Assembly (NCBI RefSeq): GCF_030268085.1
Contig: NZ_BSDE01000003.1
Span: 310,001 to 374,000 of the forward strand
Source of the DNA: Geothrix limicola
GTDB lineage: Bacteria; Acidobacteriota; Holophagae; Holophagales; Holophagaceae
Reading direction: 5' to 3'
Length of the DNA: 64,000 nt
In this document: piece after piece, positions 1 through 64,000 of the stretch
How the letters are laid out: each line of letters starts with the position of its first letter
Position numbering within the stretch: the first letter of the stretch is position 1
Notes under the pieces: generated by a model
What the model saw: only the letters and a program-made list of their open reading frames with translations
What the model was told of the DNA's origin: nothing
Databases searched by the model: none
Program-made: the position numbers and the translations under genes

Positions 1-37
1 CTCCCTCGTCTACACCCACATTCGCGGAGGCCCAGCC

Positions 38-1264
38 ATGACCCTGCTCCACCTTCCGATTCCGCCCGAAGTGAAGATGATCTACCTCGACAACGGGGCC
101 ACCTCCTTCCCCAAGCCGCAGGAGGTCTACACGCGCATGGACACCTTCTACCGCTCGGCGGGCGTGAATCCCGGACGCAGCGGCTTCGACCTCTGCCTGG
201 AGGCGGGTTCCCTCGTGGACGACACGCGGCGCCTGCTCTGCGATTTCTTCGGGGGCACGGATCCCAACCGCCTCGTCTTCGGCCTGAATTCGACGGACGC
301 ACTGAACCTGGCCATCTGGGGCAGCCTCCAGCCCGGCGATCACGTCGTCACCACCCACCTGGAGCACAACGCCACGCTGCGGCCCCTCTGGAAGCTGGAG
401 CAGGAGGGCAGTCCCGTCGATTGGGTGGACTTCGACGCGACCGGCTACGTGGATCCCGCCGAGGTCATCCGCCGCTTCAGGCCCGAAACGAAGGCCTGCG
501 TCATGAACCATGCCTCCAACGTCATCGGCACCGTGCAGGACGCTGCCACCATCGGCGCGGCATGTCGCGAGCGCGGCATTCGCTTCATCCTGGACGTGAG
601 CCAGAGCGCAGGCATGGTGCCCGTGAAGATGGATGAGCTGAACGCCGATATCGTCTGCTTCACGGGCCACAAGAGCCTGATGGGCCCCATGGGCATCGGC
701 GGCATGTACGTGCGCGAGGGCGTGGAGGTGCGCCGCACCCGCGCGGGCGGCACGGGCGTGAAGAGCATCCAGCGCCAGCACCTGGACGAGTATCCCTACC
801 GCATGGAGTACGGCACGCCCAACCTGCCGGGCATCGCGGGCCTGAACGCGGGCGTGCGGTGGGTGAACGAGTTGGGGCTTTCGACGATCCACCACCACGA
901 GATGGTCCTGTGGCGGCGCCTGCGGGACGCCCTGCGGGAGATCGAGGGCGTGAGGCTCTACTGCGCCGAGGACATCCCGGGCCGCGAGCGGATCAGCGTG
1001 CTCTCCTTCAACGTGGAGGGGATGGAGGCAGCGGACGTGGGCACCATGCTGGACGTGGACCACAACATCGCCTGCCGCACGGGCCTCCACTGCACGCCCA
1101 TGGTGCACGAGCACCTGGGCACGGCGGCGATCCACGGCGCCGTGCGCTTCGGCATCGGCGCCTTCAATCACGCCGAGCACATCGAGGCGGCCATCGAGGG
1201 CGTGCGCGAGATCGCAGCCGGGCGCAGGCGCCGGGCCGCGAAGCTGGAGACGACGAGCGCCTAG
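38..1264 (+). CDS. Class V aminotransferase / cysteine desulfurase-like protein
   Basis: A 408-residue PLP enzyme of the cysteine desulfurase (NifS/SufS-like) superfamily, expected to act in the cytoplasm on cysteine or a related amino acid. Visible marks: N-terminal [12 protein letters not shown], the PLP-ring Asp in DVSQSAG (about residue 186), the Schiff-base Lys in TGHKSLMGP (about K212), and a C-terminal RTGLHCTP whose Cys (about 352) sits where desulfurases carry the persulfide Cys. GGAGG at 26-30 lies 7 nt before this ATG; a second ATG at 77 begins exactly at the conserved YLDNGAT block and is the alternative start. An upstream frame ending TGA at 39-41 would overlap this start as ATGA, suggesting a preceding operon gene outside the window. 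The stop overlaps that of the convergent MCP gene by 4 bp. Substrate not inferable; it closely resembles the subfamily of desulfurase-like proteins not dedicated to isc or suf. Confidence 0.88.
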
Positions 1265-2445
1265 ACCCTGAACTGTCCGACGAGCTGGTTCTGGTCCTCG
1301 GCGACGCGGGCCAGCTCGGCGGCGGTGCGCGCCACTTCACTCACGGTGCGGGCCATCTGCTCGGTGGCGGTGGCGTTGTGGGCGACGCGGCCCAGGTTCT
1401 GATCCACCTGCTCGGCCACTTCGGTGCTGGTGCGGGCCTGTTCGTCGGCGGCGGCACCCACTTCGAGGATCATGGCCGCGAGGCCCTGGATGTTCGTATC
1501 GATGGTGCCGAGGGCCGCCACGGTGGCGTCGACCATCTCGGCGCCGCGGTCCACGGAGGCGTTGCTGCGCTCGATGAGTTCGCCGATCTCCCGCGCGGCG
1601 GCCCCGCTGCGTTCGGCCAGCTTGCGCACTTCCTCGGCCACGACGGCGAAGCCCTTGCCCATGGCCCCGGCCTTGGCGGCCTCGATGGCGGCGTTGAGCG
1701 AAAGCAGGTTGGTTTGCCGCGCGATGTCCTGGATGAGACGGACGGCGGCCACCATCCGGACCGTGGATTCGCGGATGTCATCCATGGCCTGGGCGCTTTC
1801 GCCGCCGGCCTGGGTGCCCTGGTTCACGGCGGCCACGGCGGCTTCGGATTCCTTCTGTGATCTGCGGATGTTGCCCGAGACTTGGTCGATTGAAGCGGAG
1901 AGCTGGGTGACGGCGGCGGCGACGCGCTCGAAGGCGGCGCGCTGGGCCACGGAGTTCTCGGCCAGGCTCGAACTGGTGGTGGCCATCTCCTCGCTGGAGG
2001 CCGAGAGCTGGGTCGCCCCGCTGGCCACGGCGCCCGAGGATCCCGTTAGGTTCTGGAAGACGCCGCGCAGGCGGGTGTTGTAGGCGTTGAAGGCACGGGC
2101 GGCCTGGCCGATCTCGTCGGCGCTTTCGACCTCCAGTTGCAGGGTGAGGTCGCTTTGTTCGAGGCCGCTGGCGAGGGCCTTCAGGGGCTTAGTGATCCAG
2201 AGGCTGAGGCGGTAGACCACGACGAAGGTGATCACCCAGACGGCAAAGGAGATCAGGAGTCCGAAGACGAAGGAGCGCCAGAGCGGGTGGCCCAGGTCGA
2301 TCCCCTTGGCGAGCAGGCCCTGCACGCGGAGCGCCTGGAAGTCTGTCCAGGCCTCATGCAGGTTGAAGTAGGCATAGCCCCCCAGGGGGAGCATCAGCAT
2401 CAGGAGGAGTTTGCCCCGGACACTCAGGCGCTGCGATAACGACAT
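1261..2445 (-). CDS. Methyl-accepting chemotaxis protein with very short periplasmic loop
   Basis: A 394-residue MCP that would relay a signal to CheA through CheW. Order: TM1 (about 12-27), a loop of only about 30 residues, TM2 (about 57-78), HAMP (about 79-135), then the long cytoplasmic signalling helices. The hairpin tip is clear: [18 protein letters not shown] followed by [18 protein letters not shown]. Start chosen at MSLSQRL because AAAGGAA lies 6 nt upstream; an ORF start 27 codons earlier has no such support and would overlap the upstream gene. With so little periplasmic sequence it cannot hold a normal ligand domain, so it probably senses membrane or cytoplasmic state. It is the last gene of a minus-strand group with the receiver-like protein and meaB. 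Confidence 0.9.
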
Positions 2446-2518
2446 GCGGATTTCCTTTGAGGTGGGGACAACCATCGGCCACCCCCCTGCATCGGATGCC
2501 CCCGGCCTCCTCTGAAGT

Positions 2519-3691
2519 TCAGCCAAAGAGTTTCAGGGTCTCGTCGAGGGTGCGCAGGACCGCCAGGACGTGGAAGGGATCGACCACCAGGTAGTCCACG
2601 GCCCCGGCCGCCGCGGCGCGGTTGCGCTTCAGATCGGATTCCTCCTCGGTGCCCGCAATGAGGATGGGCAGGGGGCAGGCCTCCTCCTGGACCGTGCGAC
2701 GGCAGCGCTCCAGGGCCGTGCCCGAGCGGAGCAGGTGATGGATCATGACGAGGCGGATGCGCCCCCAGGTCTGGCCATCGACGCCCAGGTCCGCCAGGGT
2801 CGGCTTGAGGGGGCCGGGGCCCAGGTCGAGGGCGGCCACGCCGAATTTGCGGCCGATGGCCTCGGCGAGGCGGGCGGGGAAGGCCTCTCCTTCGGCGAGC
2901 ACGAGCACGAGGGGATCGCGGTCCACGATCAGCTTGGGCCTGGTGGTGGGCAGGAGGACCTCCCTGCGCCCTGGCAGGCGGGGCGATTCGAGCCCGCCCG
3001 GGCTGAAGCGGGCGCGGTCCCGGTTGGCCTGCTGGTGGCGGGCCTCCATCAGCCACTGGCGGTACTGGCCCACGGCCAGGCGGTCGGCGCCGTCGCTGAG
3101 CCGCAGGCCCCAGGCCCTGTCGGTGAAGTAGGCGACCCGCACCTCGAGGACCATGCGCTCCGTCGGCGTGGTCCGTAGCTCGACCGTGGAGGCGGCGTTG
3201 AGTCTCAGGAGGTCGCTGAGGGACTGGGTGCCTTCGGGGGGCGCCAGCTCCAGCCCGTCCTCGCCGAAGGCCAGGGCGAAGCCATCCTTCACGTTGCTGT
3301 GCTGATCGGCGAAGGGGCAGGGCAGGGGGCGGTCCGGCACGAATTCCGCGAACCGGTGCGTGTCCATGGCCCGCAGCAGCCGCGGCATCGCGATGTGCCC
3401 GGCCTCCATGCCGTGGAGCTTGCCGTGGCCCTCGAAATCCACCACCGCCTCGTAGGGCAGGCCCCGGTCCACCAGCTTCAGGGTGAGCTTGGCGCCGGGC
3501 TTCAGGCGCCACTGGCCGCGTTCCACGTCGGAGATGCCGAGGATGATGCGGTCCGGCGCCTCGGCCAGCACCTTGAATTCACCGCTCAGCTGGCCGAAGG
3601 TCAGGCGCACGCTTTCCTCGCCTTCGCAGAGGCGCTGGAAGACCATGCGGATGGCCTCCGGCTCGTCCTTGTTGAGGTTGCGTGTCCCCAT
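2519..3691 (-). CDS. Hypothetical protein, possible PilZ-like region and degenerate receiver-like C-terminus
   Basis: A 390-residue soluble protein without signal peptide or membrane helices. The family is not recognised. Residues about 1-110 and 150-215 look beta-rich, and the second block resembles PilZ-type beta-barrels in texture, but the RxxxR and D/NxSxxG c-di-GMP motifs are not clear. Residues about 255-390 read like a receiver fold (alternating hydrophobic strands and helices, ending [11 protein letters not shown] then [15 protein letters not shown]) without a convincing phospho-acceptor Asp. It lies between meaB (30 nt upstream) and the MCP gene (start about 70 nt downstream), all on the minus strand, so a link to chemotaxis or motility output is possible. 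This rests on context and fold impression only. Confidence 0.75.
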
Positions 3692-3721
3692 GACTGCCCT
3701 ATCGGGACACGGGCCAGAGAC

Positions 3722-4660
3722 TCAAACTTCGCCGAGAATTTCGCTCACGGCGGTGTAGGGGTCCAGGGCCCGGTCGGCGATGCCCTGGACGAGCGCCTCC
3801 ACCCTGTCCGGCCCGGCCTGCTGCTTGGCGCGGCGCAGGGCGGCCTCGGCGAGCAGCGATTCGAAGCGGAGCCGGGCGCGCTCCTTGGCCTTGCGTGCGA
3901 GCCCGCCATGGGCCCGCAGCCAGCGCTCGTGCTCGCGCACCTGGGCCAGCAGCTCGGCCACGCCCTCGCCCTGCTGGGCCACCGTGCGCAGCACGGGCGG
4001 ATCCCAGCCGCTGGGCATGGCCAGCGACTTCATGGCCTCGAGTTCGCGCTCCACCTGGTCGGCCCCGTCGCGGTCGGCCTTGTTGATGACGAAGAGATCG
4101 GCGACCTCCATGATCCCGGCCTTGATGGCCTGGATCTCGTCGCCCATGCCCGGCACCAGCACGACGCAGCAGGTCTGGACGCAGCTCACGACGTCCACCT
4201 CGTCCTGGCCCACGCCGACGGTCTCCACGAGGATCGTGTCGAAGCCCGCGGCATCCAGCAGGTCGATGGCGTCCTGGGTGGCCCGCGCCAGGCCGCCCAG
4301 GGCCCCGCGGGTGGCCATGCTGCGGATGAAGATGCCGGGATCGGCCGCGATGCGCTGCATGCGGATGCGGTCGCCCAGGATGGCACCGCCGCTGAAGGGC
4401 GAGGTGGGATCCACCGCGAGGATGCCCACCCGCTGTCCCTCGGCGCGCAGAGCCCGGGCCAGGCGGTCCGTGAGGGTGCTCTTGCCGGCACCGGGGGAAC
4501 CCGTGATGCCGATCACGGATGCCCGCCCCAGGTGGGGCCAGAGCCGGGCCATGAGGCCGCGGGCGCCGGGGTGGCCGTTTTCCATCCAGGAGATGGCCCG
4601 GCCCAGGGCCCGGTGCTCGCCGCGGCGCAGGGGCTCCAGGAGGTCGGAATGCTGGGTCAT
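3722..4660 (-). CDS. meaB: Methylmalonyl-CoA mutase-associated GTPase MeaB (ArgK family)
   Basis: A 312-residue G3E-type GTPase that protects and reloads the B12-dependent methylmalonyl-CoA mutase (or a related acyl-CoA mutase). Walker A GSPGAGKS is at about 54-61, followed by the family block AVDPTSPFSGGAILGDR, the Walker B/switch segment ILVETVGVGQDEVDV and the base-recognition motif NKAD. Length is normal for MeaB. No mutase subunit gene is in the window, so the partner must be elsewhere. It is the first gene of the minus-strand group leading into the receiver-like protein and the MCP. The start is taken at the ATG giving a normal N-terminus; the ribosome binding site is weak. Confidence 0.93.
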   Translation of the reverse strand: MTQHSDLLEPLRRGEHRALGRAISWMENGHPGARGLMARLWPHLGRASVIGITGSPGAGKSTLTDRLARALRAEGQRVGILAVDPTSPFSGGAILGDRIRMQRIAADPGIFIRSMATRGALGGLARATQDAIDLLDAAGFDTILVETVGVGQDEVDVVSCVQTCCVVLVPGMGDEIQAIKAGIMEVADLFVINKADRDGADQVERELEAMKSLAMPSGWDPPVLRTVAQQGEGVAELLAQVREHERWLRAHGGLARKAKERARLRFESLLAEAALRRAKQQAGPDRVEALVQGIADRALDPYTAVSEILGEV

Positions 4661-4771
4661 GTGCCCAGGATGCCAGACTTCGGGGCCCCCAACTCGCGGG
4701 CCCCAATTCGCAGCTTAGGGCCGGATGGGGTACCCTGATCCCTCGGCTCTGGCCGCCTTGGAAGCATGACA

Positions 4772-5176
4772 ATGAAAAAAGGATCCAAATCAGCGAACGA
4801 TCCCCCGAGCGGGGATGCGGTTCCGGATCAGGCTCCGAAACCCTCACCCGTCCTGCTGACCAAGCGGGCCCCCGTGGCGGCACCGGATCCCAAGGCCCCC
4901 CGGGAGAAGATCTGCGCCGACTGCGGCATGCACTTCCGCGTCGAGACGGGCCAGAAGTTCTACCTGTGCCCGGACTGCTACCGGCGTTCCTTCGTCTACA
5001 AGCGCAAGGGCGGAAAGGATGCGGCCCGCATCCTCACCCACATCACCTGCGCCGCATGCGGGGCCCAGGAGTACCTGCCCTTCGTGCCCGAGGATCCGGC
5101 CAAGGCCCTCTGCCGGGCCTGCTTCGCCAAGGAGCGGCCGGAACCAAAGTCCAGCCCACGACATCCTCATCGTTGA
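4772..5176 (+). CDS. Small protein with two tandem zinc-ribbon motifs
   Basis: A 134-residue cytoplasmic protein. A polar, low-complexity N-terminus (about 1-48) precedes two Cys4 units: CADCGMHF ... CPDC and CAACGAQ ... CRAC, with a basic linker (RKGGKDAARI) between. The second unit resembles the CxxC-x17-CxxC zinc-binding domain found as a stand-alone small protein in several phyla. Probable metal-binding nucleic-acid or protein-interaction module; no reaction can be assigned. Start at 4772 is preferred over the ATG at 4766 because TTGGAAG at 4758-4764 then has a 7-nt spacing instead of 1 nt. It is divergent from meaB and 16 nt upstream of the secreted protein gene. Confidence 0.72.
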   Translation: MKKGSKSANDPPSGDAVPDQAPKPSPVLLTKRAPVAAPDPKAPREKICADCGMHFRVETGQKFYLCPDCYRRSFVYKRKGGKDAARILTHITCAACGAQEYLPFVPEDPAKALCRACFAKERPEPKSSPRHPHR

Positions 5177-5192
5177 TGCCCAGAGGTTTTGC

Positions 5193-6329
5193 ATGCGTCC
5201 TTCCGCCCTCCCCTTTCTGCTCGTAGCCACCCTGCTTCCGGCCCAGGCGCCCGCCAAGGCCAGCAAGCCGGCCCCGGCCAAGGCTGCGCCCAAAGCGGCC
5301 CCGAAGGCCACGCCTGAGTCCGAAGCTGCGCGCAGGACCCTGCGGGAAACGCTGGATGCCATCGATTCGGCCTGGTTCGGCCAGCCCTACCAGGGCATCT
5401 CCTCCGTCGAGATGCAGGGCACCCTCGGAATCGCGCTCAGCGGCGCCCTCGTGAACCAGAAGGTGGACAGCCTCAGTCAGGGCGCGGTGAAGGGCAACAG
5501 CCAGGGCGGCGCCGCCAACCTGCGCGTGCACGGCACCTACTTCGCCAACGGCGACTTCAAGACGGACCTGGCCGGCGATTTCGGCACGATCCTCTACACG
5601 CGCCGCGGCAACCGGGGCTTCATCTACAGCAAGGAGCAGAACGCCTACACCACCCGTGTGGACCTGGCGGCCTCCGACGCGCCCCTCACCTACATGTCCT
5701 GGTTCCGCCAGACCCTGAACGACATCAAGGCCGTCTACATCGACGCCCCCACCTTCCAGGCCAGCCTGGCCGGCGAGGACACCATCGACGGCCATGCCGT
5801 CCAGCGGCTCGTCTTCAATGCCCCCACCCAGGGCTGGGACGCGAAGAAGCGCGAGCAGAGTCTGGCCCAGAGCCTAGGCTTCTGGAAGCGCGGCAAGCTG
5901 GAGGTGGCCGTGGACAAGGCCACCAAGCAGCCCGTGCGCCTGGATTTCCGCAACGACGAGCAGGGTGTGCACACCCGCATGGATTTCTCCTACGGGGCCG
6001 GAAACCGCCTGCAGTCCGTGAACATCAACAACAGCAGCCGCGGCTTCGAAGGCCCGGGCTGGCTGCGGGTCGGCTACGGCGGCGACGGCCGCATGTCCAA
6101 CGTCGCCGGCGAACTGGCCAGCCAGGATAAGAAAGTCTCCTTCGCCATGGACCTGAACTGGTCCAAGACCCGCACCGCCGCCGACATCACCGCCCTTCCC
6201 CCCGCGGGCGCCACCAAGCGTGGCCGCGAGGAGATGGAAACCCAGCTGCTCGTCGGCCTCGCCGCCAAGATCTTCGACCTCCAGCGCGCCGGTCTCAACC
6301 TCCGCGCCGTCGCCATCGGCGGCAAGTAG
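5193..6329 (+). CDS. Secreted hypothetical protein with Ala/Pro/Lys-rich linker
   Basis: A 378-residue protein with a signal peptide ([19 protein letters not shown]) followed by an Ala/Pro/Lys-rich stretch (about 20-48) like a periplasmic tether, then a folded region of about 320 residues rich in beta strands. The strand-rich pattern recalls outer-membrane lipoprotein-sorting (LolA/LolB-like) folds, but no diagnostic motif is visible, so it stays hypothetical. Start chosen at 5193 because CAGAGG at 5181-5186 precedes it and the signal peptide begins there; the longer reading frame upstream overlaps the zinc-ribbon gene and is not protein-like. It is followed 17 nt later by tRNA-Pro. Confidence 0.75.
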
Positions 6330-6346
6330 CGGTATCCTGACTCCTT

Positions 6347-6423
<77 letters not shown>

Positions 6424-6451
6424 AAAAGGGGGCCGCGTGGCCCCCTTTTTT
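6424..6451 (+). terminator. Intrinsic terminator of tRNA-Pro
   Basis: GGGGGCC-GCGT-GGCCCCC stem-loop flanked by A5 on the left and T6 on the right, starting one base after the tRNA CCA. It is A/T-flanked on both sides, so it could work in both directions. Confidence 0.85.
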
Positions 6452-6458
6452 CTCGAAA

Positions 6459-6581
6459 TGACCCGGGAGGATTCGAACCTCCGAGTGGGCTTGCGGAGAC
6501 AGCGCGGTGCGCTGTCGCGAGCAAGACCGGCGGACGGCGCAGCCGGACGCGTTCGAATCCCGCCTGCGTGAGTCGGGGTCA
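6459..6581. repeat. Palindromic tRNA-like element with outward-facing T-loop motifs
   Basis: A 123-bp non-coding unit bounded by TGACCC and GGGTCA. Each end carries TTCGAA (6472-6477 and 6552-6557) in the context of a tRNA T loop; the minus-strand copy has a perfectly paired T stem (GGAGG-TTCGAAT-CCTCC). The middle is a strong hairpin: ACAGCGC (6499-6505)-GGT-GCGCTGT (6509-6515) nested inside CTTGC/GCAAG, followed by CCGGC/GCCGG. The left end repeats 17 bp of tRNA-Pro in inverted orientation (CGGAGGTTCGAATCCTC at 6395-6411 against 6467-6483). No anticodon arm is present, so it is not scored as a tRNA. It could be a tRNA-derived repeat, an integration scar or a structured RNA. Confidence 0.55.
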
Positions 6582-6685
6582 AATTGCGCGCAGGGCCTGT
6601 CCTTCCAGGGTGATGCAGACATCGAAAGGGGATTGCCCCTCATGAATTAGGCTCCGCGGCCGATGGGACCTATCATGGAAGCTCC

Positions 6686-7534
6686 ATGTGGCGTCCCGGA
6701 CTGATCCTGCCCGCCCTCGCCCTGTGCCTGACCGCCGGGATGCCGAAGGCCTCGCGGGATCCGGTGCGGCCCGGGAACACGTATCTCTACACCTACTGGG
6801 ACAAGCAGGGCCGCCTGGTGATCAACAACCTGCCGCCGGCCTACATGAAGGGCCAGGGACTGGTGCTCAAGCACGTCGGCGTGGGCAAGGTGCGCCTCGC
6901 GGTCACGCCCGCGGAAATGGCGAAGGCCCTGCGGAGCCCGGAGCTCATCGCACTGGTCGATGAGATCGCCCAGGTCGAAGGGGTGGACACCCACCTCGCC
7001 CGGGCCATCATCCAGGCGGAAAGCGCCTTCAACTACAAGGCGCGCTCCCGCGCCGGGGCCCTGGGCCTGATGCAGCTCATGCCCTCGACGGCTGAGCGCT
7101 TCGGCGTGGTGGATCCCTTCGATCCCCGGCAGAACATCCAGGGCGGCGTGAAGTACCTGAAATGGCTCCACGACTACTATTCCGGCGACCTGATCCGCGT
7201 GGTGGCGGCCTACAACGCCGGGGAAGGCGCCGTGAACCGGCACAAGGGCATTCCCCCTTTCCGGGAAACGCAGGCTTACGTGCCCAAGGTTCTCGACCTC
7301 TACCACCGCAAGGCCGTCCAGCCGGATCCGAAGCTGGCGGGCAGCATGTCCCTGCTGCAGAAGGGCCGGGGCGGCTTCAAGGTGGACGAAGAGAAGACCG
7401 TGCCTGAACCCACGCCCCAGCAGCGGGCCTCCACGCGCATCTACCAGTGGACCGATGCCAACGGCCGCATCCAGATCAGCGATCAGCCCCCGCCCAAGGG
7501 CGCGTCGGGCGTCCGTCCCTTCGGCGGGCCCTGA
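6686..7534 (+). CDS. Lytic transglycosylase (SLT family) with flanking DUF4124-like segments
   Basis: A 282-residue exported murein hydrolase cleaving the MurNAc-GlcNAc bond. A signal sequence (first about 20 residues) is followed by a DUF4124-like segment (YTYWDKQGRLVINNLPP, about 36-52), the SLT domain (about 95-215) with catalytic Glu in QAESAFNY, then GALGLMQLMPSTA and AAYNAGEGAV, and a second DUF4124-like segment at the end (YQWTDANGRIQISDQPP). GGAAG at 6677-6681 supports the start. It converges on the hybrid kinase gene with 28 nt between stops and no obvious terminator. Two DUF4124-like copies, one at each end, are less common than one. Confidence 0.9.
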   Translation: MWRPGLILPALALCLTAGMPKASRDPVRPGNTYLYTYWDKQGRLVINNLPPAYMKGQGLVLKHVGVGKVRLAVTPAEMAKALRSPELIALVDEIAQVEGVDTHLARAIIQAESAFNYKARSRAGALGLMQLMPSTAERFGVVDPFDPRQNIQGGVKYLKWLHDYYSGDLIRVVAAYNAGEGAVNRHKGIPPFRETQAYVPKVLDLYHRKAVQPDPKLAGSMSLLQKGRGGFKVDEEKTVPEPTPQQRASTRIYQWTDANGRIQISDQPPPKGASGVRPFGGP

Positions 7535-7562
7535 GCCCAGCCGTTCTCATGACTGGTCGTCC

Positions 7563-10433
<2,871 letters not shown>

Positions 10434-10562
10434 CAGGAGGTCCCGTGGCGGGGGGCGGGCTGCGGGCAAGCGGCCGATTCCATGAACCCCTCCGAGCGGT
10501 ACATCTGCTTTTCCTTCGGCGGAAACGCATCCCGGCATGAGTCTGTGAGGTACGCTGGAGGC

Positions 10563-11039
10563 ATGACCGAAGCCCCACCCATGACCCCGGCGGAGACCGC
10601 CCTCTCCCTGCTCTTCCGCAAGCTGCACCCGCACCTTGAGGACGCGGCGCACGCGCTGGCGCGGGGGGGCGCGCGGCGGGAGCTGGAGCGCCTGCACCTG
10701 AAGCTGATCACGGCCCGGTTGAAGACCGTCGAACTCATCGAAGCCGAGGCGGAGAAGCTGCCGGAAGAGGCGCCCCTGACCGAGATCCTGGATACCCTCG
10801 CCGCCAACCTTACGCCCGTGGGGGAAAGCTACCGCCAGGCCCTGATCCTCACCCAGCTCTGTCTGGAGGAGGCCCCGGCCGACCTGCTGTCCCACGCGCC
10901 CGAAGGTTGCGTGGCGACCTCCTCCTGGGGCCCGCGCATGACGGATTTCCTGGGCCACCTGAAGGACCCCGCCTTCCGGGCACGGCGCCGCTGGGAAGGC
11001 ATCGAGGAAGACATCGGCGAAACCGAAGAAGGCGAGTAG
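10563..11039 (+). CDS. Hypothetical cytoplasmic helical protein
   Basis: A 158-residue acidic, mostly helical protein with no signal peptide, membrane segment or recognised motif. N-terminal residues (ETALSLLFRKLHPHLEDAAH) look amphipathic. It is divergent from the hybrid kinase across about 130 bp. GGAGG at 10557-10561 is too close to this ATG (1 nt) and too far from the next one at 10581, while GAGG at 10547-10550 is 12 nt away, so the start is uncertain. No function proposed. Confidence 0.6.
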   Translation: MTEAPPMTPAETALSLLFRKLHPHLEDAAHALARGGARRELERLHLKLITARLKTVELIEAEAEKLPEEAPLTEILDTLAANLTPVGESYRQALILTQLCLEEAPADLLSHAPEGCVATSSWGPRMTDFLGHLKDPAFRARRRWEGIEEDIGETEEGE

Positions 11040-11171
11040 GCCCCCGTTCGACCCCCCGCATCTGTCATTCGGGGGCCCGAATCTGCATTCCACGGCCGCG
11101 GCGCCACCGTCGGTCGCCAAGGGGTATCTCATGGGGTGGACGGACCACCCGTCCCTTCCCCAGGAGGTCCC

Positions 11172-11714
11172 ATGAACATCCGCTCCCTTCGCATCGCCGC
11201 CCTGACCGCGGCCGTGCTTTCCATCGGCGGGGCCCTTTCCGCCCAGATGCCCGGCCCCAATCCTGCCCATGGGCACGGTCCCATGGGAGAGGGCCACGGC
11301 TTCAAGGGCCTGAACCTCACGACCGACCAGCAGGCCAAGGTGAAGGCCATCCACGAAAGCCATCAGGCCGCCTTCAAGGCCAAGGGCGAAGAGGCTCGGG
11401 CGGCCCACAAGGCCCTGGGCGAAGCGATGGCCAACGACGCCACCGATGCCAAGACCCTGCGCACCTTGCACGACGCGGCCGCCGCCGCCCAGTTCGAGCT
11501 GCTGCTGGAGCACCGCGCCGTGCGGCAGGAAATCCTGCCCCTCCTCAGTGCCGATCAGAAGGCGCTGTTCAACAAGCACCCCATGGGCATGTCCCCCCAT
11601 CACGGTCATGGCATGGGCCCGGGTTTCGGCGGCCCCATGCACGGTGGTTCCCGGCATGGTGGCCCCGGGCCTGAGGGCATGGGCCCCGACGCGCCGCCTG
11701 TGAAGCCGTCTTGA
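11172..11714 (+). CDS. Periplasmic LTXXQ (Spy/CpxP/ZraP-like) protein, His/Met/Gly-rich tail
   Basis: A 180-residue exported protein: signal peptide ending near LSAQ, a His/Gly/Met-rich segment, an all-helical core (about 40-135) with the family motif LTTDQQAKV and a second LSADQKAL, then a Met/His/Gly/Pro-rich tail (HGHGMGPGF and similar). Spy/CpxP/ZraP proteins are small periplasmic chaperone or metal-responsive proteins; the His/Met-rich ends suggest metal (Cu or Zn) binding. AGGAGG at 11162-11167 fixes the start. It precedes the LytS/LytT-like pair by 20 nt on the same strand and may be its accessory sensor or target. Confidence 0.82.
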   Translation: MNIRSLRIAALTAAVLSIGGALSAQMPGPNPAHGHGPMGEGHGFKGLNLTTDQQAKVKAIHESHQAAFKAKGEEARAAHKALGEAMANDATDAKTLRTLHDAAAAAQFELLLEHRAVRQEILPLLSADQKALFNKHPMGMSPHHGHGMGPGFGGPMHGGSRHGGPGPEGMGPDAPPVKPS

Positions 11715-11734
11715 ACCAAGTATCCTGAGGCACC

Positions 11735-12880
11735 ATGCGCGCTTCAGCCGTTCTACAGGCCACCTTGCAGCGAATGCGGCGCCCCCGAACCTGGGGCGCC
11801 GCACTGCTGTTTGGCGTGGTGTGGGTGGGCACACGCCTGTTCATGGGGCTGCCGAACCCGGGCCCCGTCGAACTGCTCGCCCCATCGCTGTGGGTAGCGC
11901 TCTTCCTGGTGCTGGCCCCGCTGCCCTGGCAGTGGACAGGATCGGATGCGCCGCTCGCCAGCGTGTGGCGAGGCGCGGCCCAGGCCCTGCCCTGGATGGC
12001 GGGGCTGACGCTGGGCACCATGCTGCTGGTGGGATCCCTGGAGGGACCACCCCCCGGCCGAGGACCCGGTCCGGTCCCCCGCATGGACATGGGCCCGAGG
12101 GAGCACCCGATCGAGCACTCGATCGAGCATGCCGGTCCCCATCACGCGATGGGACCGCGCCACGAGGGCATCTGGCGGGCCCCCATCCACCCGCGGCTCT
12201 GGGCCTTCGGCGTGGCGCACCTCTGCTTCGGCCTGCTGCTGGGTTGGATCCTGGCGGACCGCGAACGCGCCGAGTTCCAGGAGGCGGCGGCCCGCCTCGC
12301 CGCGCGCGAAGCGCAGGCCCGAGTGCTGCAGGGCCAGATGAACCCCCACGTGCTGTTCAACGCCATCAGCGGGCTCACGGAGCTGGTGCGCGAGGATCCC
12401 GTGGCCGCCGAGGCGGCCCTGGTGAACCTGGCCGACCTGTTGCGCGCCCTGCTGGTGCACGGTTCGCGCCTGCGGGCCCCCCTGGCCGATGAGCGCAGGC
12501 TGGTGGAGCGCCACCTCTCGCTGGAACGGCTCCGCCTGGGGCATCGGCTGCGCGAATCCTGGGACTGGCCCGAGGCCCTCGATACGTTGGAGGTGCCGCC
12601 CCTGATGATCCAGCCCCTGGTGGAGAACGCCCTGAAACATGGCGTCTCCCTGGCGGTGGGCGGCGGCGCGCTGAAGGTGGAGGTGCGTCGGGAAGGCGAA
12701 GCGCTGTGCGTGCGTGTCGCCAACACGGGGCCGGCGCCCGAGACCACCGAAGGCCCGGGCCTCGGATTGCGCAACCTGCGGGAGCGCCTGGCCCTGCTGG
12801 GCGAGCCCGCCGGGGCCCTGCGGATCCACCGCGACGGCGAATGGACCATCGCTGAGCTGCGCCTGAGGGTGAAAGCATGA
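11735..12880 (+). CDS. LytS/YehU-type sensor histidine kinase
   Basis: A 381-residue membrane kinase of the His_kinase/LytS class. Several hydrophobic segments fall in the first 170 residues, with a His/Pro/Met-rich insert around residues 108-140 that would lie between membrane helices. The phospho-acceptor motif QMNPHVLFNAI (His about 205) is followed by a HATPase_c domain with QPLVENALKHG and GLGLRNLRERL. It overlaps the next gene by 4 nt (ATGA), so it is translationally coupled to its LytTR regulator. The His-rich insert echoes the His-rich LTXXQ protein just upstream, hinting at metal sensing. Confidence 0.9.
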   Translation: MRASAVLQATLQRMRRPRTWGAALLFGVVWVGTRLFMGLPNPGPVELLAPSLWVALFLVLAPLPWQWTGSDAPLASVWRGAAQALPWMAGLTLGTMLLVGSLEGPPPGRGPGPVPRMDMGPREHPIEHSIEHAGPHHAMGPRHEGIWRAPIHPRLWAFGVAHLCFGLLLGWILADRERAEFQEAAARLAAREAQARVLQGQMNPHVLFNAISGLTELVREDPVAAEAALVNLADLLRALLVHGSRLRAPLADERRLVERHLSLERLRLGHRLRESWDWPEALDTLEVPPLMIQPLVENALKHGVSLAVGGGALKVEVRREGEALCVRVANTGPAPETTEGPGLGLRNLRERLALLGEPAGALRIHRDGEWTIAELRLRVKA

Positions 12881-13629
12881 ACCCGGCCCTGCGCGTGCTT
12901 GTGGCCGAAGACGAGCCCTTCAACCTGCGGCGTCTCACGCGACTGCTGCGCGAAGCGGGCTGCGAGGTGGTGGCCGAGCTGGAAGACGGCCCCTCGGTGC
13001 TGGCTTGGCTGACCCGCGGCGAGGCGGTGGACGCCCTGTTCCTCGATATCCAGATGCCCGGCCTCACGGGCCTGGATGTGTCGGCGGACCTGCCGCGCCC
13101 CTTCCCCGTGGTGTTCGTCACGGCCTATGCCGAGCACGCCGTGCGGGCCTTCGAACAGGCCGCCACCGACTACCTGCTCAAGCCCGTGACGGCCGAACGC
13201 CTGGCGGCCACCCTGCAGCGGCTGCGGACCAGGACCGATGCCAGAACCGATGTCAGAAGCGAGACCGGCGGCGGACATGAAGCGGTGCCGCGACCCGCCG
13301 GGCCCTTCCGCTTTCCCGTGCGGGCGGGCGAGGGCGTGGTGCTGGTGGATCTGGCGAGGACCACCCACTTCCTCTTCGAGGAGGACGCCGTGTGGGCCTT
13401 CGCGGGCGAGCGCCTGCGCACCACCTGGAAGACGTTGGCCGAGGCGGAATCCGCCCTCGGCGCCCGCGTCGTCCGCGGTCACCGCCACCTGCTCATCCGG
13501 CCCGAAGCCATCGTGGGCCTGCGCGCGGGGGATTCCGGGCGCCTGCGCGTGAGGCTCAGTGGCGGTGCCGAACTGGAGGTGAGCCGCGGCGCGGCGCCAG
13601 GGCTCAAGGCGCGCCTGGGCCTGGGCTGA
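12877..13629 (+). CDS. LytTR-family response regulator
   Basis: A 250-residue DNA-binding regulator. The receiver domain (about 6-118) contains AEDEPFN, phospho-acceptor D57 in LFLDIQMPG, VTAY and the Lys of LLKPV. A low-complexity linker (about 120-145) leads to a LytTR domain (about 148-245) with RGHRHLLIRPEAIVGL and GGAELEVSRGAAPGLK. It is coupled by ATGA overlap to the LytS-like kinase. Targets are unknown; the LTXXQ gene upstream is a plausible one. Confidence 0.92.
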   Translation: MNPALRVLVAEDEPFNLRRLTRLLREAGCEVVAELEDGPSVLAWLTRGEAVDALFLDIQMPGLTGLDVSADLPRPFPVVFVTAYAEHAVRAFEQAATDYLLKPVTAERLAATLQRLRTRTDARTDVRSETGGGHEAVPRPAGPFRFPVRAGEGVVLVDLARTTHFLFEEDAVWAFAGERLRTTWKTLAEAESALGARVVRGHRHLLIRPEAIVGLRAGDSGRLRVRLSGGAELEVSRGAAPGLKARLGLG

Positions 13630-13659
13630 ATCGATTCGCCATCGCCCGTTAAAGATCCA

Positions 13660-13718
13660 TCAGAGAGACACAGAGATGTCTCCGTGAACCTCCGTGAGTT
13701 CCGTGCCTCCGTGGTGAA
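13660..13718. repeat. Partial CACGGAG-family intergenic palindrome
   Basis: The right arm (GTGCCTCCGTGGTGAA at 13703-13718, preceded by TCCGTGAACCTCCGTGAGTT) matches the right arms of the units at 33112-33212 and 37101-37204. The left arm is degenerate (AGAGAGACACAGAGA). It fills the gap between the convergent LytTR regulator and ridA genes. Confidence 0.6.
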
Positions 13719-13724
13719 GGTTCC

Positions 13725-14099
13725 TTAGACCTCGGCGATGAGTTCGATCTCGACCTTCGCCCCGCGCGGCAGGGCGGCCACCTGCACGGTGCTGCGGGCG
13801 GGCTTGGCGCCACCGAGGGCCTTCTCGTAGATGGCGTTGAAGGCGGCGAAGTCGGCCATGTCCGTGAGGAAGACGGTCGTCTTCACGACGCGGTCCCAGC
13901 CGGTGTTGGCGGCGGCGAGCACGGCGCTGAGGTTTTTCAGGACCTGTTCGGCCTGCCCTTCGATGGGGCCCGTCACCATCTCCATGGTCTCGGGCACGAG
14001 GGGGATCTGGCCGGAGGTGAAGAGGTGGTTGCCCGAGATCTGGGCCTGGCTGTAGGGGCCGATGGCGGCGGGGGCATTCGAGGTGGCGATGGTGCGCAT
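13725..14099 (-). CDS. ridA: RidA family (YjgF/UK114) enamine/imine deaminase
   Basis: A 124-residue protein of the RidA family, which hydrolyses reactive enamine/imine intermediates (such as 2-aminoacrylate) released by PLP enzymes. Family blocks are intact: SNAPAAIGPYSQAQ, FTSGQIPL, the catalytic-Arg segment RSTVQVAALPRGAKVEIE. GGAG sits 5 nt before the ATG. It is 18 nt downstream of the SWIM protein gene and likely cotranscribed with the SNF2/SWIM pair, although no functional link is known. Confidence 0.95.
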   Translation of the reverse strand: MRTIATSNAPAAIGPYSQAQISGNHLFTSGQIPLVPETMEMVTGPIEGQAEQVLKNLSAVLAAANTGWDRVVKTTVFLTDMADFAAFNAIYEKALGGAKPARSTVQVAALPRGAKVEIELIAEV

Positions 14100-14117
14100 G
14101 GAGACTCCGGAAACGGG

Positions 14118-15092
14118 TTATTGTCCGCCTTTTTTACCCCAGCGCCGCTTCTTGTGACGCCAGTTGCGGCTGGCCTTGGGCGCGGGCTGGAGGGGCGCGT
14201 CGAAGGGGGATGCGGGCTGCTCCAGTTCGGCCTCGCCCTCCACATCCTCAAGGCGGCGCGGACCTTCTTCGATCTGCTGCTGCACCCACTGGGCCGTACG
14301 GTGCATGAGGGCGGCCAGGCAGAGGCTCGTCTCGATGCGCGCGTGGGGCAGGGGGCCGAGCTGCGTGAACACCGAAGGATCCGGCGGGATCACACGGGGG
14401 ATGGCGATCTCGGGAAGGGGCATGGGCAGCGCATCGTAGGCCTCTTCCGGCAGGCGGCGCCAGGGTTCGGGCTCGGCCTGCTCCTGGCGGAGGAGGTCGG
14501 CGACCGTGAGCTTCTTCTTGGGAGGCCGCCCGCGCTTCTTCGGTGCGGCCACGGCGGCGGCGTCGAGGGCCGACTGCAGGGCCTGCAACACCTCGTCGCG
14601 GCTCTTGCCGCGCAGATCGAAGAGCAGCCAGGGATCGCGGTCGAGGGCCTCGGCCATGACGTAGCAGACGGCGGCGACGTGCTTGCAGGGGTTGGCCCAG
14701 TCGGGGCAGTCGCAGTGGGTCTGCAGTTCCTTCGGCACGCGCGGATAGAGGCTGGCGCCGGCCTCGCGGAAGGTTTCGTCGAGCCCCTGGGGCATCTCGC
14801 CCGCCAGCAGGGAGGCCACGAAGCGGCTTTCGAGGGCGATGCGGTCGAGGGCCTTGCCCCATTGGGCCGAGGTGAGGGCGGGCAGGCCCAGGGTCACGTT
14901 GTAGGTCTTGCGGCCGTGGACGCGGGCCTGGATCTCGCCGGGCTGCACGCTGAAATGCGAGACGTGGCCGTCCTCCGCGTACTTCTTGCCGCGGGGCAGG
15001 CGATTCTCGTAGTCGTCGCCCAGCTTCTCGAGGCCGTTGATCCAGAGGCGGCCCCACCAGGTGGCGCCGAAGCGGTCGGCGTGGCTGATCAT
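14118..15092 (-). CDS. SWIM zinc-finger protein partnered with SNF2 helicase
   Basis: A 324-residue protein with the SWIM motif near the middle: CDCPDWANPCKHVAAV (CxCx(n)CxH, about residues 128-143). The N-terminus (FGATWWGRLWINGLE) is typical of bacterial SWIM proteins encoded next to SNF2 ATPases. The C-terminal half is Pro/Glu-rich with a basic PKKRGRPPKKK patch (AT-hook-like) and ends KKRRWGKKGGQ, consistent with nucleic-acid binding. AGGAGG lies 7 nt upstream, inside the end of the SNF2 gene, and the start overlaps the SNF2 stop by 4 nt. The pair is presumed to act together on DNA or chromatin-like complexes; its biological role is not established. Confidence 0.9.
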   Translation of the reverse strand: MISHADRFGATWWGRLWINGLEKLGDDYENRLPRGKKYAEDGHVSHFSVQPGEIQARVHGRKTYNVTLGLPALTSAQWGKALDRIALESRFVASLLAGEMPQGLDETFREAGASLYPRVPKELQTHCDCPDWANPCKHVAAVCYVMAEALDRDPWLLFDLRGKSRDEVLQALQSALDAAAVAAPKKRGRPPKKKLTVADLLRQEQAEPEPWRRLPEEAYDALPMPLPEIAIPRVIPPDPSVFTQLGPLPHARIETSLCLAALMHRTAQWVQQQIEEGPRRLEDVEGEAELEQPASPFDAPLQPAPKASRNWRHKKRRWGKKGGQ

Positions 15093-18000
15093 GGGGCCAC
15101 CTCCTTGGCCTTCCGTTTGAGGGGCTTGGGTGCGGCCACTTCCTCGCCGTTGCCCTCATCCGCATCCAGCAGTTCGGCGTCGGGATCCAGGGCCACGAGG
15201 CGGCGCAGCGCGTCGTCGTCCAGCTCCGTGAGCCAGCCTTCGCCGGTGCCCACCACGCGGTCCGCCAGGTCCCGTTTCGATTCCAGCAGGGCGTCGATCT
15301 TCTCCTCCAGCGTGCCGATGGTGACGAGCTTGTGCACCTGCACGTTCTTCGTCTGGCCGATGCGGTAGGTCCGGTCCGTGGCCTGGTCTTCCACGGCCGG
15401 GTTCCACCAGCGGTCGAAGTGGAAGACGTGCGTGGCGGCCGTGAGGTTGAGGCCCACGCCGCCGGCCTTGAGGCTGAGCAGCAGGACCGGCGAGGAGTTG
15501 GGATCCTCCTGGAAGCTGCGCACCAGTTCGTCGCGGCCTTCGCGGGTGGTGCCGCCGTGGAGGAAGGGCGGTTCGAAACCGAGGGCCTCCTGCAGGTGGA
15601 CCTGCAGGCGGTCGCCCATCTCCTTGAACTGGGTGAAGACGAGGGCGCGTTCCCCGGCCTCCACCACCTCCTCCAGCATTTCCGTGAGGCGGTCCAGCTT
15701 GCCGCTGCGCCCGCGGTAGGGGCCCTGGGCCTTGAGGAACTGGCTCGGGTGGTTGCAGATCTGCTTGAGGTGCGTGAGCAGCGCGAGGATACGGCCGCGG
15801 CGCTCGATGCCGGTGACGGCGTCCAGCTCCTCGTCCATCTTCTCGACGCGGTACTGGTAGAGCTCGGCCTGCTCGCGACTGAGGGTCGTGAAGACCTTCA
15901 TCTCGTGCTTCTCGGGCAGGTCCTGGATGATGTTCTTGTCGTTCTTCAGGCGGCGCAGGATGAAGGGTCCGATGCGCTGACGCAGCTCGTTGGCGGCGTC
16001 GGGGTCGCGGTACTTCTCGATGGGGTTGGCGAAGCGCTCCTTGAACTGCGATTCGCTGCCGAGGTAGCCGGGCAGTCCCGCGCTCATGATGGCCCAGAGC
16101 TCCGAGAGGCGGTTCTCGATGGGCGTGCCCGTGAGGGCCAGGCGGAAGGCGCCGCGCAGCTTGCGGATGGCCTTGGCCTGGGCCGATCCGGCGTTCTTGA
16201 TGGCCTGGGCCTCGTCCACCACCACCATGCCCCAGGGGCGGCTGGCGAAGGTGTCCTCCTCGCGACGCACGACGCCGTACGTGGTGAGCACGAGGGTGTG
16301 GGCTTTGAAGGTGTTGGGCAGGCGGTCGCGGTTGTTGCCGTGGTGCACAAAGACCGGCAGGCTGGGCGCGAACTTGGCGAGCTCGCGCTCCCAGTTGCCC
16401 AGCAGCGAGGTGGGGCAGACGAGCAGGGTGGCGGGGCCGAATTCGGGGCTTTGCGTCTGGCGATGCAACAGCAGCGCGAGCACCTGGATGGTCTTGCCGA
16501 GGCCCATGTCGTCGGCGAGGATGCCACCCAGGCCGTGGCGGGACAGGCCCTCCAGCCAGGCGAGGCCGCGCAGCTGGTAGGGGCGCAGCTGGCCCTGGAA
16601 GCTGGCGGGCTGGGTGATGGGCTTGTCGGGGAGGACCTTGAGATCTTCGAGCGCCGCGCCGAAGTCGCCGGCGACTTCCACTTCGATGGCCTCGCTCACG
16701 CCGGGGATGCGGGCCGTGCCCGTGAGGGCGGCGGCCAGGGCCTCGCCCTTGGTCATGCTTTCGAAACCCGCACCGCGACTGGCCTGCAGCACGGTGGAAA
16801 TCTGCTTGAGGGTCTCGGGATCCAGGGCCACCCACTTGCCCTTCCAGGCCACGAGCGGATGCTTGAGGCTCGCCATCTGGGCGAAATCCTCCACGCTGAG
16901 GGCGTCGTCGCCCAGCATGAGCGACCAGTCGGCGCTGACACTGCCCTCCAGGCCCGCCTGGGCCAGGGGCGCGGAATCCAGCACGTTGCGGGCGCCCAGG
17001 CGCACCTTGGCGCGCAGGCGCTTGGCGCCGCCGAAATCGGCGAGGCCCTCGGGGACGTGGACGAGAAAGCCCGCCTCCTTTAACTGCGCTGCGCCGCGGG
17101 TGAGAAATCCCCAGGCCTCGGTGGGCCGCAGCACGAGGTCTTCGGGCTTCTGGCCCGACAGGGCGCGCTCCAGGGCCGGGAAGAAGGGCACGGCGCGGGC
17201 GAGGCCGCGCAGCAGCACCTGGCGGGCCTGCAGCACCTCGGGTTCGGTGGAGGGCTCCCAGAGCTTGGCCACGCCGATATCGGCGCCGGCTTCCGTTTCG
17301 AGGCCCACCTTGAGGATCCAGCCTTCCTCGGCGAGGCGATCCGCGTCCTGCACGGCCTGGGTGACGGTGGGGACGTCCGGGGCTTCGAGACGGAGGCTAG
17401 GTCGCAGCCACTGGGGCCGCGCGCCTTCGCTCCACTGGGCCAGCTGCTCGCCCAGGGTGCGTTCGGTGATGCCCGTGGTGGGGAACTCCGGCAGCTGGTG
17501 CGAGAGCGCCACCATGATGCGCTCGTCCCAGGGCAGGCGGTCGCGCTTGTGGCCCCGCAGGCGGTGGATGAGGCCCAGACGGGGATCGTCCCCGGCCCTA
17601 AGGCCGCCCGAGACGAAGCGCATGATGAAGTCGGCGCCATCCTCCAGGAAGGCCGTCAGCACAGCGTCGGCGGCCGGGGGCATGGCGAGGTCGTCCTCGA
17701 TGTCGAAGGCGTCCAGCTCACCCAGGCCGACGGTCTTGGTGAAGGCCCAGGTGTCGTTCTCGGGGAAGGCCAGGGCCGCGGGCGGCATGGCTTCCGCCAG
17801 CTGGCGCAGGGCCGCACGGTCCGAGGGGCTCGTGAGACTCACGCCCCAGCGGGCCTTCCAGGGGCTGCCCTTGGTATCGAGCTGGGGCAGCATGGCGCCG
17901 CGCACGACGAGGGACTGGAGCAGGCGCAGGGCCATGGCCCAGTAGCGGAGGGTGGGCCCGGCATTGGCGGGGCGCAGGGCGAGCGATGAAAGCCAGGGAT

Positions 18001-18217
18001 AGGCCCGCTGCCAGCGCAGGGGCAGGGCGTGCATCTCCACCAGGGTGCCGTCGGCGAGGAAGATCTGAGCCTTGGCGGGCGTGAGGCGCTCGCGGCCCTG
18101 GAGTTCCCCGGGCAAAGTGCGGAGGGCGCGGAGCCACTCGGCGGGCTCCACGGCCTCCGGCATGCAGAGGAGGAAGCCGCGGTCCTGGGGGCGGTACTGG
18201 ATGAAGGGATTCAGCAT
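15089..18217 (-). CDS. SNF2-family DEAD/DEAH-box ATPase
   Basis: A 1042-residue Swi2/Snf2 ATPase. The N-terminal about 520 residues form a bacterial extension that includes the SNF2-associated region before the motor. Motor motifs: I LADDMGLGKT (about 567), II VVDEAQAIKN (about 667), III LALTGTPIENRL, V LKAGGVGLNLTAA and VI DQATDRTYRIGQ. The C-terminus is acidic then basic (LKRKAKEVAP). Start at MLNPFIQYRP gives the family N-terminus; a longer frame from 18286 would overlap the divergent rpiB gene. Both lack a good ribosome binding site. First gene of a minus-strand operon with the SWIM protein and ridA. Likely DNA translocation or remodelling; a defence or repair role is speculation. Confidence 0.93.
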   Translation of the reverse strand: MLNPFIQYRPQDRGFLLCMPEAVEPAEWLRALRTLPGELQGRERLTPAKAQIFLADGTLVEMHALPLRWQRAYPWLSSLALRPANAGPTLRYWAMALRLLQSLVVRGAMLPQLDTKGSPWKARWGVSLTSPSDRAALRQLAEAMPPAALAFPENDTWAFTKTVGLGELDAFDIEDDLAMPPAADAVLTAFLEDGADFIMRFVSGGLRAGDDPRLGLIHRLRGHKRDRLPWDERIMVALSHQLPEFPTTGITERTLGEQLAQWSEGARPQWLRPSLRLEAPDVPTVTQAVQDADRLAEEGWILKVGLETEAGADIGVAKLWEPSTEPEVLQARQVLLRGLARAVPFFPALERALSGQKPEDLVLRPTEAWGFLTRGAAQLKEAGFLVHVPEGLADFGGAKRLRAKVRLGARNVLDSAPLAQAGLEGSVSADWSLMLGDDALSVEDFAQMASLKHPLVAWKGKWVALDPETLKQISTVLQASRGAGFESMTKGEALAAALTGTARIPGVSEAIEVEVAGDFGAALEDLKVLPDKPITQPASFQGQLRPYQLRGLAWLEGLSRHGLGGILADDMGLGKTIQVLALLLHRQTQSPEFGPATLLVCPTSLLGNWERELAKFAPSLPVFVHHGNNRDRLPNTFKAHTLVLTTYGVVRREEDTFASRPWGMVVVDEAQAIKNAGSAQAKAIRKLRGAFRLALTGTPIENRLSELWAIMSAGLPGYLGSESQFKERFANPIEKYRDPDAANELRQRIGPFILRRLKNDKNIIQDLPEKHEMKVFTTLSREQAELYQYRVEKMDEELDAVTGIERRGRILALLTHLKQICNHPSQFLKAQGPYRGRSGKLDRLTEMLEEVVEAGERALVFTQFKEMGDRLQVHLQEALGFEPPFLHGGTTREGRDELVRSFQEDPNSSPVLLLSLKAGGVGLNLTAATHVFHFDRWWNPAVEDQATDRTYRIGQTKNVQVHKLVTIGTLEEKIDALLESKRDLADRVVGTGEGWLTELDDDALRRLVALDPDAELLDADEGNGEEVAAPKPLKRKAKEVAP

Positions 18218-18267
18218 GAGAGAGAGGCCGTCGCTTGGCGGTAGGATGCAAGGCGGGGGGAAGATAG

Positions 18268-18702
18268 ATGAAGCTCGGTTTCGCAAGCGATCATGCGGGG
18301 TTCGACCTGAAGGAAAGGCTCAAGGCCTGGGCGCTGGAGCAGGGTCACGAGGTGGTGGATTTCGGCACGAACGGAATGGCCTCGGTGGATTACCCGGATT
18401 TCGCGCACCGGGCGGCGGAGGGCATGGATCAGTGGGAGCGCCTGGTGCTGGTCTGCGGATCCGGCATCGGCATCAGCATCGCGGCCAACCGCCATGCCGG
18501 CATCCGCTGCGCGCTGGTAACCTCCCCCGAGCACGCAGCACTGGCTCGACAGCACAATGACGCGAACGCCATCGCTTTCGGCCAGCGGCTGACGGATCCG
18601 CTCAAGGCAGAATCCTACCTCAAAACCTTTTTGGAAACACCCTTCGAAGGGGGACGCCACCAGGGGCGGGTCGACAAGATCGAATGGAAGGGCTCCTGCT
18701 GA
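18268..18702 (+). CDS. rpiB: Ribose-5-phosphate isomerase B (RpiB/LacAB family)
   Basis: A 144-residue sugar-phosphate isomerase interconverting ribose 5-phosphate and ribulose 5-phosphate in the pentose phosphate pathway. Conserved features: N-terminal ASDHAGFDLK, catalytic Cys63 in VCGSGIGISIAANR and the phosphate-binding segment RQHNDANAIAFGQR. Length is normal. Its TGA overlaps the ATG of rph by 1 nt (TGATG). It is divergent from the SNF2 gene with only about 50 bp between starts. Confidence 0.94.
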   Translation: MKLGFASDHAGFDLKERLKAWALEQGHEVVDFGTNGMASVDYPDFAHRAAEGMDQWERLVLVCGSGIGISIAANRHAGIRCALVTSPEHAALARQHNDANAIAFGQRLTDPLKAESYLKTFLETPFEGGRHQGRVDKIEWKGSC

Positions 18703-19418
18703 TGCGCCAGAACGAGGAATTGCGCCCTTTTGGCCTGGAGAAAGGCGTGCAGCTCCACGCCTCGGGCTCCTGCCTCATCAAGGTGGGCCGGACCCATGTC
18801 CTGTGCGCGGCCAACCTGGAGGACCGGGTGCCGGGCTGGATGAAGGGGAAGGGATCCGGCTGGCTCACGGCGGAATACGGCATGCTGCCCTCGGCCACCC
18901 ACACGCGTTCGGACCGCGAGGCGGCCCGTGGCAAGCAGCAGGGCCGCACGGTGGAGATCCAGCGGCTCATCGGCCGCAGCCTGCGCCAGGCCGTGGATCT
19001 GGCGGCCCTGGGCGAGCGCACCCTCACGGTGGACTGTGATGTGCTGAACGCCGACGGGGGCACCCGCTGCGCGGCCATCACCGGCGCCTGGGTGGCCGTG
19101 GCCTTGGCGCTGCGCTCCCAGGGGCTGGAGGCGGCCCTGGTGCGCCAGGTGGCCGCCGTGAGCGCGGGCATCGTGGAAACCGGCGAAGGCCGCCGCGGCC
19201 TGGTGCTCGATCTGGAATATGAGGAAGACCACCTGGCCGCCGTGGACTGCAACCTGGTGGCCGCCCGGCCCGCGCTTGGGGGCGACCTCGAATTGGTGGA
19301 GCTGCAGGGCACCGGCGAAGGCCGCTCCTTCAGCCGCAGCGAGGCCACGGGCCTGCTGGACCTGGGCCTGGCCGGATGCGCGGCGCTCATGGAGGCTCAG
19401 CGGGCGGCCCTCGAATGA
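18702..19418 (+). CDS. rph: Ribonuclease PH
   Basis: A 238-residue phosphorolytic 3'-to-5' exoribonuclease that trims tRNA 3' ends. Family blocks: GSCLIKVGRTHVLCAA, GSGWLTAEYGMLPSATHTR, R-rich QGRTVEIQRLIGRSLR, DCDVLNADGGTRCAAITGAW and the C-terminal GTGEGRSFSR. The start at 18702 (TGATG with rpiB) matches the usual N-terminus; the ATG six codons earlier at 18684 is less likely because GGAAGG at about 18686-18691 lies between the two. The stop overlaps the next gene by 4 nt. Confidence 0.95.
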   Translation: MRQNEELRPFGLEKGVQLHASGSCLIKVGRTHVLCAANLEDRVPGWMKGKGSGWLTAEYGMLPSATHTRSDREAARGKQQGRTVEIQRLIGRSLRQAVDLAALGERTLTVDCDVLNADGGTRCAAITGAWVAVALALRSQGLEAALVRQVAAVSAGIVETGEGRRGLVLDLEYEEDHLAAVDCNLVAARPALGGDLELVELQGTGEGRSFSRSEATGLLDLGLAGCAALMEAQRAALE

Positions 19419-22168
19419 AATCCCTGCTGCTGGCGCTGGGACTGCCCGCCCTGTTGGCGGGACAGGGCGCGACGCCCCCCCACCCCGGCAGTATCCAGAA
19501 GGAGGAGACTCCCGCGCCCCGCCGCATCGACGTGGTGGTCCAGCCTGCGGACATGGTCTTCCGCTTCACGCCGCGGGTGAGCATCCCCGGCATGCCCCGC
19601 GTGGCCCTGGCCCTCAGCGGGGGCGGGGCCCGGGGCCTGGCCCACATCGGCGTGCTCCAGCAGCTGGAGGACGTGGGCTACCCCCTGGACAGCGTCACGG
19701 GCACCAGCGCTGGGGCCATGGTGGGCGCGCTCTACGCCAGCGGCTTCTCGGGCCATGAGATCGAGGACCTGTTCAGCCGCCTGGATCTGACGCGGGCTTT
19801 TCTGGAGCCCCTGTGGCGCAACCCGGGCGAGACGCTGGGCGAGCAGGAGGACCGCAACGACACCTTCCTCTCCATCGAGCGGCACGACGGCCACATCACG
19901 CTGGCCCAGGGGTTGAGAAGCGGCGTCGAGGTGCAGCACACGCTGCAGGGCCTCCTGGCCCGCGGCGCCTACTTCTCCGGGGGCGACTTCAACAAGCTGC
20001 AGCGCCCCCTGCGCGTGCTGGCGACCAACCTCGAAACGGGCCAGGGCCGTGTCTTCGGCAGCGGCGACCTGGTGGAGGCGGTGCGGGCCTCCATGTCCAT
20101 CCCCGGCGGCTTCCGTCCCGTCGTCATCGAGGGCCAGCAGTACGTGGACGGCGCCCTGGTGGAGAACCTGCCGGTGCAGACGGCGAAGGAGGCCTTCCAT
20201 CCGGACCTCGTCATCGCCGTCGACATCAGCGCGCCCCTGGAGAACCGCCCGGCGACGAGCATCCTCTCCGTGGCCGCCCGCAGCCTGGACCTGGTGGTGG
20301 AGCGGCGCCAGTGGGAAAGCCGCGCCGCGGCGGACTTCCTCATCCGCCCCGACATCCACGACGTGCCCTTCCTCGAATACGGATCCCAGGCCGCGAATCT
20401 CGTGCGGCAGGGCCGCGAAGCCTTCGAGGCTCGGCGCGACGCCATGAACGCCCTGCTCCGCAGCCGGCTCAGCGACGAGCGCCTGGATGTGACGCGGGTG
20501 GCCTTCGAAAGCCCCGGGGGCCTGAGTCCCGCCCTGGCGGGCCTCCTGGAGGAGACCCTGAAATCCAACGGGGTGGGGATCCGCGTGCAGGACGTGCAGA
20601 TCCTGCTGCAGCAGGTGCTCGTGCACGGCCTCGCCCGAGAGGCCTTTGCCACGGTGGATCCGGACCGCGCGCTCACGATCCATCTGCGGGCCTATCCCGC
20701 GATTCAGGCGGTGGACATCGAGGCGCCGGAGGGCTGGCGAAAGGCCGTCGAGTCCGCGGTGGCCGAATCGATCCACCTGGGCGAACCCTTCAACCCCCAG
20801 GTGTTCGGCCGCATGATGGGCCACCTGGTCTACCGCTTCCTCATGGACGGCGGTCCCCTCGTGGATGCCCGCGGATCGGCCTTCGACGCGCAGACGGGCC
20901 GCCTGCGCATCTGCATCAAGGAGCCCCTCGTCACGCGGGTGGAGGCCCGCCTCGCCCCGGGGTCCACGGTGGACGGGGCCCACCTGATGCGTCTGCTGGG
21001 GCAGCTGAAGGATCGGCCCTTTCGCCCCGTGGAGCTCCAGCAGCGCGTCGCCCTGGCGGAGCACCGGCTGCACCTCGCGGAGCTGCGCTACCAGATCCGG
21101 CCCGACGGGCAGGAGGGCACGGCCATCACGCTCATCCCGGTCCCCCAGCAGCGCGAGCGCATGGACATCTCGCTGGGCTACGAGACCACCCTGGGCGGCC
21201 AGGTGGGCCTGGCCTACCGGGCCCTGAACCTGGGCTTCAAGGGCACCGAGGCGGAACTGAGCGCCGCGCGGAACCGCCTGCAGGAGGAAGCGGGCCTGGC
21301 CCTGCGCAGCCCCTTCGGGTTTTCCCCCGGAGCCGGGATCGAGGCCGTCGCCAATTATTGGGAGCAGCGCCTGGAGGTGGCCCTGCCCTGGAAGGCCCCC
21401 GAGCTGCCGGGCAATGGCATGGACGCCCGCATCAGCGCCTCGGACCTGATGGTGAAGACCTACTTCCGCTTCAGCAACCTGGGCACGGGCAAGGCGAGCC
21501 TCGACCTGGGCCGGCGCGATTCGGCCTTCCGCGAATCGGGCCAGCGCCTCACCCAGAGCCAGGACGCGGCCTTCCTTTCGGGCGAATGGGACAACTTCGA
21601 CCGCTACACCCTGCCCCGCGACGGGTTGCTGCTGCGGGCCCGCTTCGGCATGGGCCGCACCCATGCCACGGGCGAACTGGCGGGGGGGACCTTCCAGCAG
21701 AGCTACTTCAGGGCCCGGGGCGTGAAGCCCCTGGGCGAGTTCTTCGGCGCGGACCTGGATCTGGAATGGGGCCAGGGCCACCGCCTGCCCCTGGACCGCT
21801 GGTGGGTGCTGGGCGGGCCCTCCTTCGTCATCGGCTCCCAGGCCGTGGGCTTCATGGCGCCGAATTTCGCGGCCCTGCGCTTCGGCCTGCCCCTGCGGCT
21901 CTACATGGGCCTGGGGCTCACGGTGGAGGTGGCGCCCCGCTTCGACGTGGCCTGGGTATCCCAGGACGCCTCGGCCCTCATGAAGTCCGAGGTCTCGCCG
22001 AGGGCCGAAGGAATGGGTCTCATGCTCCGCACGACCCTCTCCAATTTCTACGTGGAAGCCTCGTACGGCTTCCTGCGCCTCCGCACGCCCCAGGACAGCG
22101 GCCGCGCGGTGGGCAGTTTCAACATCCTCATCGGCACCCAGCCCTTCGACCTCTGGAAGCGGCATTGA
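19415..22168 (+). CDS. Patatin-like phospholipase fused to POTRA and outer-membrane beta-barrel (type Vd autotransporter)
   Basis: A 917-residue exported protein. Signal peptide (about 1-18); patatin domain (about 62-330) with oxyanion loop GGGARG (69-74), nucleophile S98 in GTSAG and the dyad Asp245 in VDGALVEN; a middle region (about 350-560) with one or more POTRA-like units; and a C-terminal surface-antigen (BamA/Omp85-like) barrel (about 590-917). This order matches PlpD-type type Vd secretion, in which the barrel carries a lipase to the surface. It probably hydrolyses phospholipid acyl esters at the outer membrane or outside the cell. The start overlaps the rph stop (ATGA). The final residue is His, not the usual aromatic barrel signal, with a Phe four residues earlier in FDLWKRH. 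Confidence 0.92.
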   Translation: MKSLLLALGLPALLAGQGATPPHPGSIQKEETPAPRRIDVVVQPADMVFRFTPRVSIPGMPRVALALSGGGARGLAHIGVLQQLEDVGYPLDSVTGTSAGAMVGALYASGFSGHEIEDLFSRLDLTRAFLEPLWRNPGETLGEQEDRNDTFLSIERHDGHITLAQGLRSGVEVQHTLQGLLARGAYFSGGDFNKLQRPLRVLATNLETGQGRVFGSGDLVEAVRASMSIPGGFRPVVIEGQQYVDGALVENLPVQTAKEAFHPDLVIAVDISAPLENRPATSILSVAARSLDLVVERRQWESRAAADFLIRPDIHDVPFLEYGSQAANLVRQGREAFEARRDAMNALLRSRLSDERLDVTRVAFESPGGLSPALAGLLEETLKSNGVGIRVQDVQILLQQVLVHGLAREAFATVDPDRALTIHLRAYPAIQAVDIEAPEGWRKAVESAVAESIHLGEPFNPQVFGRMMGHLVYRFLMDGGPLVDARGSAFDAQTGRLRICIKEPLVTRVEARLAPGSTVDGAHLMRLLGQLKDRPFRPVELQQRVALAEHRLHLAELRYQIRPDGQEGTAITLIPVPQQRERMDISLGYETTLGGQVGLAYRALNLGFKGTEAELSAARNRLQEEAGLALRSPFGFSPGAGIEAVANYWEQRLEVALPWKAPELPGNGMDARISASDLMVKTYFRFSNLGTGKASLDLGRRDSAFRESGQRLTQSQDAAFLSGEWDNFDRYTLPRDGLLLRARFGMGRTHATGELAGGTFQQSYFRARGVKPLGEFFGADLDLEWGQGHRLPLDRWWVLGGPSFVIGSQAVGFMAPNFAALRFGLPLRLYMGLGLTVEVAPRFDVAWVSQDASALMKSEVSPRAEGMGLMLRTTLSNFYVEASYGFLRLRTPQDSGRAVGSFNILIGTQPFDLWKRH

Positions 22169-22364
22169 TGCTGTCCGGGGGTTCCTCGCTCCGCTGCGCT
22201 GCGCGAACACCCCTGGGCCCCCGCGCTCAGCCCGGCACAGCCGGGCCGAGCTTTCTCCTCTGGGAAGGCCCGGGGATCAGACGGCATTAGCGGATTTAGC
22301 GACCGGGAGGCAGGCTGTGACCCATTCCCTATGGGGCATCCCGGTCCCGCCTGATACTCTGGTT

Positions 22365-22380
22365 CGTTGGTATATCAACG
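22365..22380. promoter_or_regulatory. Dyad CGTTG-N6-CAACG upstream of gcvPA
   Basis: CGTTGGTATATCAACG sits 18 nt before the gcvPA ATG and contains an extended -10-like TGGTATATC. It could be an operator overlapping a promoter. No -35 match is seen at 17 bp and no glycine riboswitch aptamer is recognisable in 22169-22398. Confidence 0.4.
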
Positions 22381-22398
22381 TTCTTTGCTGAGGCTGCC

Positions 22399-23751
22399 AT
22401 GCGCTACCTGCCCTCTTCCCCTGTCGAGGATCGAGCCCTCCTGGACACCATAGGCGTGCCGAACGCCGAGGCCCTGCTGGCCGGCATTCCCGAACCCCTG
22501 CGCCTGCGGCGGGAGCTGGACCTGCCCCCCACGGGATCCGAGCAGGAAGTCTTCGGGCAGATGCTGGACCTGGCCAACACCAACACGCGCTTCTGCGCCC
22601 AGTTCCTCGGCGCCGGCGCCTACGACCACTACGTCCCCTCGGCCATCGACGCGCTCTGCAGCCGCCAGGAGTGGTTCACGGCCTACACGCCCTACCAGCC
22701 CGAGATCAGCCAGGGCACCCTGCAGCACATCTTCGAGTACCAGACCCTCATCTGCGATCTGACGGGCCTCGAGGTCACCAACGCCAGCCTCTACGACGGC
22801 GGCACCTCCTGCGTGGAAGCGGCGCTCATGGCCGTGCGCGTGCAGAAGAAGCGCCACACGGTGCTCGTGAGCCGCGGCCTGCACCCGCTCTACCGCCAGG
22901 TGCTGGAGACCAACTTCGCGCCCCACGACGGCCTCAAGCTCGTCGAAGTGGGCCTGAAGGACGGCGTCACCGACATGGCCGACCTGCAGGCCAAGCTCAA
23001 CGACGACGTGGCCGCCGTGATGGTGGGCTACCCCAACTTCCTCGGCGCGGCCGAGGATCTGACGGCCCTGGCCGGCCCCATCCACGCCGCCGGTGCCCTG
23101 CTGGTGAGCGTCACCCAGGAGGCCTTCGCCTTTGGCTGGTTCGAGGCCCCCGGCAAGGCCGGCGCCGACATGGCCTGCGGTGAGGCCATGAGCCTTGGCA
23201 ACAAGCCCAACTTCGGCGGCCCCTTCCTCGGCTTCCTGGCCGTGAAGGACGCCCACAAGCGCGAGATCCCCGGCCGCGTCGTCGGTCAGACCAAGGATCT
23301 GGAGGGCCGCACGGGCTACGTGCTCACGCTCACCGCCCGCGAGCAGCACATCCGCCGCGACAAGGCCACCAGCAACATCTGCTCGAACCAGGGTCTCGTC
23401 GCCCTGCGCGCCAACATCTTCATGCAGCTCGCCGGGCCCGAGGGCCTGCGCGGCCTCGCCGAACAGAACGCCGCCAAGGCCCAGTACCTGCGGGCGCGCC
23501 TGCTGGAGCTGCCGGACATGGAAGCCGTGCCCGAGGTGCCCTTCTTCAACGAGTTCGTGCTGCGCTACAAGGGCGACTACGCCGCGCTGCAGGAGGCCTG
23601 CCTGAAGGAGAAGATGCTGCCGGGCCTCGACCTGGGCCGCTTCTACCCCGAATACAAAGGCTGCATCCTTTGGTGCGCCACCGAACTCCACACCCGCCAG
23701 ACGATCGAAAGCCTCGTCGAGATCCTGGCCCGCGTCCCCGCCACCGTCTAG
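22399..23751 (+). CDS. gcvPA: Glycine dehydrogenase (decarboxylating) subunit 1
   Basis: A 450-residue N-terminal-type half of P-protein of the glycine cleavage system, which decarboxylates glycine and passes aminomethyl to lipoyl-GcvH. Characteristic stretches: GAGAYDHYVPSAIDAL, FTAYTPYQPEISQGTLQ, EYQTLICDLTGLEVTNASLYDG and RDKATSNICSNQGLVALRA. It lacks the PLP lysine, which lies in subunit 2, as expected for split P-protein. GAGG precedes the ATG by 5 nt. It is 10 nt upstream of gcvPB; gcvT and gcvH are not in the window. Confidence 0.96.
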   Translation: MRYLPSSPVEDRALLDTIGVPNAEALLAGIPEPLRLRRELDLPPTGSEQEVFGQMLDLANTNTRFCAQFLGAGAYDHYVPSAIDALCSRQEWFTAYTPYQPEISQGTLQHIFEYQTLICDLTGLEVTNASLYDGGTSCVEAALMAVRVQKKRHTVLVSRGLHPLYRQVLETNFAPHDGLKLVEVGLKDGVTDMADLQAKLNDDVAAVMVGYPNFLGAAEDLTALAGPIHAAGALLVSVTQEAFAFGWFEAPGKAGADMACGEAMSLGNKPNFGGPFLGFLAVKDAHKREIPGRVVGQTKDLEGRTGYVLTLTAREQHIRRDKATSNICSNQGLVALRANIFMQLAGPEGLRGLAEQNAAKAQYLRARLLELPDMEAVPEVPFFNEFVLRYKGDYAALQEACLKEKMLPGLDLGRFYPEYKGCILWCATELHTRQTIESLVEILARVPATV

Positions 23752-23761
23752 AGGATTCGAC

Positions 23762-25294
23762 ATGTTCCTTCGTCAGCGCGAACCCCTCTCCTTCGATCGT
23801 TCCGTCCCCGGCAAGCGGGGCATGGACCTGCCCAAGCTCGACGTCCCCGCAGCCAAGGACACCCGGCCCGCCCACCTCAAGCGCAGCGGCTTCGACGCCC
23901 TGCCCGAGCTGAGCGAGGTCGAGGTCATCCGCCACTTCACGCGCCTCTCCAAGTGGAACTACGGCGTGGATGACGGCATGTATCCGCTGGGCTCCTGCAC
24001 CATGAAGCACAACCCCCGGCTCAACGAGAAGGTCGCGGGCCTGCGCGGCTTCACGGACAGCCACCCCATGGCGCCCGACGCCTTCGTCCAGGGCAACCTG
24101 GGCATGCTCTTCACCCTGCAGGAATGGCTGAAGGAGATCACGGGCCTGCCCGGCGTCACCCTGCAGCCCAGCGCCGGCGCCGCCGGCGAGCTGACGGGCG
24201 TCATGCTCATCCGCGCCTACCACCTGTCCAAGGGTGCCAAGCGCCGCGTCATCCTCATCCCGGACAGCGGCCACGGCACCAACCCCGCCACCGCCGCCAT
24301 GGCCGGCTATGAAGTCGTCGAGCTGCCCTCCATGCCCGATGGCACCATCAGCTTCGACGACGTGACCGACCCCGTGAACGGCAAGGTGCGCAAGGGCCTG
24401 AAGACCCTCGTGAGCGAGCTGGGCAGCGAGATCGCCGGCGCCATGATCACCAATCCGAACACCATCGGCGTCTTCGAGTACCGATTCAAGGAGATCAGCG
24501 ACCTGCTCCACAGCGTGGACGCCCTCGTCTACATGGACGGCGCCAACATGAACGCCCTCGTGGGTGTGGCCCGCCCCGGCGACTTCGGCGTGGATGTCAT
24601 GCACCTGAACCTGCACAAGACCATGTCGACGCCCCACGGCGGCGGCGGCCCCGGCGCCGGCCCCGTCTGCTGCGCCGAGAAGCTCATCCCCTTCCTGCCC
24701 GTGCCCGTCATCCTGCGCGACACCGAGAAGGTGGGCGAGGGCGAGGTGCCCAGGCACACCTACCGCATGGAGTGGAACCGCCCCCAGAGCATCGGCAAGG
24801 TGCACAGCTTCTATGGCAACTTCGGCATCCTCGTGCGCGCGCTCACCTACTGCCTGAGCCACGGTGGCGACGGCCTGAAGACCGCCACCCTGCGCGCCAT
24901 CGTGAACGCCAACTACATCCGCACCCGCCTGAAGGGCAGCTACGCCCTGCACATCGATTCGCCCAGCCTGCACGAAGTCGTCTTCAGCGACACCAACCAG
25001 GCCAAGCACGACGTGCACACGCTCGACATCGCCAAGCGCCTCATCGACCACGGCTACCACCCGCCCACGATCTACTTCCCCCTGATCGTGCCCGGCGCGC
25101 TCATGATCGAGCCCACGGAAAGCGAAGACAAGGGCGAGCTGGACGCCTTCTGCGACACCATGCTGCAGATCGCGAAGGAGGCCGAGGAGAATCCCGACCT
25201 GCTGCACCAGGCGCCCGTCCTGGCGCCCCTGCGCCGCATGGATGAGACGACGGCCGCGCGCAAGCCCATCCTGCGCTGGACGAAACAGCTCTAG
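23762..25294 (+). CDS. gcvPB: Glycine dehydrogenase (decarboxylating) subunit 2
   Basis: A 510-residue PLP-bearing half of split P-protein. Features: YGVDDGMYPLGSCTMKHNPR, PSAGAAGELTGVMLIR, DSGHGTNPA, the PLP lysine K286 in HLNLHKTMSTPHGGGGPGAG, and YFPLIVPGALMIEPTE near the end. AGAGGATTC upstream supports the start. It forms a heterotetramer with GcvPA and works with GcvH/T and lipoamide dehydrogenase encoded elsewhere. A GC-rich hairpin follows at 25328-25351. Confidence 0.97.
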   Translation: MFLRQREPLSFDRSVPGKRGMDLPKLDVPAAKDTRPAHLKRSGFDALPELSEVEVIRHFTRLSKWNYGVDDGMYPLGSCTMKHNPRLNEKVAGLRGFTDSHPMAPDAFVQGNLGMLFTLQEWLKEITGLPGVTLQPSAGAAGELTGVMLIRAYHLSKGAKRRVILIPDSGHGTNPATAAMAGYEVVELPSMPDGTISFDDVTDPVNGKVRKGLKTLVSELGSEIAGAMITNPNTIGVFEYRFKEISDLLHSVDALVYMDGANMNALVGVARPGDFGVDVMHLNLHKTMSTPHGGGGPGAGPVCCAEKLIPFLPVPVILRDTEKVGEGEVPRHTYRMEWNRPQSIGKVHSFYGNFGILVRALTYCLSHGGDGLKTATLRAIVNANYIRTRLKGSYALHIDSPSLHEVVFSDTNQAKHDVHTLDIAKRLIDHGYHPPTIYFPLIVPGALMIEPTESEDKGELDAFCDTMLQIAKEAEENPDLLHQAPVLAPLRRMDETTAARKPILRWTKQL

Positions 25295-25327
25295 ATTCGG
25301 GCAGGCCTAAGCTCCGTTCCACGGCCT

Positions 25328-25351
25328 GAAGGGCCCCGCGAGGGGCCCTTC
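25328..25351. terminator. Hairpin between gcvPB and convergent Lrp/AsnC gene
   Basis: Perfect 10-bp stem GAAGGGCCCC-GCGA-GGGGCCCTTC in the gap between two convergent genes. It lacks a T tract beyond the stem but is placed to stop transcription from both sides. Confidence 0.6.
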
Positions 25352-25356
25352 GCGCG

Positions 25357-25797
25357 TCAGCGGCGGTCGAAGCGCGGCGACATGACGAGCAGGGTCTGGG
25401 TGGAGGCGATGCCCGGTAGCCGGCCCACCTCGTCGCGGACCCGGTTCAGGTCCTCCACCCGATCCGCCTCCAGCTGCAGCACCAGGTCGATGTCTCCGCT
25501 CACGGAATCCGCCACGCGCACCTCGGGGATGGCCGCGGCTAGGCGCACGGCCCGATCGTGGCTGGGGCCGTCGCCCTTGATGAGCAGGAAGGCCCGCAGC
25601 CCCGGACGGGGGGCTTCCCCCAGCCGCAGGGTGTAGCCCAGGATCACGCCCTCGCGCTCCATGCGCTTGATGCGTTCCTGCACGGCGGAGCGGGACAGGC
25701 CCACGCGGGCGGCCAGGGCCACCTGGGTCAGCCGGGCGTCGGCGCCCAGTTCGGCGAGAATGCGGCGGTCGGAATCGTCCAGATTGGGGATGGGCAT
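25357..25797 (-). CDS. Lrp/AsnC-family transcriptional regulator
   Basis: A 146-residue feast/famine regulator. N-terminal winged HTH (about 5-60: LDDSDRRILAELGADARLTQVALAARVGLSRSAVQERIKRM written across several blocks) and C-terminal RAM ligand-binding domain (about 65-140) with SGDIDLVLQLEADRVEDL. The start is at MPIPNLDD, where GGAG lies 5 nt upstream; the longer frame adds an Arg/Ala-rich leader that is not part of the family. It converges on gcvPB, so regulation of the glycine operon by this protein is a reasonable guess given the amino-acid ligands of the family. Confidence 0.93.
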   Translation of the reverse strand: MPIPNLDDSDRRILAELGADARLTQVALAARVGLSRSAVQERIKRMEREGVILGYTLRLGEAPRPGLRAFLLIKGDGPSHDRAVRLAAAIPEVRVADSVSGDIDLVLQLEADRVEDLNRVRDEVGRLPGIASTQTLLVMSPRFDRR

Positions 25798-25944
25798 GGA
25801 GGCTCCGGATCCATGGGCGGTGTGAACGGGAGCACGCCTCGCGCGCGATCCCCGGAGGCATTCTGGCATTCCGCCGGGAAACCGGCACGTTGCCGGCTAG
25901 ACCCCGGTGGCACGGCCACGAAACCTGGAGGACCTGGAGGCCCC

Positions 25945-27018
25945 ATGCGTACATCGATCTGTTTCACCTTGCCCGCCCTCGTGCTGACCCTCTCGGCCCA
26001 GGAGGCGCCGGTGCCCGTCACGCCCGATCAGCAGAAGGCCGTGGTGGAGGCTCTGGCCAGGGAGCTGAAGGCCCGCTACGTGTTCCCCGAGGTGGCAGAG
26101 AAGACCGGCACCGCGCTGAAGGCCCGATTGGCCAAGGGGGCCTACCTGGGTGCGACGAGCGCCCAGGCCTTCGCGGAGGCGCTCGGGAAGGATCTGCGCG
26201 ACCTGGGCCAGGATGGCCACTTCCGCGTGCGCTTCGATCCGGCCTTCCAGCCCATGGGCGACGATGACGACAGGCCGCCCACGCGCGAGGAGGTCGCCCA
26301 GATGCGTCTCGCCTCGCAGCGCCGCGCCTTCGGCATCGCCAAGGTGGAACAGCTGCAAGGCAATGTGGGCTACCTCGACGTCCGCGGGTTCGGGCCCACG
26401 GAATTCGTCGGTCCGGCCCTCTCCTCGGCCCTGCAGATTTTGTCGGGCACGGAGGCGCTGATCCTCGACCTGCGCCAGAACGGCGGCGGCGAGCCGGAGA
26501 GCGTGGCCTACCTCGTGAGCCATTTCTTCGAGGAGGGCGACAGCCGCCACCTCAACTCCATCTACAACCGCCCGAAGAACACGACGCGCCAGTACTGGAC
26601 CAGCCCCACGGTCGCGCCCCGCTACACGAAACCGGTCTACGTCCTCACCTCGGCCCGCACCTTCTCCGGCGGCGAGGAATGCGCCTACGATTTCCAGACG
26701 CAGAAGCGCGCGACGCTGGTGGGCGAAACGACCGGTGGCGGCGCGAACCCCGGTGGGGCCGTGCTGCTGGCCCACGGGTTTTTCGCCTTCATCCCCACGG
26801 GTCGCGCCATCAACCCGGTGACGAACACCAACTGGGAGCACGTGGGCGTGAAGCCCGACGTGGCCGCACCGGCCGCGGAGGCCCTGAAAGTGGCCCACGT
26901 GGCGATCCTCAGGGCCATGCTGGACACCGAGAAGGATCCTGGCGCTCGGAAGCGGATGGAGGCCACCCTCGCCCGGGTGGAGAAGGGCGAGCCTGAGCCT
27001 CCGCGCTATACGCGCTAG
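25945..27018 (+). CDS. Secreted S41-family peptidase (TSPc/IRBP-like)
   Basis: A 357-residue exported serine protease-like protein. Signal peptide (MRTSICFTLPALVLTLSAQ), an N-terminal three-helix IRBP-like cap (about 25-130), then the S41 core with GNVGYLDVRGF, LILDLRQNGGGEPESV, and the nucleophile segment SARTFSGGEECAYDFQ with GETTGGGANPGG downstream. No PDZ domain, unlike the C-terminal processing peptidase at 40504. GGAGG at 25936-25940 fixes the start. Expected in the periplasm or outside; substrate unknown. Confidence 0.9.
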   Translation: MRTSICFTLPALVLTLSAQEAPVPVTPDQQKAVVEALARELKARYVFPEVAEKTGTALKARLAKGAYLGATSAQAFAEALGKDLRDLGQDGHFRVRFDPAFQPMGDDDDRPPTREEVAQMRLASQRRAFGIAKVEQLQGNVGYLDVRGFGPTEFVGPALSSALQILSGTEALILDLRQNGGGEPESVAYLVSHFFEEGDSRHLNSIYNRPKNTTRQYWTSPTVAPRYTKPVYVLTSARTFSGGEECAYDFQTQKRATLVGETTGGGANPGGAVLLAHGFFAFIPTGRAINPVTNTNWEHVGVKPDVAAPAAEALKVAHVAILRAMLDTEKDPGARKRMEATLARVEKGEPEPPRYTR

Positions 27019-27135
27019 GTTGCCATCCGCCTGAATCTGAGGCCGGAGGGTAAAAAGATTCACAGTCCCGCCGGGCCGAGCCGATGCTAGGGGTCTAAGT
27101 TCCCCGCCACCCCGCCTGCTCACAGGATTCGGATC

Positions 27136-30111
27136 GTGCCCTACCTTCGCCAGCGCTCCATTGGGGCCCAGGTCCGGATGGCCCTGGGGCTGCTCGCGCT
27201 CCTCATGTCGCTGGGCTCGGTGGGACTGCTCATCCTCGCCCGGCGGGCCTCCCAGCGGGCCAACGAGATCTACCAGGACCATCTGCATCCCATGCTGCAG
27301 CTCATGGAAGTCTCCGAAGCCTACTCGGTGGACATCACCATGGCGATGCGCGGCGTGCGGGCGGGGCGCATCGCCCCCGAGGCGGGGCTGCGGATCCTCC
27401 AGGACAGCGAAGCCCGGGCCCGGGTGGCCTGGGACGCCTACAAGGCGCACCGGGGCGGGGAGGAGGCCCTCCGGGTGGCCGAGGAGGATCTGGTCCGCCT
27501 GCATGCGCTTGAGGCGCGGCTGAAGGACTTGATGCCCCAGGCTTCGGGCGCTGTGCTGGGCACCTTCGGCGACAACGAGTGGATGCCCGAGGTCTCGACC
27601 TTTTCGAGGGCGTTACAGAACCTGAGGAGTGAGGAGGATCGCCGAGCCCGGGTCATGATCCGGGAACTGGAACTCAGCGCCCAGCGCACGCTGGCGATGG
27701 GCGTGGTCATGATCTCGCTCACGTTCCTGCTGGCGCTCGGGCTCGGATGGCGCTTCGCCACGCACCTGCGACAGGGTGTGGCGAGCCTGGTGGCGCGCCT
27801 GCGCCAGGTGGCCGATGGGGATCTGGATCCCGTGCCCGAGGAACCAGGCGAAGGCGAACTGGCGATCGCCGAGCGGGAGCTCAACCGCACGGTCGCCCGC
27901 CTCCGGCAGCTCCTGCTGGACCTTCACGCCCAGAAGGCCCTGGAGCGCGCCATTCTCGACGGAGCCCGCGCGGCCATCATCGGGCTCGATCTGGAAGGCC
28001 GGGTGAGCCGCTGGAACCGTGCCGCGGAGCTCATGACGGGCTACACGGCGGAGGAGGTGCTGGGCAAGGCCACGCCGCTCCTCTGGCGTCTGCCCGATGA
28101 GCTGGACGTGCTCGCGAGGGAGGTGAGCGAAAGGCTGGGCCGCACCATCACGTCGCGGGTCGAGGCCCTGCAGGCGGCCTCGGACATTCCGGGCTTCGCC
28201 ACCGAATGCCACTACCGACACAAGGACGGCTCCCTCGTCCCCGTGCTGCTGTCCATCTCCCGGGTGCGCGGCCTGGATGGCGATCTGCTGGGCACCATGG
28301 GCGTGGCCCTCGACATGCGCGACATCGAGCGCCTGAAGGCGGCCCTGAAGGCCAGCGAGGCGCGCTACCGGCGCCTGGCGGAACACCTGCCGGGCGTCGT
28401 CTACCAGACCCAGATCTGGCCGGACGGCCGCCGCGCCTGGCCCTTCATCGGCCCGCAGTTCAGCGAGCTCTACGGCGCGGACAAGCAGGCCTGGGAGGAG
28501 GATCCCGGCTACGTCATCGGCAAGCTCCATCCCGAGGATCGCGCCGAATACCAGCGTCTTCACCAGGAGGCGACGCGGAACCTGACGCCGCTGAGCTGGA
28601 CGGGACGCACCTTCACGAGCCGGCCCGGCGAGATGAAGTGGATCCGCGCCCGCAGCAACCCCACGCCCCAGGCCGACGGCAGCATCCTGTGGGACGGCCT
28701 GATGGAGGACGTGACCGAGCTGAAGCGGGCGGAGGAGGCCCTGAAGCAGAGCGAGGCCCGGGCCCAGGAGGCTTCCAAGGCCAAGAGCGCCTTTCTCGCC
28801 AGCATGAGCCACGAGCTGCGCACGCCCCTGTCGGCCATCCTCGGTTACTCGCGGCTCATGGCCCGGGAACCGCTGCGCAGCGAGGAGGACCGCGTCCAGC
28901 TGGAGCACGTGCTGAGGGCCGGCGAGCACCTGCTGGCGCTCATCAACGACGTGCTCTCGCTGTCGAAGATCGAGGCCGGCAAGATGGAGCTGCGCCGCGT
29001 GCCCTTCGACCCATCGGTGCTTGTGAACGAGCTGGACTCGCTGTTCCGCCTGACGGCCCTGAGCAAAGGACTGGCCTTCGCGGTCGAGGCGAAGGGCCTG
29101 CCGCCGCAGGTGGAAGGCGATCCCGCCAAGCTGCGCCAGGTGCTGGTGAACCTGCTGGGCAACGCCTTGAAGTTCACGACCCACGGCATGGTGCGCCTTC
29201 AGATCGAGTGGTCCGACGAGGTCTTCGCGGCCTCGGTGGAAGACACGGGGGCGGGCATTTCCGAGGCCGAGCAGGCCCAGCTCTTCGGCGCCTTCAATCA
29301 GACCTCCCAGGGCCACGCCGCGGGCGGCACGGGTCTCGGCCTGCACATCAGCCAGGCCCTCGTGGCCATCATGGGCGGGGGCATCGGCGTGTCCTCCGTG
29401 CCGGGGCAGGGTTCCCGCTTCTACTTCGACATCCCCCTACCCGTGCCCGAGGTGCCGGCCCTGCTGTCCACCCAGGGGCGCGTCCTGCAGGTGGCCGAAG
29501 GCGGGCCCCAGCGCCACATCCTCGTGGTGGACGACCGGCCCGAGAACCGCGACATTCTGGATCGCCTGTTGAGGATGGTCGGCTTCCGCTGCAGCCTCGC
29601 CGAGCACGGGCGGGCCGGTCTGGAGCAGTGGCGGGAGGGCCGCCCAGACCTCGTCCTCATGGACCTGCGCATGCCCGAGATGGACGGCTTCGAGGCGGTG
29701 GCGCGGATGCGCCAGAGCGAAGCGAACCTCGGCATCGCGCGCACGCCGGTGATCGCCATCAGCGCCAGCGTCTACGACGTCAGCCGCGAGGACCTGATCC
29801 AGCGGGGCTTCGACGCCTTCCTCACCAAGCCCATCGAGGAAGAGCAGCTGTTCGCGGCGCTCGAAGCGCACCTGGGCCTGCGCTTCGAGCGCGAAGCCGA
29901 CACCCTTCCGGCCCCGGGCACGGTCGGGCTGGAAGCGCTGGCGAGGCAGGATCCCGACTGGCGCAGCCGCTTCCAGGAGGAAGTCGCCGTCGGGGATCTG
30001 GAGGCCGCCGAAGCCCTGCTGGTGGAAGTGCCGGATCAGGCCCTGGTGCAGGCGCTTCGGCAGCGTTTGCGCGCCTATAATCTGGAAGACATCCTCCAAC
30101 ATCTGAACTGA
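27136..30111 (+). CDS. Membrane hybrid histidine kinase (4HB-like sensor, HAMP, PAS-PAS, HisKA, HATPase, REC)
   Basis: A 991-residue sensor starting at GTG. TM1 (about 15-35), an all-helical periplasmic region resembling a four-helix-bundle MCP sensor (about 36-185), TM2 (about 187-210), HAMP (about 208-265), PAS1 (about 270-390), PAS2 (about 400-530), HisKA with MSHELRTPLSA (His about 559), HATPase with NLLGNALKFT, DTGAGIS and GGTGLGLHI, and a receiver (LVVDDRPENRD, Asp in LVLMDLRMPEMDGF). A short C-terminal tail (about 930-991) is helical. It is 28 nt upstream of a receiver-kinase gene and likely cotranscribed with it. Confidence 0.92.
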   Translation: MPYLRQRSIGAQVRMALGLLALLMSLGSVGLLILARRASQRANEIYQDHLHPMLQLMEVSEAYSVDITMAMRGVRAGRIAPEAGLRILQDSEARARVAWDAYKAHRGGEEALRVAEEDLVRLHALEARLKDLMPQASGAVLGTFGDNEWMPEVSTFSRALQNLRSEEDRRARVMIRELELSAQRTLAMGVVMISLTFLLALGLGWRFATHLRQGVASLVARLRQVADGDLDPVPEEPGEGELAIAERELNRTVARLRQLLLDLHAQKALERAILDGARAAIIGLDLEGRVSRWNRAAELMTGYTAEEVLGKATPLLWRLPDELDVLAREVSERLGRTITSRVEALQAASDIPGFATECHYRHKDGSLVPVLLSISRVRGLDGDLLGTMGVALDMRDIERLKAALKASEARYRRLAEHLPGVVYQTQIWPDGRRAWPFIGPQFSELYGADKQAWEEDPGYVIGKLHPEDRAEYQRLHQEATRNLTPLSWTGRTFTSRPGEMKWIRARSNPTPQADGSILWDGLMEDVTELKRAEEALKQSEARAQEASKAKSAFLASMSHELRTPLSAILGYSRLMAREPLRSEEDRVQLEHVLRAGEHLLALINDVLSLSKIEAGKMELRRVPFDPSVLVNELDSLFRLTALSKGLAFAVEAKGLPPQVEGDPAKLRQVLVNLLGNALKFTTHGMVRLQIEWSDEVFAASVEDTGAGISEAEQAQLFGAFNQTSQGHAAGGTGLGLHISQALVAIMGGGIGVSSVPGQGSRFYFDIPLPVPEVPALLSTQGRVLQVAEGGPQRHILVVDDRPENRDILDRLLRMVGFRCSLAEHGRAGLEQWREGRPDLVLMDLRMPEMDGFEAVARMRQSEANLGIARTPVIAISASVYDVSREDLIQRGFDAFLTKPIEEEQLFAALEAHLGLRFEREADTLPAPGTVGLEALARQDPDWRSRFQEEVAVGDLEAAEALLVEVPDQALVQALRQRLRAYNLEDILQHLN

Positions 30112-30138
30112 GGCTCCACCTTCTGAACAGAGGCTCCC

Positions 30139-31272
30139 ATGCTCGTGCCGCCGGCTGACATCCTCCTGGTGGATGACAACCCCACCAACCTCGATGTGCT
30201 CGCGAGGGTGCTCAAGCGCCAGAACCACCGCGTGCGGACGGTGACCAGCGGAGCCATGGCCCTCGAAGCCATGCGCCGCCAGCCGCCTGAAGTGGTGCTC
30301 ATGGATGTGGCCATGCCCGAGATGGATGGCTACGACACCTGCCTGGCCATGGGCCAGGACGCGAACCTGAGCCTGATCCCCGTGATCTTCATCAGCGCCA
30401 TGGACAGCCCCCTGGACAAGGTGAAGGCCTTCCAGAGCGGCGGCCGGGATTACGTGACCAAGCCCTTCTCGTCGGACGAAGTGCTCGCCCGCGTGGAGCA
30501 CCAGGTGACGCTTCGGCGCATGCAGAAGCACCTCGAGCAGCAGAACCAGTCGCTGCTGGACGCCAACCTGAAGCTCAAGGAGATCCACGTCCTGAAGGCC
30601 AACTTCACGGCCATGCTCGTGCACGACCTGCGCTCGCCGCTCACGGGGGTGGGCCTGGTGCTCGATGCGCTGAAGGAGGGCCAGGCCATCCGGCCCAGCA
30701 CGCTGGACCAGGCCCTCGCCAGCTTCGGCCGCGTCCAGACCCTGCTGGAGGAGATGCTGGACCTTCACCGCAGCGAGCACGGCCAGCTGCCCATCGAGGC
30801 GGTGCCCTTCGAGCCGGTGCCCTGGCTCGAAAGCGTGGCGGACCACTTCCAGGTGCGGGCCCACGACGCGGGCATCCTCCTGCAGACCCAGTGGCCGGAG
30901 ACGCTGCCCATGATCACCGGGGACCGCAGCAAGCTGGACCGCGTGCTGCACAACCTGCTGGGGAACGCCATCAAGTTCACGCCGCGGGGCGGCGCCGTGA
31001 AGCTGGAGGCGGGCATGGAATTCGGCTCGGGGGTGGAGGCCGGTCTGCGCTTCCTGCGCCTGGGCATCATCGATACGGGGCGCGGCATTCCTGCAGACCA
31101 GCTGCCCTTCATCTTCGACCCCTTCCGTCAGGCCGAGCCCGGCGACGCCCAGCGGGGCTTCGGTCTGGGCCTGGCCATCGTCCAGCGCCTCGTGGCGGCC
31201 CACCAGGGCCAGATCCGCGCCCAGAGCCAGCCCGGCTTCGGCACGAGTTTCACCGTGCTGCTGCCGCTTTGA
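30139..31272 (+). CDS. Receiver-first histidine kinase (REC-HisKA-HATPase)
   Basis: A 377-residue soluble protein with an N-terminal receiver (about 8-125; LLVDDNPTN, phospho-acceptor D56 in LMDVAMPEMDGY, Lys in YVTKPFSSDE), a coiled linker, HisKA with MLVHDLRSPLTG (His about 163) and HATPase with NLLGNAIKFTPRGG, DTGRGIPA and GFGLGLAI. Receiver-first kinases usually act as relays, their kinase gated by an upstream kinase. The preceding hybrid kinase is the obvious donor. CAGAGGCTCCC before the ATG is the ribosome binding site. Confidence 0.92.
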   Translation: MLVPPADILLVDDNPTNLDVLARVLKRQNHRVRTVTSGAMALEAMRRQPPEVVLMDVAMPEMDGYDTCLAMGQDANLSLIPVIFISAMDSPLDKVKAFQSGGRDYVTKPFSSDEVLARVEHQVTLRRMQKHLEQQNQSLLDANLKLKEIHVLKANFTAMLVHDLRSPLTGVGLVLDALKEGQAIRPSTLDQALASFGRVQTLLEEMLDLHRSEHGQLPIEAVPFEPVPWLESVADHFQVRAHDAGILLQTQWPETLPMITGDRSKLDRVLHNLLGNAIKFTPRGGAVKLEAGMEFGSGVEAGLRFLRLGIIDTGRGIPADQLPFIFDPFRQAEPGDAQRGFGLGLAIVQRLVAAHQGQIRAQSQPGFGTSFTVLLPL

Positions 31273-31339
31273 GGGGTCAAAGGAAGGGATTCTAAATCCC
31301 GCCTGCAGGGCCCAAAATGAAGGATTAACTGGAGCTTCC

Positions 31340-33106
31340 ATGCGAATCCTTCCTGCCTTGATGCTCGGCGCCCCGCTGGTCGCCCAGATGGCCGCCCCCG
31401 TGCAGGAGCGCGCGGACCGCTTCCTGAGCCTGGTGAACTCGGGCTACCAGGCCCTGACCTACGTGCAGCAGCAGGCCTCCTGGCTCGCGTCGACCGACGT
31501 GAAGCCCGAGCACGATGCCGGCGCCGAGTGGGCGGGCAAGGCCTACGCCGCCTTCAACGGCAGCCCGGCCCTCATCACCGAAGCCCGCGAGCTGCTGACG
31601 CACCGCAAGGAACTGAAAGAGATCACCGTGCGCCAGCTGGAGCGGGTGCTGCTGAACGCCGCCGAGGGTCCCATGACCAAGCCCGAGCTGGTGGCCGCGC
31701 GGGTGGCCGCGGAGACGGCCCAGGCCAGCACCATGAACGGGTTCACCTGGAAGTTGGACGGCAAGCCCATCACGGCGAACCAGATCGACGACATCCTCGG
31801 CAAGAGCAACAACCTGGAGGAGCGCCGGAAGGTGTGGGAGGCCTCCAAGGAGAACGGTCCTGCCCTGAAGGACGGCCTGCTCAAGCTGCGGGACCTGCGT
31901 AACGGCTGCGCCCAGGCCCTGGGCTACCACGACTACTTCGAGCTGCAGGTGGCCAAGTACGGGCTCACCACCGACGAGATGCTCGCCTTCAATCGCAAGT
32001 TCATGGCCGAACTGAGGCCCCTCTACCTGCAGCTGCACACCTGGGTGAAGTACGAGATGGCGAAGAAGTACGGCCAGCCCGTGCCCAAGGCCATCCCGGC
32101 CCACTGGATCAACAACCGCTGGAGCCAGAACTGGACCGGTTTCGTCAACGCCGTGGACTTCGACCCCTACTTCAAGGGCTGGCAGCCCGAGCGCATCGTG
32201 AAGACCGCCGAAGCCTTCTACACCGGCCTGGGCTTCGATCCGCTGCCCGCCTCCTTCTGGGTCAAGTCGGACCTCTACCCCGTGCCCGCGGGCGGCACGC
32301 GCAAGAAGAACAGCCACGCCTCCTGCTGGCACCTGGATCTGGGAACCGACATCCGCTCGCTCATGAGCGTCGAGCCCAACATGGAGTGGTTCGAGACCAC
32401 CCATCACGAACTGGGCCACGGCTACTACTTCATGAGCTACACCAATCCCAATGTGCCGCCCCTCCTGCGCGATGGCGCCAACCCGAGCTTCCACGAGGGC
32501 GTGGGCGAGCTCATCGCCCTGGCCACCCGCCAAATTCCCTACCTCAAGGGCGCTGGCGTCCTGCCCGCGGACTACAAGGTCGACGAGATGCAGGTGCTGC
32601 TCAACGACGCGCTGGAAGTCGCCATCCCCTTCATGTTCTGGTCCTGCGGAACCATGCCCGAGTGGGAATCCGAGTTCTACGCCAAGGGCATGCCCGCCGA
32701 TCAGATGAACGCCCGCTGGTGGAAGCAGGTGCACGACCTGCAGGGTGTGGAGCCCCCCAGCCCGCGCGGCGAGCAGTTCTGCGATGCCCCCACCAAGACT
32801 CACATCAACGATACGCCCGCCTACTACTACAGCTACGGCTGGGCGACGGTCTTCAAGTTCCAGATGCATGATCACATCGCGAAGAAGATCCTCCACCAGG
32901 ATCCCCACGCCACCAATTACGCCGGCCACAAGGAAGTGGGCGATTTCCTCAAGAAGGTGCTGTCCAAGGGCGCCACGGAGGACTGGCGCAAGGTGCTGAA
33001 GGACGCCACGGGCGAGGACCTCTCCACCCGCGCCATGATGGACTACTTCAAGCCCCTGATGGCCTGGCTGGAAAAGCAGAACAAGGGCCGCCAGATCGGC
33101 TGGTAG
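31340..33106 (+). CDS. Exported peptidyl-dipeptidase, M2 family (angiotensin-converting-enzyme-like)
   Basis: A 588-residue zinc metallopeptidase of family M2, releasing C-terminal dipeptides. A short signal-like N-terminus (MRILPALMLGAPLVAQ) precedes the catalytic domain. The zinc site is HHELGH at 355-360 (ligands His356 and His360, base Glu357), and the third ligand Glu386 lies in NPSFHEGVGEL, matching ACE spacing within two residues. GGAG 5 nt upstream supports the start. Expected in the periplasm, in peptide utilisation. A CACGGAG-type palindrome follows immediately. Confidence 0.93.
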   Translation: MRILPALMLGAPLVAQMAAPVQERADRFLSLVNSGYQALTYVQQQASWLASTDVKPEHDAGAEWAGKAYAAFNGSPALITEARELLTHRKELKEITVRQLERVLLNAAEGPMTKPELVAARVAAETAQASTMNGFTWKLDGKPITANQIDDILGKSNNLEERRKVWEASKENGPALKDGLLKLRDLRNGCAQALGYHDYFELQVAKYGLTTDEMLAFNRKFMAELRPLYLQLHTWVKYEMAKKYGQPVPKAIPAHWINNRWSQNWTGFVNAVDFDPYFKGWQPERIVKTAEAFYTGLGFDPLPASFWVKSDLYPVPAGGTRKKNSHASCWHLDLGTDIRSLMSVEPNMEWFETTHHELGHGYYFMSYTNPNVPPLLRDGANPSFHEGVGELIALATRQIPYLKGAGVLPADYKVDEMQVLLNDALEVAIPFMFWSCGTMPEWESEFYAKGMPADQMNARWWKQVHDLQGVEPPSPRGEQFCDAPTKTHINDTPAYYYSYGWATVFKFQMHDHIAKKILHQDPHATNYAGHKEVGDFLKKVLSKGATEDWRKVLKDATGEDLSTRAMMDYFKPLMAWLEKQNKGRQIGW

Positions 33107-33111
33107 GGATT

Positions 33112-33212
33112 CACCACGGAGACACGGAGGACACTGAGAAAAACACGGAGGGCAAACCCTGATGAAATTCCTCTCCGTGCTTTCCCTCCGTGAACTCCGT
33201 ACCTCCGTGGTG
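33112..33212. repeat. CACGGAG-family intergenic palindrome
   Basis: A 101-bp unit between the M2 peptidase and hsp33. Left arm CACCACGGAGACACGGAG, right arm CTCCGTACCTCCGTGGTG, 16 of 18 pairing, with further CACGGAG/CTCCGTG pairs inside. It shares its ends with 37101-37204. Confidence 0.75.
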
Positions 33213-33231
33213 GAGGATGTTTAAGGAACCC

Positions 33232-34068
33232 ATGAACGACGCAATCCATCAGTCCAGGGTCCTCAAGGCCCTCACGAAGGACCGGCACATCCGCCTCTCC
33301 TCGCTGGACGCCAGTCCCCTGTGGGATGGCGTCCGGCGCGGGCATCCGCACCTCGATCCGGACGCCTGTGCCTGCCTCACGGAACTGCTCTCGGCCACGG
33401 CCCTCCTCCAGGGCCGCACAGTCTTCGCGGAACGCCTGCAGCTGCTCGTGAAGGGCTCGGGCCGGGCCAAGGCCGTGGTGGCCGATAGCTGGCCGGATGG
33501 CACCATCCGCGGCGTGCTGGACCTCGGCGACCCGGGCGCCCAGGACTGGATCGCCGCGCCGGGCCTGCTGCAGGTCATGCGCTCCAACGTCGCGGGCCAG
33601 CCCTACATCGGGAACCTCGAACTGGTGGAGGGCGGCATCCAGGTGCAGGTGGAGCACTACCTGCAAAGCTCAGAGCAGATCCAGGCGAGCCTCACCCTCT
33701 GGTGTGATCCGGGCACCGGTGAAGCCGGCGGCCTGCTGGTGGAGCCCCTGCCCGACTGCCCGCCCGCCCGCCTGGCGCGGCTGGTGCAGGCCATCGAAGG
33801 TCTCGAAGTGGTGCCCTACTGGGAGCGTACGGCGGAATTCCTCGCCGCCTGGGTGGCCCAGGGTGAAGGCACGGACGACCTGGTGGCCACGGACCTCTAC
33901 TACCGCTGCCGCTGCACCCGCGAAGCGCTGCTGGAAACGCTGCGCCGCTTCTCCGAAGCGCAGAAGGCGGACCTTTTCCAGGACGAGGGGCCGCTGGAAG
34001 TGCGCTGCGACTACTGCGGCACGCGCTACCCCATCAGCCGCGCGGACCTGCTGACGGGAGAAGCCTGA
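33232..34068 (+). CDS. hslO: Hsp33 redox-regulated chaperone
   Basis: A 278-residue Hsp33. The C-terminal zinc switch carries CRC (in YRCRCTREALLETL) and CDYCGTRY, the CxC...CxxC set that forms disulfides on oxidative unfolding. The N-terminal core has ALLQGRT, KGSGRAKAVVADS and VAGQPYIGNLELVEGG. Start at MNDAIHQ because AAGGAA precedes it; 14 residues of upstream open frame come from the repeat. Its TGA overlaps the next ATG by 1 nt, tying it to the acyltransferase gene. Confidence 0.95.
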   Translation: MNDAIHQSRVLKALTKDRHIRLSSLDASPLWDGVRRGHPHLDPDACACLTELLSATALLQGRTVFAERLQLLVKGSGRAKAVVADSWPDGTIRGVLDLGDPGAQDWIAAPGLLQVMRSNVAGQPYIGNLELVEGGIQVQVEHYLQSSEQIQASLTLWCDPGTGEAGGLLVEPLPDCPPARLARLVQAIEGLEVVPYWERTAEFLAAWVAQGEGTDDLVATDLYYRCRCTREALLETLRRFSEAQKADLFQDEGPLEVRCDYCGTRYPISRADLLTGEA

Positions 34069-34778
34069 TGGCCGCCCGCGTGGCCATCGCGGAGCGTGGG
34101 CGCCCCCTAGGTTCGCCCTTTTCCGTCTGGCTGCATTTCCGCCTGATCCCCTTCCTCGGGGCGGGCCTGTCCAAGCTCTGGTCGTACACGCTGCGCGTGC
34201 GCCGCGAGGGGTTCGAAGCGGTCGAAGATCTCGCCGCCCGCGACGAGCGCTTCATCCTCAGCTTCTGGCACCGGCGGCTCTTCATGATGCCCCTGGCCTA
34301 CCCCTTTCTCCGCAAGGGCCGGGGTGTGGCCATTCTCTCCAGCGACAGCCGGGATGGCGAGCGCAGCGCCGCCACCTGGCGCTGGTTCGGCATCCACGCC
34401 GTGCGCGGCACCGCCAGCGACGACGGTGCCAAGGCCCTCGTGCGCATGATCCAGGCCGTGAAGCAGGGCTGGGATTTCGGCATCACGCCCGACGGCCCCC
34501 GCGGCCCTCTCATGGAGCTGAAGCCCGGCGTCACGGCCCTCGCACGCAAGACCGGCGCCTGGATCGTGCCCGTCACCCTGGCCTTCGACCGGCAGTTCGA
34601 ACTGCGAACCTGGGACCGCATGGTAATCCCCTTGCCGTTTGCGACATGCACCATCCGCTACGGTCAGCCCTACCGGCTGGAGCCCAAGGCTGACGACAAC
34701 GCCGAAGGCGCGCGGTTGCAGCGGGCGATGGATGAGCTTGAAACCTGGGCTGTGAGCATGTCTGAAGGTGCGGTATGA
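34068..34778 (+). CDS. DUF374-type lysophospholipid acyltransferase-like protein
   Basis: A 236-residue protein of the DUF374 family within the LPLAT (PlsC-like) superfamily. It shows ILSFWHRRLFMMPL (the His of the acyltransferase HX4D-like block), AILSSDSRDGE, RGTASDDGAKALVRM and TPDGPRGPLMELKPG, the typical DUF374 order. Such proteins are thought to acylate lipid A precursors or other lipids at the inner membrane; the acceptor is not known here. It is coupled to hslO (TGATG) and overlaps the next ORF by 4 nt. Confidence 0.9.
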   Translation: MAARVAIAERGRPLGSPFSVWLHFRLIPFLGAGLSKLWSYTLRVRREGFEAVEDLAARDERFILSFWHRRLFMMPLAYPFLRKGRGVAILSSDSRDGERSAATWRWFGIHAVRGTASDDGAKALVRMIQAVKQGWDFGITPDGPRGPLMELKPGVTALARKTGAWIVPVTLAFDRQFELRTWDRMVIPLPFATCTIRYGQPYRLEPKADDNAEGARLQRAMDELETWAVSMSEGAV

Positions 34779-35194
34779 GCTGGTTTGGCCGCCACCCCAA
34801 TCTGGGCGATTTCCAGCGGGATGCGTGGGGAAAGGCTTTGGAGCGATTCTCTTCCGACCTCAACTTCAGCGTAGAAAGTTGGATTCCCGAAGGGCTTGTG
34901 CTGCTTGATCTGGATGGCACCGAGATCGGGCGCCACTTGGGCCCAGAGATCTCCCAATTCCCCGTTTGGGGAGACCGGCGGCCCGTGGGAATGGCCGTGG
35001 AAGGCTTGGTCATTCCGTACGATTCGGAAGGTTCCGGCTCGAACCTTTCACCACTTCAGATCTCTTGGGGACGCATTCAACCTGCGTTTGATGAAGTTCA
35101 CTTCAGTCTTACGGCTGATGTGATCGTCACAATACGCTTGAGTGAAGAGGCAGCGACAGCCGTTCGGGCGCGTCTTGAGGCACATCATGGCTGA
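34775..35194 (+). CDS. Orphan hypothetical protein with atypical codon use
   Basis: A 139-residue soluble protein (MSWFGRHPNLGDFQRDAWGK...) not recognised. Its DNA uses more A/T-ending codons than its neighbours (for example TTG, GAT, TCT, GTT), which suggests recent acquisition or weak expression. It overlaps the acyltransferase stop by 4 nt (ATGA) and the queC start by 8 nt, so it is embedded in the operon. The length, clean overlaps and mixed alpha/beta composition support it being real. Confidence 0.65.
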   Translation: MSWFGRHPNLGDFQRDAWGKALERFSSDLNFSVESWIPEGLVLLDLDGTEIGRHLGPEISQFPVWGDRRPVGMAVEGLVIPYDSEGSGSNLSPLQISWGRIQPAFDEVHFSLTADVIVTIRLSEEAATAVRARLEAHHG

Positions 35195-35903
35195 ACTCGC
35201 GGTCGTCTCCCTATCCGGCGGCATGGACTCCTGCGTCACGGCCGCCATCGCGAAGGCCGAAGGCTACGAATTGGCCCTGCTCCACGCGGACTACGGCCAG
35301 CGCACTCAAACGCGCGAACGGCAGGCCTTCCGCGACATTGCGGATTTCTACGGCGTGCCCGAAGGGCGCCGGCTCATCATCGGCTTCGACACGTTGAAGG
35401 CCATTGGCGGCTCGGCGCTCACGGACACCTCCATCGCGCTGCCCGAGGGCGAACTGGACAAGCCTGGCGTGCCCGTGAGCTACGTGCCCTTCCGCAACGC
35501 ACATCTGCTGGCCACCTGCGTGAGCTGGGCCGAGGTACTTGGGGCCTCGGCCATCTTCGTGGGCTTCGTCGAGGAGGACAGCAGCGGCTACCCGGACTGC
35601 CGCGAGGCCTTCCTCCGCAGCTTCGAGCAGACCGCCAACCTCGGTACCAAGCCCGAGACACGACTGGCCTTCCACGCGCCCCTCATCCATCTGCGCAAGT
35701 CCGAGATCGTGCGCAGGGGCCGCGACCTGGGCGCCCCCCTGCACCTCAGCTGGTCATGCTACCAGGGCGAGCTTGAAGCCTGCGGCCACTGCGACAGCTG
35801 CCACCTGCGCCTGCGCGGCTTCCAGGAGGCGGGTTTTCCCGATCCCATCCCGTACGCGTTCATTCCTGAGCATCTGAAAACCGCCAACCGCGGAGAATGC
35901 TGA
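35187..35903 (+). CDS. queC: 7-cyano-7-deazaguanine synthase QueC
   Basis: A 238-residue PP-loop ATPase converting 7-carboxy-7-deazaguanine to preQ0 for queuosine synthesis. The PP-loop SLSGGMDS is at 8-15; [18 protein letters not shown] and [16 protein letters not shown] are typical; zinc ligands lie in [20 protein letters not shown] 6 nt upstream supports this start. The last codons and stop lie inside the left inverted repeat of the element at 35887-36120, so the C-terminal NRGEC is repeat-derived. Confidence 0.95.
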
Positions 35904-36120
35904 GAGCGCGGAGGAATGCATGCCGAATTCAGGCCTGTCCTTGGATGAACTGAGTGAAAGGCTCATCGGAGCCTGCATCGAGGTTCATCGGCACCTCGGG
36001 CCCGGATTGTTGGAGTCGGCCTACGAGGAATGCCTTTGTTACGAACTTGGATGGAATTCAGCGTCTGGTTCTGGATCATCCTGAATAATGTTCCTCTGCG
36101 TTCTCCGCGTTCTCTGCGGT
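35887..36120. repeat. Inverted-repeat-bounded unit carrying a GxxExxY remnant
   Basis: A 234-bp unit with 30-bp imperfect inverted repeats: left 35887-35916 (ACCGCGGAGAATGCTGAGAG...) and right 36091-36120 (reverse complement begins ACCGCAGAGAACGCGGAGAA), 25 of 30 positions identical. Between them is only the truncated GxxExxY reading frame. The unit separates queC from queF and the left arm overlaps the queC stop. Confidence 0.7.
35920..36084 (+). pseudogene. Truncated GxxExxY protein gene
   Basis: A 54-codon reading frame beginning [20 protein letters not shown] and continuing [20 protein letters not shown] then YEL. This is the N-terminal signature of the GxxExxY family (usually about 125 residues, related to PD-(D/E)XK nucleases). 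After YEL the frame leaves the family sequence and ends at TGA 36082-36084, so the catalytic half is missing. GCGGAGG at 35908-35914 would serve as ribosome binding site. It lies wholly inside the inverted-repeat unit at 35887-36120. Confidence 0.75.
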
Positions 36121-36142
36121 GAATCCACCCTACGGATTTGAC

Positions 36143-36556
36143 ATGGCCACCAAGAAGACCCCCAAAGCCTCCCTCCCCGATCAGCTGCCGAAGTTCGTCG
36201 TGACGCGCCCCACGGGCAAGCTCGATACGTTCACGAGCCCGCGGCCCGGGCGGCCCTTCACGATCACCTTCGAGACGGAGGAGTTCACCTGCCTCTGCCC
36301 GCTCACGGGCCAGCCGGACTTCGCCAAGCTGCGCATCCTCTACCAGCCCGATCAGCTCTGCGTCGAATCGAAGTCGCTCAAGCTCTACCTCTGGAGCTTC
36401 CGCGACCAGGGCGCCTTCCACGAAGCCGTCACCAACCAGATCCTCGACGACCTCGTGAAGGCCACCCAGCCACAGTGGATGCGCGTCGAAGGTGACTTCC
36501 TCATCCGCGGCGGCATCCGCACCCTGGTGGTGGCCGAACACGGGAAAAAGCAATGA
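36143..36556 (+). CDS. queF: NADPH-dependent 7-cyano-7-deazaguanine reductase QueF
   Basis: A 137-residue unimodular QueF reducing the nitrile preQ0 to the amine preQ1. The catalytic Cys52 is in [10 protein letters not shown], with the family segment [21 protein letters not shown] split here by residue (Glu75 substrate contact, Glu94). Length is typical for the short form. The start at MATKKTPK follows the right arm of the inverted-repeat unit by 22 nt, so its ribosome binding context may have been remodelled by that insertion. It is 73 nt upstream of folK, with a repeat filling that gap. Confidence 0.95.
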
Positions 36557-36629
36557 AACCGCGGATGGCGCGAATTTTCGCGAAGGCGGGGTTTCCATTC
36601 GCGCCCATTCGCGTTCATTCGCGGTTCCC
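36555..36629. repeat. CGCGAAT-family intergenic repeat between queF and folK
   Basis: Fills the entire queF-folK gap. Left part GAAACCGCGGATGGCGCGAA, right part ATTCGCGTTCATTCGCGGTT; the ends (ACCGCG/CGCGGT) are inverted and CGCGAAT/ATTCGCG is repeated inside. A related copy lies at 42174-42211. Confidence 0.65.
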
Positions 36630-37100
36630 ATGAAGGCCGTCGTCGCGCTGGGCTCGAACCTCGGCGATCGCCGTGCACACCTGGACGCGGGGCTCGCGGC
36701 CCTGCGCAGCCTGGGGGCGGTGCTGCCTTCGCCGTTGGTGATGGAGACGCCGGATGAATCGGGATGCGGACCCGCCTACCTCAACACGGTGGCGATCCTC
36801 GTGACGGAGGAGGCGGATCCGCGGCGCCTGCTGGAGGCCCTGCTGCGCCTGGAACTGGCGGAGGGACGTGACCGCCAGGCGGGCCGGAACGCCCCGCGCA
36901 CGCTGGACCTGGACCTCATCACGACGGACGGCGCGCCCGGCCACTGGACCTGGGAAACGCCCGAAGACCTACGCCTCCTGGGGCCCGAACTGAGCCTGGA
37001 GCTGCCCCACCCCAGGGCCTTCAGCCGTCCCTTCGTCCTGGAACCCTGGCGAGTGCTGTCCGATCCGGGGGAATGCGGGGGCGTGATTCCGGGGAAATGA
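36630..37100 (+). CDS. folK: 2-amino-4-hydroxy-6-hydroxymethyldihydropteridine pyrophosphokinase (HPPK)
   Basis: A 156-residue HPPK, transferring pyrophosphate from ATP to 6-hydroxymethyl-dihydropterin in folate synthesis. Motifs: VALGSNLGDR at the N-terminus, CGPAYLNTVAIL, ELAEGRDRQAGRNAPRTLDL then DLI (the RTLDLDLI catalytic block) and LPHPRAFSRPFVL. The start follows the intergenic repeat directly, so the ribosome binding site is inside the repeat or weak. A CACGGAG palindrome occupies the space to the convergent S9 peptidase. Confidence 0.95.
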   Translation: MKAVVALGSNLGDRRAHLDAGLAALRSLGAVLPSPLVMETPDESGCGPAYLNTVAILVTEEADPRRLLEALLRLELAEGRDRQAGRNAPRTLDLDLITTDGAPGHWTWETPEDLRLLGPELSLELPHPRAFSRPFVLEPWRVLSDPGECGGVIPGK

Positions 37101-37204
37101 TTCACCACGGAGGCACGGGAATCACGGAGTCATTCACGGAGAGTCCCATTTTTGAACGATTTCTCCGTGTGGCTTCTCAGTGTCCTCAGTGCCTCCGTGG
37201 TGAA
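37101..37204. repeat. CACGGAG-family intergenic palindrome
   Basis: A 104-bp unit with perfect 16-bp ends: TTCACCACGGAGGCAC (37101-37116) and GTGCCTCCGTGGTGAA (37189-37204). It exactly fills the gap between the convergent folK and S9 peptidase stops and may act as a terminator. Confidence 0.8.
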
Positions 37205-37209
37205 AGCTT

Positions 37210-39213
37210 TTACTTCGTCCAGCGTTCGCACCAGCTCAGCACGGTCTCGTACCAGAGCTTGCTGTTCTGCGGCTTGGCGACGAAGTGGCATTCGTCGGGG
37301 AAGTAGAGCAGCTGGCTGGGGATGCCGCGCACCTGCAGGGTGTTGTAGAGCTGGAAGGCTTCGGTGACGGGCACGCGGTAGTCCAGTTCGCCGTGGATGA
37401 CGAGCATGGGCTTGGTCATGCCGGCGATGCCGGTGGTGGGACTCTGGGACTGCCAGCGGGCCTTGGTCTCGGCGCTCTCCCAGGGCCAGCCCTTGAACTC
37501 CCAGTGGGGGAACCAGAGCTCCTCGGTGCCCAGCTGCATGGATTCGGTGTTGAAGATGCTGGCGTGGGTGACGAAGGCGGCGAAGCGGTCGGCGTAGTGG
37601 CCCGAGATCCAGTTCACGGCGTAGCCGCCATAGCTGCCGCCGGCGGCGACGACGCGCTTGGGATCGGCGTTGGGGAACTGCTTGAGCACGGCGTCCAGCG
37701 TGTTCATGAGGTCGGTCATGACGGCGCCGTTCCAGTCGCCGCTGATGGCGTCGCAGTAGGCCTGGCCGAAGCCCGTCGACCCGCGGGGGTTGGGCAGCAC
37801 GGTGATGAAGCCGCGGCTGGCCCAGGCCTGGGCGTTCCAGCGGGGATGCCAGGCGTCGGCCCAGTCGCCCTGGGGGCCGCCGTGGATCACGAAGGCCACG
37901 GGGTAGCGCTTGGCGGGGTCATAGCCCACGGGCTTGACGATGAAGGCGTGGGTCTTCGTGGGCTTACCATCCACGGGCAGGGTGTCCACCCAGAGGTCCT
38001 CGCCCTTGTTGAGGCCCAGCTCCTTGGCGAGCGCCTCGTTGTGGTGCGAAGCGCGGGCCGTCTGGCCGGTCTTGAGGTCCAGCGAGTAGAGGTCGGTCGG
38101 CGTCGTCAGGCTGGTGGAGACCAGCACGACCTGATCCTTGGAGGCGGTGAAGCCTTCGATGTGCAGGTTGGTGCTGAGGCGCTGCACGGTCTGGCCGTCC
38201 CAGCGGAAGAGGTCCGCGTGGCCCTGGCGCTCGCTGACGCCCAGCAGATCGGAACCCTGCCACTGGAAGTCGCCGAAGCCCAGGTCGAAGGCCTGGGTGC
38301 TGCGCACGATCTCTCCGCTGGCGCGGTCCATGACCCAGAGCTCCCACTTGTCGGCCTCGAAGCCGGGCCGGCGCTGGGCGCGCCAGGCCAGGTACTTGCC
38401 GTCCGGCGAGTAGCGAGGCGTGTTGTCCATGGCCGGGTTGTTGGAGACCTTCTTGGCGGCGCCGCCGGCGAGGGGCACTTCGTAGATCTCGCCGTTGGTG
38501 CTGGTGGCCTTGGTCTGCTCGGGGGCCGACTCGAAGGCCAGGGCCTTGCTGTCCGGGGCCCAGGCGTACCCGTCGCCCGCCGACACCCCGGCGTAGTTGG
38601 GCACGTCCGTTGTGAAGCCCGCGGTCAGGTCGCGCGGCGCGGCGCTGCCGTCGCTGGGCACGACGAAGAGGTGGCTCACCTGCTGGGCATCCTTCCACTC
38701 GTTCCAGTGGCGGTAGCTCAGCGTGTTGAAAAGGCGACCCGAAACCTTGGATTCCTCCTTGGCCTTGAGGTAGGCGGCGTTCTCGGCGTCATTGCCGCTG
38801 GGCACGGTGGTGCTGAGGAAGGCGATCCACTTGCCGTCGGGGCTCCAGGTCTGGCCTTCGGCGCTGCCGCTCAGTTTCGTGAGCTGCTTCTTCTCCTTGG
38901 TGGCGAGGTTGAGGATCCACACCTGGCCGCCGGACTGGTAGGCCAGCTTCTTGCCGTCGGGGCTGAAGCGGGGCCGGGACTGGCTGCCGGTGCCGAGATC
39001 CAGCTCCTTGGCTCCGCCGGAAGCGGCCTTGAACCAGATCCGATTCACGCTCTTGTTGGCCGCGAAATCCACGCTGCCCACCTGGTAGGCCAGGGCACCC
39101 GTGGAGGCGATCTGCGGATCGGCGACCTTCTTGACCTTGAAGAGGTCGTCTACCTGCATCGGGCGCGAGGCTAGAAGGGCCAGGGAGGCCGTGAAGAGAA
39201 GGGCGGTGCGCAT
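37210..39213 (-). CDS. Exported S9-family prolyl oligopeptidase / acylaminoacyl peptidase
   Basis: A 667-residue serine peptidase. A signal-like N-terminus (MRTALLFTASLALLAS) precedes a beta-propeller (about 30-400) with repeated TolB/WD40-like blades (RFSPDGKKLAYQ, WSPDGKWIAFLS, RYSPDGKYLAW). The alpha/beta-hydrolase domain (about 410-667) has the nucleophile in AAGGSYGGYAVNW, Asp in VIHGELDYRVPV and His in FPDECHF. It is expected to trim peptides in the periplasm, as does the M2 enzyme. Neighbours are convergent folK and the acyl-CoA dehydrogenase upstream. Confidence 0.94.
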   Translation of the reverse strand: MRTALLFTASLALLASRPMQVDDLFKVKKVADPQIASTGALAYQVGSVDFAANKSVNRIWFKAASGGAKELDLGTGSQSRPRFSPDGKKLAYQSGGQVWILNLATKEKKQLTKLSGSAEGQTWSPDGKWIAFLSTTVPSGNDAENAAYLKAKEESKVSGRLFNTLSYRHWNEWKDAQQVSHLFVVPSDGSAAPRDLTAGFTTDVPNYAGVSAGDGYAWAPDSKALAFESAPEQTKATSTNGEIYEVPLAGGAAKKVSNNPAMDNTPRYSPDGKYLAWRAQRRPGFEADKWELWVMDRASGEIVRSTQAFDLGFGDFQWQGSDLLGVSERQGHADLFRWDGQTVQRLSTNLHIEGFTASKDQVVLVSTSLTTPTDLYSLDLKTGQTARASHHNEALAKELGLNKGEDLWVDTLPVDGKPTKTHAFIVKPVGYDPAKRYPVAFVIHGGPQGDWADAWHPRWNAQAWASRGFITVLPNPRGSTGFGQAYCDAISGDWNGAVMTDLMNTLDAVLKQFPNADPKRVVAAGGSYGGYAVNWISGHYADRFAAFVTHASIFNTESMQLGTEELWFPHWEFKGWPWESAETKARWQSQSPTTGIAGMTKPMLVIHGELDYRVPVTEAFQLYNTLQVRGIPSQLLYFPDECHFVAKPQNSKLWYETVLSWCERWTK

Positions 39214-39322
39214 GGGAACTCCGGGAACAGACGCGGTGGTGGGCTTGGCTCGGACACCGCGTGGGGATGCAGGAGGGAGGACGCAGAAGGCGCGAGGCGT
39301 CGAGACGGTCCCCTCGGTCAGG

Positions 39323-40480
39323 TCAGTATTCGGAAAGGAGGTACCGCGCGATCACGGTGCGCTGGATCTCGCTGGTGCCTTCGCCGATGGTGCAGAGCTT
39401 CACGTCCCGGTAGTACTTCTCCACCGGGTAGTCCTTGATGTAGCCGTAGCCGCCGAGGATCTGCACGGCCTGATCGGCGACCCGGCAGGCGACCTCGGAG
39501 CTGTAGAGCTTGGCCATGCTGGCGGCCTTGGCGTAGGGCAGGCCTGCATCCTTCAGTCCCGCGGCGCGGTAGATGAGCAGGCGCGCGGCCTCGATCTCCA
39601 TGCCCATATCCGCCAGCTTGAACTGGATGCCCTGGTGGTCGGCGAGGGGGTGTCCGAAGGTGTGGCGGATCTTGCTGTAGCGCACGGCCTCTTCGAAGGC
39701 GCCCTGGGCCATTCCGAGGCCCAGGGCCCCGATGCTGATGCGGCCGCCGTCCAGGGTGCGCATGGCCTGCTTGAAGCCGACGCCGTCCTCTCCCAGCAGG
39801 TTGGCCTCGGGCACCTTCACGTCCTCCATGATGAGCTCGGAGGTGTCGCTGGCGCGCAGGCCCAGCTTGTTCTCCTGCTTGCCCGGGCGGAAGCCGTTCA
39901 TGCCCTTCTCCAGCACGAAGGCGCTGATGCCATCGGCATTGCTGTGCCCGAATTCAGGCGGTCGCGTGCGGGCCATGACGACGAAGATGTCGCCGTAGGT
40001 GCCGTGGGTGATGAAGGTCTTGGTGCCGTTCAGGATGTAGTGGGAACCTTCCTTCTTGGCGGTGGTGCGCAGGGAACCCGCGTCACTGCCCGATCCCGGC
40101 TCGGTGAGGCCCCAGGCACCGAGGGCCTTGCCGCTGGCCAGGGGCTTGAGGTAGGCCTGCTTCTGCCGTTCGTCGCCCATGGTGTAGATGTGGTTGCTGC
40201 AGAGGCTGTTGTGGGCGGCCACGGTGATGCCCACGGAGCCATCCACCCGGGAGAGCTCTTCGACGACGACGGCGTATTCGGCGTAGCCCATGCCCGCGCC
40301 CCCGTATTCCTCGGGAAAGATGACGCCCATCATGCCCATCTCGCCGAGCTGCTTGACCACCTCGAAGGGGAAGCTCTTGGCCTCGTCCCAGGCCATGACG
40401 TGGGGGCGGATCTCCTTTTCGGCGAACTTTCGCACCTCAAGGCGCAGGGCTTCGACGTGCTCGGGGAGGGTGACGTCCAT
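39323..40480 (-). CDS. Acyl-CoA dehydrogenase
   Basis: A 385-residue FAD enzyme of the acyl-CoA dehydrogenase family, oxidising acyl-CoA to enoyl-CoA. Features: [20 protein letters not shown], the FAD/substrate stretch [42 protein letters not shown] and catalytic Glu367 in [13 protein letters not shown]. Glu at this place is typical of short/medium-chain and branched-chain members; chain length cannot be read from sequence. GAGG 6 nt upstream supports the start. Electron-transfer flavoprotein genes are not in the window. Confidence 0.95.
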
Positions 40481-40503
40481 GGAAGCCTCGCGGAGAGGAC
40501 GGC

Positions 40504-42087
40504 CTAGAGGGTGGTCCCGACCGTCGCGGATGCGCTACGGGAGAGGAGCTGCTTCTTCTGCAGGAGGGTTTCGGCCTCGGGCATGACTTCGAGGGCCTTG
40601 AGGATGAAGGGATCCTTCTCGCACTGGATCTTAAAGCCGGCCTCGATGCCGTAGGCGACGTTCTGCATCTCGATGGAGATCTGCTCCTGGATGAGGTCGC
40701 GATTGGCCTCCCAGTCCTTGTCCGTGATGGGCGGCAGCTTCTGTTCCAGGGCCCAGCTGCGGAAGCGGCCCAGGATGACGTCGTCGGCGTGCTGGCCGGG
40801 CTTGATGCCGAAGTGCTCCTTCTCGTGGACGGCGAAGCGGAAGAAGGCCGAGTGCTGGAAGCGGAAGCTGATCATGAACTCGTTCGGCTTGATGAAGGGC
40901 ATGGCGTAGTCGGGGTTGATGCCGCCGCCGCCGTAGACCGTGCGGTTGAGGTCGGTCTTGAAGGCCGGGCCCTGGGGCTTGGCGTCCTTCTCGTCCTCGG
41001 GATTGTAGTAGTCGTCCAGGCCGTGGGTGTAGTCGCGCTGGATGCTGCGGCCCGAAGGCGTGTAGTAGCGGGCGGTGGTGAGCGCCAGGCCGCGGGAGCG
41101 GTTGATGGTGAGCACGCTCTGCACGAGGCCCTTGCCCCAGCTGGTCTGGCCGAGGACGAGTCCGCGGTCGTGATCCTGGATGGCGCCGGTGACGATCTCG
41201 CTGGCGCTGGCCGATCCGCGGTTGATGAGGATGACGAGGGGGAAGGGATCGAGCTGGGCGCCCTTGCTCGTGCGGGTCTGGTTCTCGTCGCGCCCGTCGC
41301 GGCCCTTCTGGCTGACGATGAGCTGGTCGGGGCCCAGCAGCTGGCGGCAGATGCCGATGGCCGCGTCGAGCACGCCGCCGCCGTTGTTGCGCAGGTCGAG
41401 GATGAGCTGCTTCATGCCCTGCTTCTTCAGCGTGGTGACGGCCTTCTCGAATTCCTCGGAGGTGGTCTCGCCGAAATCCTTGATGAGGATGAAACCCGTC
41501 GTGGGGTTCAGCATGAAGCTGTAGTAGACGCTGTTGGTGGGCACTTCGGCCCGGGCGATGGAGAAGTGCAGCAGCTCGGCGATGCCCGCGCGCTGAATGG
41601 CGAGCTCGACCAGGGTGCCCTTCTCGCCGCGCAGCTTCTGAAGCGCGCCGTTGGAGGTCATGCCCTCGGTGCTGGTGCCATCGATCTCCTTGATGATGTC
41701 GCCGGAGCGCACGCCCTGATGTTCGGCGGGGCCGCCCTTCATGGGGCTGATGATGGCGATGCCCTGGTCGTGCTGCTGGATGATGGCGCCGATGCCGTAG
41801 AAGGAACCCTTCTGCTCCTCGCGCAGCAGCCTGAATTCGCTTTCATCCATGTAGTTCGAATGGGGGTCGAGGGTGTGCAGCATGCCCTGGATGGTGGCGT
41901 GGGTCAGCTGCCGGGGCGCGGGGGGCTCGGGGCTCTGCTTCTGCACCAGGTCCATGATCTCGGTCAGGGTGTCGAGGCTGCGCTGGCGGGAAGTCTCACC
42001 GCCCGAGCGGGCCAGCAGGGGACCCGCCACGGCCACCGTGGCCGCCATCATCATCCACATCCAATTGCGCTTGATAAAACGGGCCAT
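40504..42087 (-). CDS. C-terminal processing peptidase (S41A, CtpA/Prc-type)
   Basis: A 527-residue periplasmic protease anchored by an N-terminal hydrophobic segment (about 9-26). PDZ domain about 95-175 ([31 protein letters not shown]). Core: [18 protein letters not shown], nucleophile Ser in [20 protein letters not shown] (about 296) and catalytic Lys in SWGKGLVQS (about 319). The C-terminal about 150 residues form the usual helical extension. AGGAG 5 nt before the ATG. It degrades or trims proteins by their C-termini in the envelope. It is 23 nt upstream of the acyl-CoA dehydrogenase gene. Confidence 0.95.
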
Positions 42088-42173
42088 GAGGCTCCTGGGG
42101 AGAGTCCTCCCAGGATACGCCCGAGCCGTTCCGAGGGCGAATGCTGGTTCCCGGAGGGTGCCTGGGGGAAGAC

Positions 42174-42211
42174 TTGGAACCGCGAATGTCGCGAATGAAC
42201 GCGAATAAGAA
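42174..42211. repeat. CGCGAAT-family intergenic repeat
   Basis: TTGGAACCGCGAATGTCGCG followed by AATGAACGCGAATAAG. It matches the folK-proximal repeat in reverse orientation (GGAACCGCGAATG core). It lies in the gap between gmk and the processing peptidase; the rest of that gap is A/T-richer and contains a CCTTTTA/TAAAAGG inverted pair. Confidence 0.6.
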
Positions 42212-42273
42212 TGCGTAAAAGCACGTGTTTAGATCACGGCTCAGTGCCTTTTATCTGCTTGCCTAAAAGGTGG

Positions 42274-42888
42274 TCAGAACCCTTCGAGGATCCGCTGGGC
42301 GACGGGGGCCATGCGTTCGCGGCTGGCGCGGGTGGCGTAGACGATGCTTTCGAGCTGCTGGTAGGCGAGCTCGAGATCGTCATTGAGGATGAGGTAGTCG
42401 TAGGCGTGGTACAGCTCCAGCTCATGGCGTGCGTGCCTGAGGCGGATGCCGATCTGCTCGTCCGTGTCCTTGCCCCGGCTCCGCAGGCGCCGCTCCAGGG
42501 CCGCCGCCGAGGGGGGCAGGATGAAGATCATGCGGGCGTCGGGGATGGCTCGCCGCAGGTTCAGGGCCCCCGTCGTCTCGATGTCGAGCAGCACGTCGCG
42601 GCCCGTGGCCAGGACGCCGTTCAGCCAGGCCCGGCCCGTGCCGTAGCGGTGGCCGTAGACCTGCACCCACTCCACGAAGCCGTCCTCGCGGACCATGGTC
42701 TCGAAGCGGTCGTCGTCGATGAAGAAGTAGTCGCGGCCGTCCACCTCGCCGGGCCGCGGCTTCCGGGTCGTGAAGGAGATGGAGAAGCTCAGGTCGGGCA
42801 CGCTTTGCACCAGCCGCTGGGCGAGGGTGGACTTGCCCGCGCCGGACGGCGCGGAGACCACGAACACGTTGCCTGGATGCTGGATCAA
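42274..42888 (-). CDS. gmk: Guanylate kinase
   Basis: A 204-residue GMP kinase (ATP + GMP to ADP + GDP). The P-loop SAPSGAGKSTL is near residue 15, followed by SISFTTRKPRPGEVDGRDY, VEWVQVYGHRYGT, DVLLDIETTGALN and IFILPPS. The start is probably the TTG at 42888, which has GGAGG 5 nt upstream; another TTG at 42900 is directly abutted by GGAGG and is less likely. No ATG fits. It lies downstream of the receiver-PEP-synthase fusion on the same strand. Confidence 0.94.
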   Translation of the reverse strand: MIQHPGNVFVVSAPSGAGKSTLAQRLVQSVPDLSFSISFTTRKPRPGEVDGRDYFFIDDDRFETMVREDGFVEWVQVYGHRYGTGRAWLNGVLATGRDVLLDIETTGALNLRRAIPDARMIFILPPSAAALERRLRSRGKDTDEQIGIRLRHARHELELYHAYDYLILNDDLELAYQQLESIVYATRASRERMAPVAQRILEGF

Positions 42889-42975
42889 GGGCCCCTCCAA
42901 CCTCCACTTTAGCGGAAGCGCTGCCCAGGCTGCTTTGAGGGGGCAGGACCTGCCCGCAGGCCCTGGTCCCGCGGG

Positions 42976-45900
42976 CTAATCGAAGGTCTCGGGCTCCGGT
43001 GCGGGCTTGGGCGCCTGCTTGAAGATGGCCGAGGCGCTGCGCCGCCCATCCATGACGATGTGCAGGGGCGCATCCACCCGGCTGTGCACGAGGCAGCCCG
43101 ATCGCGAGACCACCGGCTGTTGGCGCAGCCAATCCCAGTCCAGGCGGCTCGATCCCCGCGGGTAGGGCACGGTGAAGTAGCCGATGTTGAGCGAGGTCAC
43201 GTTGTGGAAGAAGTGGGAGCCCAGCGAGGCGTCCGCCTGGAAATGCTCCATGGCGTATTCGACGATGACCTGGGCGCAGGAGATCATGGACCAGGTGATG
43301 GGGATGCCCAGGTGCCGGTCGTTGCTGCCCCAGCGGCCCGGGCCCAGCAGCACGTACTTGCCGCCCTCCGTGCGGAAATGGTCGTTGAGGTGCTCCAGCT
43401 GCACGGCCAGGGCGGGAGTCTCGAACTTGTCGAAGCCGTCGGGATCCACCCACACGATGTCGCGCAGGCCCTCGACCATGCCGTTGCCCACGCACTTTTC
43501 CGAAAAGAGGAAGAGGTCCTCGGGCACGAGGTCCGAAGCCACCAGGTTCACCTCGCCGTTGTCGAGGAGCTGGTGCTTGATCTGCAGCAGGGTGAAGGTG
43601 GGTTTGCCGCTGTTGGGATCCTTGTCCAGGTTCACGGCGAACTCGATCTCGACGGGCGTCTCCATGGCCTCGCGGATGAGTTCGAGCAGGCGTTGCAGGA
43701 TCTTGGCCAGGGGAAACTGGTCGTACTTGAGGATGTTCCGGAAGTTCACGATGCGGGCGCCTGGGCTGTCCAGGCCGTCGCGGATGCGGTCGTCGTTGTT
43801 GTCCCAGACCGAGGCGCAGTGCTGGAGGGCGCCGTCCTTCTCGGCCTCCGAGATGTCGAGGGTGAGCAGGGTGGCATCCTCGCCGCCGTAGAGGTCCACC
43901 GAGGTCTGGCTCATGTCCAGGGCGTAGAACTGCTTCTGCGTGGTGCGCAGCTGCTCCTTGGGCGGCAGCATGTCCATCTCCGGATAGGGCGGCGCGAAGC
44001 GGTAGGTCTTTCCGCCTTCCACGACGTACTTCCCGAGGCCCACGGCGATGTTGGCGATGCCGTCCTGGGGCTGGGTGTAGGCCACGGGGTAGTAGTTGAA
44101 GGATTGCGCCACGCCGGAGATGTGCGGGTAGAAGCGGTCACCGAAGCGGCTGCCCGAGACCTCCTGGATGAGGATGGCCATCTGCTCTTCCTCGATCTTG
44201 TAGTCGATGGCCGTGAAGTAGGAGCGCGAGGCCTTCGAGTAGACCGAGGCGTAGACCAGCTTGATGGCCTCCGTGAGCTGGGCCTCGCGGACGGCCGGAT
44301 CGGGATCGTTGTTGGGCAGGAAGAAGGTGTTGTAGAGGCCCGCGAAGGGATGGGACAGGCTGTCCTCCAGCAGGCCCGAGGAGCGCACTGCCAGGGGCAC
44401 CTTGGCGTGCTTGGTGAGGAAGAGACGCAGCTTGGCCACCAGCTCGGGGGAGAGCGAGCCCATGAGGAAGCGCCGCTTGATGGCGTCGTCGTCCACGTCG
44501 TTCTGCAGCATCTGGCGCAGGCCGTTGCGGGTGATGAAGCTGTTGAACTCCTCGGTGCCGATGATGGCCGAGCGGGGGATGCGGATGCTCGCGTCGGGCA
44601 GCAGGTTGTCCAGGTCCAGCCTGGAGAGGAGGGAATGCATGAAGGCGACGCCGCGGCCCTTGCCGCCCATGGAGCCCGGCGCCAGGCGGAGGATGTTGGG
44701 CTCGTCCTTGGGGGTGGATTCCGTCAGGGGGATCACCTTGCCCAGCGTCCTCATGCGCTGCACGTAGTCGCCCACGTTGATGAGGAAGGTGCGCATCTCC
44801 TCGGGATCGCGGTAGTCCGTGATGCGGAACTTGGCCAGCACGCGGGCCACCTGCACCTCGCCGCGGGCCATGATCCAGGCCGAAAAATGGTTGCGGGAGG
44901 CGTGGTAGACGAGGGATTCCACGGGCACCGTGCGCAGCTTGGCCTGCAGGTCCTCCATGTCCGTGGCCCGGGTGATCTCGGCGCCGTTGGCGTCGCGGAA
45001 GATGAAGTCGCCGAACCCCAGGCTTTCGTAGAAGAAGTTGGAGAGTTCGGCGCCGAGGGTGTACGAGTTCTTGTTGAGGAAGCCGCTGTTGATGGCCGTG
45101 GCCCAGGATTCCTTGAAGGGGTCGGACGACTGCAGCAGGGTGGGCAGGTGGGGGTTGCGGTCCTTCAGGGCCTTGATGAGCTTGATGCCGGCCTCGCGGT
45201 CCAGCACCCCGTCCTTGGGGAACTTGCGGTCCGTGATGAGGCAGAGCATGTAGTCCTGGTACTTGTCGCAGAAGGCCATGGCCTCTTCGTACGTCGTGGC
45301 CAGGATCACCTTGGGCCGGACGCGCATGGAGAGCGTGCGCGTCATGCCGTCGATGGCCTGGTCCTTGGCGAGGCGCGTCGTCTGCTTGAGGATCTCGGCG
45401 TAGAGGATGGGCAGGTACCGCGAGTAGTAGCGGATGCTGTCTTCGACGAGCAGGATGACGCGCGTGAGGCCGACCGCCGTGTCGTTCTCGACGTTGGCGC
45501 GGTCCTCCATGAACTTCACCATGGCCATGAAGATCTCGGGATTGCCGTTCCACACGAAAATCTGGTCGTAGTGGCGGTGCAGCTCCTGGCGCCGCCGGTC
45601 CATGGCGCCCACTTCGACATTGTCGTTGAGCAGCAGGTAGATGGGGATCCGCGGTGCGGCCTTCTTGAGGGCTCTGGACAATTCGAGGTGGCCGCCCTGG
45701 CCGAGGCGGCTCATGACGATGATCATGTCGAAGTGGCGGGTGGAGCACTTCTCCAGGGCTTCTTCCACCGTGGAGACGTTGATGACCCGGGGCGGGTTGC
45801 TCATGTTGAGCTGGTAGTAGCCGTCGAAGAGGATCTCGGTGAGCAGGCCGTCCTGCTCCAGCGTGAAGGCGTCGAAGGCCGGGGCCACCAGCAGGATCTC

Positions 45901-45987
45901 CCGCGTGCGCAGGGGCATCAGATCGTGGAAGATCTCCTTGTCCGAGGCGTACTTGCGGAAGATCTCATTGAATTCGCGACTGATCAT
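42976..45987 (-). CDS. Two receiver-like domains fused to a PEP-synthase-type ATP-grasp domain
   Basis: A 1003-residue cytoplasmic protein. Residues about 30-155 are a receiver-like fold without phospho-acceptor (IIVMSRLGQGG). Residues about 175-335 form a second receiver with VILLVEDSIRYYSRYL, Asp in CLITDRKFPKDG, Ser in LLQSSDPF and Lys in FLNKNS. From about 440 comes a PPDK_N/PEP-synthase nucleotide-binding region: LAPGSMGGKGRGVAFM, VPLAVRSSGLLEDSLSHPFA, then GLGKYVVEGGKTYRF and LGPGRWGSNDRHLGIPITW. The swivelling His domain and the PEP-binding barrel of true PEP synthase are absent. Start at MISREFNEI has GAGG 8 nt upstream; an upstream ATG adds a non-conserved leader. Probably a phosphorylation-controlled phosphotransferase or nucleotide-binding signalling protein; the reaction is unknown. 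Confidence 0.88.
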   Translation of the reverse strand: MISREFNEIFRKYASDKEIFHDLMPLRTREILLVAPAFDAFTLEQDGLLTEILFDGYYQLNMSNPPRVINVSTVEEALEKCSTRHFDMIIVMSRLGQGGHLELSRALKKAAPRIPIYLLLNDNVEVGAMDRRRQELHRHYDQIFVWNGNPEIFMAMVKFMEDRANVENDTAVGLTRVILLVEDSIRYYSRYLPILYAEILKQTTRLAKDQAIDGMTRTLSMRVRPKVILATTYEEAMAFCDKYQDYMLCLITDRKFPKDGVLDREAGIKLIKALKDRNPHLPTLLQSSDPFKESWATAINSGFLNKNSYTLGAELSNFFYESLGFGDFIFRDANGAEITRATDMEDLQAKLRTVPVESLVYHASRNHFSAWIMARGEVQVARVLAKFRITDYRDPEEMRTFLINVGDYVQRMRTLGKVIPLTESTPKDEPNILRLAPGSMGGKGRGVAFMHSLLSRLDLDNLLPDASIRIPRSAIIGTEEFNSFITRNGLRQMLQNDVDDDAIKRRFLMGSLSPELVAKLRLFLTKHAKVPLAVRSSGLLEDSLSHPFAGLYNTFFLPNNDPDPAVREAQLTEAIKLVYASVYSKASRSYFTAIDYKIEEEQMAILIQEVSGSRFGDRFYPHISGVAQSFNYYPVAYTQPQDGIANIAVGLGKYVVEGGKTYRFAPPYPEMDMLPPKEQLRTTQKQFYALDMSQTSVDLYGGEDATLLTLDISEAEKDGALQHCASVWDNNDDRIRDGLDSPGARIVNFRNILKYDQFPLAKILQRLLELIREAMETPVEIEFAVNLDKDPNSGKPTFTLLQIKHQLLDNGEVNLVASDLVPEDLFLFSEKCVGNGMVEGLRDIVWVDPDGFDKFETPALAVQLEHLNDHFRTEGGKYVLLGPGRWGSNDRHLGIPITWSMISCAQVIVEYAMEHFQADASLGSHFFHNVTSLNIGYFTVPYPRGSSRLDWDWLRQQPVVSRSGCLVHSRVDAPLHIVMDGRRSASAIFKQAPKPAPEPETFD

Positions 45988-46024
45988 CGGGAAGGCCTCG
46001 TCTCTCCGGCAGTTTACTTCCAAC

Positions 46025-46058
46025 GCAGAAATGGGGGCCATTCGGCCCCCATTTCTGC
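46025..46058. terminator. Perfect 15-bp hairpin downstream of gdhA
   Basis: GCAGAAATGGGGGCC-ATTC-GGCCCCCATTTCTGC between gdhA and the receiver-PEP-synthase gene. It has no T tract beyond the stem, but the A/T-flanked GC core resembles a terminator for gdhA; partial read-through could feed the downstream gene. Confidence 0.6.
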
Positions 46059-46077
46059 GATCGCGAAAGGCTGGTGG

Positions 46078-47427
<1,350 letters not shown>

Positions 47428-47641
47428 GGTTCCTCCAAAAAGGAGAGTGTTGAGAAAGATTGGGCGCGAGCCCGGTGCAGGGTGGTCTGGAAGGGGTGCC
47501 GCGGAGCCCGTCCCGAGGCTGCGGCGGCATGGTTCGAAGGCCGGAAACAGGACGACATGACTCTAGCCGGAGGAACCAGAACCGGGGAGGGCCGTGGGAT
47601 CAAGAGGTGATGAGAAGCACTAAATGGGGGCCTTTTTCAGG

Positions 47642-47672
47642 ATTGTACGTCGATCTCTTGACGGATTGTCAA
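47642..47672 (-). promoter_or_regulatory. Candidate sigma-70-type promoter reading toward gdhA
   Basis: On the minus strand TTGACA (47667-47672) and TACAAT (47642-47647) are separated by 19 bp, two bases longer than optimal. The transcript would have a leader of about 200 nt before gdhA. Confidence 0.45.
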
Positions 47673-47673
47673 G
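47657..47673. promoter_or_regulatory. Operator-like dyad CTTGAC-N5-GTCAAG
   Basis: Perfect 6-bp arms separated by GGATT, overlapping the -35 hexamer of the gdhA-directed promoter and 67-83 bp upstream of the WYL regulator start. A site for that regulator is one possibility. Confidence 0.4.
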
Positions 47674-47739
47674 GCGCATCTCGCAGAATCTATGCCCGTT
47701 CCCTGCGACCATGGGGCATTGCCCAGGTGCCCCGAAACC

Positions 47740-48447
47740 ATGTCCCGTGCCGAGCGCTTGCTCCAGTTGATGCAGGTCCTGAGACGCCACCAGGCCCCGG
47801 TGCGCGGGCAGGTCCTGGCCGAGACCCTCGACATCAGCCTGCGCACCCTCTACAGGGACATCGCCTCCCTGCAGGCCCAGGGTGCGCGCATCGAAGGCGA
47901 GCCGGGCCTGGGCTACCAGCTTCGCCCGGGCTTCACGCTGCCGCCCCTCATGTTCACAGAGGAAGAGATCGAGGCCCTGGTGCTGGGCCTGCGCTGGGTG
48001 TCCGAGCGGGCCGACACGCAGCTGGCCGAAGCCGCGCGGGAGGTATCGGCCAAGGTCGCGACGGTCATCCCCCAGGAGCTGCGCCGGGAACTGGAGGCAT
48101 CTTCCCTGCTCATCGGCCCTTCGAAACCGAAGCCCGAGGGGGACGAGGAACTGGCGCAGATCCGCCGCGCCATCCGCGGCGAACGGAAGCTCGGCATCAC
48201 CTACCGCGACCTCCGGGGCGGCGATTCCACGCGCACCATCTGGCCCTTCGCCCTGGGCTTCTTCGAACACACCCGCGTCGTGGTGGCCTGGTGCGAACTG
48301 AGGAACACCTTCCGCCATTTCCGCACGGACCGGATCCAGAGCCTGAGCGTGAGCGAAGAGCGCTATCCGCGCCACCGCCGCGCCCTGCTGGAAGCCTGGC
48401 GGGAGGCCGAGGGCCTCGGAGTCAAACTCACTGCTGACGGAAACTGA
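47740..48447 (+). CDS. YafY-type HTH/WYL-domain transcriptional regulator
   Basis: A 235-residue regulator. N-terminal HTH_11-type winged helix (about 1-60: RAERLLQLMQVLRRHQAPVR, ETLDISLRTLYRDIASL) and a C-terminal WYL domain (about 130-215) where the YRD...IWPFALGFFEHTRVVVAWCELR segment corresponds to the ligand-binding WYL strand region. Start at MSRAERLL, the usual N-terminus. It is divergent from gdhA and shares the intergenic dyad. It may control the VOC and EVE genes that follow, though WYL regulators have many ligands. Confidence 0.92.
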   Translation: MSRAERLLQLMQVLRRHQAPVRGQVLAETLDISLRTLYRDIASLQAQGARIEGEPGLGYQLRPGFTLPPLMFTEEEIEALVLGLRWVSERADTQLAEAAREVSAKVATVIPQELRRELEASSLLIGPSKPKPEGDEELAQIRRAIRGERKLGITYRDLRGGDSTRTIWPFALGFFEHTRVVVAWCELRNTFRHFRTDRIQSLSVSEERYPRHRRALLEAWREAEGLGVKLTADGN

Positions 48448-48511
48448 CAGGGGGGCTCCTACCTTGGTCGGAAGGGGTGGCAGGCCGCCACCTCCGGTCC
48501 AAGGAGCCCCC

Positions 48512-48898
48512 GTGCTGAACCCGAACTTCACCCTTCTCTACGTCGACCAGCCCCTGCGCAGCGCGGCCTTCTACGGTGACCTGCTGGGTTGCGCACCCGT
48601 CGAATCGGGGCCCACCTTCGCGATGTTCGTCCTGCCCACGGGCCTGAAGCTGGGGCTCTGGTCCAAGCACACGGTCGAGCCCGCCTTCGAGGCGGCGAAG
48701 GGGGGCCCGGGCGGCGGCGCCGAACTGGTCTTCACCGTCGATTCGGCCGAGGCCGTCGAGGCCGCCCACGCCGCCTGGAAGGCCAAGGGCCTGCCCATCC
48801 TCCAGGCCCCCGTGGCCATGGATTTCGGCCGTACCTTCGTGGCCCTGGATCCGGACGGCCACCGTCTGCGCGTCTACTTCCCCGAGGAGAACGCATGA
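48512..48898 (+). CDS. VOC-family (glyoxalase/bleomycin-resistance-like) protein
   Basis: A 128-residue vicinal-oxygen-chelate protein with two beta-alpha-beta-beta-beta halves: [20 protein letters not shown] at the start and [20 protein letters not shown] at the end. A GTG start at 48512 with AAGGAG about 8 nt upstream gives the normal N-terminus. The usual metal ligands are only partly present: no His near the start, final Glu/Tyr region RVYFPEE. It may be a non-enzymatic or altered member. It overlaps the EVE gene by 4 nt. Confidence 0.85.
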
Positions 48899-49341
48899 GC
48901 GGCATCCAATCCCGTGTCCAATCTCGCACATGGATCGCCGTCGCCTCGGCCGAGCACGTGCGCCTGGGTCGCGCGCAGGGCTTCATGCAGGTCTGCCACG
49001 GCAAGGACGCTCCCTTGCGCCGCATGGGGCCCGGCGACGTGGTGATCTACTACTCGCCCTCCGAACGGATGGGCGGTGGCGCGCGGCTGCAGGCCTTCAC
49101 GGCCATCGGCCACGTGAAAGAGGGCGATCCCTACGCGGTCCAGATGGGCGCGGACTTCAGGCCTTTTCGAAAGGACGTCGCCTGGATGCCCGCCTCGGAG
49201 ACGCCCATCGCGCCGCTGCTGGCGCGGCTCTCCTTCACGACGGGACAGCGGAACTGGGGGGCCAGATTCCGGTTCGGCGTGTTCCAGATCAGCGAGGCGG
49301 ACCGGCGGATCATCGCCGAGGCCATGGCCCTGGAACATTGA
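48895..49341 (+). CDS. EVE-domain protein (UPF0310)
   Basis: A 148-residue PUA-like EVE protein: [53 protein letters not shown] and [12 protein letters not shown] are typical. EVE folds recognise modified bases in RNA or DNA and occur both as housekeeping proteins and in modification-dependent restriction systems; this stand-alone form gives no sign of a nuclease partner. It is translationally coupled to the VOC gene (ATGA). Confidence 0.9.
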
Positions 49342-49405
49342 ATCCAAAAGGATGATCTTTGCGCGGGCTCCGGCCATGCTTGAACATCACCACTCCGGAG
49401 TTTGA

Positions 49406-50791
49406 ATGCGCCTTCCATCCATTCTGGCAGCCTGCCTCCTTCTCGGGCCCGCCGCCCTGTTGGCCGCGGGCCGGGAGAACGGGGGCGCCAAGGCCTTCGA
49501 CGGATGGCTGGCGCAGCACTACCGGCCCGGCCGGGCGGGCGCCTCGGTGCTGGTGAAGCGGGGCCGCCAGGTGCTGTTCCGCAAGGCCTACGGCCTGGCC
49601 AACCTGGAGCTGGGCGTGAAGGCGACCCCCGAGAATGTCTTCCGCATCGGCTCGGTGACCAAGTCCTTCGGCACGGTGATCGTGCTGCAGCTGGTGGACG
49701 AGGGCAAGCTCTCCCTGGACGCGCCCATCTCGACCTACCTGAAGGACGTGCCCGAAGCCTGGAAGAAGATCACGGTGGCCCATCTCCTGAGCCACACCTC
49801 CGGCATCCCCAGCTACAGCGCAGGGCCGCAGGGCGGGTACGCGGCCCTGCGGGCGAAGCGGCGCAGCCTGGATGAGGTCATCGCCACCTTCCGCGACCTC
49901 CCCCTGGAATTCGAACCCGGAACGGCCTTCACCTACAGCAACAGCGGCTTCCTCATTCTGCAGAAGCTCATCGAGACGATCACGGGGCGGGGCTTCGCCC
50001 AGAACCTGCAGGCGCGCCTCGTGGAACCGCTGGACCTGAAACACACAAGGCAATGCGAGGTCGACCAGGTGACGCCCGGCCTGGCCACGGGCTACACGGA
50101 CGGCGGCCACCCCACCTATCCGGCCCCCCTCGACATCGCCTTCATGGATGGCGGCATGGTGAGCAACACGGCGGATCTGGCGGCCTTCACCGAGGCCCTG
50201 CACGGGGGCAGGCTGCTTCGGCCGGAGACCTATCGCCGCATGATCACGCAGGTTCGCACCCCGGACGGCCAGGGCGTTGGATACGGCCTGGGCCTGTGGA
50301 TCCGCAGCTCCCAGGGCCACACGCTGGTGGGCCACGGGGGCGACGTGGTGGGGTTCAGCGCGGAAGTCGAGACCGACCTCGCGAACCACACCGTGGCCGT
50401 GATCCTGCAGAACGAAGACAAGTTCGGCTCGACGCATGCCGTCAACGTGGAGTACCTCAGCCGCCGCCTGCTGGCCCTGGCGGGAGGGCGGCCCCTCCCC
50501 GAACCCAGGGCCGTTGAGGTGCCCGAAGCCCAGCTCGCCCGCCTGGTGGGCACCTACGCCTCTCCCCTGGGCAAGCGGGTGATCCGCCTGGAGAAGGGCC
50601 GGCTGGTGAGCCGCAACAACGGGGGACGGCCCTACACCCTGCAGGCCTCCTCGCCGACCACCTTCTTCATCGAAGGCAACGAACTGCGCCTGCGTTTCGT
50701 CCTGGAGGACGGGCGGGCCGTGGCCGTGGAGAAGTACGAGGATCAGGGGGATGCGGGAATCCTGGCGCGGCGCGAGATGGAGTCCCTTTGA
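49406..50791 (+). CDS. Exported serine hydrolase of the beta-lactamase/class C PBP family
   Basis: A 461-residue protein with signal peptide (first about 21 residues). The Beta-lactamase-type domain (about 30-370) has SxxK as S83VTK86, YSN at 177-179 (FTYSNSGF) and HGG in VGHGGDVVGF, the three class C-like motifs. A C-terminal lipocalin-like extension (about 370-461) starts LARLVGTYASPLGK. Likely a periplasmic esterase, peptidase or D-aminopeptidase-like enzyme, not necessarily antibiotic-hydrolysing. GGAG 5 nt upstream. Confidence 0.92.
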   Translation: MRLPSILAACLLLGPAALLAAGRENGGAKAFDGWLAQHYRPGRAGASVLVKRGRQVLFRKAYGLANLELGVKATPENVFRIGSVTKSFGTVIVLQLVDEGKLSLDAPISTYLKDVPEAWKKITVAHLLSHTSGIPSYSAGPQGGYAALRAKRRSLDEVIATFRDLPLEFEPGTAFTYSNSGFLILQKLIETITGRGFAQNLQARLVEPLDLKHTRQCEVDQVTPGLATGYTDGGHPTYPAPLDIAFMDGGMVSNTADLAAFTEALHGGRLLRPETYRRMITQVRTPDGQGVGYGLGLWIRSSQGHTLVGHGGDVVGFSAEVETDLANHTVAVILQNEDKFGSTHAVNVEYLSRRLLALAGGRPLPEPRAVEVPEAQLARLVGTYASPLGKRVIRLEKGRLVSRNNGGRPYTLQASSPTTFFIEGNELRLRFVLEDGRAVAVEKYEDQGDAGILARREMESL

Positions 50792-50855
50792 AACGGACGG
50801 CGCCGCGAATCCAGATCCCCGAAAGCCGGCCTTCGACTCCCATGACGAGGAACCC

Positions 50856-51572
50856 ATGACCGATCTGTCTGGTCCCGCGGGCCGCCGCCCGGGATTCGCC
50901 CTGCATCGCGTGGAGGCCTTCAGCGACGCGGTGTTCGCCTTCGCCGTCACCCTGCTGGTGGTGTCTCTGGAAGTGCCCCGCTCGGCGCAGGAGCTCTTCC
51001 GCACGCTCTGGGGCTTCCCCGCCTTCGGCATCTGCTTCGCCTTCCTGGGGCTGATCTGGTTCGATCACCACAGTTTTTTCAAGCGCTATCCGCTGACGGA
51101 CCTCCGCACCCTTGTGCTCAACATGGTCCTGCTCTTCGTGGTGCTGCTCTACGTCTACCCCATGAAGTTCCTCTTCACCCTGCTGGTGAACGGCGTGCTG
51201 CTGAAGCAATCCGTCGGGGCCCTGAACAGCGTCGCGGAAACCAAGACACTGATGGTGGTCTACGGCCTCGGCTTCCTCACGGTCTACGCCGTGCTCTTCC
51301 TGATGCACCTGCATGCCTGGCGGCAGCGCGGGGCGCTGGGGCTTTCCCCCTCCGAGTGCCTGGAGCTGGCCGGGCGCCTGCGCCGCTTCCTCATCAACGG
51401 AGCCGTGGCCCTGCTTTCCATTTCGCTCGCCCGTTTCACCTCCGACGCCGGGTCGCTGGCCGGCTGGACCTATGCCCTGCTTGCACCCGCTCAGGTGGCG
51501 AACGGCGCCTTCACCCGGAGTCGCATGCGTCGGGCTCTGGCGGCCGGTGAAGCTGGGCTTGCGGCAGACTGA
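50856..51572 (+). CDS. TMEM175-like (DUF1211) potassium channel protein
   Basis: A 238-residue membrane protein with about six hydrophobic helices. The family signature RVEAFSDAVFAFAVTLLVV (RxxxFSD) is in helix 1, and LGLIWFDHHSFFKRY follows helix 2. Bacterial TMEM175 homologues form potassium-permeable channels; here FSDA replaces the more common FSDG. Start at MTDLSGP with GAGG upstream. It has no evident operon partner; the next gene begins about 50 nt later. Confidence 0.88.
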   Translation: MTDLSGPAGRRPGFALHRVEAFSDAVFAFAVTLLVVSLEVPRSAQELFRTLWGFPAFGICFAFLGLIWFDHHSFFKRYPLTDLRTLVLNMVLLFVVLLYVYPMKFLFTLLVNGVLLKQSVGALNSVAETKTLMVVYGLGFLTVYAVLFLMHLHAWRQRGALGLSPSECLELAGRLRRFLINGAVALLSISLARFTSDAGSLAGWTYALLAPAQVANGAFTRSRMRRALAAGEAGLAAD

Positions 51573-51624
51573 GCCGCGCTTCCTTCGCCCATGAGGGGCC
51601 TTCCACCCTAGGATGGTGCTTACC

Positions 51625-53226
51625 ATGCCCAGGACGCGCCCGGTCTTCCAGCTCAGGGCCAGGATCAACCTCCTGGTCTGCCTGATTCTCGCCCTGGTCC
51701 TGCTCGTGACGGGCCTCATGGTGCACTGGCGGATGGAACAACAGACCCGGGAGGCCCTGGGCGAGAAGGCCATGCTGCTGTCCCGCCTCGTGTCCGAGGC
51801 CGAGGTGGTGCGCGAGGGCCTCGGCGGCGGTCGCCCGACGGCCCAGGTCCAGGACTATGCGGAGCAGGTGCGGCTCGAGTCGGGCATGGACTACGTGGTC
51901 GTGATGGACATGCAGGGCCTGCGGCTCTCCCATCCCAACCGCTCCCTGATCGGCGCCCGCTTCGCCGGAGGCGACGACGCCGATGTCTACCGAGGCCGCT
52001 CCTACCTGTCCGTGGCCAAGGGCACGCTGGGCGTCTCCCTGCGGGCCTTCACGCCGGTCCGGGTGGGGGATCGCCAGGTGGGGGCCGTGGCCGTTGGCAT
52101 CCTCCAGTCCGGGGTGGACCGCGCGGTGGTGAGCATCCGCAAGCGCATCGCCCTGGGCGGCCTCATCGGCTTTGCGGCGGGGATCCTCGGCGCCATGTAC
52201 CTGGCGGGCCGCATCAAGCGGATCCTCATGGGCATGGAGCCCCAGGAGATCTCGACCCTGCTCCAGCAGCGCAACGCCATGCTGCATTCGGTGCGCGAAG
52301 GCATCATCGGCGTGAACCGGGAGCTGGTGATCACGGTCGTCAACGAGGAGGCCCTGCGCCTCTTCGCCCTGGCGGGCAGCCACGGCGCCCTGGTGGGCCG
52401 CAACGTCGAAGACGTGCTGCCCAGCTCGAGGCTGCGCGCGGTCGTGGAGACGGGCCAGGCGGAGTACGACCAGGAGGGCGACATCCTGGGCCTGAAGATC
52501 CTCACGAACCGGGTGCCCGTCCTCGTCGATGGGCGCATCTCCGGGGCCGTGGCCACCTTCCGGGACAAGACCGAAGTGAACCGGCTGGCGGAGCAGCTCA
52601 CGGGCGTCCGCTTCTACGCCGACGCCCTGCGCGCCCAGACCCACGAGTTCATGAACAAGCTGCACGTGATCCTCGGCCTGGTGAAGCTGGAGGAGTACGG
52701 GCGGCTCAAGACCTTCATCACCGACGTGGCGGGAAGGCTGGATGACGAAGTGGGTTTCGTGGTGCAGCGCATCAAGGATCCCGTCGTCGCCGGCTTCCTG
52801 TTGGCGCGCTTCTCTACGGCGCGGGAGCAGAACATCCTCATGCGCCTCGACGAGGAGGCCTTCCTGCCGCCCTGTCCCGAGGACGCAGCTTCCCACGACC
52901 TCGTCACCGTGCTGGGCAACCTGCTGGAGAACGCCGTCGAGGCCATCGGCGAGGGGAGCCGCCGGGAGATCCTGGTCTCACTCCGCCCCGAGGAAACCTT
53001 CGTGCACCTGTCCGTCACGGACAGCGGCCCGGGCCTGCCCGAGGGGCTCCTGGACAAGGCCTTCACGCTGGGCTTTTCCACCAAGGGCGAGAACCGCGGC
53101 TTCGGGCTGTGGCAGGCCGCTCGCACCATCGAGACCCGGGGGGGACGCCTGGTGGGGGAGAATCAGGAAGGCGGCGGGGCCCGCTTCACGGCCTCACTCC
53201 GCCTGTTCCCGGGGGGGGAGCCATGA
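51625..53226 (+). CDS. CitA/DcuS-type sensor histidine kinase
   Basis: A 533-residue membrane kinase. TM1 (about 11-31), a periplasmic PAS/sCache domain (about 35-165) with DYVVVMDMQGLRLSHPN and YLSVAKGTLGVSLRAFTPV, TM2 (about 172-190), a cytoplasmic PAS (about 215-320) and a SPOB-type dimerisation segment QTHEFMNKLHVILGLVKL with phospho-acceptor His, then HATPase with NLLENAVEAI, DSGPGLP and GFGLWQAART. CitA/DcuS kinases sense citrate or C4-dicarboxylates. Start taken at 51625 because GGATGG lies 8 nt upstream; 51613 is the alternative. It overlaps the regulator gene by 4 nt. Confidence 0.92.
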   Translation: MPRTRPVFQLRARINLLVCLILALVLLVTGLMVHWRMEQQTREALGEKAMLLSRLVSEAEVVREGLGGGRPTAQVQDYAEQVRLESGMDYVVVMDMQGLRLSHPNRSLIGARFAGGDDADVYRGRSYLSVAKGTLGVSLRAFTPVRVGDRQVGAVAVGILQSGVDRAVVSIRKRIALGGLIGFAAGILGAMYLAGRIKRILMGMEPQEISTLLQQRNAMLHSVREGIIGVNRELVITVVNEEALRLFALAGSHGALVGRNVEDVLPSSRLRAVVETGQAEYDQEGDILGLKILTNRVPVLVDGRISGAVATFRDKTEVNRLAEQLTGVRFYADALRAQTHEFMNKLHVILGLVKLEEYGRLKTFITDVAGRLDDEVGFVVQRIKDPVVAGFLLARFSTAREQNILMRLDEEAFLPPCPEDAASHDLVTVLGNLLENAVEAIGEGSRREILVSLRPEETFVHLSVTDSGPGLPEGLLDKAFTLGFSTKGENRGFGLWQAARTIETRGGRLVGENQEGGGARFTASLRLFPGGEP

Positions 53227-53939
53227 TCCGCGTGCTGCTGGTCGAGGACGATCCCATGGTGGCCGAGCTCAATCGCGTCTACCTGAGCCGCGTGGCGGGC
53301 TTCGAGATGGTGGCCTCGGTGCGGAGCGCCGCCGAGGCCCTGGACCTGCTGCGGGACCGCCCCGTGGACCTGCTGCTGCTGGACATCTTCATGCCCGGCC
53401 AGAGCGGCCTCGAGCTCATGGAGGAGATCCGGCGGCAGGCCCTGGACGTGGACGTGATCTTCGTGACCGCCGCCCGGGACACGCGGACCATCGACCGGGC
53501 CCTGAAGCTGGGCGCCGTGGACTACCTCATCAAGCCCTTCGAATTTGAGCGGCTCAAGCAGGCGCTGGATCGCTATGGCGAGACGCGCCGTTTGATCCGA
53601 GGCGGCCGGGCCCTCGATCAGACCGAGCTGGACCGGCGCCTGGCCCGCCAGCCCGTCGACGGCCCCAAACTGGAAGGACTGCCCAAGGGCCTCGATCGCA
53701 ACACCCTGGACAAGGTGCTGCGGGCCATCGAGGCCTGGCCGGGGGAAGGCCCCGGGTTCACCAGCGAGGACATCGGCCAGCAGGTGGGCATCTCCCGGGT
53801 GTCCGTGCGGAAGTACGTGGAGTTCCTCTGCACCCTCAGGGTGTTGCGCATGGAGCCGGGCTATGGCACCGGCGGGCGGCCCGTCCACCGCTTCCAGCTC
53901 CAGCGGGCCCACCTGCCGCAGGCGCAACGTTTCCTCTGA
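53223..53939 (+). CDS. CitB/DcuR-type response regulator
   Basis: A 238-residue regulator: receiver (about 3-120) with LLVEDDPMVAE, D54 in LLLDIFMPG, Thr in VTAARD and Lys in YLIKPFEFERL; linker; and C-terminal HTH (about 175-225: FTSEDIGQQVGISRVSVRKY). This layout is that of the CitB subfamily. It is coupled to the CitA-type kinase by ATGA overlap and lies upstream of dctA, its likely target through the repeats at 53979-54006. Confidence 0.93.
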   Translation: MIRVLLVEDDPMVAELNRVYLSRVAGFEMVASVRSAAEALDLLRDRPVDLLLLDIFMPGQSGLELMEEIRRQALDVDVIFVTAARDTRTIDRALKLGAVDYLIKPFEFERLKQALDRYGETRRLIRGGRALDQTELDRRLARQPVDGPKLEGLPKGLDRNTLDKVLRAIEAWPGEGPGFTSEDIGQQVGISRVSVRKYVEFLCTLRVLRMEPGYGTGGRPVHRFQLQRAHLPQAQRFL

Positions 53940-53978
53940 CCGGTTCCCTGTGACCTGAATTACAGGCCCCGCTTACAA

Positions 53979-54006
53979 AAGTTCCAAATCCCTGAATCAA
54001 GTTCCA
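53979..54006. promoter_or_regulatory. Direct repeats AAGTTCCA upstream of dctA
   Basis: AAGTTCCA at 53979-53986 and again at 53999-54006, 20 bp apart (about two helical turns), 57-84 bp before the dctA ATG. Candidate binding site of the CitB-type regulator. Confidence 0.5.
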
Positions 54007-54062
54007 GAACGCACATGCGTCTTCCGGGCGCCCCAGACTGGGGCAAATCACCAGGAGGTCCT

Positions 54063-55376
54063 ATGTTCAAGCGCGCCGCGTCCAAGCTGTACAACTGGGT
54101 CGCGTTCACCATCGTGCTGGGCGCGCTGGTGGGCCACTTCTTCCCCGGCGTCGCCGTGAAGATGCAGCCCCTGGCCGACGGTTTCATCGCCCTCATCAAG
54201 ATGCTCATCCCGCCCGTGATCCTCTGCAGCGTGGTGCTGGGCATCGCGGGTTCCGGCAGCATCAAGAAGGCGGGCCGGGTGGGCGGCAAGGCCATCCTCT
54301 ACTTCGAAATCGTCAGCACCCTGGCCCTGGTGATCGGCCTCGTCATGGCCAACCTGTTCGGGCCGGGGCGGAGCTTCCACGCGGATCCATCCAAACTCGA
54401 TCCCAAGCTGGTGGCCGGCTACGTGACCCAGGCCCAGCACCTGACGGTGACGGACCACCTGCTGAAGATGATCCCCAAGACCATGTTCAGCGCCTTCACG
54501 GATGGCGACATCCTGCAGGTGCTGCTGATCTCGGTGCTGCTGGGCTTTGCCGTAGCGGCCCTGAACGAGAAGCACAAGACGCCCCTCATCGGCTTCCTGG
54601 AGAACCTCAGCAAGGCCTTCTTCGGCGTCATGCACCAGATCCTCTACCTCGCGCCCATCGGTGCTGGTGCGGCCATCGCCTACACCATCGGCAAGTTCGG
54701 GCTGAAGTCGCTGCTGCCCATGGCCCAGCTCATCTTCCTCTTCTACGCTACCTGCGCCCTCTTCATCTTCGTCGTGCTGGGCATCATCGCGCGGCTGGCG
54801 GGCTTCAACATCCTCAAGGTCGTGGGCTACATCAAGAGCGAGCTGCTGCTCGTGATGGCCACCAGCTCGTCCGAATCGGCCCTGATCCCGCTCATGGAGA
54901 AGATGGAGAACCTGGGCCTTTCTAAATCCATCGTGGGGCTGGTCATCCCCACCGGCTACTCCTTCAACCTCGACGGCACGAACATCTACATGACCCTGGC
55001 CTCGCTCTTCATCGCCCAGGCCCTGGGCATCGAGCTCACCCTGGGCCAGCAGCTGGGCATCCTCGTGGTGGCGATGATCACCAGCAAGGGCGCCGCCGGC
55101 GTCACAGGCTCGGGTTTCATCACCCTGGCCGCGACCCTCGCGGTGGTACCCGGCATCCCCGTGGCCGGCATGGCCCTCATCCTCGGCATCGACAAGTTCA
55201 TGTCCGAGGCCCGCGCCATCACCAACCACATCGGCAACTGCATCGCGGCCGTCGTGATGGCCAGCTGGGAGAAGGAGCTGGACTGGGATCGCTTCCACGC
55301 GGTGCTGGGGCGGACGCAGCTGCCTGCACCCGCTCCCGTGGCCGAGGTGCCGGCGCTGGCGGGCGAGATGGACTGA
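54063..55376 (+). CDS. dctA: C4-dicarboxylate/cation symporter (DAACS family, DctA-like)
   Basis: A 437-residue inner-membrane transporter with multiple helices. Diagnostic stretches: MLIPPVILCSVVLGIA, the Ser-rich reentrant loop ATSSSESALIPLM, VIPTGYSFNLDGTNIYMTLA and MITSKGAAGVTGSGFITLAA, followed by a soluble tail. These match DctA/GltP; the NLDGT variant and the neighbouring CitA/CitB pair favour C4-dicarboxylates over glutamate. AGGAGG about 5 nt upstream. It ends in a strong intrinsic terminator. Confidence 0.93.
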   Translation: MFKRAASKLYNWVAFTIVLGALVGHFFPGVAVKMQPLADGFIALIKMLIPPVILCSVVLGIAGSGSIKKAGRVGGKAILYFEIVSTLALVIGLVMANLFGPGRSFHADPSKLDPKLVAGYVTQAQHLTVTDHLLKMIPKTMFSAFTDGDILQVLLISVLLGFAVAALNEKHKTPLIGFLENLSKAFFGVMHQILYLAPIGAGAAIAYTIGKFGLKSLLPMAQLIFLFYATCALFIFVVLGIIARLAGFNILKVVGYIKSELLLVMATSSSESALIPLMEKMENLGLSKSIVGLVIPTGYSFNLDGTNIYMTLASLFIAQALGIELTLGQQLGILVVAMITSKGAAGVTGSGFITLAATLAVVPGIPVAGMALILGIDKFMSEARAITNHIGNCIAAVVMASWEKELDWDRFHAVLGRTQLPAPAPVAEVPALAGEMD

Positions 55377-55397
55377 ACGCGGCGGCGCGGGGAAGAG

Positions 55398-55423
55398 GCG
55401 GGGGCTCAGGCCCCCGCTTTTTT
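55398..55423 (+). terminator. Intrinsic terminator of dctA
   Basis: GCGGGGGC-TCAG-GCCCCCGC stem-loop followed by T6 (55418-55423), 21 nt after the dctA stop. Confidence 0.9.
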
Positions 55424-55602
55424 CGCTCTTCCGGACAGGTTTCCCCTTGTTCCTGGAATTGTTCCTGGAATTTCGGGCTGGACGTTTGAAGCCATCGGCA
55501 AACCCGGGCCCTGCGAATGGGTGATGACGAGACCATGCGCCGCTTCCGCGCAGGGACTGCCATCGCGTGCGCATTCACGAGCCCCGGCTTTGAGAACAGG
55601 CT

Positions 55603-56034
55603 CTAGTTCGAGTTGTACTCAGTCCAGAGAAGCCTGGTGCCTGCAGGTGTCTGGATTTGGCCATTGGCTTCGGCCGTCACGAACAACTGGAAGGCGTGGA
55701 GGGGAGTCACCGACTTGAGGGTGCCCTCGCGATCCTTATCAACCTTCAGGGCCCCGATGTTCTGCGCCGGTGAATCCTTGTCTGCGCTGACCCAAACCAC
55801 ATAGGTCGTTGCGGGGGGTTGAAGCTTCTGAGGATCCGCCAGGTACTTCACCTCCAGATTGATTGAGACGTTGCCATCATCCGTCTTGTTGAATTTGACC
55901 TTGCCTTGGGCCGCCGGAATGTCTGGGGAAACAGTCATGGTGACGGCGTGCTGAAAAATGCCTGGAAGGTTTAAGGCCGTGAGGGGCGAAAGGGCCAAGG
56001 CCGCAGTCACCAAGGTGAGGTGAGAGATTCTCAT
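55603..56034 (-). CDS. Secreted hypothetical protein
   Basis: A 143-residue exported protein with signal peptide (MRISHLTLVTAALALSPLTA) and a beta-rich domain of about 115 residues (KVKFNKTDDGNVSINLEVKY, TTYVVWVSADKDSPAQNIG, LFVTAEANGQIQTPAG). The pattern recalls small Ig-like or RskA-C-terminal-like folds, but no family is assigned. GGAG 8 nt upstream supports the start. Codons end in A/T more often than in the genes before 55 kb. About 235 bp separate it from the next gene upstream. Confidence 0.75.
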   Translation of the reverse strand: MRISHLTLVTAALALSPLTALNLPGIFQHAVTMTVSPDIPAAQGKVKFNKTDDGNVSINLEVKYLADPQKLQPPATTYVVWVSADKDSPAQNIGALKVDKDREGTLKSVTPLHAFQLFVTAEANGQIQTPAGTRLLWTEYNSN

Positions 56035-56269
56035 GTTTGATCTCCATTGGCGTCGCTGCTGGTGCCCAGGGAATCTGGAGGGCGACATACCACCAAGGCA
56101 AATTCCAGACCACGATCCATCAAGCTTTGAATCAGATGGTTACTGGGAATGAGAAACCCCGTGCACGACCTTCCGATCAAACTGGTGGAGTCCACTCAAT
56201 CAAAACTGTCTGATCCAAAGAACCCATCCCGATAAGCCTCGGCCAGGTCCTGCGAGACCGGACTCTGGA

Positions 56270-58123
56270 TCAAAGCCTACGGCGATCCGTGTTGAAACCG
56301 TTCCGCCGCTCCGTGCCGAGGTAGCCCTTGGTGGCAGAGTGGATCTGAGCGCCAACCTGGAAGGTGGATTCGGCGCGTCGACGCTCAGCACTGGTCCGTC
56401 GGGATCGTGATGGAAGGGCGCCGAATGTCTCCTTGGACAGCATGGGTTCGAGGCGCTTGCGAAGCTGATCCAGGCTGAAGGGCTTGGGTATCAAGGAGGT
56501 GTAGGGATGGGCAGCGATGAGATCCAGGGTCGACTGATCGACACGGCCGGTGGAGATCAGCACGGGCATTTTGGGGCGCATGGCATGCAGTTGGGGAAGG
56601 GTCCCGAGGCCACCCAGACCAGGCATGTTCATGTCCAGAATCACCACATCGGGGTTCGCGCCCGATTCAAGTTGCGCAAGGGCCTCCTCTCCACTTGAAG
56701 CCACGGTCACCCTGTGACCCAGCGCTTGGAGGAGCGTCTTCATGGCGCTGTGAATCAGTTCGTCGTCATCCACCACAACCACATCCAACACCGGCTGGGG
56801 CTGTCCCAGGTAGGGTTCGATCAGGGGTTGCATCGGCTTGACTTGAACGTCACACCTTGGGAAGGACATTTCCACGCGGGTGCCGCGGTCGAGCTCGCTT
56901 TCGATGGCCATGTGCCCGCGGTGGGCCTCGACCGCACTGTAGACCATGGACAATCCCAGCCCGGTTCCCTTGCCCACCTCCTTGGTCGTGAAAAAGGGGT
57001 CGAGGGCCTTGGCCTGGATCTCCTTGGACATGCCGCATCCCGTATCCTCGATGATGACCTGGACCCAATGTTCGCCGAGGTTCCGAGTGCGCAGGGAAAG
57101 GGTGCCATTCTGAGCCATCGCGTCGACGGCATTCACACACAAATTCATGAAGGCATGGGTCAATGCACTGGCGTCTCCCCGAATGAGCCCCAGGGCCGGG
57201 TCCAGATCCATCTCCAGATGAATCTTGGAGAGCGTGGTCCGTTCCAGGAGTCGGACCTCCTCTCGAAGGATCACATTCAGCTCGATGTCCTGCTCTTCGG
57301 CAGGACGCTGATGGGCAAAGGTCAATAGGCTCTTCACCGTGTTGCCGCCGCGCACGGCGGCCTTGCAGATGGTCTCGAACGCGAGGTAGGCCGTACTGCC
57401 TTTGGGTTGGAGTTCCAGATTGGCCGAAGCCAAACCAAGAATCGCGGCCAGCACATTGTTCATGTCGTGGGCCACCCCTCCCGCCAAACGACCGAGGGTC
57501 TCCATGTTCCGCGACCGCTGCACCTGGAGCCGGAGATGTTCCTGCTCCTTTTCCAACCGCTGACGTTCGGTGATGTCGCTCAGCACGAGGCGGGAAAGGG
57601 TGCATCCGTCATCCGCCGTGACGACACAGGCCTCCAGGTGCGCCCAGAAGGAAGTCCCGTCTTGCCTCATCATCCTCAATTCACAGGACCGCGGCTCGCG
57701 GGTTTCGAATATTTGCTTTCGGTAGAGGTAGTACTCATCCTGATCCTCATCCAGAATGAACCTGGTGATCGGTTGTTGGACCATGGCGCCGCGATCCGCC
57801 CCAAGAATGGTCGCCGCAGTGAGGTTGGCCTCCTGGATCAGCCCTCCTTCATCAATGGTGAGGTAGCCCAGGGGGGCCCGATTGTATAAATCGAAATAGC
57901 GGGCTTGGGACGCATCCAGTTTGGCTTGGGTCAGGCGCAGCTCCTCGTTCTGCATCTCCAGTTCGATCTGGTGGACTCGCAGCTCGTGAACGAGCTGCCG
58001 ACGGTCATCCGCGGTCATGGCCTCCACATCCTCGGGTGAGGCGGTCCAGTGCGCGTGAAACAACGCTTCGGCTCGAAGGCGCAGGTCTTTGGCCATCCCC
58101 AACTCATCTTCGGTCGAATGCAT
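56270..58123 (-). CDS. PAS-containing hybrid histidine kinase with C-terminal receiver
   Basis: A 617-residue soluble kinase. A helical N-terminus with HELRVHQIELEMQNEELR (about 46-63), PAS (about 70-190), HisKA-like segment GRLAGGVAHDMNNVLAAI (His219), HATPase (about 315-425: NLCVNAVDAMAQNG, DTGCGMS, GKGTGLGLSMVY) and receiver (about 445-565: VVVVDDDELIHS, D497 in VVILDMNMPGLGGL, Lys in LIPKPFSLDQL). The C-terminal tail is Arg-rich and ends NTDRRRL. It is the last gene of a minus-strand trio and shares its first about 190 residues with the PAS protein upstream. Confidence 0.92.
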   Translation of the reverse strand: MHSTEDELGMAKDLRLRAEALFHAHWTASPEDVEAMTADDRRQLVHELRVHQIELEMQNEELRLTQAKLDASQARYFDLYNRAPLGYLTIDEGGLIQEANLTAATILGADRGAMVQQPITRFILDEDQDEYYLYRKQIFETREPRSCELRMMRQDGTSFWAHLEACVVTADDGCTLSRLVLSDITERQRLEKEQEHLRLQVQRSRNMETLGRLAGGVAHDMNNVLAAILGLASANLELQPKGSTAYLAFETICKAAVRGGNTVKSLLTFAHQRPAEEQDIELNVILREEVRLLERTTLSKIHLEMDLDPALGLIRGDASALTHAFMNLCVNAVDAMAQNGTLSLRTRNLGEHWVQVIIEDTGCGMSKEIQAKALDPFFTTKEVGKGTGLGLSMVYSAVEAHRGHMAIESELDRGTRVEMSFPRCDVQVKPMQPLIEPYLGQPQPVLDVVVVDDDELIHSAMKTLLQALGHRVTVASSGEEALAQLESGANPDVVILDMNMPGLGGLGTLPQLHAMRPKMPVLISTGRVDQSTLDLIAAHPYTSLIPKPFSLDQLRKRLEPMLSKETFGALPSRSRRTSAERRRAESTFQVGAQIHSATKGYLGTERRNGFNTDRRRL

Positions 58124-58141
58124 CGGAGGCTCCCTTCAAAT

Positions 58142-58843
58142 TCACGACATGTCGATGGGACCTTTGACTGGTTCAGTGTTTGGTCCAACCCGTCGCCGGG
58201 GTTTGGTGCGTTGCGACTTCGCCAGAAGGTCAGCAAGTTCGAGCTCCACCCGTTTGCGTTCGCTGATATCGCTCAGCACCAATCGGCTCACGGGAAGGTC
58301 GTCGGGGTTTCTTGAGGCATTCGGCGGAGTGGAGGCAAGGCTCACCCAGAGGGTGGTTCCATCCTTCTTGACCAGGCGCAATTCGCAGGATTGGGGTGAA
58401 TTGGATTCGTGCAGACGCTTGCGATGCAGGTAATAGATATCCTGATCTTCCTTCAGAATGAACCGTGTGAGCGGTTGCTTCACGAGCGTGGATCGAGCCT
58501 CACCCAGCAGGGCAACGGCGGTGAGGTTGACCTCCAGGATCAGACCCGCCATGGATAGGATGCAGTAGCCCACGGGTGCCAAGTCATACAGGTCGAAGTA
58601 ATGCGCACGGGATACATCGAGTTCAGCTTGAACGCGGCGAAGCTCGACATTCTGCATTTCCAATTCGATTTGATGAACCCGGAGTTCATGAATGGTTTTC
58701 TGGAACTCCTCCACCGAGAGGGTTCTTGCAGCCGGGAGTGAGGCCCCGGCATGAAGGTGGGCAACCTCCTCGGCCCGCCAACGTTCCTCCGCCCGCCACC
58801 GCAACTTGGCGGCCATCTCAGATCCATCATTCTTGTTAAGCAT
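58142..58843 (-). CDS. PAS-domain protein lacking a kinase, paralogous to the next gene
   Basis: A 233-residue protein with the same helical lead (HELRVHQIELEMQNVELRR) and PAS domain as the adjacent hybrid kinase; shared blocks include RFILKEDQD and SRLVLSDISERKR. After the PAS it ends with a short basic tail (KSQRTKPRRRVG), so the HisKA, HATPase and receiver parts are missing. Start at MLNKNDG, overlapping the CheB/CheR gene by 8 nt. It may be a degenerated duplicate or a sensor subunit that heterodimerises with its paralogue. Confidence 0.85.
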   Translation of the reverse strand: MLNKNDGSEMAAKLRWRAEERWRAEEVAHLHAGASLPAARTLSVEEFQKTIHELRVHQIELEMQNVELRRVQAELDVSRAHYFDLYDLAPVGYCILSMAGLILEVNLTAVALLGEARSTLVKQPLTRFILKEDQDIYYLHRKRLHESNSPQSCELRLVKKDGTTLWVSLASTPPNASRNPDDLPVSRLVLSDISERKRVELELADLLAKSQRTKPRRRVGPNTEPVKGPIDMS

Positions 58844-61800
58844 TGGCCACCGCCTCGCTTTCATTGCCCTCGATTCGTTTGGTTGAGGTTGGACCCTCTT
58901 TCCGCGAGGGCTCGGCTGCGTCTTGGGCGGAATCAGTGATCTCTGTGCTCAGCCCCAGCCATTTCGTGATGCGGCCCGAAGCGTCGCGCAGGGCGATGGC
59001 CCGGGTCAGGAATCGACGGAATGTCCCGCTGTGGTGGCGGAGCCGAAATGCCACTTCGCAAGGTTCGCCCTTCGCCACCGAGGAACCCAAAACCTCCGTC
59101 AACCTCTCACGGTCCTCCGGGTGGACCTGATCCAACCACCGGCTGCCGGACAGTTGCGCCTCGGATACGCCCGTGAAGGCCTCCCATTGCGGGCTCACAT
59201 AATCGTAGAGGCCATCGGTTCGGCACATCCAGGTGAGTTGAGGCAGGGATCCCACCAACTGTCGGAAGAGCGTTTCACTCTCCCGAAGCGCAGCCTCGGC
59301 CCGCTTCATTTCCGTGATGTCCACAAAGGTGATGACCGCCCCTTCGATGACATTTTCCAGCGTGCGATAAACCTGGATGCGCATGGTGTACCACTTGTCA
59401 TCCGTCGTCAGCACATCAATTTCCTTGGGGATCAGGGTGTCCAGCACGGCTTGGGTATCTGCAGCCAGGTTGGCGTAGCTGACCAGATTGGAGAGGATGT
59501 GGTTCACGGGCCTTCCCACGTCGCTCTGGATGAGGTTGATCATCCGTGTGGCCGATGGGGTGAAGCGCAGGATGTTCAATCGGTGATCAACAAACACCGT
59601 GCCGATGCCGGTGCCAGCCAGCAGGTTGTTCATGTCATTGTTGGCTCTCGAAAGGTCAGCCACCTTGTTCTGCAATTCAGCGTTGACCGTGGAGAGTTCC
59701 TCGTTGACGGACTGTAGTTCCTCTTTGGAGGTTTCCAACTCCTCGTTGGAGGACTGTAGTTCTTCATTCACCGATTGCATTTCCTCGTTGGAGGATTTGA
59801 GCTCTTCGTTGGAGGTTTCCAGCTCCTCATTGGTGATCTGCAGAAATTCATCCTTCGCCTGAAGTTCCCGGGTGAGAGCGGCGATGCGTGCTGCGGAATC
59901 GGCATCAGGAAGCCCCTGGCCCTCCTTGGGAAGCCGACCTTTCGGCCGATTCTCTTTGGATTCGGCGCTTGAAGTCCCCTCCAGGATGACCATGAACAGC
60001 GGAGTATCCAAGGAAGCCTGAGCGCTGATCGGCATGGGGTAGATTTTCAGGTTGACCGTGGTGAATTGCCCGTGGGCTTTGACTCTCAGCCCCGGACACT
60101 GGATGGCTTCCTTCGTGGATACAGCTTTGTGGAGGGCCGTCGTCAATTCACGCCGCAAACCATCACGGGCCATCTTCAAAATATTGTTGATGCCCGCCTC
60201 GCCGGACATGGGTTCCAGGTACAACCCAGCACGTCCGTGAAGGTAGAGGATGTCCCCTTTGCCATTGACGAGGGCTCCGATGAGGGAAGCCTGCTTTAAC
60301 AGCGCCTGTTCGGTGAGTTCCCGCAGGGGTTGTTTGATCCCAGTGGCCAGTTTTCCAGCGACTCTCGGAGCAGCCATGGAGCCTTTGCCCATGGGCGGGA
60401 TGAAGCGGGTCATGGTCGTTCGCTGCGTGCCCTGAGAATCCTGTTTGCGAAGGTACAGTTTCGATTTGCGATCCAGCGCGGAGAACAGATCGCCGAAATC
60501 CCCCACAGACTCCGAGGTTCCCAGGAAAAGGATGCCTTCCGGATTCAACGCATAGTGGAAGAGGGGAATGAGCTTCCGCTGCAGATCTGCGCCCAGGTAG
60601 ATCAGGAGGTTGCGGCAGCTGATGAGGTCGATTTTTGAGAAGGGCGGATCCTTGATCACGTCCTGTTCGGAAAAGATCAGCAGATCCCGGATGCTTTTGT
60701 GAATTCGGTAGGCTGATTCATCGGATTCGGGTGTGAAGAACCGCGCCAGTCGCTCCGGCGAGAGGCCCGCGGCGATGCTGGCGGGGTAGATCCCAAGGCG
60801 GGCGGTGGCGATGGCCTGGCTGTCCAGATCCGTGGCGAAGACCTGCAGGATGTAACTTTGCCTCAGTGCTTCCATCCTTTCCTGCAACAGGATCGCGATG
60901 GAGTAGGCCTCTTCACCGGTGGAACAGCCAGGAGTCCAGACGCGAATCACCGAGCCCGCGGGCTTCCCGTCGAACAACCTGGGAATGGCCACCTCTTCAA
61001 GGGCCTTGAAGGCTTCCTTATCCCGGAAGAAATGAGTCACGCCGATCAGCAGATCCCGGAAAAGGGACTCTGCCTCTGAAGGCGTGTGCTGCATGAACTG
61101 AACATACTCCTCGAGCGTTTCAATCTGATGCACGGCCATGCGCCGCTCGATGCGACGGTGGATGGTGCTCGGCTTGTAGCTCGAGAAGTCATGCCCGGTC
61201 TGAGCTCGCAGCAGGATGAAGAGTTTCTTCAGGGCATTTTCGGATTTGGGCGTGGGTGCGATTTTGGAAAGCGGGGGCTTGCTGAAGGCGTGCGCCACGT
61301 AGGCCATGAGCTGGGCAGGCATCTTGGCAGGGGCCAATTCATAGTCCACGAGCCCCGTGGCGATGGCACTGGTTGGCATGCCGTCGTATTCAGCGGAGTC
61401 GGGGCTCTGGACCATGGCCATCCCGCCTTCGGCCTTGATGGCCCTCAGGCCCAAGGTGCCGTCGCTGCCGGTACCAGACAGCACGATGCCGATGGCGAGG
61501 TCGTGCTGGTCCTGAGCCAGGGACCTGAAGAAGAAGTCTATGGGCAGCCGCTGGCCGCGCGGCGCAGACGGTTCCAACAACTGCAGGGTGCCCTTCATGA
61601 AGGCCATGTCCCGACCCGGGGGGATGATGTAGGCGCAGTTGGGTTGGACGACCATGCCATCCTCGACTTCGTACACCTTCATCTGGGTGGAACGCTGAAT
61701 GAGTTCGGTGAGGAGGCTCTTGTGATCCGGAGCCAGATGCTGGACGAGGACGAAAGCCATGCCCGGGTCGGCATCCGTGGGCATGCCTGAAAAGAAGGCT

Positions 61801-61991
61801 TCAAAAGCCCCAAGTCCGCCAGCGGAAGCGCCGATGCCGACGATGGGAAAGGTGTTCTGAGGCACCGTGCTCGTCCCCCCATCATGATCAGCCGAAGGAC
61901 TTGTCTCGTCACTGGGCGTGGAGATGGTCGCCCTGACCGATGAACTCGGAACCAGCCTGGATACCCTTTTCTTTTCGTTCATCTCGGTCAT
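58836..61991 (-). CDS. CheB-CheR fusion with coiled coil and PAS domains
   Basis: A 1051-residue protein. CheB methylesterase (about 48-235; S56 in GIGASAGG, H85 in QHLAPDH, D177 in GTGSDGTLGL), CheR methyltransferase (about 255-520; RVWTPGCSTGEEAYSIAI, FATDLDSQAIATAR, DLISCRNLLIYL), a linker, a long heptad coiled coil (about 640-735) of repeated NEELxSxNEE units, and PAS domains (about 740-985, with LFRQLVGSLPQLTWMCRTDG in the last). No kinase or receiver follows. AGGAG about 9 nt before this ATG decides the start over earlier ones. Such fusions are presumed to link methylation signalling to PAS-kinase partners; the two following PAS genes are candidates. Confidence 0.93.
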   Translation of the reverse strand: MTEMNEKKRVSRLVPSSSVRATISTPSDETSPSADHDGGTSTVPQNTFPIVGIGASAGGLGAFEAFFSGMPTDADPGMAFVLVQHLAPDHKSLLTELIQRSTQMKVYEVEDGMVVQPNCAYIIPPGRDMAFMKGTLQLLEPSAPRGQRLPIDFFFRSLAQDQHDLAIGIVLSGTGSDGTLGLRAIKAEGGMAMVQSPDSAEYDGMPTSAIATGLVDYELAPAKMPAQLMAYVAHAFSKPPLSKIAPTPKSENALKKLFILLRAQTGHDFSSYKPSTIHRRIERRMAVHQIETLEEYVQFMQHTPSEAESLFRDLLIGVTHFFRDKEAFKALEEVAIPRLFDGKPAGSVIRVWTPGCSTGEEAYSIAILLQERMEALRQSYILQVFATDLDSQAIATARLGIYPASIAAGLSPERLARFFTPESDESAYRIHKSIRDLLIFSEQDVIKDPPFSKIDLISCRNLLIYLGADLQRKLIPLFHYALNPEGILFLGTSESVGDFGDLFSALDRKSKLYLRKQDSQGTQRTTMTRFIPPMGKGSMAAPRVAGKLATGIKQPLRELTEQALLKQASLIGALVNGKGDILYLHGRAGLYLEPMSGEAGINNILKMARDGLRRELTTALHKAVSTKEAIQCPGLRVKAHGQFTTVNLKIYPMPISAQASLDTPLFMVILEGTSSAESKENRPKGRLPKEGQGLPDADSAARIAALTRELQAKDEFLQITNEELETSNEELKSSNEEMQSVNEELQSSNEELETSKEELQSVNEELSTVNAELQNKVADLSRANNDMNNLLAGTGIGTVFVDHRLNILRFTPSATRMINLIQSDVGRPVNHILSNLVSYANLAADTQAVLDTLIPKEIDVLTTDDKWYTMRIQVYRTLENVIEGAVITFVDITEMKRAEAALRESETLFRQLVGSLPQLTWMCRTDGLYDYVSPQWEAFTGVSEAQLSGSRWLDQVHPEDRERLTEVLGSSVAKGEPCEVAFRLRHHSGTFRRFLTRAIALRDASGRITKWLGLSTEITDSAQDAAEPSRKEGPTSTKRIEGNESEAVANA

Positions 61992-62123
61992 GGTGGATAT
62001 CTCCTGATGGAGCATGGTCTGAACGGGGCCATTTCCATCGTTTTTTGTGCCTAGCCTTAACTGATTTCGATGTTCGTCGAACCTATTTGAAGCGGGACCT
62101 CCCAAGCCGTATGACTTTGACCA

Positions 62124-63008
62124 TCAGACCAATGCGCTTTCACAGCCTTGCCTGAACGGTTTGCTGACTTCAGAAAGCAGGTGGATGGGCTGAGTTAACC
62201 GGCCCTCTTTGTGCACGGGTCCTTCGCAGCCCCATGCAAGCCAATCACTCAGGACTTTATTGAAGGTCTCGGGTTGCTCGAGTTCCACCAGGTGTCCAGC
62301 ATTGGGGATGACCCTCAGCTGGGAATCAGGGATGGAGTCCGCCAGCGCGGCCGACTCCGTGGGGGGGATGACTCGATCATCCGAACCTGCAATGACGAGA
62401 GCAGGCACACGGATCTTGCCGAGCCAGGGGCGCGCATCAGGCCGCTCCGCCATTCCCAGCAGCGCGCCACGCATGCCCTCGGGACTTGCGGATGCCATGA
62501 GGGCGCGAACTGAAGTGGCCAAAGGGCCGTTGGCGTTGACCGGGGAAAGCATCCTTGGCGCCAGCTCTTCCATCACCAGGGTGGTCCCAGATCTCTGGAT
62601 GGTTTCGGCTGTTTGCCGATGATCATTCATCATCTCGCTGGAATCAAGGCCGGCCTTGGTCCCCACCAGCATCAGTCCGCGGACCCATTTCGGGTGCATT
62701 CTCGCGAAGGTGAGCGCGACGAATCCACCCATGGCGTGGCCCGCGAGAATGAGGGGGCCGATGCCGAGCTGCTGCACCAGGTCCCAGACATCCTCAGCAA
62801 AGCAGGCCATGGAGACGAGACCACCGGTCGCATGACTTTCACCGAACCCTCGAAGATCTGGTGCGATCACCCGGAGTTTGGATTTGAATGCGTCCACTTG
62901 AGGGGACCATGAACCACGATTCAGGGGAAAACCGTGAAGAAAGAGCAACGGGAAGCCCGATCCTTCGTCGGTGTAGGCCATCAGGTTTCCGTTGACGTTC
63001 ATGAACAT
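62124..63008 (-). CDS. Alpha/beta-hydrolase-fold protein with Ala at the nucleophile position
   Basis: A 294-residue protein of the alpha/beta hydrolase superfamily: oxyanion-loop LLFLHGFPLNRGSW, APDLRGFGES, acid AGSDDRVIP (about 210) and His239 in IPNAGHLVELEQPE. The nucleophile elbow reads AGHAMGG, so the expected Ser is Ala92 (codon GCC at 62733-62735). Without Ser it cannot use the usual serine-ester mechanism; it may be a pseudo-enzyme or use another chemistry. GGAGG 4 nt upstream fixes the start. The C-terminal about 30 residues extend past the family core. Confidence 0.88.
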   Translation of the reverse strand: MFMNVNGNLMAYTDEGSGFPLLFLHGFPLNRGSWSPQVDAFKSKLRVIAPDLRGFGESHATGGLVSMACFAEDVWDLVQQLGIGPLILAGHAMGGFVALTFARMHPKWVRGLMLVGTKAGLDSSEMMNDHRQTAETIQRSGTTLVMEELAPRMLSPVNANGPLATSVRALMASASPEGMRGALLGMAERPDARPWLGKIRVPALVIAGSDDRVIPPTESAALADSIPDSQLRVIPNAGHLVELEQPETFNKVLSDWLAWGCEGPVHKEGRLTQPIHLLSEVSKPFRQGCESALV

Positions 63009-63255
63009 GGGGCCTCCTTCCGCTTTCAATTCAGGGGTATCGCATCGAAGTGAGATTCACCGCGCATCTCGCAATCCAGCTTCTGGATGACAACGGACCA
63101 AGAACGGTGGCGGATTGCATTCACGCTGGGAGGCCACCAGCCACCCTCCGGGGAGCATGGTGACCCCAAGGCTGATGCGATGGATCACTTCTCCTCGTGC
63201 ATGCATCAGGTGACCCCCTCAGTGATAGGTTCTAATGCAGGATTCTGGCCAATAC
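63009..63255. other. Non-coding gap upstream of the alpha/beta hydrolase
   Basis: About 250 bp with no convincing reading frame, RNA gene or repeat; less GC-rich than the first 55 kb. It includes the ribosome binding site and presumably the promoter of the hydrolase. Confidence 0.5.
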
Positions 63256-63465
63256 CTAATGGCTTGAACTGCTGCGTTTAAACAAATATCGATCGATGCG
63301 CGCAGGAGTACTTTCCATCAAGATGAACGATGCCTCCTTCAGTCCGGAGGGCAAGGCCCACCCATGCTCATCGAGGATCGGGACCTGATGAGACCCAATC
63401 GAGAGCAGATCTCCATCGCCTGCGGCGTAGGATTTTGGCGGAAGAGCAAGCACCGGGCCGACCAT
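63256..63465 (-). CDS. Small uncharacterised ORF coupled to the GNAT gene
   Basis: A 69-codon frame beginning MVGPVLALPPKSYAAGDG whose ATG overlaps the GNAT stop as TGATG, the same coupling used by rpiB-rph and hslO-acyltransferase here. The sequence is not recognised. No good ribosome binding site is seen and codon bias is weak, so it could be chance or the worn end of a longer gene. Confidence 0.35.
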   Translation of the reverse strand: MVGPVLALPPKSYAAGDGDLLSIGSHQVPILDEHGWALPSGLKEASFILMESTPARIDRYLFKRSSSSH

Positions 63466-64000
63466 CAAGGATCGATCAAGCACTCCTGTGGATGGATGGA
63501 GAATTCACAAATCCATCGACCTTCCCTCGTGCAATATTCTCGCGTCCTCGTGAATCCGAGCTTTTCATAGAAGGCGAGCACGGGAGCATTGCCATCCCGA
63601 TCCGTGGTGAGGCAAACCCCCAAAACGCCGTCCCGCTTCAATCTCGACAGGTATCGCATGATGAGCCGCTTTCCGATACCGGTTCGCTTCTGGTTTGGGA
63701 TCACGGCAAGAGACATCAAGGTCGCCGGGTACGACGCGTGGGCCGCCAAACGAGATGCTCCCAGAGATCTCCACAATCGCGGAATGATCGAGGGCTGCAA
63801 AATGGCCGCCCGCATGGAGGAGAGTCCAAACGTGAGCCATTTCCTCCTGGCGAGCCTTTGATAGAAAGCGCCCAGGTCGGGTACCCCGGCGGCGAAACCA
63901 ATAATCTCATTTTCTGGCGAGGTGGCGACCAAGAACACGGCGCCTGGTTCGCGGGTCACCTCAAGGTAAAGATGGCTCAAAAACCGGCGACCAAGAAACG
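63465..64000 (-). CDS. GNAT-family N-acetyltransferase, 5' end outside the window
   Basis: A partial gene. The visible 178 or so codons carry a GNAT core: LMSLAVIPNQKRTGIGKRLI is the acetyl-CoA pyrophosphate-binding loop (motif A), and LTTDRDGNAPVLAFYEKLGF the C-terminal motif B. A TTG at 63980 could start translation, but the frame remains open to the window end and reads LGRRFLSHLYLEV, a usual GNAT N-terminal stretch, so the true start is probably beyond 64000. It would acetylate an amine on a small molecule or protein; the substrate is unknown. Confidence 0.85.
   Translation of the reverse strand, partial: FLGRRFLSHLYLEVTREPGAVFLVATSPENEIIGFAAGVPDLGAFYQRLARRKWLTFGLSSMRAAILQPSIIPRLWRSLGASRLAAHASYPATLMSLAVIPNQKRTGIGKRLIMRYLSRLKRDGVLGVCLTTDRDGNAPVLAFYEKLGFTRTREYCTREGRWICEFSIHPQECLIDP

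Follow-up and report, generated by a model that had tools for sequence, protein, structure and literature searches.

The described systems closest to the gene reported here are PEP synthase and PPDK, the N-terminal phosphohistidine domain of the PTS protein Enzyme I, rifampin phosphotransferase (RPH) of Listeria monocytogenes and, on the regulatory side, gene products that alter the activity of glutamate dehydrogenase (GDH). In swivel domains, the catalytic His is laid out as GGxTSH-helix-LGIP-strand, and Enzyme I passes a phosphoryl group from such a His to another protein, although it is charged by PEP and not by an ATP-grasp domain. GDH connects carbon with nitrogen metabolism, and to our knowledge its post-translational control is poorly known in most bacteria. 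GarA and OdhI regulate GDH in Actinobacteria; they resemble the protein described below, in the role proposed for it, in that a separate gene product alters GDH activity, but differ from it in being FHA proteins. Baggio and Morrison (1996, cited in PMC4539542) reportedly described one or more trans-acting genes downstream of gdhA in Bacteroides thetaiotaomicron that change GDH activity, again a separate product altering GDH. In RPH, substitution of Arg117 or Thr136 abolishes rifampin resistance (PMC4844700).

The window analysed here is a stretch of 64,000 nucleotides from Geothrix limicola, which carries a gene that is single copy in this genome and whose product defines what we call family A. 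No description of the family was found among open-licence PMC papers, and no match among the viral contigs searched. As the original prediction had it, the gene lies just downstream of gdhA.

42976..45987, minus strand: family A gene, 1003 aa from the likely start M19, one intact ORF
46078..47427, minus strand: gdhA, NADP-specific-type GDH, the immediately upstream neighbour

The longest ORF of the family A gene spans 42976..46041 on the minus strand (1021 aa), and residue numbers below are counted from this 1021-aa ORF, not from M19. Sequence comparison points to M19, at 45987, as the probable start, since 18 of 37 close relatives have no start codon before it (for the other 19, the ORF was called from a different position), and this matches the end coordinate of the gene as first predicted. 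As predicted, two receivers, the first degenerate and the second canonical, are joined to a PPDK_N ATP-grasp domain; the catalytic residues of the latter are kept, and the protein continues into a further domain.

45487..45909, minus strand: receiver domain 1, residues 45-185, degenerate, VIA-align Z up to 15.9 (whole-protein model)
45001..45465, minus strand: receiver domain 2, residues 193-347, VIA-align Z up to 16.5 (whole-protein model)
45229-45231, minus strand: D271 of receiver 2, the phospho-acceptor predicted from conservation in A proteins
44773..44970, minus strand: linker region, residues 358-423, sub-threshold match to DUF5752 (E 0.0019)
43573..44670, minus strand: PPDK_N ATP-grasp domain, residues 458-823, Pfam E 1.5e-35, with K461, R553, E559, D560, T572, E800 and Q820
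43006..43566, minus strand: C-terminal domain, residues 826-1012, without a Pfam family, probable swivel-type fold, with conserved G902-R903, E928 and S939-x-G941-x-H943-F944
43213-43215, minus strand: His943, the conserved His of the C-terminal domain

The AlphaFold2 model of the whole protein is of moderate quality (pLDDT 72, pTM 0.47). A PDB sequence search with the single protein returned nothing, and a search with a 25-sequence profile gave its best stretches only in receiver 1 and the ATP-grasp. On the sensory side, Pfam matched Response_reg weakly, at residues 82-137 (E 6.6e-5, under the gathering score). Receiver 2 has the acidic pocket, phospho-Asp, Ser/Thr and Lys of a response regulator, E200, D201, D271 and S305 each being conserved in 60 of 61 A proteins and K324 in all 61, whereas receiver 1 lacks the acidic pocket and the phospho-Asp and has W164 close to where the conserved Lys would be (61 A proteins). 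The DUF5752 match in the linker recurs in one distant relative, again below threshold. A gene of a histidine kinase cluster adjoins A in 4 of 65 loci whose neighbours are partly annotated, three of the four being confirmed by Pfam; HisKA_3 kinase genes beside A were seen in some Bacteroidota. At L137, L139 and L155, the adjoining gene encodes a HisKA_3-HATPase_c kinase, with PAS in two of them, and at L136 the gene beside A comes from the same cluster. No histidine kinase gene adjoins A in the window itself.

In the whole-protein model, the ATP-grasp domain matches the structures of RPH (5hv1, Z 19.6) and PEP synthase (2ols, Z 19.4), and on alignment to RPH, R553 falls on Arg117 and T572 on Thr136. 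K461, R553, E559, D560, N577, E800 and Q820 are identical in 60/60 A, 10/10 B and 17/17 C aligned relatives (B and C being sister families described below), in an alignment of 88 rows that was filtered for GGK and GxHF motifs and a length above 550 aa, a filter that bears on the count for K461. Five of 92 relatives were left out of it, namely two A proteins and one C protein that are cut or split and two B proteins, one of which is without the GGK pattern. The C proteins, all 17 of them, have Ser at position 572. The loss of ATP-grasp catalytic residues, raised at the outset as a possible refutation, is thus not seen in the 87 aligned relatives, and the domain is predicted from sequence and model to bind ATP. 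Family A shares with PEP synthase and PPDK the PPDK_N domain with its catalytic residues and probably, to judge by the fold, a central swivel domain placed likewise after it, but it is without the PEP/pyruvate barrel and the GGxTSH motif and has receivers added. With RPH it shares the ATP-grasp fold (Z 19.6), the Arg117 and Thr136 equivalents and a C-terminal domain, probably of the swivel type, with a conserved His; on the other hand, it has no rifampin-binding domain, its C-terminal domain is not recognisable by sequence, two receivers stand in front and the neighbour is GDH. Among equivalog models, NCBIfam NF041857 (rifampin phosphotransferase) scored 12 bits against a cut-off of 999 and the best PEP synthase/PPDK equivalog 54.8 bits against 883.

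The protein was originally thought to be half of a PEP synthase, lacking both the phosphohistidine swivel and the PEP-binding barrel. For the barrel this holds, with no Pfam match to PEP-utilizers_C at E<=1 and an ORF that ends nine residues past the modelled C-terminal domain. For the swivel it is probably wrong, because the ATP-grasp is followed by what is likely a strongly diverged domain of the swivel type, in which a His is conserved. By sequence this domain is silent: across the C-terminal domains of 42 members, the best Pfam E value was 0.021, no hit was to a swivel family and PF00391 matched 0/42, a model that does match two other places in the same genome and all 14 control genomes. 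Profile-profile alignment with hhalign against swivel (PEP-utilizer) domains gave E 0.23, in the wrong region, and G-[STN]-H-F-[FY] stands in place of GGxTSH. Folded alone, residues 826-1012 give a model with pLDDT 89.7 and pTM 0.88. Foldseek returned nothing for it at E<=1e-3; when VIA-align re-aligned Foldseek's 1000 best, the nine best-ranked rows were phosphohistidine-type domains with Z 5.5-6.7, values below the caution line of Z 8, which no row reached, and some other rows tied with them within 1 Z. The top rows comprise PPDK central domains, the extra domain of Bacillus pyruvate kinase and Enzyme I (Z 5.8), and the RPH His domain scored 5.0; all 50 listed rows are, we take it, swivelling beta/beta/alpha domains in the sense of SCOP. 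A swivel-type fold is probably what Enzyme I has in common with family A. Residue 943 is His in 60/60 A, 12/12 B and 18/18 C proteins that reach it (90/90, counted with no motif filter), and in the model it is the first residue of a helix that is followed by a strand, an arrangement like that around the catalytic His of swivel domains. Taken together, fold comparison and the invariant His suggest that the domain is likely a strongly diverged swivel domain. Of the refuting case named in advance, a protein with both swivel and PEP-binding domains, only the swivel half is probably present. An alignment of the whole model that places His943 on His825 of RPH (ends 947<->829, if ungapped) was set aside as evidence, because the 2ols row ends 953<->428 with its His at 422, a different register.

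The same pair of ATP-grasp and C-terminal domains occurs behind other heads. Family B consists of the pair alone (about 550-730 aa, no sensory head), and family C has a different conserved N-terminal region in front of it, which found no match in a PDB search and which may resemble the GAF-like sensor domains that precede histidine kinases. One scanned C member has a C-terminal nucleotidyltransferase domain, and a tail of that length is present in 13 of 33 C proteins; PADLOC matched one C protein, chiefly via this NTase-like tail, and gave nothing for the A protein of the window or for one B protein. A second, distant GDH paralogue heads B-C or C operons, being directly upstream of 7/12 B and 5/18 C genes, with nine more of the 18 C genes standing behind B; these counts come from Acidobacteriota and Bacteroidota loci, some chosen because they hold B and C, and are not a random sample. 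In many Acidobacteriota genomes the matches listed are of A with neither B nor C, or of C but not A, so that the two do not depend on each other. One module with several heads and one constant neighbour speaks for a role in regulating GDH and against that of a pathway enzyme.

That neighbour is what the suggested survey for a recurring partner brought out, and the arrangement seen in the window is conserved far past the genus. In an even draw of 247 Acidobacteriota genomes, the matches listed include 75 A places in 73 genomes, counting A-type rows and excluding B and C rows, A fragments (G092:C235, G186:C502 and a second piece in G175:C84) and a partial A-like gene (G042:C166:6669-8807). Among these, 51 of 75 have GDH upstream, in the same orientation and no more than 2 kb away; of the rest, again among the matches listed, GDH is on another contig in 12, absent in 6 and otherwise arranged in 6. 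The gap between gdhA and A is within 500 bp in 49 genomes, 31 of them outside the genus of the window (among the matches listed). A GDH close to that of the window (E<=1e-130) occurs in 88 of the 247 genomes, and it does so in 67/73 genomes with A versus 21/174 without A, for an odds ratio of 81 with kinship ignored and A taken from the matches listed. Exceptions run in both directions: by the same listing, 6 of 73 genomes have A without a close GDH and 21 have GDH without A, and in two Acidobacteriota batches 8 of 31 A genes have no adjacent GDH. Across 42 pairs, gdhA and A co-vary (r 0.87, 0/5000 permutations), as shared ancestry alone would also bring about. At four tandem loci, true pairing gave r 0.826 and swapping all four gave 0.802, so the closeness of the two values speaks for consistent pairing and not for which member belongs with which. 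The G. limicola genome has one other GDH, which is distant (34 per cent) and on another contig. Comparison of 43 A-paired with 19 unpaired GDHs gave six differing positions, chiefly at the C-terminal end and at S84, a difference confounded by phylogeny, and no clean paired-only Ser/Thr/His site stood out; one of the "unpaired" loci, L246, holds a C-type piece.

The linkage extends across three phyla and holds tightly through varied gene orders and sensor heads. Relatives of any type (A, B or C) were found in 34/198 Bacteroidota and 28/149 Spirochaetota genomes sampled. For 24 A genes from 20 hand-picked Bacteroidota loci, GDH is directly upstream of 17, directly downstream of one, divergent from one and adjacent to none of the other five. 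In the Spirochaetota, counted in 20 loci of 30 places listed, GDH is the next called gene for 13 of 16 C genes: ten lie immediately ahead of gdhA in the order of called genes (at distances of up to about 2.1 kb), one is convergent with it and two follow a second GDH paralogue. The other three have, respectively, a RecQ-type helicase gene in between, no GDH and a contig edge. Only one of four Spirochaetota A genes adjoins gdhA, the other three having no adjacent GDH. Linkage by itself does not make GDH the target.

A functional tie between family A and GDH is nevertheless very probable, which bears out the predicted role in carbon-nitrogen control through a link much stronger than the sequence of one locus could have revealed, and family A probably switches GDH on or off. 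Our preferred reading, to which we give a probability of about 0.45, is that family A is an ATP-grasp/phosphohistidine phosphotransferase gated by its receivers and dedicated to the control of GDH, which it may phosphorylate. The protein would be a phosphotransferase of the PEP synthase/RPH type cut loose from its small-molecule acceptor domain. A sensor kinase, such as the HisKA_3 kinase encoded beside A in some Bacteroidota, would phosphorylate Asp271 of receiver 2; the phosphorylated receiver would then free or close the ATP-grasp, which would bind ATP; His943 of the swivel-type domain would be phosphorylated from ATP; and GDH, or one of its bound ligands, would receive the phosphoryl group, with a change in GDH activity. 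Of these elements, catalytic phosphoryl transfer seems to us somewhat more likely than not, and GDH as the acceptor can be proposed only tentatively. The idea that a two-component input acts on a PEP-synthase-like ATP-grasp in an undescribed kinase or phosphotransferase, already put forward from the window sequence, gains support from this anatomy.

The retention of the ATP-grasp phosphate and metal residues in 87 relatives, and of H943 in 90/90, is more than nucleotide binding should require, which makes it unlikely that the protein is instead a non-catalytic energy sensor, an allosteric GDH subunit whose ATP-grasp reads ATP/AMP and whose receivers supply a second input; nonetheless, the GDH linkage suits whatever regulates GDH directly, there is no acceptor barrel and the GDH comparison gave no clean paired-only phospho-site, all of which such a sensor would accommodate. 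Somewhat less likely again is a metabolic enzyme under signalling control, transferring a phosphoryl group to, or ligating with ATP, a small molecule whose precursor is glutamate, 2-oxoglutarate or ammonia. Its substrate would come from GDH and its ATP-grasp relatives (PEPS, RPH and PigC) do act on small molecules, but no substrate-binding domain is recognised besides the swivel-type domain, and the sensory heads vary (receivers in A, another N-terminus in C, none in B) while the GDH neighbour is constant. The combination of PPDK_N and a swivel-type domain would also befit one half of a true PEP synthase or PPDK with its PEP/pyruvate barrel encoded elsewhere; however, this is highly improbable given that the domain has diverged too far for PF00391, that the recurring neighbour is GDH and that there is no barrel gene among the scanned neighbour proteins. 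Beyond the receiver-gated phosphotransferase that we prefer, a bolder and rather doubtful generalisation is that PPDK_N plus a swivel-type His domain forms a new signalling output or relay module, a 'histidine kinase' made from PEP synthase parts in place of HATPase_c/DHp. Varied heads (two receivers in A, the other N-terminal region in C, none in B) would feed this module, phospho-His943 would donate to receiver 2 and/or GDH, and GDH would be the dedicated target in at least three phyla. Family A thus offers a concrete candidate for GDH control in Acidobacteriota, Bacteroidota (two gut Bacteroidales included) and Spirochaetota, and if it does phosphorylate GDH, it would represent a new class of protein phosphotransferase.

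The gap between gdhA and A in the window contains an inverted repeat that resembles a terminator or attenuator, although a terminator scan of the window did not list it.

46024..46059, minus strand: perfect 16-bp inverted repeat with a 4-nt loop in the gdhA-A gap, terminator/attenuator-like

Strong hairpins are present in 9/9 other Holophagaceae gdhA-A gaps that were folded, with the stem sequence changed. A terminator-like hairpin at this place suggests separate transcription in relatives of Geothrix, and in Holophagaceae A may have a transcript of its own or depend on read-through. Elsewhere, a Prevotella record has no GDH within 9 kb of its A homologue, and in Parabacteroides distasonis and Phocaeicola massiliensis the homologue is divergent from gdh, a second gdh being located about 3.5-4 kb beyond the opposite end of the homologue. 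The record of one of the latter two gut species is unannotated, and in the other the homologue is annotated as a 'PEP/pyruvate-binding domain-containing protein'.

Three residues of the glutamate dehydrogenase (GDH) encoded by gdhA in the window (46078-47427, minus strand) recur in GDHs encoded beside A, the family that joins two receivers to a PPDK_N ATP-grasp region and a C-terminal swivel-type domain. D445 is found in 43/43 A-paired GDHs versus 6/19 unpaired ones, Q446 in 41 of the 43 versus 7 of the 19, and D441 in 39 versus 5, a contrast between paired and unpaired enzymes that is confounded by phylogeny; D441/D445/Q446 of the A-paired GDHs may form a contact site. Four Bacteroidota loci (L136, L137, L139, and L140) have a tandem gdhA-A ... 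gdhA'-A' layout, and in these each GDH keeps its own partner type.

The gap between gdhA and the A gene holds the following feature:
46024-46059: perfect 16-bp inverted repeat
Strong hairpins were also present in 9/9 folded gaps of other Holophagaceae, with a stem sequence altered relative to that of the window and, in many cases, an A-tract ahead of the hairpin and a T-tract behind it, resembling a two-way terminator.

Elsewhere in the window lie two further ORFs:
51613-53226: sensor-kinase-like ORF, 537 aa, assigned by eye
53109-53939: 276-aa ORF, overlapping and following the former

Other genes recur near A or its sister families, B (ATP-grasp and C-terminal domain alone) and C (different N-terminal region). 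Gene cluster c6 occurs close to A, B or C genes in six loci (L085, L086, L087, L089, L091, and L152); Pfam identifies one of its members as a metallophosphoesterase, and the c6 product is possibly a reverse enzyme. One of these loci also encodes a C-family protein with an additional domain:
L091:5966-9148: C-family protein with an NTP_transf_2 domain at its C-terminal end, past the swivel-type domain
This tail is reminiscent of nucleotidyl transfer onto metabolic enzymes. In Spirochaetota (L218, L221, and L223), genes of ~300 and 460-472 aa lie downstream of C>gdhA; in L221 one encodes a reductase subunit of the Fe-S/NAD-binding type and the other a Fer4_20/Pyr_redox subunit, and the two perhaps supply NADPH to GDH.
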